NCBI GenBank assembly: GCA_016280975.1
Contig: JAEEHU010000103.1
Span: 1-40,667 of the forward strand
DNA: 40,667 bases
Source of the DNA: Acholeplasmatales bacterium
Lineage (GTDB): Bacteria; Bacillota_I; Bacilli_A; Acholeplasmatales; Anaeroplasmataceae
Direction: 5' to 3'
In this document: positions 1 to 40,667 of the stretch, piece by piece
Layout: each line of letters begins with the position of its first letter
Position numbering within the stretch: position 1 is the first letter of the stretch
Notes under the pieces: generated by a model
The model's input: only the letters and a program-made list of their open reading frames with translations
Database searches by the model: none
What the model was told of the DNA's origin: nothing
Program-made: the position numbers and the translations under genes

Positions 1-1407
1 GAAGCAGGTGGTATCACTCAACATATCGGTGCTTATCAAGTAAATCATAATGGTTTCATTATTACATTTATTGATACTCCAGGACATGCTGCATTTACCC
101 AAATGAGAGCACGTGGAGCACAAATTACTGATATCGTTGTATTAGTTGTTGCTGCTGATGATGGTGTAATGCCTCAAACAGAGGAAGCTATTACACATGC
201 ACAAGCTGCAGGATGCCCAATTATCGTTGCTGTAAATAAGATGGATAAGCCAACTGCGAATCCAGATAGAGTAAAGCAAGAGCTTGCAAACTATAACCTA
301 CTTAGTGAGGACTGGGGTGGAGATACAATCTTCGTACCTATTTCAGCATTAAAGGGTCAAGGTGTTGAGCAATTACTTGAAATGATTCAGCTAGTTGCTG
401 AAATGAAGGAATTAAAGGCAAATCCAGATAGACTTGCAGTAGGTACTGTAATTGAAGCTCAACTTGATAAGGGTAGAGGTCCAGTTGCTACATTCCTAGT
501 TCAAAATGGTACACTTAAGGTTGGTGACAACGTAGTTGTTGGTAACACTTGGGGTAAAATCAGAACAATGGAGGATGACCGTCATCAAAGATTCCAAGAC
601 GCAACTCCATCTGTTGCAGTTGCTGTAACTGGTTTAACTGAAGTTCCAATGGCCGGAGATAAATTCATGGTATTATCTGATGAGCGTTTAGCACGTGAAA
701 CTGCAAACGCAAGAGCTCAAAAGGCTAAGCTTGAAGAAGCTAATGCTAGAAAAGCTACATCATTAGAGGATATGTTTAAGAATGCCGATGCCGATAAGGA
801 AAAGGAATTAAATTTAATTATTAAGGGTGATGTTCAAGGCTCAGTTGAAGCTTTAAGAGCATCTCTAGAAAAGATTAATGTAGAAGATTTAAAGGTTAAT
901 ATAATAAGAGCATCTGTTGGTGCAATTACTGATACTGATGTAGTATTAGCAGAAGCATCTAAGGCAATTATTATTGGCTTTAATGTAAGACCTATGGCTC
1001 CAGTTAGAGCTGAGGCACAAACTAAGGGCGTTGAAATTAGATTATATAATATAATCTACAAGGTACTTGAGGATATTGAGGCTGCCTTAAAGGGTATGCT
1101 TGACCCAGTATATGAGGAAGTTGTTACTGGCTCATGTGAGGTTAGAAATACATTTAAGGTATCTACAATTGGTACTATTGCAGGTTGTTATGTAACTGAA
1201 GGTGTAATCGAAAGAAATTCATTAGTAAGAGTATTACGTGATGGTATAGTAGTATTCGAAGGTAAGATGGCTTCTTTAAGAAGATTTAAAGATGACGTTA
1301 AGGAAGTTAAGAATGGCTTCGAATGTGGTATTACTATTGAAAAGTTCAATGATATCAAAGAAGGAGATGTCATTGAAGCATCAGTATTAAAGGAGATACC
1401 TAGATAA
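1..1407 (+). CDS. infB: Translation initiation factor IF-2, 5'-truncated by window edge
   Basis: Frame open from nt 1 ([14 protein letters not shown]...[50 protein letters not shown]). G2/G3/G4 GTPase motifs and IF-2 C-terminal domains; followed by rbfA. Confidence 0.97.
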
Positions 1408-1769
1408 TGAGTATTTCATTAGAAAGATTACAATCAAATGCCCTAAGAGAACTTGCAATTATATTAAGAAATGATACTAAAAATAAGAAATTATCTGATG
1501 TCACTGTAACTGAGGTTAGAATTACACGTGACCTATCATATATGACTATATTTTATGTATTCTATCAAGGTGATGAAAAAACTTATCAGGAGCTTTTAGA
1601 AAATTCTAAGGGCTACCTAAGAAGTGAGCTTGCTAAAAAATTAAAGGCTCGTAAGATGCCAGAATTAATCTTTAAAAGAGACACTTCACTTGATTATGGT
1701 AATCACATTGATGATCTATTAATTGAAATTCACAATAAAGAAAAAGAATTAGAAAAGAATCAAAAGTAG
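1407..1769 (+). CDS. rbfA: 30S ribosome-binding factor A
   Basis: 120 aa, start overlaps the infB stop (TAATG), canonical infB-rbfA order, RbfA-like sequence (ALRELAIILRNDTKNKKLSDVTVTEVRITRDLSYMTIFY). Confidence 0.93.
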   Translation: MSISLERLQSNALRELAIILRNDTKNKKLSDVTVTEVRITRDLSYMTIFYVFYQGDEKTYQELLENSKGYLRSELAKKLKARKMPELIFKRDTSLDYGNHIDDLLIEIHNKEKELEKNQK

Positions 1770-1779
1770 GAGTAATAAT

Positions 1780-2589
1780 ATGGCTGATGATTTAGATGAA
1801 AAGGTAGCATCAAAGTTTGGTCACATGATGCCACAAAAATTTGAAACTAATGAAAATAATAAAATCAAGCATATTATTGGTGTGGTTTCTGGTAAGGGTG
1901 GAGTAGGTAAATCAATGGTTACCTCACTTTTAGCAGTAAATTTAAGAAAAAATGGATATAATGTTGGAATTCTAGATTACGATATTACAGGTCCATCTAT
2001 TCCAAAGTCATTTGGTTTACCAAATGAGGTTAATGGAACTGATACAATGATGTTCCCTCAAGTATCTAAAACTGGAATAGAGGCAATGAGTATTAATCTT
2101 TTATTAGATGATGAAACACAACCAGTATTATGGCGTGGCTCTATGGTTAGAAGTGCTATGGAACAATTCTATAAAGATACATACTGGGGAGAGCTTGATT
2201 ATCTATTAATCGATATGCCACCAGGCACATCTGATATTGCCCTAAATGTTTTCCAATCAGTACCACTTGATGGAATTATTATTGTTTCATCTCCACAGGA
2301 TTTAGTTAAGATGATTGTTGGTAAGGCTGTTAATATGGCAAACCAAATGAAAATTAACATTATTGGTTTAGTTGAAAACATGAGCTATATGGTATGCCCA
2401 TGCTGTGGTGAAAAAATTTATCCATTTGGAGAATCAAAATTAGAAAGTGTTGCTAAATTTTATAATATTAAGCCACTTAAATCATTCCCAATTAATCCAA
2501 AATATGCAGAGCTTGTTGATAAGGGATTAGTTGAAGATGTTGATACATCATTTATGGATGATGTAAGAAAAGAAATAGAAAAACTATAA
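1780..2589 (+). CDS. Mrp/NBP35 (ApbC)-family P-loop ATPase, Fe-S carrier type
   Basis: Deviant Walker A VVSGKGGVGKS, DYDITGPSIPKSFG, LIDMPPGTSD, CxxC (MVCPCCGEKIYPFG). Confidence 0.92.
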   Translation: MADDLDEKVASKFGHMMPQKFETNENNKIKHIIGVVSGKGGVGKSMVTSLLAVNLRKNGYNVGILDYDITGPSIPKSFGLPNEVNGTDTMMFPQVSKTGIEAMSINLLLDDETQPVLWRGSMVRSAMEQFYKDTYWGELDYLLIDMPPGTSDIALNVFQSVPLDGIIIVSSPQDLVKMIVGKAVNMANQMKINIIGLVENMSYMVCPCCGEKIYPFGESKLESVAKFYNIKPLKSFPINPKYAELVDKGLVEDVDTSFMDDVRKEIEKL

Positions 2590-2599
2590 TTATTTAAAT

Positions 2600-2627
2600 G
2601 GAATATACGTTGTTATATTCCTTTTTT
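2600..2627 (+). terminator. Rho-independent terminator after mrp
   Basis: GGAATATA-cgttgt-TATATTCC followed by TTTTTT. Confidence 0.75.
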
Positions 2628-2645
2628 AAAAATTTGGAGGTATCT

Positions 2646-3893
2646 ATGCTATACGATCGAATTTTAGTAAGATTTGGTGATTTAACCCTAAAGGGTAAAA
2701 ATCAAAAGATGTTTTTAAAAAGCCTATATCATTTAGTTGATTTAAAAATGAAGGGCTTAAATGTATTAATTGAATATCAACATGACCGTATTTTTATCCA
2801 TCTAAATGAAGAGGATAAGGATAAGGTTATTGAAAGATTAAATCTAGTATCAGGTATATCAAGCTATTCTCTTGTAGTTAAGTGCTCAACTGATATTAAT
2901 GATATTAAGGAAACATCTTTAAAGCTAATGAAGGATGTAGTTAAAAATGAATTAACTACATTTAAATGTAATACAAAAAGAGCAGATAAGGATTATCCTA
3001 TTGCATCCTTAGATGTTACTAAAAAGGTATCTGGCTATGTACTTTCAAATCATAAGCTTTTAAAGGTTGATGTACATGACCCTGAAGTAGAGCTTAATAT
3101 TGAAATAAGAAAAGATGGTTGTTATTTATATAACCAAAACTTTGAAGCATTAGGAGGCTACCCTGTAGGTGTTGCAGGAAAGGGACTATTGATGCTTTCA
3201 GGTGGAATTGATTCACCTGTTGCGGGAATTCTAGCTATGAAGCAGGGTGTGGAGGTTGAGTGTATTCATTTTGAATCAACACCACTTACATCTATTGAAT
3301 CAGCTCAAAAGGTAGTTGATCTTGCTAAGAAAATGGCTAGATATTCAAAGGATGATAGAATTAATTTACATATGGTTCCATTTAAGGAAATCCATATGGC
3401 AATTTTAGATAATATTCCTGAATCATATACAATTACTATTATGAGAAGAATGATGTATAGAATAGCATCAGGCTTAGCTTTAAAGAAGAATTGTATTTGC
3501 TTAATAAATGGAGAATCAGTTGGTCAGGTTGCAAGCCAAACATTACAATCTATGAGTGTAATAAATAGTGTAACAAATATGCCAGTTATTCGTCCACTTG
3601 CAATATTTGATAAGAAGGATATTATTAAGCTTTCAACAAAGTTTGATTGTTATGATTTATCAATTAAGCCATTTGAGGATTGCTGTACAGTATATATACC
3701 AAAGACTCCTTCAACTGCGCCTAAAATTGATAAGGCAGAAACCTTTGAGAAGGCATTTGATTATGAGAGTATGGTTAGGGAAGCTATAGAAAATACAAGA
3801 AGTATATCTATTGATAAGGATTCAGATTTAGATTTACCACTTTTAGGACTTGAAGTAAGAGACGTTTTAGATGAGATTTTAGCAAAAAAATAA
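2646..3893 (+). CDS. thiI: tRNA 4-thiouridine synthase ThiI
   Basis: MLYDRILVRFGDLTLKGKNQ N-terminus, THUMP region, PP-loop LLMLSGGIDSPVAG. Start set at ATG 2646 behind GGAGG (2636), not at 2598 as in the ORF track. Confidence 0.93.
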   Translation: MLYDRILVRFGDLTLKGKNQKMFLKSLYHLVDLKMKGLNVLIEYQHDRIFIHLNEEDKDKVIERLNLVSGISSYSLVVKCSTDINDIKETSLKLMKDVVKNELTTFKCNTKRADKDYPIASLDVTKKVSGYVLSNHKLLKVDVHDPEVELNIEIRKDGCYLYNQNFEALGGYPVGVAGKGLLMLSGGIDSPVAGILAMKQGVEVECIHFESTPLTSIESAQKVVDLAKKMARYSKDDRINLHMVPFKEIHMAILDNIPESYTITIMRRMMYRIASGLALKKNCICLINGESVGQVASQTLQSMSVINSVTNMPVIRPLAIFDKKDIIKLSTKFDCYDLSIKPFEDCCTVYIPKTPSTAPKIDKAETFEKAFDYESMVREAIENTRSISIDKDSDLDLPLLGLEVRDVLDEILAKK

Positions 3894-3942
3894 TTACATT
3901 TGTAAAAAATGTAATATAATAAAAACTAGGAGTTGGTTATTT

Positions 3943-4728
3943 TTGAAATTATATATAAAGGCACCTTTATACAAAAGGTTTTTAGCTTTTTTAATTGATG
4001 GAGTTATAGTTGTTGGCTTAAGTATCTTGATTGGATTTTTAATTTTATGGGCAATGAAATTTGATTTCCAAAGATACGGCACTTTATCTGATAAAGTATA
4101 TAAAACATATTATGATTTTATGATCACTGGAAATGGTGCATTATTAGATGATACATTCTACAAGGACGCGACTGAATTCTTTAGACTTGGTTTAGTAAGA
4201 CTTGGAATAATATACGCTGTTGCGATAGTATTAACTATTCCGTATCTAGTAGTACTACCTTATTTTTGGAAGGGTAGAACATTAGGAAGATTTGCGATGA
4301 GATTAACTATTATTTCTCATATTCCTAATACTAGCTTGAAATTACACCATATTGTAAGAAGAGAAATACTAGGTTCATATTTACTACTTGGTGTTTTATC
4401 ATATATAATCGCGCTTCCATCATTGTTTATACTTTTATTTATTGGAAGAAGTATTACAGACTTAGTATCATCTACAGACTTAGTTTTAGAAGATCCTGTT
4501 ATAGTTGATGAAAATACACAAGGCTTCTATAATTTCTTTAATAATAGAATGAGAGAAAATAACTATTATCAAGGAAATGATAATGATAAGTATGATGATA
4601 ATAATAATGATGTAATTGACGCGGAAGTTAACGACGTTAAGGATGAAAATAATAATCTTAATGATAATAAGATAGATGATAAAAAGAATGAATCTTTTGA
4701 TGATGATGACGAATATGAAGTATTTTAG
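3943..4728 (+). CDS. RDD-family membrane protein with Asn/Asp-rich C-terminal tail
   Basis: YKRFLAFLIDGVIVVGL at the N-terminus, hydrophobic segments; tail NDNDKYDDNNNDVIDAEVND...DDDDEYEVF. TTG start behind AGGAG. Confidence 0.75.
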   Translation: MKLYIKAPLYKRFLAFLIDGVIVVGLSILIGFLILWAMKFDFQRYGTLSDKVYKTYYDFMITGNGALLDDTFYKDATEFFRLGLVRLGIIYAVAIVLTIPYLVVLPYFWKGRTLGRFAMRLTIISHIPNTSLKLHHIVRREILGSYLLLGVLSYIIALPSLFILLFIGRSITDLVSSTDLVLEDPVIVDENTQGFYNFFNNRMRENNYYQGNDNDKYDDNNNDVIDAEVNDVKDENNNLNDNKIDDKKNESFDDDDEYEVF

Positions 4729-4736
4729 GTGATGGT

Positions 4737-5294
4737 ATGAAATTTATTGCGATTAAAAATGTTGGTGAGAATAAGGAATTAGCACTTGATGTTGTTAAAT
4801 CATTAGTAGGTAATAATATTCAATCTGAGGAAGAAAATGATATATTATTTATCTACCATAGCTATGAAAATGATTATGACATCACTAATCTTTTAAGCGC
4901 ACTTGAAACTGAATTTGGTTCAAGTATATTTGCATATTTATCAAATGATTCATCAAAGGAAAGATTATCTGAGGAAAAGAATATTTATATTACTTTATCT
5001 GAATATTTACCACATGGTATATTTAAGCTTAAAGAAGCACTTCTTAAGGCTGAAAAGATAAATAATAAAAGAATGATTTTAGATTTCATTTTAGATTCAA
5101 CTGGAATTAATGAAGCATTTATAGAGGGATTCATTGAATCTAATTTGAATGTATCATTTGCAGGAAAGAAATTAAACTTTCATAGAAACACAATGAATTA
5201 TAAGCTAGATAAGTTTTATTCAGTGTCTGGATTTGACTTAAGAGTGTTTAAAGATGCTTATATTATCTATAGTTTATTTGAAAAAAATAGGTAA
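4737..5294 (+). CDS. PucR/CdaR-type C-terminal helix-turn-helix regulator
   Basis: C-terminal LNFHRNTMNYKLDKFYSVSGFDLRVFKDAYIIYSLF matches the PucR-type HTH_30 pattern. Confidence 0.72.
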   Translation: MKFIAIKNVGENKELALDVVKSLVGNNIQSEEENDILFIYHSYENDYDITNLLSALETEFGSSIFAYLSNDSSKERLSEEKNIYITLSEYLPHGIFKLKEALLKAEKINNKRMILDFILDSTGINEAFIEGFIESNLNVSFAGKKLNFHRNTMNYKLDKFYSVSGFDLRVFKDAYIIYSLFEKNR

Positions 5295-5296
5295 TT

Positions 5297-5311
5297 TGTG
5301 CAAGTTGCACA
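5297..5311. promoter_or_regulatory. Perfect 15-bp palindrome, candidate operator
   Basis: TGTGCAA-G-TTGCACA, 24 bp upstream of the -10-like TATAAT at 5335-5340, between the HTH gene and the ABC ATPase gene. Confidence 0.45.
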
Positions 5312-5374
5312 TACTATTATATGCAAAAAAAAGGTATAATTAACACGTAAAAAGAAGAAGGAGATTTAATTTAT

Positions 5375-6535
5375 ATGGCAACATTAGATTTAAAAAATAT
5401 TAATAAAATCTACCCTAACGGAGTACAAGCCGTTTTTGATTTTAACCTACACATTGACGAAAAGGAATTCATTATTTTCGTAGGACCATCTGGTTGTGGT
5501 AAATCAACAACTTTACGTATGATAGCAGGTCTTGAAGAGATTTCTTCAGGTGACTTATATATTGATGATGTACGTATGAATGACGTAAGCCCTAAGGATC
5601 GTGGTATCGCAATGGTTTTCCAAAGCTATGCCTTATATCCACATATGTCAGTTTATAACAACATGGCATTCAGCTTACAATTACGTCGTATGCCACGTGA
5701 TCAAATCGCAAAGAGAGTAGATGAAGCAGCTAAGATGCTTGGTCTAGAACCATTCTTACAAAGATTCCCAAGACAATTATCTGGTGGTCAATGTCAAAGA
5801 GTTGCATTAGGACGTGCAATCGTTCAACAAGCAGGAGTATTCCTACTAGACGAACCACTTTCTAACCTAGATGCTAAGCTACGTGTAACAATGCGTGGAG
5901 AATTAACTAAGCTTCATAGAAGATTAGGTTGTACAACTATTTACGTAACACACGACCAAATTGAAGCCATGACAATGGCATCAAGAATCGTAGTTATGCG
6001 TGATGGTCGTATTCAACAAGTTGGTGCACCAAAAGATATTTATGAGAACCCAGCTAACGTATTCGTTGGTGGATTCATCGGTACACCTCCAATGAACTTC
6101 CTACATGGTGAATTAAAGGATAATGGTACATTCGTATCATCTAAGGGTAACTATACAATTAAGATTCCTGAAGGAAAATTAAGAGTACCAAGAGAAAAGG
6201 GTTATGAAAATAGAGAAATCATTTTCGGTATTCGTCCTGAGGATATTTATGATGAGCAAAATGAAATTATGAAGACAGTTTGGGCAAATGCTTGCTTAGA
6301 CATTACTGTTGAAATTTCAGAATTACTAGGTGCTGAAACTAACATTTATACTTCAGTAGATGGTGATCCAATCATTGCTTCAGTTCCATCAAGAGACGAT
6401 TTAGCTCCAGGTCAACCATTAAAGTTATGGTTAGACATGAATCACTGTCATTTATTTGATGCTGATACAGAAATGTTAATCACAGAAGATTCTCAAACAA
6501 AGACAGATGATTTCGATTTAGATGACGATTTATAA
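5375..6535 (+). CDS. Sugar-type ABC transporter ATP-binding protein (UgpC/MsmX/MsmK-like)
   Basis: Walker A GPSGCGKST, Q-loop, LSGGQCQRVALGRA, LLDEPLSNLDAKLR, C-terminal TOBE-like region. Confidence 0.92.
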   Translation: MATLDLKNINKIYPNGVQAVFDFNLHIDEKEFIIFVGPSGCGKSTTLRMIAGLEEISSGDLYIDDVRMNDVSPKDRGIAMVFQSYALYPHMSVYNNMAFSLQLRRMPRDQIAKRVDEAAKMLGLEPFLQRFPRQLSGGQCQRVALGRAIVQQAGVFLLDEPLSNLDAKLRVTMRGELTKLHRRLGCTTIYVTHDQIEAMTMASRIVVMRDGRIQQVGAPKDIYENPANVFVGGFIGTPPMNFLHGELKDNGTFVSSKGNYTIKIPEGKLRVPREKGYENREIIFGIRPEDIYDEQNEIMKTVWANACLDITVEISELLGAETNIYTSVDGDPIIASVPSRDDLAPGQPLKLWLDMNHCHLFDADTEMLITEDSQTKTDDFDLDDDL

Positions 6536-6558
6536 TATTTAAAAAATCTAATAAATTG

Positions 6559-6593
6559 TGGGTCAAATTTTTGAAAATTTGACCCATTTTTTT
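6559..6593 (+). terminator. Rho-independent terminator
   Basis: TGGGTCAAATTTT-tga-AAATTTGACCCA followed by TTTTTTT. Confidence 0.88.
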
Positions 6594-6665
6594 AAAACAT
6601 ACTATAATTTTTATATATTTAATATATAATATTATTACACATTTCGGTTAAAGGCGGGTGATTTT

Positions 6666-9600
6666 ATGCTTAAGCTTAAGGATATAAAGAAGGAATATTA
6701 TGTAGCTGATACGACAGTTCATGCACTAAAGGGTATTAACCTATGCTTTAGAAAAAATGAATTCGTATCAATTCTAGGACCATCTGGTTGTGGTAAAACT
6801 ACATTATTAAATATTATTGGTGGACTTGATAAATATACAAGTGGTGACTTATATATTTCAGGTAAATCAACTAAAGAATTTAAGGATAGAGACTGGGATG
6901 TATATAGAAACCATAGAATTGGTTTCATTTTCCAAAGCTACAATTTAATTCCACATCAAACAATATTAGGAAATGTTGAGCTTGCTTTAACTATTTCAGG
7001 TATATCAAAGGCTGAAAGAACTAAAAGAGCAAAAGAGGCACTTGATAGAGTAGGTTTAAAAGATCAATATCATAAGCATGCTAATCAATTATCTGGTGGT
7101 CAATGCCAAAGAGTTGCGATAGCACGTGCTTTAGTTAATGAACCAGAAATCCTACTTGCTGATGAGCCAACTGGTGCGCTTGATACAGTTACATCAGTTC
7201 AAATAATGGATTTAATTAAAGAAATAGCTAAAGAAAGATTAGTAATCATGGTTACACATAACCCTGATTTAGCTGAAAAGTATTCTACAAGAATTGTAAA
7301 TTTACTTGATGGTACTGTTTTAGATGATTCTAATCCATTTACTGAAGAAGAAGAGCTTTCTGAACTTAATGAATTAAAGGAATTAGAAGATAAAAAAGAA
7401 AAAGAAGAAACTGAATTATTAACTCCTGAAGAGTTAAAAGAAAGAAATAAGCATAAAGAAGAAAAAGCTAAGATGAGTTTCTGGACTGCATTTAAGCTTT
7501 CATTTAAGAATCTTTATTCTAAGCTAAAAAGAACTATATTAGTTATTATTGCAGGTTCTATTGGTATTATTGGTGTATCTGCCGTTTTAGCCGTATCTCA
7601 AGGTGTAAAGGATTATATTGCAAGTATGCAGGATGACCTTTTATCAGCATATCCTATTAAGATTGCAGAAGCTGGCGTTGATTATAGTGCACTTGTAAAT
7701 TCATCTATCGCATCTAATAAGGATAAGCTTGATATTGTATCAGGAAAGGTAAATGTAAACTCATTAATTGATATTCTAGTTAGAAATGAGGACGCATTAA
7801 AGGAGCTTGCCTATACAAATACAGTCACTCAAGAATATGTAAATTATGTTAAAAACATGCCAAAGGAATATTATAACGATATTGTCCTTAATTATGGCTT
7901 AGATATTGTAAGTAGTATTTATACAGATTATAAGGTTTACCAAACTAATCAAAATGGTAAGAGAGTTGCAGATGGTACTGATGTTCCTATTACAAAGAAC
8001 ACAAGAACATTATCACTTCATGCAATAACTGAGTATTATACAGCTCTACTTGAACAAACTCCTTATGCTGAATATTCAGCACTTATTACTAACCTATCAA
8101 CAGTAATGAGTCAATCTGTATCAAATAATGAATATATTTCATCACAATACGATTTATTAACAGGTACACTTCCAAAGAATAAGGAAGATATCCTAATTGT
8201 ACTTGGACCAAATGATACATTAACTGACCTACTATTAGCACAGCTTGGCTATTATACAGAGGATGAATTCTATAATATGATTTATAATGCAGGTCCTGAT
8301 GAAATGAAGGGTGCTTATAAATCAACACTTGATGTAGAGAAATTCTCTTATGAAACATTATTAAATAAGAAATTTACTTGGTATCCAAATGATAAAATTT
8401 ATACTGATGTTAGTATGGATGTTGAATCAGGAGGAAAGACCACTCACCTACAAAGATTTGCGTATAATTACGAGGCTAATACTAAAACTGCCAAGGTAAG
8501 TAATATGGTACTTGATACAATTACTGGTGGTATGGGTATTAACTATGATATTAATTTAGAGTATGTAAATGATGACTGGAGTAGTAAGGGTCTAGATTTA
8601 AATGTTTGTGGTATCGTAAGAGCTAAAGAAGGAATTCAATATGGTGCTTTATCTTCTGGATTCTTATATACTGAGGCTTTAGCTAAATATATCGTTAGCC
8701 AAAATATAAATTCTGAAATCGCAAGAAGTATTAAGGCTAATGGCGATATCATGTCAATGACTATGGAACAAAGTGGTTTAACACTTCCAATTGGTATTTT
8801 CTATAAACTTGGCTATCTATACGATCAAAAGCTAAAGAGCGAGGATTATGAGGAAGGCTCAAAGAATGTACTTGTTGGTAAGGCTCAAACTGGTATTATG
8901 ACAACATTCTTAAGCTACGTTGGCGGCGCTGGCGGTAGTATGGGAATGGGTGGAGGTAGTGGTGATTCTAACGTAAGTGAAGAATTAAAATCATACCTTA
9001 ATATTAAGACTATGGATTTAAATGGTATAGGTGGAACATATTTACCTGAATCTATTGAAATTTATCCAGTTGATTTTAATAACAAATTCCTAGTTACAGA
9101 TTATCTTGATGTATGGAATAATACTAAGGCTAGACCAATGGTTTATACTTATAACGCTGATGGTACTGAAGAAACTGGTACTTATAATGCTAAGGATTTA
9201 AGTAAGGCAGTTGTTAAGAATAGCGAGGGCGAAACAGTAGCTTGTGATATTATCTTGACATATTATCAAAAGGCATCTGGCAAGAACTACATTGTATATA
9301 AATTAAAAGATAGTGATGTTGGATTAATAAGCACTTATTCTTATGATGAAAATACTGATACAGTAACTTTAGCATCAAATATCAGTCTTTTAGGCGACGT
9401 TACAGTTAAGAATAATGGTGGTACTGTCATAGATTGTGATATTGAATATATTTATCATTCACCTGAAGGTAAAAAATATGTCGTATACACAAATAAAGAT
9501 AACAAGCAAAGATATTTAGAAGAATATGAATTTGATGCAAATGATAGCACTGTAATTGTAGTAACTGAGGCTACAGATCAAGATGAAGCGAATTTATTAA

Positions 9601-10100
9601 ATGATCTTGTGTTATTTGCCGAAAAGGAAAAAATAAAATATACAGATCAAATAGCTTTAATTATTCAAATAATTAATACAATGATTGATATTGTTACATA
9701 CGCACTTGTTGCGTTTACAGCATTATCATTAATTGTATCAACAGTTATGGTTGGTATTATTACATATGTTTCAGTTGTTGAAAGAACAAAGGAAATTGGT
9801 GTAATAAGATCACTAGGTGGACGTAAAAAGGATGTTTCTCATTTATTCAACGCAGAAACATTTATGATTGGACTTGCATCAGGAGTATTCGGCGTATTTG
9901 TAACTTGGGTTTTAGCACTCATTGCAAATATCATAGTTAAAAATGTATCTGGTGGAGCAGTAAAGACAATTGCTAACCTTACATGGGTAAACGCAGTTGT
10001 AATGATTTCAATAAGTGTTGTATTAACATTAATTTCAGGTCTAATCCCTGCAAGAAGTGCAGCAAGACAAGACCCAGTAAATGCATTAAGAAGTGAATAG
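6666..10100 (+). CDS. Fused ABC ATPase / FtsX-like permease (MacB-type architecture)
   Basis: 1144 aa. N-terminal ATPase ([35 protein letters not shown]), then a TM, a large extracytoplasmic region, and three C-terminal TMs with FtsX motif (VVERTKEIGVIRSLGGRKKDV...ARSAARQDPVNALRSE). Confidence 0.9.
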   Translation: MLKLKDIKKEYYVADTTVHALKGINLCFRKNEFVSILGPSGCGKTTLLNIIGGLDKYTSGDLYISGKSTKEFKDRDWDVYRNHRIGFIFQSYNLIPHQTILGNVELALTISGISKAERTKRAKEALDRVGLKDQYHKHANQLSGGQCQRVAIARALVNEPEILLADEPTGALDTVTSVQIMDLIKEIAKERLVIMVTHNPDLAEKYSTRIVNLLDGTVLDDSNPFTEEEELSELNELKELEDKKEKEETELLTPEELKERNKHKEEKAKMSFWTAFKLSFKNLYSKLKRTILVIIAGSIGIIGVSAVLAVSQGVKDYIASMQDDLLSAYPIKIAEAGVDYSALVNSSIASNKDKLDIVSGKVNVNSLIDILVRNEDALKELAYTNTVTQEYVNYVKNMPKEYYNDIVLNYGLDIVSSIYTDYKVYQTNQNGKRVADGTDVPITKNTRTLSLHAITEYYTALLEQTPYAEYSALITNLSTVMSQSVSNNEYISSQYDLLTGTLPKNKEDILIVLGPNDTLTDLLLAQLGYYTEDEFYNMIYNAGPDEMKGAYKSTLDVEKFSYETLLNKKFTWYPNDKIYTDVSMDVESGGKTTHLQRFAYNYEANTKTAKVSNMVLDTITGGMGINYDINLEYVNDDWSSKGLDLNVCGIVRAKEGIQYGALSSGFLYTEALAKYIVSQNINSEIARSIKANGDIMSMTMEQSGLTLPIGIFYKLGYLYDQKLKSEDYEEGSKNVLVGKAQTGIMTTFLSYVGGAGGSMGMGGGSGDSNVSEELKSYLNIKTMDLNGIGGTYLPESIEIYPVDFNNKFLVTDYLDVWNNTKARPMVYTYNADGTEETGTYNAKDLSKAVVKNSEGETVACDIILTYYQKASGKNYIVYKLKDSDVGLISTYSYDENTDTVTLASNISLLGDVTVKNNGGTVIDCDIEYIYHSPEGKKYVVYTNKDNKQRYLEEYEFDANDSTVIVVTEATDQDEANLLNDLVLFAEKEKIKYTDQIALIIQIINTMIDIVTYALVAFTALSLIVSTVMVGIITYVSVVERTKEIGVIRSLGGRKKDVSHLFNAETFMIGLASGVFGVFVTWVLALIANIIVKNVSGGAVKTIANLTWVNAVVMISISVVLTLISGLIPARSAARQDPVNALRSE

Positions 10101-10110
10101 AGGTAGTAAA

Positions 10111-11127
10111 ATGAAAAGAATTTTAGTAACAGGTGGTATGGGATATATTGGTTCTCATACTGTAGTAGATTTAATTGAAAATAATTATGAGGTAATTATC
10201 GTAGATAATCTATCAAATTCTTCTAAGGAAGTATTAAATAGAATTAATAAGATTACAAATCATACTCCAAAATTTTATGAGGTTGATTTGTGTAATTATA
10301 ATGATTTAGAAAATATATTTAAGGAAGAAAAAATTGACGCAGTAATTCATTTTGCAGGCTTAAAGGCTGTTGGTGAATCTGTGGCTAAGCCTTTAATGTA
10401 TTATCAAAATAATTTAATTTCTACATTAAATTTAATTGATTTAATGGAAAAATATGATGTAAATAATTTAGTATTTTCATCAAGTGCGACTGTATATGGT
10501 GATCCAGTATCAGTTCCTATTTATGAAAATTTCGATTTACATGTTACAAATCCATATGGAAGAACTAAGCTTATGATTGAGGATATCCTAAGAGATTATA
10601 CTAATGTTCATCCTAAATTTAACGCTGCATTATTAAGATACTTTAACCCAATTGGAGCACATAAGTCTGGCTTAATGGGTGAAGATCCAAATGGTATTCC
10701 TAATAATTTAATGCCTTATATCACACAAGTTGCGATTGGAAAAAGAGAATTCTTAGGTGTATTTGGAAATGACTATAATACAGTTGATGGTACTGGTGTA
10801 AGAGACTACATTCACGTATGTGATTTAGCTCATGGACATGTACTTGTTTTAGATAAGCTATTTACAAATAGTGGCTTAGTTACTTACAATTTAGGTACTG
10901 GTAATGGCTATTCAGTACTTCAAGTTCACGCAGCTATGGAGCGTGCTTGTGGATTTAAAATTCCATATAAGATTTTACCAAGACGTGATGGCGATATCGC
11001 TACATGCTACGCAAATTGTGATAAGGCTGAAAAGGAAATCGGCTTTAAGGCACAATACACTTTAGATGATATGTGTAGAGATTCTTGGAATTGGCAAAAG
11101 AATAATCCAAACGGATATAAGGGCTAA
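10111..11127 (+). CDS. galE: UDP-glucose 4-epimerase
   Basis: MKRILVTGGMGYIGSHTVVDL, FSSSATVYG, NPYGRTK, RYFNPIGAH. Start moved to ATG 10111 behind GAGGTAG. Confidence 0.94.
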   Translation: MKRILVTGGMGYIGSHTVVDLIENNYEVIIVDNLSNSSKEVLNRINKITNHTPKFYEVDLCNYNDLENIFKEEKIDAVIHFAGLKAVGESVAKPLMYYQNNLISTLNLIDLMEKYDVNNLVFSSSATVYGDPVSVPIYENFDLHVTNPYGRTKLMIEDILRDYTNVHPKFNAALLRYFNPIGAHKSGLMGEDPNGIPNNLMPYITQVAIGKREFLGVFGNDYNTVDGTGVRDYIHVCDLAHGHVLVLDKLFTNSGLVTYNLGTGNGYSVLQVHAAMERACGFKIPYKILPRRDGDIATCYANCDKAEKEIGFKAQYTLDDMCRDSWNWQKNNPNGYKG

Positions 11128-11145
11128 TAAAGATTTGGTGGTATT

Positions 11146-11841
11146 ATGATTAGATTAGATAAGGTATTATCTCATTTAGGCTATGGCTCAAGAAAAGAAG
11201 TAAAAGAGATAATAAGAAAAGGTTATGTCACTGTAAATGGTGAGGTAATATCAAAGGATGATACTAAAATTGATGAGGAAAATGATGAGGTATTAGTCTT
11301 TGATGACAAAATTGAATATGACAAATTTATCTATCTAATGCTTAATAAACCATCTGGCTATGTTTCTGCGACATTCGATAATAAATTACCTACAGTCTTA
11401 GACTTAATAGAAGGGTATGAAAAAAGAGGACTATTTCCTGTTGGTAGATTAGATATTGATACATATGGCTTATTATTAATAACAAATGATGGTATGCTTG
11501 CCCATAAGATGCTATCACCTAAATATCATGTTGATAAGAAGTATTATTTGGAATTTGATGGGGATTTTAAAGAGGAGAATTATAAAAAATTCGAAGATGG
11601 AATCATACTTGATGATGGATATAAATGTATGAGTGCCAAATTTGAATTAATAGATAAAAATAAGGGCTATATTACCATAAAGGAAGGTAAATTTCATCAG
11701 GTAAAAAGAATGATGGAAGCACTAAATATGACTGTAACATTCTTAAAAAGAGTGTCTTTTGGTGCGCTTAATCTTGATGATATCCTTAAATATGGAGAAT
11801 ATAGAAAATTAACAGAAGAAGAGATCGAATCTTTAAAATAA
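11146..11841 (+). CDS. RsuA/RluB-family pseudouridine synthase
   Basis: S4-like N-terminus RLDKVLSHLGYGSRKEVKEII, GRLDIDTYGLLLITNDG catalytic motif. Confidence 0.9.
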   Translation: MIRLDKVLSHLGYGSRKEVKEIIRKGYVTVNGEVISKDDTKIDEENDEVLVFDDKIEYDKFIYLMLNKPSGYVSATFDNKLPTVLDLIEGYEKRGLFPVGRLDIDTYGLLLITNDGMLAHKMLSPKYHVDKKYYLEFDGDFKEENYKKFEDGIILDDGYKCMSAKFELIDKNKGYITIKEGKFHQVKRMMEALNMTVTFLKRVSFGALNLDDILKYGEYRKLTEEEIESLK

Positions 11842-11855
11842 AGGAGGACAAAATA

Positions 11856-12692
11856 ATGTTAAAAGATGAAGATTTTATCCTATCAAATGGAGTTAAAATC
11901 CCAAAGATTGCATTCGGTACTTGGCAAATTCCTGATGGAGATGTTGCCTATAATTCGACTTTAGCTGCAATAAAAATGGGCTATCGTCATATCGATACTG
12001 CAAGAGCCTATGAGAATGAAAAATCAATAGGAAGAGCTATTAAGGATAGTAATGTAAAAAGAGAGGATCTTTTTATCACAACTAAGCTTCCAGCTGACTG
12101 CAAGGGCTATGATATTACTATCCAAAAATTCAATGAATCTTTAGCTAATTTAGGCTTAGATTACATTGATTTATACCTAATTCACGCACCTTGGCCATGG
12201 AGTAATGTTGGCGCTGATTGTAGACGTGAGAATATTGAATGCTGGAAGGCTATGATTGACCTTTATAATAAGGGCTTAATTAGAGCAATCGGTGTATCTA
12301 ACTTTAGAGTTGATGACCTTGAAAATTTAATTCATGCAACTAACTTTAAGCCACATGCTAATCAAATTAGATTCTTTGTTGGTAACACTCAAAATGAAAT
12401 CTATAATTATTGTCAAAAAAATAATATTTTAATTATGGCATATTCACCTCTTGCAACAGGAAATTTACTATCTGATAAGACAGTAAATGATATTGCAAAG
12501 AAGTATAATACAACTCCTGCTAAAATATTACTTAGATACTGTGTTGAAAAGAACACATTACCACTTCCTAAATCAACTCATGAGGAAAGAATTAAATCTA
12601 ATTTAGAGGTTGATTTCACATTAAAGGAAGAGGATATCAAATTATTAGATCAAGTTCGTAATCCTGAGCTTGATAGACCACTTAGAAGCTAG
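11856..12692 (+). CDS. Aldo/keto reductase
   Basis: GVKIPKIAFGTWQIPDG, GYRHIDTARAYENEKSIGRAI, IRAIGVSNFRVDDLENL, LPKSTHEERIKSN. Confidence 0.93.
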   Translation: MLKDEDFILSNGVKIPKIAFGTWQIPDGDVAYNSTLAAIKMGYRHIDTARAYENEKSIGRAIKDSNVKREDLFITTKLPADCKGYDITIQKFNESLANLGLDYIDLYLIHAPWPWSNVGADCRRENIECWKAMIDLYNKGLIRAIGVSNFRVDDLENLIHATNFKPHANQIRFFVGNTQNEIYNYCQKNNILIMAYSPLATGNLLSDKTVNDIAKKYNTTPAKILLRYCVEKNTLPLPKSTHEERIKSNLEVDFTLKEEDIKLLDQVRNPELDRPLRS

Positions 12693-12700
12693 GCGATTAT

Positions 12701-13450
12701 ATGTATGAAGATTTTTTAATTGACTATTTAACTAAATATAACAATTTAAGAAATGCCTTCGTTGAGGTAAATAAAAATGATAGAGTAAGAGCATTAATGA
12801 ATATAACTATGCCCTATAATCTATCAGATGAATTCTATCAAAAAGAAGGAGTTTATCTAAAATCACTACTTGCTAAAAAGAGTATTATTAATGTCGAAGA
12901 TTTAGAATTTAAGAATAATATTTCCTTCATTTTAGGTGATATTACTCTAATTGATAGTGATGCAATTGTTAATGCATGTAATAGTCGATTATTAGGGTGC
13001 TTATCCCCTCTTCATTATTGTGTTGATAATGCAATTCATTCATTTGCAGGTTTAGAGGTAAGAAGAGATTTACTTCCAATTATGGAAAAGCAAAATGGAT
13101 ATGAAAAAAATGGTAAGGTTAAGGTCACAAAGGGCTATAATTTACCATCAAAATTTATATTTCATACAGTAGGACCAAGGGTAGCTGGAATTGTATCAGA
13201 GGACGATAAAATTGATTTAGAAAATTCCTATTTATCATGCCTTAAAAAGGCTTGCGAAATGAATTTAGAATCAATTACATTTCCATCTATTTCAACTGGT
13301 GTTTTTGCCTATCCTATATTAGAGGCATCTAAGCTTGCAGTAGAAACTGTAAAAAAGTATTTAGCTGAAACAAATTCTAAGCTAAAAGTAGTATTTATAT
13401 TACATTCAGAAAAGGATTATAACGTATATAAAGAGCTACTTGAAAGCTAA
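12701..13450 (+). CDS. Macro-domain protein, protein-ADP-ribose hydrolase-like
   Basis: NNISFILGDITLIDSDAIVNACNSRLLGCLSPLHYCVDNAIHSFAGLEVR, FPSISTGVFAYP; N-terminal extension as in the SirTM-linked macrodomain group. Confidence 0.86.
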   Translation: MYEDFLIDYLTKYNNLRNAFVEVNKNDRVRALMNITMPYNLSDEFYQKEGVYLKSLLAKKSIINVEDLEFKNNISFILGDITLIDSDAIVNACNSRLLGCLSPLHYCVDNAIHSFAGLEVRRDLLPIMEKQNGYEKNGKVKVTKGYNLPSKFIFHTVGPRVAGIVSEDDKIDLENSYLSCLKKACEMNLESITFPSISTGVFAYPILEASKLAVETVKKYLAETNSKLKVVFILHSEKDYNVYKELLES

Positions 13451-13469
13451 AAATTATATATATTTCTAG

Positions 13470-13498
13470 ACTAGGAATTAATATTCCTAGTTTTTTTT
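13470..13498 (+). terminator. Rho-independent terminator
   Basis: ACTAGGAAT-ta-ATATTCCTAG followed by TTTTTTTT. Confidence 0.8.
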
Positions 13499-13584
13499 AT
13501 TTTTTAAGAATTTTATCTTGTAAAATTTGAACTTTTATAATAAAATTATAAAATAGAGCGTTATGTTTTTTGGAGGTATTATTT

Positions 13585-14964
13585 ATGCAAAAGATAACTC
13601 TTGATGGTTTAGTAGCTTACTTAAAAGAACAAGGTTTTGTTTTCCAAGGAAGCGAGATTTATGGTGGACTTGCAAATGCATGGGATTATGGTCCACTAGG
13701 AGTAGAATTAAAAAGAAATATTAAAGATGCATGGTGGAAGAAATTCGTAAGAGAGAACAAATATAATGTTGGTCTAGATTCTGCCATTCTAATGAATAAA
13801 GAGGTTTGGGTTGCATCAGGTCACATTGGTTCATTCAGTGATCCACTTGTTGACTGTAAGAAGTGTCATTCAAGATATAGAGCAGATAAGCTTATTGAGG
13901 ATTTCACTCATGGACAAATTACAGGTGATGGTATGTCAAATGATGAATTAACTAAGTTCATCAACGACAACAAGATCGTATGTCCAACTTGTGGTGCACT
14001 AGATTATACAAGCATTCGTCAATTCAACCTAATGTTTAAAACTCATATGGGTGTTATTGAAGATGCTAAGACAGAGGTTTATTTAAGACCTGAAACAGCA
14101 CAAGGTATATTCGTTAATTTCAAGAATGTACAAAGAACAACAAGAAGAAAGCTTCCATTTGGTGTAGGTCAAATCGGTAAGAGCTTTAGAAATGAAATTA
14201 CTCCAGGTAACTTCATATTTAGAACAAGAGAATTCGAGCAAATGGAATTAGAATTCTTCTGTAAGCCAGGTACTGAAATTGATTGGTTCAGCTACTGGAG
14301 AAATTACTGTATGGGATTCTTAAAGTCTATTGGTGTTGATGGTGATAAGCTAAGATTTAGAGATCACGATAAGAAGGAATTATCATTCTATTCAAATGCA
14401 ACAACAGATATCGAATTTGAATTCCCTTGGGGCTTTGGTGAATTATGGGGTATCGCATCTCGTACAAATTACGATTTAAATGCTCACATGACTCATTCAA
14501 AGGAAAGCTTAGAATATCTTGATCCTGAGGATAATACAAAATATATTCCTTACGTTGTTGAACCATCTGTTGGTGTTGAAAGAATGTTACTTTCAGTTTT
14601 ATTCTCAGCATATGATGAGGAAACAGATCAAAATGGTCAAACTAGAACAGTATTAAGATTACATCCAGCTCTTGCTCCATACAAGGTTGCAGTCTTACCT
14701 TTAATTAAGAAGAATCATGCTGAAAAGGCAAATGAAATCTTCGAATTATATTCATCATATTTCCAAACAACTTATGATGAAACAGCTAATATTGGTAAGA
14801 GATATAGAAGAGAAGATGCTATTGGTACTCCATTCTGTGTAACTGTTGATGATAATACTTTAGCAGAAGGTACAGTTACAGTAAGAGATAGAGATACTAT
14901 GGAACAAATTAGCTTAAAAATTGAAGATGTAATTCCATATGTTTTAGGAAAATTAAAATTCTAA
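13585..14964 (+). CDS. glyQS: Glycyl-tRNA synthetase, homodimeric class II type
   Basis: QKITLDGLVAYLKEQGFVFQGSEIYGGLANAWDYGPLGVELKRNIKDAWW, PETAQGIFVNFKNV, FRTREFEQMELEFF. Start at ATG 13585 behind GGAGG. Confidence 0.95.
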   Translation: MQKITLDGLVAYLKEQGFVFQGSEIYGGLANAWDYGPLGVELKRNIKDAWWKKFVRENKYNVGLDSAILMNKEVWVASGHIGSFSDPLVDCKKCHSRYRADKLIEDFTHGQITGDGMSNDELTKFINDNKIVCPTCGALDYTSIRQFNLMFKTHMGVIEDAKTEVYLRPETAQGIFVNFKNVQRTTRRKLPFGVGQIGKSFRNEITPGNFIFRTREFEQMELEFFCKPGTEIDWFSYWRNYCMGFLKSIGVDGDKLRFRDHDKKELSFYSNATTDIEFEFPWGFGELWGIASRTNYDLNAHMTHSKESLEYLDPEDNTKYIPYVVEPSVGVERMLLSVLFSAYDEETDQNGQTRTVLRLHPALAPYKVAVLPLIKKNHAEKANEIFELYSSYFQTTYDETANIGKRYRREDAIGTPFCVTVDDNTLAEGTVTVRDRDTMEQISLKIEDVIPYVLGKLKF

Positions 14965-14984
14965 TTTAAAAAGGAGTGACTAAT

Positions 14985-16766
14985 GTGACAAATGAAGAAA
15001 TTGAAAATCTAGTAAACATTACAGATATTGTCTCATTGGTTTCTCAATATGTTAATTTAGAAAAGCAAGGAAAGAATTATCAGGGCTTATGTCCATTCCA
15101 TAATGAAAAGACTCCTTCATTTGTTGTATCACCAGATAAGAAGATATTTAAATGCTTCGGCTGTGGTAAAGCAGGAGGTCCAATAAAGTTCATTGAGGAA
15201 ATAGAACAAGTAGGCTATAAAGAAGCCCTACATAAACTTGCTGATTTCAATGGTATTAAGCTAAGTGATACCTATAAGAAAAAGGAAGATCCTAATAAAA
15301 GACTTTATGATTTGATGAACGCTTCTAAGGATTTTTATAAGATGTATCTTAATAAAACCAAAGAAGGATTAAATGCGATAAAATATTTAGAGGATAGAGG
15401 ACTTACTAAAGAAATAATAGAGGATTTCTCTATTGGTTTATCTCCAGACTTTGGAGACAATCTATATAAGATGCTATCAGAGATGGGCTTTAAAGAGCTT
15501 GATATGTTTGATGCAGGCTTAATAGAAAAAGATAAAAACGGAAAAATCTACGACTTATTCTCAAATAGAATTATGTTCCCAATATTTAATGAATTTGGAA
15601 ATGTAGTTGCTTATTCAGCAAGAATTTATAAGGAATCCAAGGATAAGAAGGATCACAAATATATAAATTCAAGAGAAACTGTCATATTTAAAAAAGGTGA
15701 AGTATTATTCAATTTTGATAAAGCAAAATTAAGCATTAATAAAATGCATAGAGTAATCCTTCATGAAGGTCAAATGGATGTTATCGCATCCAATAAGGCA
15801 GGCTTTACTGAGGCAGTTTGTACACTTGGTACATCACTTTCTAAAGCACACGTTGATAAGCTTTCAAAGCTTACAAAGAGTGTAGTGATTTGTTATGATG
15901 GTGACTTTGCAGGTAGAAACGCATCAGTTAAAGCAATTAAATTATTTGAATCATACGGGTTTGATATCCATCTAGTATTATTACCTGATGGACTTGATCC
16001 TGATGATTATATAAAGAAATATGGCATAGAGAAATACAAGGAATATTTCAACAATAACCAAATAGACAAGGATAGATATCTATTTAATGTATTATTCTTC
16101 GATAAGAATTTGAATGATTCCAACGTATTAAAAGCATTAATGAATGATGCATTTGAGTTAATAGCCTCATTTAATAGTATGGTTGAAGAGGAAAGATATT
16201 TAGATGAACTTTCAAAAAGAATTAATGCCTCAATTGATGCTATCAAAAATGACTATGCTAATTTCAAAAAGACTTATTGGCCAGCTCCACAAAAAGCTAT
16301 AGTTGAAAAAGAAGAAAAGAAGCCAAAGCCAATAAGCACTAAAAAATTTAATAGTATATGCGAATTTAGAATAATTAAATACGCACAAAGAAGTAAAGTT
16401 CTAGCACTTCAAATTGATGAAGCCATTTCAAATTCAATGGATGGTATGAGTCAAGAAACTCAAGAGTTATGGACTGAATTAATTTACAGCTATTATGAGA
16501 ATTTTGAAACATTTGATGAAGGAAGATTTATTAATATGATTTCTGAAGAATGTATGAATCATTATATGTATCTTAATGAAGAATTAAAAAAGGACATAAC
16601 TAAGTACAATGATGATGATTTAGAGCTTTGCGTTGAAAAGATTAAAAGTATTAGTAGAAGAATTTCAAACAAAAGATTAAAAGAAATTGCGAAGAATTCA
16701 GCTGATATAACTGAAAAGTCAAGATTAACAGATCAAATTATATCAAACAGACGTCGTAAAAAATAA
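14985..16766 (+). CDS. dnaG: DNA primase
   Basis: CHC2 zinc finger CPFHNEKTPSFVVSPDKKIFKCFGCGKAGG, TOPRIM region HEGQMDVIA...VCTLGTSL; followed by rpoD. GTG start at 14985 has better SD spacing than 14976. Confidence 0.95.
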   Translation: MTNEEIENLVNITDIVSLVSQYVNLEKQGKNYQGLCPFHNEKTPSFVVSPDKKIFKCFGCGKAGGPIKFIEEIEQVGYKEALHKLADFNGIKLSDTYKKKEDPNKRLYDLMNASKDFYKMYLNKTKEGLNAIKYLEDRGLTKEIIEDFSIGLSPDFGDNLYKMLSEMGFKELDMFDAGLIEKDKNGKIYDLFSNRIMFPIFNEFGNVVAYSARIYKESKDKKDHKYINSRETVIFKKGEVLFNFDKAKLSINKMHRVILHEGQMDVIASNKAGFTEAVCTLGTSLSKAHVDKLSKLTKSVVICYDGDFAGRNASVKAIKLFESYGFDIHLVLLPDGLDPDDYIKKYGIEKYKEYFNNNQIDKDRYLFNVLFFDKNLNDSNVLKALMNDAFELIASFNSMVEEERYLDELSKRINASIDAIKNDYANFKKTYWPAPQKAIVEKEEKKPKPISTKKFNSICEFRIIKYAQRSKVLALQIDEAISNSMDGMSQETQELWTELIYSYYENFETFDEGRFINMISEECMNHYMYLNEELKKDITKYNDDDLELCVEKIKSISRRISNKRLKEIAKNSADITEKSRLTDQIISNRRRKK

Positions 16767-16784
16767 CCACGGGAGGGTTTAAAG

Positions 16785-17978
16785 ATGGATTTAAATCAAA
16801 TTATTAAGGAACTAGAAGAATTAGCTGCAGCAAATAATCAAACAGTATATTCAAACGATTTATTAAAGTATTTCGATGAAGCATCTGATGATTATGATAA
16901 GGTCGAGGAAGCTTTAAAGCAAAAGAACATCGATGTTGTGCCTTCTACTACCTCAATGGATGATATTGACGACCAAGTTGAGCCTATCAATTTAGGTGAT
17001 ATTGAAGAAGTTGATATTTCAACTTATGACCAATTACCTTCATCAATCAAGGTTGATGACCCAGTAAGAATGTATTTAAAGGATATAGGTACAATTCCTC
17101 TATTAAATTCAGATGAGGAAACTAATCTAGCTAAGCTAGTAGTTGCTGGTCGTGTCGCAAAAGAAAAATTAGAAGAAATTGATAATGATGATTCAAATAC
17201 AATTTCTTATGAAGAATATGAAAACTTATTAAATGAGGTTGAAGCTGCTGATGAGGCTAAGGATAAGCTTGTTGAAGCTAACCTAAGATTAGTTGTTTCA
17301 ATCGCAAAGAGATATTTAAGCCGTGGTTTACAATTCCTAGATTTAATCCAAGAAGGTAACATGGGTTTAATCAAGGCTGTTGATAAATTTGACCATAGAA
17401 AGGGATTCAAGTTCTCAACATATGCCACTTGGTGGATTAGACAAGCTATTACAAGAGCAGTTGCTGACCAAGCAAGAACTATTCGTATTCCAGTTCATAT
17501 GGTTGAAACTATCAATAAGCTTGTAAGAGTACAAAGACAATTAGTTCAAGAATTATCTCGTGAGCCATCTCCTGAAGAGGTTGCTAAGAGAATGGAAATA
17601 ACTGTTGAAAAGGTTCAACAAATTCAAAGAATAGCTCAAGAGCCTATTTCTTTAGAAGCCCCAGTTGGTGAAGAAGAGGATTCTTCTTTAGGAGATTTCA
17701 TTTCAGATGCAAATGCACTTGACCCATATGAGTACACTGCAAAGATGAAATTAAGAGAAGAATTAGATAAGGCTTTATCAGAATTAACTGAACGTGAAGA
17801 AAGAGTATTAAGATTAAGATTCGGTTTAATTGATGGACGTCAAAGAACATTAGAGGAAGTTGGTAAGGAATTTAATGTTACACGTGAACGTATCCGTCAA
17901 ATAGAGGCTAAGGCACTAAGAAAGTTAAGACATCCTACTAGAAGCAAGAAGCTTAAGGATTTCATGACAAATCATTAA
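16785..17978 (+). CDS. rpoD: Primary sigma factor RpoD/SigA
   Basis: [76 protein letters not shown], region 4 [20 protein letters not shown]-type motif. Confidence 0.98.
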
Positions 17979-19375
17979 TGGATAGAATAGATTTAATCGC
18001 TTCATTAGCTAGAGGTTCTAATGTTTTATGTGATATAGGCTGTGATCATGCCTATTCAATTATAAAGGCATTAAAATATTATAATGTATCAAAGGCGATA
18101 GCCTCTGATATAAATCAAGGACCGCTTGATAACGCAAAAAATAATATTTATAGTGAAGGATTAGAAAGCAGAGTTGATTTCATTAAATCTGATGGTTTTA
18201 GTGATATCAACTCTTTCTTTGATACAGCTATAATTTCTGGCATGGGCGGAAACTTAATTATTGATATATTATCTAAGGGTTTAGATAAAATAAAAGGAAA
18301 GAAGCTAATTATTAGTGCCAATTGTGATTCTTTCTTAGTTAGAAAATATTTAACTAAAAACGGATTTTATATCAAGGACGAATATGCAATATATGATTCT
18401 AATAAATACTATGAAATAATGGTATTTGAAGAGGGAAAAGTAGAATATGCATCATTTGAATTAAAATATGGTCCTATCCTTTTAGCTAAGAAAACTGAGG
18501 ACTATATTAAGGAATATGAATCAAGACTAAAAAAGATTGATGAAATTATTCCAAATATTAAGGATACAATTCAAAAGGATGAAAAGATTGTACTAAGAAA
18601 TGATTATAGAAAAATATTACATGGTGATAGTACAAAGATGATTCCAATCTTAGATACAGATAACTATTATAGAGAATATTTTATTGATGATAAAAAAAGA
18701 CCATTAATAGTTGTTTCTGCTGGTGGTGCTTATAAATATACATCACCAAGAGAATCAGAGCCTATAAAGGATTTCTATTTTGAAAATGGCTATCATGTAG
18801 TTATTGTTAATTATAGAGAATCATTAGGATATTTCCCTGAACCACAAAATATGCTTTCATATGTAATCAAGAAATTTGAAAATGATGAAAGAGTATCTAA
18901 GGTTATAGTTATTGGATTTAGTGCTGGAGGTCATAATGCCCTCGAGGTTGCACTTCATCCAAGTATCTATAATGTAAAGGTAGATCTTTTAATTTTAGCT
19001 TACCCTGTAGTTACAGCTGATCCTAAATATGCTCATGTTGGTTCATTTGAGAATTTAATTGGTAATTTTACTGATAAGAAATTACTTGATAGATTATCAG
19101 AAGAAAAAGAAGTAACTGATGCTGCCCCTGAATTATTCTTATGGGGAACATATACTGATGAATCAGTTGATGTAATGAATTCACTTTTATTAATTGAAGC
19201 ATATAAGAAATATGATATTAATGTAGAATATCATTTATACCCAATGGGTGGACATGGACTGTCACTTGCTAGTTCTAGATCATCTTATGGTGAAGCTGAT
19301 AAGGAAATAGAGCATGTATCTGAGTGGGCATATGATTCATTAAAGTGGCTTGATATAAAGCTTAATAGAATGTAG
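17978..19375 (+). CDS. TrmK-type tRNA (adenine22-N1)-methyltransferase fused to an alpha/beta-hydrolase (esterase-like) domain
   Basis: aa 1-~215: LCDIGCDHAYSIIKAL, IISGMGGNLIIDIL (TrmK-like). aa ~220-465: RPLIVVSAGGAYKYTSPRESEPIKDFYFENGYHVVIVNYR, nucleophile elbow GFSAGGH, LILAYPVV, YPMGGHGLSL. Single uninterrupted ORF. Confidence 0.87.
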   Translation: MDRIDLIASLARGSNVLCDIGCDHAYSIIKALKYYNVSKAIASDINQGPLDNAKNNIYSEGLESRVDFIKSDGFSDINSFFDTAIISGMGGNLIIDILSKGLDKIKGKKLIISANCDSFLVRKYLTKNGFYIKDEYAIYDSNKYYEIMVFEEGKVEYASFELKYGPILLAKKTEDYIKEYESRLKKIDEIIPNIKDTIQKDEKIVLRNDYRKILHGDSTKMIPILDTDNYYREYFIDDKKRPLIVVSAGGAYKYTSPRESEPIKDFYFENGYHVVIVNYRESLGYFPEPQNMLSYVIKKFENDERVSKVIVIGFSAGGHNALEVALHPSIYNVKVDLLILAYPVVTADPKYAHVGSFENLIGNFTDKKLLDRLSEEKEVTDAAPELFLWGTYTDESVDVMNSLLLIEAYKKYDINVEYHLYPMGGHGLSLASSRSSYGEADKEIEHVSEWAYDSLKWLDIKLNRM

Positions 19376-19444
19376 ATATTTCAATGCTTGAAATATATAT
19401 TTAAAATTTGATATAATATCGATAGATTTTTGGAGGAAAAATGT

Positions 19445-20092
19445 ATGGAACAAAATCAATTTGAAGGATTAGAAGAATTAGAACAAGAGCCTGTTAAAGA
19501 GGTTGTTGATGAAAGAAAAGAATACGAAAAATTATTACTTGCTGAAGCAAATAGAGAATGCTATGAAAAGGCAGTAAATTTAGTTAACTGTGGTTGCTTT
19601 AACCAAAAGCAAGAGCCAACTATGGATTTCTCTAAATATACTACTATTCCAAACAAAAAGAAGTATAAGGGCTTATATACTTTATACCAAGATAAGGAAA
19701 CATTAGATTTATTATTTGTATGCCCACTTGTTGAAAACAATAAGGGTGATGTTGATGAGGATAAGTCAATGGCTCCTTATGCATATGATGTTTTATATAT
19801 TGAAACTATGGATTATGAAACATATAAGGCAGTACTTCATGCAGCAAAGAATAATTTATCTTCAAAGATAAATGTTTTATATAGAGCTTCATTTGTATGC
19901 TTCTTTGTACTTTTAGCATTTGCTTTATATTATATTATCTACACTTTGATTATTTCAGCAGCTGGTGGATTCTTCTCAGCATTTGCTCAAGCATGCTATG
20001 GTGCAGGAGCTTATTTAGTAGGTGCAGTATTAATGTTACCTTTATTAGTTATTACATCTATTAAGTATAAGAAATATAAGGATCAACAATAA
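19445..20092 (+). CDS. Uncharacterised membrane protein with acidic N-terminus and two C-terminal TM segments
   Basis: ATG at 19445 behind GGAGG; promoter TTGAAA(19388)-18-TATAAT(19412). Hydrophobic segments FVCFFVLLAFALYYIIYTLII and AYLVGAVLMLPLLVIT. Confidence 0.7.
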   Translation: MEQNQFEGLEELEQEPVKEVVDERKEYEKLLLAEANRECYEKAVNLVNCGCFNQKQEPTMDFSKYTTIPNKKKYKGLYTLYQDKETLDLLFVCPLVENNKGDVDEDKSMAPYAYDVLYIETMDYETYKAVLHAAKNNLSSKINVLYRASFVCFFVLLAFALYYIIYTLIISAAGGFFSAFAQACYGAGAYLVGAVLMLPLLVITSIKYKKYKDQQ

Positions 20093-20829
20093 TGCAAAAA
20101 TATTTTATTAGTGAAGAAGAATTTAATTTAAATCAAATTAAATCTGATGATGCATTTCATATCGCAAATGTTATGAGATGTAGGGTTAATGATAATGTTT
20201 TAGTTGGATATAATAATAAAACATATTTAGTTAAGCTTACTAATATTACTAATAAAATGGTTACTTTTGAAATTGTTAAGGAAGAAACCGGAGTTCATGA
20301 ACTACCGGTTTTTGTTACTATTTTTCAAGGGTATCCAAAGGGTGATAAGCTTGATGATATTATTAAGCATTCAACTGAGCTTGGCGTATATGAAATTATC
20401 CCTACTATAATGAAAAGATCTATTTTTAAGCTTGATACTAAAAAGCTTGAAAGTAAGCTTATAAGATTTAATAAGATAGCTAAAGAAGCGGCAGAGCAAT
20501 CATTTAGAGATTATGTTCCAAATATTCCTTCTATTAAATATTTAAAGGAAATAGATTTTAGCAATTTCGATAAAAAGATTTTATGCTATGAGGAAAGTGC
20601 TAAAAATAATGAGCTTGTTAATTTTAAGAATATCATTTCAAGCTTAAATAAAAACGATAAGGTTGCAATTCTAATTGGACCTGAGGGCGGAATTGATGAT
20701 AGTGAGCTTACATATCTTAAGGATAAGGGATTCGTTGAATGTGCTTTAGGACCAAGAATCCTAAGAACAGAGACTGCAAGCTTTTACTGTTTATCTTCAA
20801 TTAGCTATGAGTTGGAGTTGAAAAAATGA
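20092..20829 (+). CDS. rsmE: 16S rRNA (uracil1498-N3)-methyltransferase RsmE
   Basis: DAFHIANVMRCRVND, FQGYPKGDKLDDIIKHSTELGV, AILIGPEGGIDDSEL, LGPRILRTETA. Confidence 0.93.
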   Translation: MQKYFISEEEFNLNQIKSDDAFHIANVMRCRVNDNVLVGYNNKTYLVKLTNITNKMVTFEIVKEETGVHELPVFVTIFQGYPKGDKLDDIIKHSTELGVYEIIPTIMKRSIFKLDTKKLESKLIRFNKIAKEAAEQSFRDYVPNIPSIKYLKEIDFSNFDKKILCYEESAKNNELVNFKNIISSLNKNDKVAILIGPEGGIDDSELTYLKDKGFVECALGPRILRTETASFYCLSSISYELELKK

Positions 20830-22124
20830 AAGTTGGATTTATAACATTAGGATGTAAAGTTAATATATATGAGTCTAATGCCTTAAAGGAAGAATTTCAA
20901 AGAAGAGGTTTTGAAGTTTTAGACGCAGAGGATGATTGTGATATTTATGTCATTAATACCTGCTCTGTAACTAATATGGCAGATAGTAAGTCTCGTAAGA
21001 TGATTAGGAGATGTATTAAGATGAATCCTAATGCTATTATTTGTGCTATAGGATGCTACGTCCAAACTAATGATGATGCTAAGGAAATTGAAGGCGTTGA
21101 TATTTTAGTTGGAAATGGTAATAAGGCTTCAATCGTTGATAAGGTAGTTGATTTAGTTAATAGGGGTGTAAAGGAAAAGAATATTGATATTTTAGATATC
21201 TTAAATATTTCTGAATATGAAGCCCTTGGTGTAACTACATATGACCATACTAGAGCGTTCGTTAAAATTGAAGATGGATGTAATCAATTTTGTGCATACT
21301 GTATTATCCCATTTGCCAGAGGAAACGTTAGATGTAAGGATTCTGATTCTGTAATAGAGGAATTAAAGAATATTACAGAAAAGGGCTATAAGGAAGTAGT
21401 ACTTGCAGGTATTCATACAGGAAGATACAAGGATAAGGAAAAGAATGTTAATTTATCTCGTCTTGTAAGAAGAATATTAAATGAGGTACCCGAATTAAAA
21501 AGATTAAGATTATCATCAATTGAAATAAATGAAATAGATGATGATTTTATTCAAATGATGAAGGAATCTGAAATTCTAGCTAATCACCTACACTTACCTT
21601 TACAGGCTGGATCTAATAAAACATTAAAGAATATGGGAAGACCATATGATCTAAGCTATTTTAAGGAAAAGATAGATAAAATAAGAAGTGTTAGACCTGA
21701 TATATCAATATCAACTGATATAATAGTAGGATTCCCATATGAGACAGATGAGGACTTTAAGGAGACTATGGAATTTTCAAAAGAAATTGGCTTTAGTAAA
21801 ATTCATGTATTCCCATATTCTAAAAGAAAAGGAACTAGGGCTGCAGAGATGCCTCAGGTTAATGATAAGGTTAAAAAGGATAGAGCCTTAGAATTAATAG
21901 CTTTATCTGATAAGCTAGAAGAGGAATATGCTAAAAAGTTCATTGGTCAAAAATTAGATATTATCGTAGAACAAAAATATTCTAAGGATAAGATGATTGG
22001 ACACTCATCTAATTTCTTACAAATAGTATTAGATTTAGATGAAAATATGATTAAAAAACAAGTAGATGTAGTGGTTGATAAAGTAGAAAATAAGATGGTT
22101 TTTGGCCATATAATAAAAAATTAA
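20826..22124 (+). CDS. mtaB: Threonylcarbamoyladenosine tRNA methylthiotransferase MtaB
   Basis: VGFITLGCKVNIYES, radical SAM DGCNQFCAYCIIPFARG, ATGA overlap with rsmE. Confidence 0.93.
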   Translation: MKVGFITLGCKVNIYESNALKEEFQRRGFEVLDAEDDCDIYVINTCSVTNMADSKSRKMIRRCIKMNPNAIICAIGCYVQTNDDAKEIEGVDILVGNGNKASIVDKVVDLVNRGVKEKNIDILDILNISEYEALGVTTYDHTRAFVKIEDGCNQFCAYCIIPFARGNVRCKDSDSVIEELKNITEKGYKEVVLAGIHTGRYKDKEKNVNLSRLVRRILNEVPELKRLRLSSIEINEIDDDFIQMMKESEILANHLHLPLQAGSNKTLKNMGRPYDLSYFKEKIDKIRSVRPDISISTDIIVGFPYETDEDFKETMEFSKEIGFSKIHVFPYSKRKGTRAAEMPQVNDKVKKDRALELIALSDKLEEEYAKKFIGQKLDIIVEQKYSKDKMIGHSSNFLQIVLDLDENMIKKQVDVVVDKVENKMVFGHIIKN

Positions 22125-22200
22125 AAATAATGCTTTACAAATAAATTACAGTTTGATATAATTTTAGTCGGAATTCGTCCTTGGAAGGAGGCTTAGTGAT

Positions 22201-22372
22201 GCCAAAAATTGTTGTACGTGAAAAAGAAAACATCGAAGATGCTTTACGTAGATTTAAACGTGATGTTTCAAGATCTGGTAACCTTCAAGAGGCGAAAAAA
22301 CGTCAATATTATTTAAAACCTAGTGACGTGCGTAAGCAAAAACGCCAAGAGGCTAGAAAGAAATATAAGTAA
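22201..22372 (+). CDS. rpsU: 30S ribosomal protein bS21
   Basis: [55 protein letters not shown]; promoter TTTACA(22134)-17-TATAAT(22157). Confidence 0.95.
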
Positions 22373-22376
22373 AATT

Positions 22377-22400
22377 AAAGGAGAGCATTATGCTCTCTTT
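22377..22400 (+). terminator. Rho-independent terminator after rpsU
   Basis: AAAGGAGAGCAT-t-ATGCTCTCTTT. Confidence 0.65.
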
Positions 22401-22424
22401 ATTTGTTTTTAAGGAGTGAAATTT

Positions 22425-23141
22425 ATGGCAAATATTCATATGATGGGTGACTCAACAATGAAGAGGAATAATTTTTATAGCTATCCTCAATTTGGATGGG
22501 GTCAAGGAATTGAAAGCTTTGTTAATGATGGTGTATTAGTTTTCAATTATGCAGAAAATGGAAGAAGTACAAAATCATTTATCGATGAGGGTAGATTTGA
22601 TATCCTTTTATCTAATTTAAAGAAGGGTGATTTTGTTATCTGCTCATTTGGTCATAATGATGAAAAGAAATATGATGAATCAAGATATACTGAGCCTTTT
22701 GGGGAATATCAAAAGAACCTAAAGTATTTTAAGGATGAGGTAGAAAAAAGAGGCTGTCATATCGTATATGCAACATCTATTACAAGACATCAATTCAAAG
22801 ATGGCGTTTGTGTTAATTCTCATGGTGATTATCCAAAGGCTATGCTTGAATTTGCACGCGATAATAATGTTACATGTATAGATCTAAATAAGCTATCTAT
22901 TGATTTATATAATAAGCTTGGTGAAGAAGAAACAAAGAGATTCCATATGATTTATCCAGCTCATACATATTTTAATAATAGTGAGGCTAAGGATGATCAT
23001 TCTCATTTAAGAAATGAGGGTGCTATCATGATGGCATATTTATTTGTTAGTGCATTATCTAAAACAAATGATAAATTAAATGAACTATTTATAGATTTAT
23101 CTAAAGAAAATATGGTAGACTATAAGATGTTAATAGACTAA
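22425..23141 (+). CDS. SGNH/GDSL hydrolase, rhamnogalacturonan acetylesterase-like
   Basis: HMMGDSTM (block I), YAENGRSTKSF, SFGHND (block III), KDDHSHLRNEGA (catalytic Asp-His region). No signal peptide seen. Confidence 0.82.
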   Translation: MANIHMMGDSTMKRNNFYSYPQFGWGQGIESFVNDGVLVFNYAENGRSTKSFIDEGRFDILLSNLKKGDFVICSFGHNDEKKYDESRYTEPFGEYQKNLKYFKDEVEKRGCHIVYATSITRHQFKDGVCVNSHGDYPKAMLEFARDNNVTCIDLNKLSIDLYNKLGEEETKRFHMIYPAHTYFNNSEAKDDHSHLRNEGAIMMAYLFVSALSKTNDKLNELFIDLSKENMVDYKMLID

Positions 23142-23161
23142 TTTGTTTGGAGAAATTGCAT

Positions 23162-23467
23162 ATGAGACATGAATTTTTTTATAAAAACTATGATTTATAT
23201 GATGCAAATATTATAAAAATGGAGATAGTTGATAAAAAGCTATATTTGAAGCTATCTGAAAACACTCATCTAGAGCTAATCGCAAATGGCTATAGACCTG
23301 AGCTTGATTGTGATTATATTCATACATATATTTTTGATGTAGAGAATAGTAATCATAAATTTAAAAATCATAAAATTGATAAGTATGATTTTAAGGACAA
23401 TAAATTAGTATTTATTGTAGATGGAATAGAAATATTGTTTACATCTTTAGAAATTAGTGTTATTTAA
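23162..23467 (+). CDS. Hypothetical protein, about 101 aa
   Basis: ATG at 23162 behind TTTGGAG; tightly follows the SGNH gene. Confidence 0.5.
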   Translation: MRHEFFYKNYDLYDANIIKMEIVDKKLYLKLSENTHLELIANGYRPELDCDYIHTYIFDVENSNHKFKNHKIDKYDFKDNKLVFIVDGIEILFTSLEISVI

Positions 23468-23490
23468 AGAAATTTATGGGCTCTTTATTG

Positions 23491-23519
23491 TTGCAAAGAA
23501 ATTGTATTATTGGTATAAT
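23491..23519 (+). promoter_or_regulatory. SigA-type promoter for the Wzz-like gene
   Basis: TTGCAA-17 nt-TATAAT. Confidence 0.6.
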
Positions 23520-23560
23520 TTTTTTGTATGTTAACAATACAAAAGTGAGGGAATTTTTTA

Positions 23561-24895
23561 ATGGATAGAGATTACGAGTATGAAGAGGGCGTTTCATTAG
23601 GCCAAATATTAAAAGTATTTTTTGGTAGATGGAAGCAATTCTTAGTTATTACTGCCTTAGTAACAGTAGTAGCAATATTAGGCATTATGTTTATTTACAA
23701 TAAGCCAAATCAGGTTTATTCTTCAACTTTTAAATATAATTCAGCCGACTTAAATAATGGTAAATATGTAGATGGATCATCATTTGATTACTCATTATTA
23801 TCAAGTGAAAAGATATTAAATGAAGTTAAAAATTCTAATGAAAAATTTAAGGATTTAGATGTATCAAAGCTATCTCAAAACTTTAATAGTGCAATTACTA
23901 TTAAAACTAATACAGATAAAGATACTAAGGCATTCACATCATTTACAATTACTATTAAAAAAACTGCTTTTTCAAATGATCAAGTTGGAAAAGATTTCAT
24001 AACTGCATTAACTGAATACCCTATTACACATAGCTTAGATGTAATTAACAAATTATCATTTGATACAAATTTAAGCGCAGCATCATCATCAACAATGCTA
24101 GATGTTAAGGTAAATTATTTACTTGCACAAATTACATATCTTGAAAATGGATATCAAACATTAATTAATCAATTCGGTGATCAAACATATAATGGTAAGC
24201 CAATTTCTGAAATTAAAACAGAATTTGAATCATTAGTTAGAAATAATTATTACAAGGAGCTTGCAGATGAGCTTGAGAACTATCAATATGCACTTGATTT
24301 CGCAAATCAAAAGAGTCTATATGAAACTTTAAAGGGTGGATATGAAAAGAAGTATCAAGAGCTTGAGATGAAGATTAGCAACTATAATAAGCGTATTAAG
24401 GAAATCGCTGAAAATGGTGGAGACTTAAAGGAAGCTAACCTAGCTGCTATTACATCATCAATTAATACTTTAGTTGCTGAACAAACTGAAGTAAGAATTA
24501 AGGCTGATAATATTACACTATTACTTGAATCTCATGATCCAACATCTGCAGGATATGATGATTACATCGCAGCTGAAAATGCATATATTGCAAAGGTAAA
24601 TAATATTTATTCAAATGTATTAGTTCCTGAAACTACTAATTATGCAAATATCTATAAGGCAATGTATCAAAATAACCTAGATGTATTATATCAAGATGAT
24701 AAGATTACTATTAAGGGTGGATTAAATACAATCGTTACAATTATTATTTCATTACTTGCAGGTGTCTTATGTGCAGGTATTGCAAATCTAATTGTAGATA
24801 GAAAGAAGCTATCTCCTAATTATAAGGAAGAAGCTCCTATAAAGGAAGAACCTAAAAAAGAAATTGAAGCAGAAACAAATGATTCTCAAGAATGA
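23561..24895 (+). CDS. Wzz-type polysaccharide chain-length/co-polymerase-like membrane protein
   Basis: SLGQILKVFFGRWKQFLVITALVTVVAILGIMFIY, long coiled periplasmic-type region, second TM near the C-terminus TIVTIIISLLAGVLCAGIANLIVD, then an acidic tail. Confidence 0.7.
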   Translation: MDRDYEYEEGVSLGQILKVFFGRWKQFLVITALVTVVAILGIMFIYNKPNQVYSSTFKYNSADLNNGKYVDGSSFDYSLLSSEKILNEVKNSNEKFKDLDVSKLSQNFNSAITIKTNTDKDTKAFTSFTITIKKTAFSNDQVGKDFITALTEYPITHSLDVINKLSFDTNLSAASSSTMLDVKVNYLLAQITYLENGYQTLINQFGDQTYNGKPISEIKTEFESLVRNNYYKELADELENYQYALDFANQKSLYETLKGGYEKKYQELEMKISNYNKRIKEIAENGGDLKEANLAAITSSINTLVAEQTEVRIKADNITLLLESHDPTSAGYDDYIAAENAYIAKVNNIYSNVLVPETTNYANIYKAMYQNNLDVLYQDDKITIKGGLNTIVTIIISLLAGVLCAGIANLIVDRKKLSPNYKEEAPIKEEPKKEIEAETNDSQE

Positions 24896-24982
24896 TTCTT
24901 GAGATTCTTTTTTTTACATAATTTAAGATAATTATAAAAATATTTCCCCATATTTATTTAGTATTCTATAGATGGTGATACT

Positions 24983-25723
24983 ATGAATACATTTAAAAGA
25001 TATGAAAAGAAATATATTATTACAAAAACACAGAAAGAAGAATTAGAAAAATTAATCTCTAGTAGAATGGTTAAGGATAAATTTTCTAGTGATGGCGGAT
25101 ATTTAATTAGAAATATCTATTATGATACATTATCAGAGGATTTAGTACATCAATCTATTCAAAAGCCAGTATTTAAAGAAAAGTTAAGGTTAAGAAAATA
25201 TGGTACATATGGAGACTTAAAAGACGAATATTTCTTAGAAATAAAAAGGAAATATAATGGTGTAGTATATAAAAGAAGAGTAACGCTTAATAAGAGTGAT
25301 TTACAAAATTTCTTAAGAAATAAAGTAATACCTAATGATATTGATAATGTCGATAGACAAATATTAAATGAAATATCGTATTTTATGGAAAAATATATAA
25401 TTTTACCTAATACATTTATTTCATATAAAAGAATTGCTTATTTTGATAAGGATAATCCTGAATTTAGATTAACCTTTGATTATGATTTATATTCAAGAAA
25501 GGATAATTATAATTTTGATTTCCCATTTTATGAAAAAAGATTAATTGATGCTGATTCATATATTATGGAGGTAAAGGTATCTGATTCTATGCCACTATGG
25601 TTTACTAAAATATTATCAGAATTAAAAATATATGGATATAGCTTTTCAAAGTATGGTAAATCATTTGAACTTGATACATTAAAAGAAACAATATTAGGGC
25701 TTGATAGTTTCAAGAATAGATAG
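24983..25723 (+). CDS. VTC-domain (polyphosphate polymerase-like) protein
   Basis: RYEKKYIITKTQKEEL, YLIRNIYYDTLSEDL, FKEKLRLRKYG, EYFLEIKRKYNGVVYKRRV, YIMEVKVSDSMPLW, FSKYGKSFEL: basic tunnel-type motifs of the VTC family. Confidence 0.85.
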   Translation: MNTFKRYEKKYIITKTQKEELEKLISSRMVKDKFSSDGGYLIRNIYYDTLSEDLVHQSIQKPVFKEKLRLRKYGTYGDLKDEYFLEIKRKYNGVVYKRRVTLNKSDLQNFLRNKVIPNDIDNVDRQILNEISYFMEKYIILPNTFISYKRIAYFDKDNPEFRLTFDYDLYSRKDNYNFDFPFYEKRLIDADSYIMEVKVSDSMPLWFTKILSELKIYGYSFSKYGKSFELDTLKETILGLDSFKNR

Positions 25724-25729
25724 ATAAAA

Positions 25730-25758
25730 TTGAAATAATATTACATTTATGGTATAAT
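25730..25758 (+). promoter_or_regulatory. SigA-type promoter for the GGDEF gene
   Basis: TTGAAA-17 nt-TATAAT. Confidence 0.65.
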
Positions 25759-25781
25759 TTGTAAATAATGGAGTTGATACC

Positions 25782-26963
25782 ATGGATACAGAAAACTATG
25801 TAATTTTATATAATGTTATAAATATATTTTGTATATTGCTTGCCTTAACTTTATTTATCCATTCTAAAAAGAATGGCTCAAATAACTTTAAGGATAGATG
25901 CTTTAGATCTGCATTAATTAGTCTAATAATATTCTTTTTAAGCGATGAAATATGGTATACGATGGATCAAGGCTTAATGCCATATAACATTGTAATATCA
26001 CACATGTTAAAATTTATATATTTTGCATCTGGTGGTTTATGTGGATATTTATGGTTTTTATATTTTGAATATCAAACAAATAATAGACTATTTAAAAGAA
26101 AAAGAATGCTTATATATACAGCATTCCTTGAAATGCTATTAATAGTAATGCTTATTATAAATATATTTACCGGCATATTTTTTTCTATATCATATGATGA
26201 TATAGCTAAAGTACAGACATATACTAGAGGCCCTGTATTTGTTATTCAGTATGTAATAATATATTTATATATTTTCTTTTCGGCAGCGCAAACATTACTT
26301 TTTGCCTTAAAGCCTGAAAACCAACTTGATAGATTAAAATATTTAGTTTTAGCATCATTTCCTATTATTCCTGCAATATGTGTTTTAATTCAATACTTTA
26401 TGTGGAGATTCCCGATTGCATGCTGTGGATTAAGTCTCGCGATATTTATATTATACTTGGCTGATTTATCAAGCCAGGTTTCAATTGATAATTTAACAGA
26501 TATAAATAATAGAAAGGAATTTATGAAAATTCTTCAAAGAAATCTGAATTCCTTAGATGATAATGAAGTTCTTTATATGTTTATGCTTGATTTAGATGAA
26601 TTTAAAAATATAAATGATACATATGGTCATTTAGAAGGAGATAATGCATTAAAGATATTTGCCAATACCTTAAAGCAATCATGTATGTCGGGTAAAAGAA
26701 AATCAGCATGTGGTAGATTTGGTGGAGATGAATTTGCTCTTTTATCTATTATATCAAAAGATGATGATATTAATTCATTAATTACTGATATTGATAGTGA
26801 ACTTAAAAAAGGTAATTCTAAAATAGAATATGACTATCAAATAAGCTATTCATATGGCTATAGTGAGAGTACTAAGAGTGATAAAAAAGAATTAAAAGAG
26901 CTAATTGAGCTTGCTGATAATAACTTGTACGATAATAAGAAAAAGAAAAAGATTTCAAGATAA
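25782..26963 (+). CDS. Membrane-bound diguanylate cyclase (GGDEF)
   Basis: Multiple TM helices, then LTDINNRKEFMKIL, FMLDLDEFKNINDTYGHLEGDNAL, CGRFGGDEFALL. Confidence 0.92.
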   Translation: MDTENYVILYNVINIFCILLALTLFIHSKKNGSNNFKDRCFRSALISLIIFFLSDEIWYTMDQGLMPYNIVISHMLKFIYFASGGLCGYLWFLYFEYQTNNRLFKRKRMLIYTAFLEMLLIVMLIINIFTGIFFSISYDDIAKVQTYTRGPVFVIQYVIIYLYIFFSAAQTLLFALKPENQLDRLKYLVLASFPIIPAICVLIQYFMWRFPIACCGLSLAIFILYLADLSSQVSIDNLTDINNRKEFMKILQRNLNSLDDNEVLYMFMLDLDEFKNINDTYGHLEGDNALKIFANTLKQSCMSGKRKSACGRFGGDEFALLSIISKDDDINSLITDIDSELKKGNSKIEYDYQISYSYGYSESTKSDKKELKELIELADNNLYDNKKKKKISR

Positions 26964-27018
26964 AATTTTATGGACTTTAAAATTAAATGTGCTAAAATAC
27001 TTTCGTGTGGTGATAAAT

Positions 27019-27915
27019 ATGTTTAATTATAAAATAATTACAGATTCCACATCAGGTATTTCATTAGAAGAAGCAGAAAAGCTTGGAATTACTGTTGTAC
27101 CATTAACTTTATCTTATCAAGGTAAGGATTATAGAGATGGTATTGATATTTCTACAGATGCTTTTTATGAATTATTCTTTAAATCTCAAGAAAAGAGAAA
27201 GATCTTTTCAAGAGAGAATAAGGATTTCCCTAAAACATCGATGGTACCCCCTGCTTTATTTGAAAAAGCATTCAAGGATGCTTTAGATGAAGGAAAGACA
27301 CCAGTATTTTTAGGAATTACAAGTGTACTAAGTGGTACATTCCAAAGTGCTAATCTAGCTAAGGATTTATTTGATGAGGATATAATTGTTATAGATTCAC
27401 AAACAGCATTAGGCTGTGTGAAGGTTATTATTAAATCAATTTTAATGGAAGAATATGAAACTAAAGAAAAGCTTTTAGAAAAAATTGATTATTTAAAGAA
27501 GCATGTAAATTACTTAGCTGTAATGGATACACTTGAATATGTTGCAAAGGGTGGAAGAATGAGTAGATTCTCATCTATTTTAGGTAACCTATTCCATTTT
27601 AAACCAATAATGCAATTAGATTATAGAGGTGTAATAGTTCCTGTTTCTAAGCCAAGAGGCTTGAAGCATGCTTTTGCAGGAATTAATGAATTGCTAGTTA
27701 AAGATCCAATAGATTTTAATTATCCTTGTGAATTTGGATATTCAACACAAATTGAAAATGTTCAAGGATTAATTGAGGCATGTAAGCCAAATCTATCTGG
27801 TGAGTATACGTTAGGTCAGATCTCACCAGTAATAGGTGTTCATGTTGGACCAGGTGCAAGTGCATTATTCTATATTTCTACACATGAGGTAGATAAAAAA
27901 CTTATAAAAGAGTAA
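27019..27915 (+). CDS. DegV-family fatty-acid-binding protein
   Basis: YKIITDSTSGISLEEAEKLGITVVPL, LGITSVLSGTFQSANLA, VMDTLEYVAKGGRMS, GVHVGPGA. Start moved to ATG 27019; the track start overlaps the GGDEF gene. Confidence 0.92.
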   Translation: MFNYKIITDSTSGISLEEAEKLGITVVPLTLSYQGKDYRDGIDISTDAFYELFFKSQEKRKIFSRENKDFPKTSMVPPALFEKAFKDALDEGKTPVFLGITSVLSGTFQSANLAKDLFDEDIIVIDSQTALGCVKVIIKSILMEEYETKEKLLEKIDYLKKHVNYLAVMDTLEYVAKGGRMSRFSSILGNLFHFKPIMQLDYRGVIVPVSKPRGLKHAFAGINELLVKDPIDFNYPCEFGYSTQIENVQGLIEACKPNLSGEYTLGQISPVIGVHVGPGASALFYISTHEVDKKLIKE

Positions 27916-27940
27916 TGAGTCGAATAATCGACTCATTTTT
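27916..27940 (+). terminator. Rho-independent terminator
   Basis: TGAGTCGA-ataa-TCGACTCA followed by TTTTT, immediately after the degV stop. Confidence 0.8.
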
Positions 27941-27957
27941 ATTGGGGTGAAAAAGTT

Positions 27958-28869
27958 ATGGACAAGAAAAAGGTAAAAAAATTTTTAAAGCAATATTCTT
28001 TAATTGCATTAGGAACATTAATTCTCGACATTGGATTCTATTTTTTCCTAAATCCAGCAAAAATAGTATCAGGTGGTATGCTTGGTATTGCAACAATCAT
28101 AGAACCATATCTAAAAATGATAGGAGAATGGTTTACTCCATCTATATTTTTATACATAGTTAACTTCATATGCTTAATACTTGCAATCTTCTTCGTCGGA
28201 AAAGATTTCTTCTTTAAAACAATATTCGCAACTATATTACTACCAACATTCCTATTTATATTTGAAAAGACAATGGATCCACTTTATTTCTATAATACTA
28301 TAACAAATGGACATCAAACTGTTATATGCTTAGTTTGTGGTGCGCTATTATATGGTGTAGGTTTAGGTATAGCTATTAAATACAATGGATCAACTGGTGG
28401 TATGGATGTAATTCAAAAGATGATAAGCAAATTCTTCAAAGTGCCACTTTCTTCAGCAATTTACGTATCTGATGGTATTGTAGTATTTGTTTCAGGATTT
28501 ATGTTTAATCCATTCGGATACAACATTGAAATGTTTATATGTGGTATTGTCTGCGTAATAGTAGTAGCATATATTGTAGATTTTATAGCATTATCATTAC
28601 GTCCAAGACGTACTTTGTATGTAATTACACATAATCCTAATGAAATAAAGGAATTAATCTATAAAAACCTTGATAGAGGTGTTACTTTCTCTGATGTAAT
28701 TGGTGGTTTTACAGGCGATAGAATGACTATGGTTATTTGTACAATGGATAAAAATGAGGCCTATAAAATGACTAATGAGATAGTTAAAGTAGACCCACAC
28801 GCATTTACTTTCGTAACTTCATGTAAAGAAGTAAGAGGCGAATATGAAAGAAGAGGACTCTTAAAATAA
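27958..28869 (+). CDS. YitT-family membrane protein
   Basis: FFLNPAKIVSGGMLGIATII, IKYNGSTGGMDVIQKM, C-terminal DUF2179-like RRTLYVITHNPNEIKELIYKNLDRGVTF. Confidence 0.9.
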   Translation: MDKKKVKKFLKQYSLIALGTLILDIGFYFFLNPAKIVSGGMLGIATIIEPYLKMIGEWFTPSIFLYIVNFICLILAIFFVGKDFFFKTIFATILLPTFLFIFEKTMDPLYFYNTITNGHQTVICLVCGALLYGVGLGIAIKYNGSTGGMDVIQKMISKFFKVPLSSAIYVSDGIVVFVSGFMFNPFGYNIEMFICGIVCVIVVAYIVDFIALSLRPRRTLYVITHNPNEIKELIYKNLDRGVTFSDVIGGFTGDRMTMVICTMDKNEAYKMTNEIVKVDPHAFTFVTSCKEVRGEYERRGLLK

Positions 28870-28985
28870 TAAAAAAATCGCATTTTTTGCGCAAAAACCC
28901 CTACTTTTTCGTTTTAGATTATTGCATTTACTTTCATTTGCGAATAAAATAGAATAGTGTATATAGTGCGAGAGGAGATAAAAAA

Positions 28986-31628
28986 ATGAATTCAAACTTT
29001 ATCAAAAGCTACTATAAGGCTAATGGTATTATCGCAACTTTAATTGCAGCCGTTGCTTTAGTAGGTTTAGGTTTTTTATCAGGTGGAGACACAAATTTAA
29101 ATTTAGCTAGTTTACTTGGAGCTGCACCAGAAGTTAATACATTAACTTTAGGTATCGTTTCAGGCTTATTACTTGCTGGATGCTTACTAGGATTTACAGG
29201 ATTAAAGAATTCAAAATCAGGATTCCTTGATTTTATTAGATTAACAGGCTTTATCTCAAGTGTTGAGCTTGCAATAATCTATTTATTAAATTTCTTTAAT
29301 TTAACTGAAACAAATCATTTCTATACATTTGCGTTCCTAGGATTTGCATTAATTTATTTAATTCAATTAATTGTTAGATTCGTATTTGTTAATGAGGATG
29401 AAGATGGTCAATCAATTAAGAACTATTTCGGAGCATTAACAGGAAAATACAATCCATTCTTAATTTTATTATGTGGTATTGTAATCGCTGGTGGCGTATA
29501 TGCATATGCTAAATTCACTGGTGATTTATCAATTCAATTCTTTGATTATTTAATTCAAAATGATTTCATAATCTATGGTACTTTAGCAGCACTTGGAGTT
29601 TTAGCATTAATTTCACTTGCTGATAAGTCAAATGAAGCAAACTTTATTGATTTTATCTTATCAGTTATTGCAGTTGCTGGAACTATCTTAGTTGTATTAT
29701 CTTCAATTAAGGGCTTATTCCCAACAGCACAAGTAGAAGTAATTAATTATGTATTAATCGTTCTTGCATCAGTTGTTACATTAATATTTGTAAGAGCAGT
29801 TAGCTATTCAAATGGTGCAGCTTATACAAATCCAAGCCAAAAGATTAGAACTTATTTCAGAAGCACATATAATAAATATGATGTAGTATTAACATCATTA
29901 TTAGTACTTGTATCAGCACTTGCATTAGCATTAGCATTAACTGGTGCTTTAGGTTCAACAGGTACAATATTCTATACATTAGGAACTTCAATTAACGCTA
30001 ATTTCTTTAGCACTTCAAGTTTCTTCTATTATATTTTAATCTTTGGTGTTATCGGTATTGGTGCTATCTTATTCTTATTATTATTAATTTATAATAAGTT
30101 CAATAGCGCAAACGTAGTTAGAACAGATAAATTATTATTACCTTTAATTAGTGTATCATTACTAGGCGTTATCGCTGGTGTAGTTGGTATTGTTGAAGGT
30201 ATCGCTGATGAAACATTAAAATTATTCTTCATCGTATTATTATCTGCAAGTGGTACATTCTTCGTATTTGCATTCATCGTTCAATTAATCAGATTTAAGA
30301 ATTACAACCCAATCGAATCTTTAATTGCTCAATCAATTGCTCAAAAGGCTGAAGAAGAAAAGGCTAAGCAAGAGGCTGAAGAAGCTGAAGCTGAAGAGGA
30401 AGTTGAGCTTGAAGAAACTGAAAAGGCTGATCCATTCGGCTTAACTGCTGAGGATGAAGAAATCTACAATTCAATTTATGGTGAAAAGACTGAAGAGCCT
30501 CAAGAAGAACAAGTTGAGTATGTTGAGGAAGAAGTTCAAGAAGAGCCAGCTGAAGAAGTTGAATATGTTGAAGAGGAAGTTACTGAAGAACCAACTGAAG
30601 AGGTTGTTTATGTAGAAGAAGCTCAAGAAGAACCAACTGAACAAGTTGAATATGTTGAGGAAGAAGTAACTGATGAAGAAACTGATGATGCTGAAGATGA
30701 GGCTGAAGAAGCTGAAGACTTAGAAGCTGAAGCTGAAGAAACTGAAGAAGTTGAATATGTTGAAGAAGAGGTTGAAGCTCCAAAGGAGAACAACATCGTA
30801 TTACAACAATTTGAAGTATTAGACGCTGATGGTCAACCTAAGAAGATTAAGCGTAGATTCATTTCTAAGATGATGTATGCTGAACCTGAAACTAAGGAAT
30901 ACTATAACGAAATTAAGAACTATCTAGAAATGTATAGAGCAAAGGGTAGACAATCTGCTAGATGCGAAACATTCAGATATAAGGGCTTAGTTGCTAAGGT
31001 AGCACTTGGTGGTAAGGCTGTTAAGGTTGCACTTGCTATTGATCCATCATTCATTGAAGAAAACCCTAAGTATCACTTAAAGGATGTTTCTGAGAAGAAG
31101 CAATATAGAGATGTTCCTGTTATGATTAGAGTACGTTCTGATAGAGGATTAAAGTACTTCAAGGAATTAGTAGACTATATGATGGCTAATCGTGGTGTTA
31201 AGCCAAAGAAGAATTTCGAAGCTACAAATTACTTACCTCAATTAATTCCAAATGGTGAAGCAATTTTAGGTGCTATGGGTATGTCAAATGACTACATGCA
31301 ACCTACAATGAACCAAAAGGGTGTTCCAGCTGAGTTACCTGATAACTTAGATGAGTTCATTCCACAATTCCCAGCTGAACCACTTGAAGAGGATGAAATT
31401 GAAGCATCTGTATATCTAGATACATTATGTAATCACTTCGAAGATAATCAAGAAGTTACAATTGATATCTTAAAGAGCTTACATATCGTAAATAGAGGAA
31501 ATGTAATCAGAATCAAGGCTCGTGGTACATTAGATAGAAGATTAATCATTTATGCTGAATACTTCGATGAAGATGCATTAAAGATGATCTTATGTACTAA
31601 CGGTACAGCAATTAAGATTGTAAGATAA
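28986..31628 (+). CDS. Large polytopic membrane protein with acidic repeat linker and uL15-like C-terminal domain
   Basis: About 12 hydrophobic segments (aa 1-~440), Glu-rich repeat linker (~450-600), conserved-looking basic domain (RRFISKMMYAEPETKEYYNEIKNYL...), C-terminal VTIDILKSLHIVNRGNVIRIKARGTLDRRLIIYAEYFDEDALKMILCTNGTAIKI resembling the uL15 C-terminus. Confidence 0.8.
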   Translation: MNSNFIKSYYKANGIIATLIAAVALVGLGFLSGGDTNLNLASLLGAAPEVNTLTLGIVSGLLLAGCLLGFTGLKNSKSGFLDFIRLTGFISSVELAIIYLLNFFNLTETNHFYTFAFLGFALIYLIQLIVRFVFVNEDEDGQSIKNYFGALTGKYNPFLILLCGIVIAGGVYAYAKFTGDLSIQFFDYLIQNDFIIYGTLAALGVLALISLADKSNEANFIDFILSVIAVAGTILVVLSSIKGLFPTAQVEVINYVLIVLASVVTLIFVRAVSYSNGAAYTNPSQKIRTYFRSTYNKYDVVLTSLLVLVSALALALALTGALGSTGTIFYTLGTSINANFFSTSSFFYYILIFGVIGIGAILFLLLLIYNKFNSANVVRTDKLLLPLISVSLLGVIAGVVGIVEGIADETLKLFFIVLLSASGTFFVFAFIVQLIRFKNYNPIESLIAQSIAQKAEEEKAKQEAEEAEAEEEVELEETEKADPFGLTAEDEEIYNSIYGEKTEEPQEEQVEYVEEEVQEEPAEEVEYVEEEVTEEPTEEVVYVEEAQEEPTEQVEYVEEEVTDEETDDAEDEAEEAEDLEAEAEETEEVEYVEEEVEAPKENNIVLQQFEVLDADGQPKKIKRRFISKMMYAEPETKEYYNEIKNYLEMYRAKGRQSARCETFRYKGLVAKVALGGKAVKVALAIDPSFIEENPKYHLKDVSEKKQYRDVPVMIRVRSDRGLKYFKELVDYMMANRGVKPKKNFEATNYLPQLIPNGEAILGAMGMSNDYMQPTMNQKGVPAELPDNLDEFIPQFPAEPLEEDEIEASVYLDTLCNHFEDNQEVTIDILKSLHIVNRGNVIRIKARGTLDRRLIIYAEYFDEDALKMILCTNGTAIKIVR
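30513..30774 (+). repeat. Imperfect in-frame repeats coding VEYVEEEVxEEPxE
   Basis: Repeated gttga(a/g)tatgttga(a/g)gaagaagtt units inside the 880-aa ORF. Confidence 0.85.
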
Positions 31629-31636
31629 TAAAAAAG

Positions 31637-31666
31637 AATTCCCAGTTTGAAACTGGGAATTTTTTA
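31637..31666. terminator. Bidirectional terminator between convergent genes
   Basis: AATTCCCAGTT-tga-AACTGGGAATT with a T-run downstream and an A-run upstream. Confidence 0.85.
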
Positions 31667-32851
31667 ATTATGGTCAATTGTTATTTCAAAGCCATATTTT
31701 TTATTATCAAATTCATTTTTGATTAATTCTATTACCTCATCATCCTTTAATTTATAATCATAAGGAGTCACTAAATCAAATGATAATATTTTTAAGTTAT
31801 CCTTATCATATAAACTAAAATCATGGAAGGTAATAATAGGATCTATTTTCTTGATAATTTGATTTAACTTGAATTTAACTTCATCAGACTCAATATTATA
31901 AAATTCAACAGGGTCTGCATGAATTGTTAAATTTACATCAAAATTCTTTTTTACATATTTTTCAATATCATCAATTATTCTATGACAATCTAAAACTGTC
32001 ATCGAAGAATTCATTTCAACATGAAGTACTACATATTTCTTAGTAGGACCATAGCTATGACACATTACGTCATGGATACCTAATACATCAGTATTAGATT
32101 CTACATATTCTAATATTTCATTTAGGTTTTCGATATCTCTATCATTTCCAATTAGTGGATCAACTGATTCCTTAAGCATCATAATACCAGAATAAATAAT
32201 ATATAAGGAAATAATGGATGCGAATATACCATCAATTGAAAGAGGAATAATAGTATTATTATTAAATGCGATTATTTCAATTACTATACCAATTAAAGCA
32301 AGTGATGTTGCAATACAGTCATTTCTACTATCAATAGCAGTAGCCTTTAATGTATCAGATTGAATTAGCTTACTCATCTTAATATTAAATAAGGCTTGAT
32401 ATAGCTTTACTAATATTGAAAATGCAAGGATTCCAATTGAAATATATGAAAATATTAGATTTGGTTCCTTATATTCGTATTTAATTATTTCCTCAATTGA
32501 TGTATAAATCATTGTTACACCAGTTACTATAATAACAACTGATATGATTAATCCAGCAATATATTCAACTCTTTGATGACCAAATGGATGTTCCTTATCT
32601 GCAGGCTTTTTCGCAACGTTAAATCCAATTAATACAACGAAGCAGGAAGCCATATCAGAGAAGTTGTTAACACTATCTGAAATTATTGAAATATTAAGTG
32701 TTAATATACCTATAACTATTTTTAAACAGGCTATAATTAGATTAGTAAATATTCCAAAAAAGGCAGATAGCTTACCATGGGCCACTCGTACATCTTCATT
32801 TTTGACATTTTGATAATCCTTAATGAAGATTCTTCTAAGTAAATTAAGCAT
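31664..32851 (-). CDS. Cation diffusion facilitator family transporter
   Basis: HGKLSAFFGIFTNLIIACLKIVIGILTLNISIISDSVNNFSDMAS, KPADKEHPFGHQRVEYIAGL, IDSRNDCIATSLALIG. Confidence 0.92.
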   Translation of the reverse strand: MLNLLRRIFIKDYQNVKNEDVRVAHGKLSAFFGIFTNLIIACLKIVIGILTLNISIISDSVNNFSDMASCFVVLIGFNVAKKPADKEHPFGHQRVEYIAGLIISVVIIVTGVTMIYTSIEEIIKYEYKEPNLIFSYISIGILAFSILVKLYQALFNIKMSKLIQSDTLKATAIDSRNDCIATSLALIGIVIEIIAFNNNTIIPLSIDGIFASIISLYIIYSGIMMLKESVDPLIGNDRDIENLNEILEYVESNTDVLGIHDVMCHSYGPTKKYVVLHVEMNSSMTVLDCHRIIDDIEKYVKKNFDVNLTIHADPVEFYNIESDEVKFKLNQIIKKIDPIITFHDFSLYDKDNLKILSFDLVTPYDYKLKDDEVIELIKNEFDNKKYGFEITIDHN

Positions 32852-32983
32852 GTTAACCCTTCTTTATTAATATTATAATTATGATAAATCATTAATGTTA
32901 AGTTAGTCAATTATAATATTATTTGTTAGTTTATAAAAATGCCAAAAAATTGCCTAAATTAAAGCAATTTAAAGATTTAATTG

Positions 32984-33012
32984 TTGACTTGATTTTCTAA
33001 CTAGTATATAAT
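32984..33012 (+). promoter_or_regulatory. SigA promoter of tRNA-Ser
   Basis: TTGACT-17 nt-TATAAT, 18 nt upstream of the tRNA 5' end. Confidence 0.8.
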
Positions 33013-33030
33013 GAAAAAGCGCTTGGTAGT

Positions 33031-33121
33031 GGAGTAATACTCAAGAGGCTCAAGAGGCTTCCCTGCTAAGGAAGTAGACCGGGTAACTGGTGCGAGGGTT
33101 CGAATCCCTCTTGCTCCGCCA
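33031..33121 (+). tRNA. tRNA-Ser (anticodon GCU), CCA encoded
   Basis: Acceptor GGAGTAA/TTGCTCC, anticodon arm CTTCC-CTGCTAA-GGAAG, long variable arm ACCGG-GTAA-CTGGT, T-arm GAGGG-TTCGAAT-CCCTC, discriminator G + CCA. Confidence 0.95.
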
Positions 33122-33134
33122 ACTTAAAAATGAC

Positions 33135-33164
33135 AAGGTATCTTAATTGATACCTTTTTATTTT
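33135..33164 (+). terminator. Terminator after tRNA-Ser
   Basis: AAGGTATC-ttaatt-GATACCTT followed by a T-rich run. Confidence 0.8.
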
Positions 33165-33266
33165 GTATTTTCATATCACTCGAAAAAAAGCAAAGACTTT
33201 GAAAAAAATCGAATAAACATTTTACATCTAAATTCTTGAAAGGATATAATTATTTCGAAAATGTAG

Positions 33267-33671
33267 ATTATACTCGACAAAAAACCCACACTATTGTATA
33301 GTATAGTCGACAGAAATATAAAAAGTGCTTTTAGTGAAAAGAACTTATATCCAGAAGAATTAGAAAAACGTCTAGCTTCAGTTGAAGGAAGATTCGGTGA
33401 TCTTTTGAATAATAAGTTATTAAAGGAGCAAGAAAAGATTATATTACATCGAGATGAAATCTGGCTTATAAAGAAATTTTTAGTACTCGAAATGTTTAGA
33501 GTTCTAGATGCATTGAATGAAAACAGAACTGTTAAAGATAGTCCAGAATTTTCCTCAATGACATATGGATTTACCGAAAAGAAAATCGAAGGTGAGTCGT
33601 ATAGGGATTACGTATTTAGAACTATGAATGTAATAATAGATTTCTTTTCTCGGCATACAGTACTGGTGTAA
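33267..33671 (+). pseudogene. Truncated DUF4238-like gene
   Basis: Frame opens right after TAG at 33264 with no good start or SD (track uses TTG 33294). ILDKKPTLLYSIVDRNIKSAFSEKNLY...LASVEGRFGDLLNNKL...RDEIWLIKKFLVLEMFR resembles the interior of DUF4238 proteins; N- and C-terminal parts missing. Confidence 0.5.
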
Positions 33672-33741
33672 ATTTTAAAATTTCTAAAATAGAATATAAT
33701 GTTGTTCCAATAACTAAATAACAAGAAAGGAATCGATATTT

Positions 33742-34344
33742 ATGAAAAAAATCATTTCAATCATTTTATTTTCAATCTCAATATTAATGTTGAGCGCATG
33801 TTCAAACACAGGCACTCAAAAGCAACAAAATCCAACAAATAATGCTTCTAACAATAATAATAGTTCAACTGATACTGGTAATGGTTCTTCTCAATCAAGT
33901 CAAAATACAACTACGAATACAGATGACTATTATTGGTTTAAACTATCATCTGATGGTAAATCATATTACTACTGGAAAAGAACGAATACAGAAGACCCTA
34001 ATCCAGTAATTCCCTCTACTTACGAAGGATTACCAGTTACTGGAATACTGGAACGAGCTTTTAATGGAAGTAGTATAACAAGCGTAAAATTGCCAGATAA
34101 GCTAGAAAAAATTGGTAGATATGCTTTTACAAATTGTCAGAGCCTAACAGCAATAACATTTCCCAAAACTTTAACTTTTATAGGTGATAGTGCATTTATG
34201 CAATGTTATAAACTTGCTACAGTCAGGTTTAACGGAACAATCGAGGAATGGAAAAAAGTAACAAGAGAATCTTCTTGTTGGGTTGACATAAAAACTATAG
34301 ATGTAATATGTAGTGATGGAACTACTACTTTAGTAGCTAAATAA
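33742..34344 (+). CDS. Small lipoprotein with BspA-type leucine-rich repeats (LRR_5)
   Basis: Lipoprotein signal MKKIISIILFSISILMLSAC, Asn/Ser/Thr-rich linker, LRR_5 units (ILERAFNGSSITSVKLPDKLEKIGRYAFTNCQSLTAITFPKTLTFIGDSAFMQCYKLATVRFNGTIEEWKKV). Confidence 0.85.
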   Translation: MKKIISIILFSISILMLSACSNTGTQKQQNPTNNASNNNNSSTDTGNGSSQSSQNTTTNTDDYYWFKLSSDGKSYYYWKRTNTEDPNPVIPSTYEGLPVTGILERAFNGSSITSVKLPDKLEKIGRYAFTNCQSLTAITFPKTLTFIGDSAFMQCYKLATVRFNGTIEEWKKVTRESSCWVDIKTIDVICSDGTTTLVAK

Positions 34345-34345
34345 A

Positions 34346-34417
34346 GAAGCAATACGAAAAAACTTATTATAAGGAGAAGTAACTGGTGTGAGGGTTCGAA
34401 TCCCTCTTGCTTCGCCA
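34346..34417 (+). pseudogene. tRNA-Ser-like relic: acceptor stem + T-arm + CCA, no anticodon arm
   Basis: GAAGCAA...TTGCTTC-G-CCA forms a perfect 7-bp acceptor; T-arm GAGGG-TTCGAAT-CCCTC intact; 3' 39 nt match tRNA-Ser (33083-33121) at 37/39. Confidence 0.85.
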
Positions 34418-34429
34418 CTTAAAAATTAT

Positions 34430-34452
34430 AAGGTATCTTAGGATACCTTTTA
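34430..34452 (+). terminator. Second copy of the tRNA-Ser-type terminator
   Basis: AAGGTATC-ttag-GATACCTTTT, similar in sequence and position to the copy at 33135. Confidence 0.75.
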
Positions 34453-34525
34453 TATTTTCTTTCACTAATTTAAATAATAATGTTATAATTGATATATAAT
34501 ACTTCAATTAAAAGGTGGAGATACT

Positions 34526-35050
34526 ATGTTATTAATTGAACCAACAATGGACTATGATAAGCAAATACAAGCATTTAGAAAAGAATTTTTAAATGCTGGT
34601 GATATGGATGGATCAAGCCATTTAAGAAAATATGCTAAAACAGAAGATTGGATTAATCATACAATTGAATATAAAAGTAGTGAATCACCAAATGGATTTG
34701 TTAAAACTAGTCAATATATTTATGTTAGAGAAAAGGATAAAAAGGTAATTGGTGTACTTCAAATAAGACATCATTTGAATGAAATGCTAGAAAAGTATGC
34801 TGGCTATATCGGCTATTCAATTTGCCCATCAGAAAGAAAAAAAGGCTACGGGACAGCTATGCTTAAAGCAGCTCTACCAATTTGTAAGGAATTAGGAATT
34901 AAAAACTTATTAATTGCTTGTATAGAAGGTAATGAAGCAAGTAAAAAGGTAATTCTAAAAAATGGTGGAGTGTATGAAAATACTATCTACTGGGAAGAAC
35001 GCAATTCAAATATTGAAAGATATTGGATAGATTTAACAAAAATAGAATAA
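34526..35050 (+). CDS. GNAT-family acetyltransferase
   Basis: GYIGYSICPSERKKGYGTAMLKAALPICKELGIKNLLIACIEGNEASKKVILKNGG. Confidence 0.9.
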   Translation: MLLIEPTMDYDKQIQAFRKEFLNAGDMDGSSHLRKYAKTEDWINHTIEYKSSESPNGFVKTSQYIYVREKDKKVIGVLQIRHHLNEMLEKYAGYIGYSICPSERKKGYGTAMLKAALPICKELGIKNLLIACIEGNEASKKVILKNGGVYENTIYWEERNSNIERYWIDLTKIE

Positions 35051-35103
35051 ATTGAAATCAAACACTTATTATGATATAATTTTATTAGGTGGGGGTATAC
35101 TAT

Positions 35104-35271
35104 ATGAAAAAGAGAATTATAATTGGAACAGCTTTAACAATAATGTTAGCTGCGATGATGACTGGAACTCGTTCTTGTGGTGGTGGAGGTTACAATAACG
35201 AAAAAGAAAATGAAGTAGTAGAAGAATTATCACAAGAAGATACTAATTTAGAAGAGCTAGAGCAAGAATAA
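35104..35271 (+). CDS. Small secreted or membrane-associated acidic peptide, about 55 aa
   Basis: ATG 35104 behind GGTGGGGG; promoter TTGAAA(35052)-17-TATAAT(35075). N-terminal signal-like MKKRIIIGTALTIMLAAMMTG, RSCGGGG, Glu-rich C-terminus. Confidence 0.6.
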   Translation: MKKRIIIGTALTIMLAAMMTGTRSCGGGGYNNEKENEVVEELSQEDTNLEELEQE

Positions 35272-35287
35272 TTAACAGAAATTATGA

Positions 35288-35316
35288 AAGGTGTATCATG
35301 TTGATACACTTTTTTC
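35288..35316 (+). terminator. Rho-independent terminator
   Basis: AAGGTGTATCA-tgt-TGATACACTTTTTT. Confidence 0.8.
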
Positions 35317-35396
35317 TTTTTGTAAGTCGTTGGTGTTTAAAATGAATTTTATTTATGATTAAATAGAATATATCTATATAGTTAGGTGGTATTAAT

Positions 35397-36101
35397 ATGG
35401 ATGTTATGATGGAAGGATTAAATGTAAAGAAAGTATATGACAATGGTCAGCTTAAGGTTACTGCAATCCAAAATGTTAATTTCAAAATAAATAAAGGTGA
35501 ATTAGTTGTTATTTTAGGTCAATCAGGTGCTGGTAAATCAACTCTTTTAAATCTAATTGGTGGAATGGACTATGTAACTGAAGGATCTTTAATTATAAAT
35601 GGTAAGGATATTGCTAAATATAATAAAAGAGAGCTAATTCAATTTAGGCGTAATAACATTGGATTTGTCTTCCAATTTTATAATCTAATGCCTAACCTAA
35701 CTGCAAAAGAAAATGTAGAGCTTGCAACAGAATTAAAGAGGGATGCTTTAAATCCAGTTGAGGTACTAAAATCAGTTGGACTTGATGATAAATTAGATCA
35801 TTTCCCATCACAGCTTTCTGGTGGTGAACAACAAAGAGTATCTATCGCTCGTGCTGTTGCGAAAAACTCAGATATTATTTTATGTGATGAGCCAACAGGT
35901 GCTTTAGATTATGAAACAGGTAAGGGAATACTTTCTTTACTTTCTAAACAAGCAAGAGAATTAGGTAAGACTGTTATTATAGTTACACATAATCAAGCTC
36001 TAGCAGAAATGGCAGATCATTTAATAAGAATTAAAAACGGTACTATATCTTTTGATGAATATAACGAAAATCCAAAGGATATTAAAGATATAGAATGGTA
36101 A
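35397..36101 (+). CDS. ABC transporter ATP-binding protein (LolD/MacB-type)
   Basis: [43 protein letters not shown]. Confidence 0.93.
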
Positions 36102-37960
36102 AAAAGATACATTTACTAACGATATTTAAAACAATTAAATCTAAGTTTGTCCGTTTCTTAGTTAATATGCTAATTGTTTTATTATCGATAGCGTTAATAT
36201 CAGCGTTAGGATTTTTACCTTATGGTTTTAAAAAGAGCTATTTAAAAAACTATGAGGGTGTAAAAATGCCTGATGTAACAATTAAATTAAAGGATTCAAA
36301 TCAAACAACAGGTATTCCTAATGATGTTATTACTAAAATAGAAGGATTAGATAATGTTGGTGAGGTAACATCATTTATTGCGATGGATATAAATGAAAAA
36401 TCAGAAAGTGAAATTAAAACTATAGATAGAGTATATTTTACTGATTTTGAAACTGAAAATATTCTAAAACCAACACTTGTTGAAGGAAGACTTCCAGAAA
36501 ATTATGATGAGATTCTAATTCAAAGAAGTGTATTTGGAAAAAATAATTATGAAATCGGTGATGAAATAACTTTTGAAAAGCTACTTATTACTAATAGTAA
36601 AAAGTTTACTGTAGTAGGAATTGTAAATAGTCCACTTTATGTATCATCAAGGCCAGATGTTGCTTGGAATGATAAGGCAGATACAGATAATCCTGATTAT
36701 ATAGAGAGTATATTCTTTATAGATATCAAAACATGCCCTTTAAGGAACTTTTTACCTAAAACTGATATTTTTATCGAGTTATCAGAAAAACCTGGTTATA
36801 TGACAAAAGAATACGATGATTTAGTTAATGAATTTATTGATAATTTAAAGCTTGAGACAAATAATGAGTATACTTATTTATCATTAAATGAAAATACAAG
36901 CTATAAAATGTTTTATGAATTCAATAATACTATGGTAACTATATCAGTAATATTCCCAATATTGTTCGTTTTAGTATGTGCTCTTGTTACATATTTAATT
37001 ATTGAAAAATTGATAACAGAAGAAAGAAGTATGATTGCCTGTGAGTTCTCTCTTGGTGTATCAAAGGGAAGAATAGCTTCTAAGTATTTAGTGTTTAGTG
37101 TTATTTCAACACTATTTGGTGTTGTTGGTGGATATTTCTTAGGAGTATATTTATTAACACAGGTATTCTATGAGCCATATTTGACTGTATTTATAATGCA
37201 TGGAATTCCATTTGATAGTATTTCTCATATTGGATTAATAATGAGTGGAGTCTTGATGTTTGTTTCAATATTTGTGACATTACTTTCTGTATACCTATCA
37301 CTAAGAGAAACACCAGCAAGCTTGATGCTACAAAAGGCACCAAAGCCTGGTAAAAAGGTATTTATCGAGAAAATAGGTATAATATGGAATAGATTATCAT
37401 TCTCATTTAAAAGTAGCGTTAGAAACATATTTAGAAATAAAAAGAACTTGATTCTAACAAGTCTTGCAGTAATTGGATCAACTATTTTAATTTTAATTGG
37501 CTTTGGCCTTAATGATTCAGCTATTGCTATGAGAACAGATGCTACATATAAAAATGTAGCTGATACTATGGGTATTGTGTCATTTGTAATAATTATATTT
37601 GGTCTTGCAATAGGTATTCTTGTAATATACGCTCTTGCAAGCATGAATATTGATGATAGAGTAAGAGAAATAGCAGTACTTAAGGTATTAGGCTATTATG
37701 ATTATGAGGGTGCACTATATACATCAAGAGAGCTATTACTAGTTACTGTATTTGCAGCACTTTTAGGAATACCAATAGGTGCTGGTGTAATATATGTAAT
37801 ATTTAAAGCGATTAATTTCGCATCTATTACTGATGTAAAATGGTATTCATATGTATCAACATATGGAATAACAGTAGTGGCATCTCTATTATCATGCTTC
37901 CTATTATTCCCTAAAATAAAGAAAATAGATTTTAATATATCTTTAAAGAGTATAGAATAA
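36095..37960 (+). CDS. FtsX-like ABC permease
   Basis: Overlaps the ATPase stop; N-terminal TM, extracellular domain, TM blocks; MNIDDRVREIAVLKVLGYYDYEGALYTSRELLL. Confidence 0.88.
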   Translation: MVKKIHLLTIFKTIKSKFVRFLVNMLIVLLSIALISALGFLPYGFKKSYLKNYEGVKMPDVTIKLKDSNQTTGIPNDVITKIEGLDNVGEVTSFIAMDINEKSESEIKTIDRVYFTDFETENILKPTLVEGRLPENYDEILIQRSVFGKNNYEIGDEITFEKLLITNSKKFTVVGIVNSPLYVSSRPDVAWNDKADTDNPDYIESIFFIDIKTCPLRNFLPKTDIFIELSEKPGYMTKEYDDLVNEFIDNLKLETNNEYTYLSLNENTSYKMFYEFNNTMVTISVIFPILFVLVCALVTYLIIEKLITEERSMIACEFSLGVSKGRIASKYLVFSVISTLFGVVGGYFLGVYLLTQVFYEPYLTVFIMHGIPFDSISHIGLIMSGVLMFVSIFVTLLSVYLSLRETPASLMLQKAPKPGKKVFIEKIGIIWNRLSFSFKSSVRNIFRNKKNLILTSLAVIGSTILILIGFGLNDSAIAMRTDATYKNVADTMGIVSFVIIIFGLAIGILVIYALASMNIDDRVREIAVLKVLGYYDYEGALYTSRELLLVTVFAALLGIPIGAGVIYVIFKAINFASITDVKWYSYVSTYGITVVASLLSCFLLFPKIKKIDFNISLKSIE

Positions 37961-37986
37961 GGCTTGGATGATCCAAGCCTTTTTTA
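37961..37986 (+). terminator. Rho-independent terminator
   Basis: GGCTTGGAtgaTCCAAGCC followed by TTTTTT. Confidence 0.85.
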
Positions 37987-37994
37987 AATAAAAA

Positions 37995-38012
37995 AATGAG
38001 GATATAATCCTC
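37995..38012 (-). terminator. Terminator for the minus-strand gene
   Basis: AATGAGGAT-at-AATCCTCATT with a T-run on the minus strand, just after the stop at 38015. Confidence 0.65.
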
Positions 38013-38014
38013 AT

Positions 38015-38596
38015 TTAAAATGTCATTTTTATATTTTCAATATCAGATGCAAATCCTAAATATAATGCAAGATATGCAAATCCGCTTAGAATATACATTA
38101 CTCCACCCATTTCTTGACCTGATGAAAAGGCATAAATTCCAGCAAGTAATTCAGCAACAAAGTTAATTAAACCAATTAATATTAGAAGAACAACTATTAT
38201 TTTTCCAAAATTGCCTTTATTATTAGTGAAGTTAATGATTGCTAAAACCAATATTATTATTGCAGGTAATAATTCTACAATCTTTAGAATGAATGCTGCA
38301 TTAATAATTGTTGGAGCATTTGGATCAACATCAGCTGCGTAAGTACAGTGAGTTAATGTATATACAATTGAATAGCTAAGTAGAATTATATATCCAACCA
38401 TACTAGCAGTTTTCATATTAAATAGGAAGTATCCAACGCCTATTAGAACTGCAAGTGAAACTAAGACAACTGTTGATATTGTTGAAGCTAGTAAATTTGA
38501 ATTTTGATAAGATAGTATGAATACAACTACCATTAATAATGCATATGTAAAAAATAAATATGCAGGGACTTTCTTTTCTTTTAATGAATTGTACAT
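38015..38596 (-). CDS. Uncharacterised polytopic membrane protein
   Basis: 193 aa, about six hydrophobic segments, own terminator. Confidence 0.7.
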   Translation of the reverse strand: MYNSLKEKKVPAYLFFTYALLMVVVFILSYQNSNLLASTISTVVLVSLAVLIGVGYFLFNMKTASMVGYIILLSYSIVYTLTHCTYAADVDPNAPTIINAAFILKIVELLPAIIILVLAIINFTNNKGNFGKIIVVLLILIGLINFVAELLAGIYAFSSGQEMGGVMYILSGFAYLALYLGFASDIENIKMTF

Positions 38597-38815
38597 TTTA
38601 TAGTTTAATTTATTCTTAATTATTTAAAAATAAATTTCTCCTTTCAGCTTTTTATTCTATCAAAATATCAAATTAATTTCTATATAAAAATTATATTTTC
38701 CATAGTTTCAATAATGCTCAATTTTTTGAAATTCTAATTTGTTGTAAAGTTATGGATTCTAAGTTATAATATTAAATGTATTTTCATACATTTTATCGAG
38801 GAGGAAAAGTAAAAA

Positions 38816-40498
38816 ATGGATGATATGGAAAAGAAAGAATCCGTAGAGTCTGAAGCTGAAGTAAAAGCTGCTGAAGAAGTAGCTGCTAACGAAGCTGCGG
38901 AAGAAACTGTAGATGCATCTACAGAAGCTCCAAAAGAAGGTCATCTTGATGAAGAAGGAATCTTAGAATATGATGATTCTAACGCATCAAAGATTGATAA
39001 GTTCTTCGGAGTAACAAGATTTGGTTCTTCAATTAGAACTGAAATCATGGCTGGTTTAGTAACATTCCTAGCAATGTGCTATATCTTAGTCGTAAACCCT
39101 TCAAACATTCTTGATGCCTTTGGCTTAGGCCTTGGTGTTGCAACATCAGTATCATGGGGATCTGTATTTATTGCAACAGCTTTAGGTGCAGTAGTTGGTA
39201 CACTTTTAATGGCATTCGTTGCCAAGATGCCTCTTGCACAAGCTCCAGGTATGGGACTTAACTTCACAGTCGGTACTATCTTATTAGGTGCTGTTGGTGG
39301 AATTGCATTCTCATTTGGTCAAGCAATGTTACTTGTATTAATTTCTGGTATCATTTTCTTAATCGTTTCAATTGTTCCAATTGGAAAAGATAAGGAAACT
39401 GGAAAGTATGTTACATTAAGAGAAAAGATTTTCGATGGTATGCCTGTATGCATTAGAAAGGCTATTCCAGTAGGAATTGGTCTATTCATCGCATTTATTG
39501 GTTTAAAGAATGCACAAGTTATTACTGCTAATGTTGGTACATTTGTTCAATTTGTAACTTTAAATACAGCAGAAGCTTGGGCTTTAGGTGGACCTGCATG
39601 TAGTGCAATGGTATGTTTATTCGGCTTCTTTGTAATTATAGTTCTTGATCATTTCAAGATTAAGGGTTCTGTAATTATTGGTATCTTAGCTGCTACAATC
39701 TTAGCTATACCTCTACAAGTTGCTGATTTAAATACACTTGCAGGTAATGGTGCTGTTTCTTGGAAGTTCTGGGAGAATTTCGCTTCATTCTTCACAGTAG
39801 GACAAAACAGTGCATTCTTATCAGTATTTGAATCTGGTTTCACTGGTTGGACAGGAAGCATGATTCCAACTGCAATCGTATTAATTATTACATTCTGTAT
39901 GATTGATATGTTTGATACAATGGGTACAGTAGTTGGTTGTGCTACAAATGCTGGTTTAATCGATAAGAATGGTAAGCCTCATAACTATAATAAGATAATG
40001 TTATCTGACTCAATAGCTACTGCAACAGGTGCATTATTCGGTACTTCAACAGTTACAACATTCGTTGAATCTGGTTCTGGTATCGCTGCTGGTGGTAAGA
40101 CAGGTATGGTTGCTTTAGTAACTGCTTGTTTATTCTTCCTAGCAATCTTCATCGCTCCAGTATTTGCATTTATCCCTAGTGCTGCATGTGCTCCTGCATT
40201 ATTATATGTTGGTGTATTAATGATGAAGAACGTTGTTAATATTGATTTCAAGGATATTAAATTTGCTGTTCCAGCATTCTTAACTATCTTAATGATGCCA
40301 CTTACTTATTCAATCACTAATGGTATTGGTGTAGGTGTTATTTCATATGTAGTTATTAACTTCATTATTTGGTTAGTTAATATCATTAGATTTAAGGCTG
40401 GTAAGTTACAAGAAAAGCCAAGAATGGAAATATCAATTGTATTAGCAGTTATATTCGTATTATTCTTAGTTTATTTCTTTGTTCCACAAGCTTTCTAA
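38816..40498 (+). CDS. NCS2-family (AzgA-like) purine permease with acidic N-terminal extension
   Basis: FFGVTRFGSSIRTEIMAGLVTFLAMCYILVVNPSNI, MPLAQAPGMGLNFTVGTILLG, DMFDTMGTVVG, ESGSGIAAGGKTG; preceded by about 60 Glu/Ala-rich residues. Confidence 0.9.
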   Translation: MDDMEKKESVESEAEVKAAEEVAANEAAEETVDASTEAPKEGHLDEEGILEYDDSNASKIDKFFGVTRFGSSIRTEIMAGLVTFLAMCYILVVNPSNILDAFGLGLGVATSVSWGSVFIATALGAVVGTLLMAFVAKMPLAQAPGMGLNFTVGTILLGAVGGIAFSFGQAMLLVLISGIIFLIVSIVPIGKDKETGKYVTLREKIFDGMPVCIRKAIPVGIGLFIAFIGLKNAQVITANVGTFVQFVTLNTAEAWALGGPACSAMVCLFGFFVIIVLDHFKIKGSVIIGILAATILAIPLQVADLNTLAGNGAVSWKFWENFASFFTVGQNSAFLSVFESGFTGWTGSMIPTAIVLIITFCMIDMFDTMGTVVGCATNAGLIDKNGKPHNYNKIMLSDSIATATGALFGTSTVTTFVESGSGIAAGGKTGMVALVTACLFFLAIFIAPVFAFIPSAACAPALLYVGVLMMKNVVNIDFKDIKFAVPAFLTILMMPLTYSITNGIGVGVISYVVINFIIWLVNIIRFKAGKLQEKPRMEISIVLAVIFVLFLVYFFVPQAF

Positions 40499-40524
40499 TT
40501 TACAATTAACAAATAAAATGATAA

Positions 40525-40555
40525 AATGCTTGTATGTATTTACAAGCATTTTTTT
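40525..40555 (+). terminator. Rho-independent terminator
   Basis: AATGCTTGTA-tgtatt-TACAAGCATT followed by TTTTT. Confidence 0.8.
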
Positions 40556-40578
40556 AATGCTTTTAAGGAGTATTATAA

Positions 40579-40667
40579 ATGAAAAAAGTAGCAGAAGCTG
40601 ATAAAAAGTTTATATCTGTATTTATGCATCCAGATAGTGCAAAAGAGGATTTATTATATTTAAAAAA
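40579..40667 (+). CDS. Start of an ORF truncated by the window edge
   Basis: AAGGAG then ATG at 40579; MKKVAEADKKFISVFMHPDSAKEDLLYLK open to the window end. Confidence 0.5.
   Translation, partial: MKKVAEADKKFISVFMHPDSAKEDLLYLK

Follow-up and report, generated by a model that had tools for sequence, protein, structure and literature searches.

A probable degenerate tRNA-Ser copy at the distal edge of a decayed insertion behind tRNA-Ser(GCU) in an Acholeplasmatales bacterium

In a 40,667-nt stretch of DNA from an Acholeplasmatales bacterium (contig JAEEHU010000103.1 of assembly GCA_016280975.1; "the window"), we find that a tRNA-Ser-like element on the + strand (34346..34417), which lacks a D-arm and an anticodon arm, is probably a tRNA-Ser gene copy that has degenerated. 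The distal repeat of a decayed insertion of ~1.3 kb at the 3′ end of tRNA-Ser(GCU) would consist of the element's 3′ half and the terminator behind it. The original prediction had read the element most simply as a tRNA pseudogene; our analysis supports that reading and sharpens it by locating in the element the distal repeat of an insertion site at tRNA-Ser.

The element directly follows a BspA-type LRR lipoprotein gene (33742..34344, + strand; Pfam LRR_5), whose TAA stop codon (34342-34344) is separated by a single A from the element's 5′ acceptor strand, GAAGCAA (34346-34352). This strand forms a complete 7-bp acceptor stem with TTGCTTC (34407-34413), the T-stem GAGGG/CCCTC (34390-34394/34402-34406) closes a TTCGAAT loop, and the 3′ end consists of G73 followed by an encoded CCA (34415-34417). 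Coordinates, sequence, position 1 nt past the stop codon, encoded CCA and terminator copy are all as originally described. Programs for tRNA detection, proposed earlier as a check, gave a divided answer: the Rfam tRNA model RF00005 covers the element end to end (model positions 1-71; E-value 5e-4 in a genome search and 9e-4 in a local scan), but its 28.4 bits fall just below the gathering score of 29 bits, and ARAGORN makes no tRNA call on 34346-34417.

An intact tRNA-Ser with anticodon GCU and an encoded CCA (33031..33121, + strand; called by ARAGORN, and by RF00005 with 54 bits) marks the left boundary of the insertion. The first 10 nt of the element, GAAGCAA plus TAC (34346..34355, + strand), match this tRNA at 8 of 10 positions, differing at positions 2 and 5, and the earlier comparison with its acceptor (GGAGTAA/TTGCTCC) proved right. 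The last 38 nt are the same at 36 positions, the exceptions being position 71 and one unpaired base that precedes the T-stem. Between these ends, 42 nt of the tRNA middle are swapped for a 23-nt filler (34356..34378, + strand) standing where the D-arm, anticodon arm and 5′ side of the variable arm would be, and the features needed for decoding are missing. Similarity of the filler to the tRNA middle is not significant, its alignment scoring no better than random window DNA. The CTTA-TTA-TAAG hairpin proposed within it lies outside the minimum-free-energy fold, which holds the T-stem and six of the seven acceptor pairs; taken as a whole, the element folds with an unexceptional energy (z −1.3).

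The 3′ part of the element belongs to a direct repeat in the same orientation, identified downstream of the tRNA by blastn and a repeat search (33083-33164 versus 34379-34458; 89% identity). The first copy (33083..33164, + strand) comprises the 3′ part of tRNA-Ser and its terminator (hairpin 33135-33156 in a terminator scan). The second (34379..34458, + strand) runs from the 3′ side of the variable arm through the T-arm, 3′ acceptor strand and CCA to an intrinsic terminator hairpin (34430..34449, + strand), which has the same 8-bp stem as the tRNA's terminator and a shorter loop. The repeats flank ~1.3 kb holding the LRR lipoprotein gene and a truncated DUF4238 gene (33294..33671, + strand; Pfam PF14022), a piece of decayed cargo that spans only positions 33-122 of the 281-position profile. 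A longer DUF4238 paralogue, 422 codons and open at the contig end, lies on contig C94 of the same genome (76-414; ~63% identity to the fragment). The C-terminus of the LRR protein aligns with the ends of three homologues and is not visibly truncated. A promoter scan found no consensus + strand promoter from the start of the LRR gene to the element, so a transcript could include the element only at the tail end of the LRR mRNA; the element's one probable contribution is to supply that gene with a terminator.

We envisage that the direct repeat would have arisen beside a tRNA-Ser that was duplicated or element-borne, through site-specific insertion or tandem accretion; the 5′ acceptor strand would descend from a whole tRNA whose D/anticodon part was later lost. 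Some observations weigh against this scar reading: the ORFs of the 1.3-kb interval, namely the DUF4238 fragment and the LRR protein, include no integrase or recombinase, and the filler is not recognisably tRNA-derived. Weighing against plain decay is the intact pairing, somewhat unexpected in a copy that has lost its middle.

Among 161 genomes of the order, the element was found in this one only; a match in G138 turned out to be an intact tRNA-Ser instead. The contigs of the two nearest syntenic relatives (G024 and G010) end shortly after the tRNA, and the NCS2 permease of the right flank does not stand beside tRNA-Ser in relatives. The 3′ end of tRNA-Ser is a recurrent insertion hotspot in the genus: content downstream of the orthologous tRNA differs in each relative, variably decayed copies of TGCTCCGCCA with the tRNA terminator lie behind cargo genes in G027, G018, G009, G013 and elsewhere, and in G025, too, cargo at this tRNA is followed by tRNA 3′-end/terminator repeats. 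The unit in G013 encodes a large serine recombinase, and the reading frame of this enzyme extends into tRNA-Ser(GCU). At this recombinase locus (L042, 3445-5082 and 7527-7580), inverted arms GGTTTGGATA and TATCCAAACC flank the two junctions, suggesting that they may be attP halves. By comparison, the Islander paper of 2014 knew only tyrosine integrases to target tRNA genes (PMC4383910).

In G025, two tandem units stand behind tRNA-Ser, followed by an AbiEi/AbiEii pair (L045, 5873-10494). One unit carries a YhcG/DUF1016 nuclease, the other a Schlafen/AlbA protein, and neither a recombinase; their left end TTATAAATTCGAAATCGAAGG is identical and their right ends, CGGACAACGT..CTTGCTCCGCCA, are similar. 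These units are candidate recombinase-less defence or toxin-antitoxin cassettes. We compared loci downstream of tRNA-Ser in six further genomes (L039 in G027, L040 in G018, L041 in G009, L043 in G012, L047 in G024 and L052 in G019) and found cassette-like segments that are 92-97% identical between species whose proteins otherwise diverge. Counted from the tRNA, positions 5388-7338 of G027 correspond to 15-1956 of G012, 3710-4193 to 12-491 of G024 and 6-489 of G009, and 8210-8863 to 3-654 of G019. A segment that immediately follows the tRNA in one genome may sit further into the array in another, and one shared cassette stands behind tRNA-Ser(CGA) rather than tRNA-Ser(GCU). Breakpoints fall at the tRNA-3′/terminator repeat, and no recombinase was seen in the shared units of these six genomes. 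An integron reading of the hotspot, with attC-like folds, was set aside: its repeats correspond to tRNA 3′ ends and carry arms of the serine-recombinase type, and the loci we read showed no integron integrase. Elsewhere in the order, G078 has two dispersed copies (L191 and L194) of a 392-nt repeat, 81% identical, which may be a mobile-element end. The copies run ~7 nt beyond a 3′ end resembling that of tRNA-Ser, GGGTTCAAATCCCCTTTCCTCCACCA, and a TATAAT-like box stands immediately upstream of it.

The locus in the window has the look of a degraded relative of the genus's tRNA-Ser arrays. Its repeat extends deeper into the tRNA than the att-like ones of the relatives do, so that the action of the same enzyme can only be inferred. 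Like the tDNA-borne islands collected in Islander, it shows an intact tRNA gene, cargo and a same-strand 3′ tRNA fragment downstream, but its unit has no integrase, its 1.3 kb fall under the 2-kb Islander filter, and its fragment seems to retain the 5′ acceptor strand too (PMC4383910). The genus hotspot resembles the Dehalococcoides ssrA islands, where tandem units with strain-variable cargo lie behind an RNA gene, bounded by its 3′-end repeats, with a serine recombinase frame overlapping the boundary and some units lacking a recombinase, which were suggested to be cis-mobilizable (PMC3146451). In our case the target is tRNA-Ser, the units are much smaller, and the window unit is decayed. The Dehalococcoides tRNA-Gly-like sequence, unlike our element, is conserved and lies within a module rather than at a boundary (PMC3146451).

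We then asked where the A2-U71 pair of the acceptor stem comes from. The combination of GAAGCAA with TTGCTTCGCCA occurs at this locus only and in none of the 160 other genomes of the order. A tRNA pattern search across 85k species returned only two short Chryseobacterium genes, which ARAGORN calls tRNA-Ser, and the exact 3′ core of the element was not found in those species. On an IMG/VR contig, L149, a complete tRNA-Ser begins with GAAGCAATAC and ends with TTGCTTCGCCA, matching the first 10 nt of the element at all 10 positions. This gene (IMGVR_UViG_3300033463_005784, 746-833) receives the anticodon call ACT, odd-looking for a bacterial-type AGY-reading tRNA-Ser. Since a tRNA-Ser with exactly this acceptor exists on viral DNA, the compensatory change may have arisen elsewhere than at this locus. 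Descent from another Ser isoacceptor of the genome had been named as a possible source of the acceptor; ancestry can explain it, through the tRNA-Ser on the viral contig and not through this genome, in whose fragmented assembly tRNA-Ser(GCU) was the only Ser isoacceptor found. The change at position 5 is accounted for by a congener, G007, whose tRNA-Ser(GCU) has GGAGCAATAC. A look for similar phage records gave one weak match, and a pattern search for attP-like arms in viral contigs gave none. The best explanation of A2-U71 is either that the copy served for a time as a working tRNA or that it derives from an element-borne tRNA-Ser.

A simpler account would make the element a pure attachment-site remnant, in which only 34379-34458 is tRNA-derived, as a displaced 3′ fragment, and the complementarity of GAAGCAATAC, at the cargo's end, is due to chance. 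Similarity indeed drops sharply to the left of 34379, the other remnants in the genus consist of the 3′ part only, and a looser 5′ complement, probably a product of chance, also occurs beside the tRNA-Ser 3′ ends of G078. Chance is a strained explanation for the 5′ strand, however. GAAGCAA occurs 94 times on both strands in 1.04 Mb of loci mostly from the genus, giving a probability of ~0.004 that it falls within 41 plausible start positions; for GAAGCAATA, which adds U8-A9 to it, the probability in the same zone is ~5e-4. Among 11 control tRNA-Ser 3′-end remnants in relatives, none exceeded five of seven Watson-Crick pairs on the 5′ side. Because of the low chance of the 5′ 7-mer and its lack in the control remnants, we put the odds of a degenerate whole tRNA against a bare 3′ fragment at about 4 to 1, a preference weakened by the picking of this locus from a large scan. 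We consider the pure remnant unlikely, though it is the most serious of the competing accounts. In a simple simulation of neutral decay, all 12 pairs were kept with at least one double change in 1.5-3.5% of runs, a figure that is suggestive but weak evidence of a functional past, or of selection, as it concerns one locus chosen after the fact.

The original prediction had also raised the possibility that the LRR mRNA carries a tRNA-like 3′ end under selection; this would here be a co-opted island scar. An RNase P cut at 34345/34346 might give the mRNA a defined 3′ end and release a by-product ending in CCA, or the CCA-ended stem might act as a stabiliser or decoy. The acceptor, T-arm and GCCA are intact, the double change preserves pairing, the terminator is retained, and hairpins of an acceptor and T-arm are known RNase P substrates, with some bacterial mRNAs being cut (PMC11143913). 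The element does contain such a hairpin with RCCA, as do the model substrates and tRNA-like mRNA sites of that work, but here tRNA descent explains the hairpin and cleavage is hypothetical. The same features are expected of any recent tRNA copy, the acceptor is obtainable by ancestry, the fold energy is ordinary, and the element was found in a single genome of the 161. This proposal found no positive support, and we regard it as very improbable. A parallel for such a sequence is tRNA-Other of Bacillus cereus, likewise a non-canonical tRNA flanking a genomic island and likely transcribed only within a larger RNA (PMC3399842). That gene, however, carries a Trp anticodon, is present in other Bacilli as well and shows a phenotype when knocked out; our element has no anticodon arm and was found in no relative. 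A functional minimal tRNA-Ser without a D-arm, finally, has a precedent in animal mitochondria, from which D-arm-less tRNA-Ser is known (PMC4013460), but no arm bearing an anticodon loop of 7 nt can be drawn from the filler and an intact tRNA-Ser(GCU) stands 1.2 kb away, leaving this idea with almost no probability.

Taken as a degenerate tRNA-Ser copy, the element by itself is a scar of a common type, which illustrates how tRNA genes become duplicated and disrupted where DNA inserts. Were it under selection after all, it would represent a bacterial mRNA with a tRNA-mimic tail. More interesting than the element is what it points to: a busy tRNA-Ser hotspot at which small units of one or two genes, common to several species, lie between copies of the tRNA 3′ end, several of them carrying candidate phage-defence or toxin-antitoxin genes.
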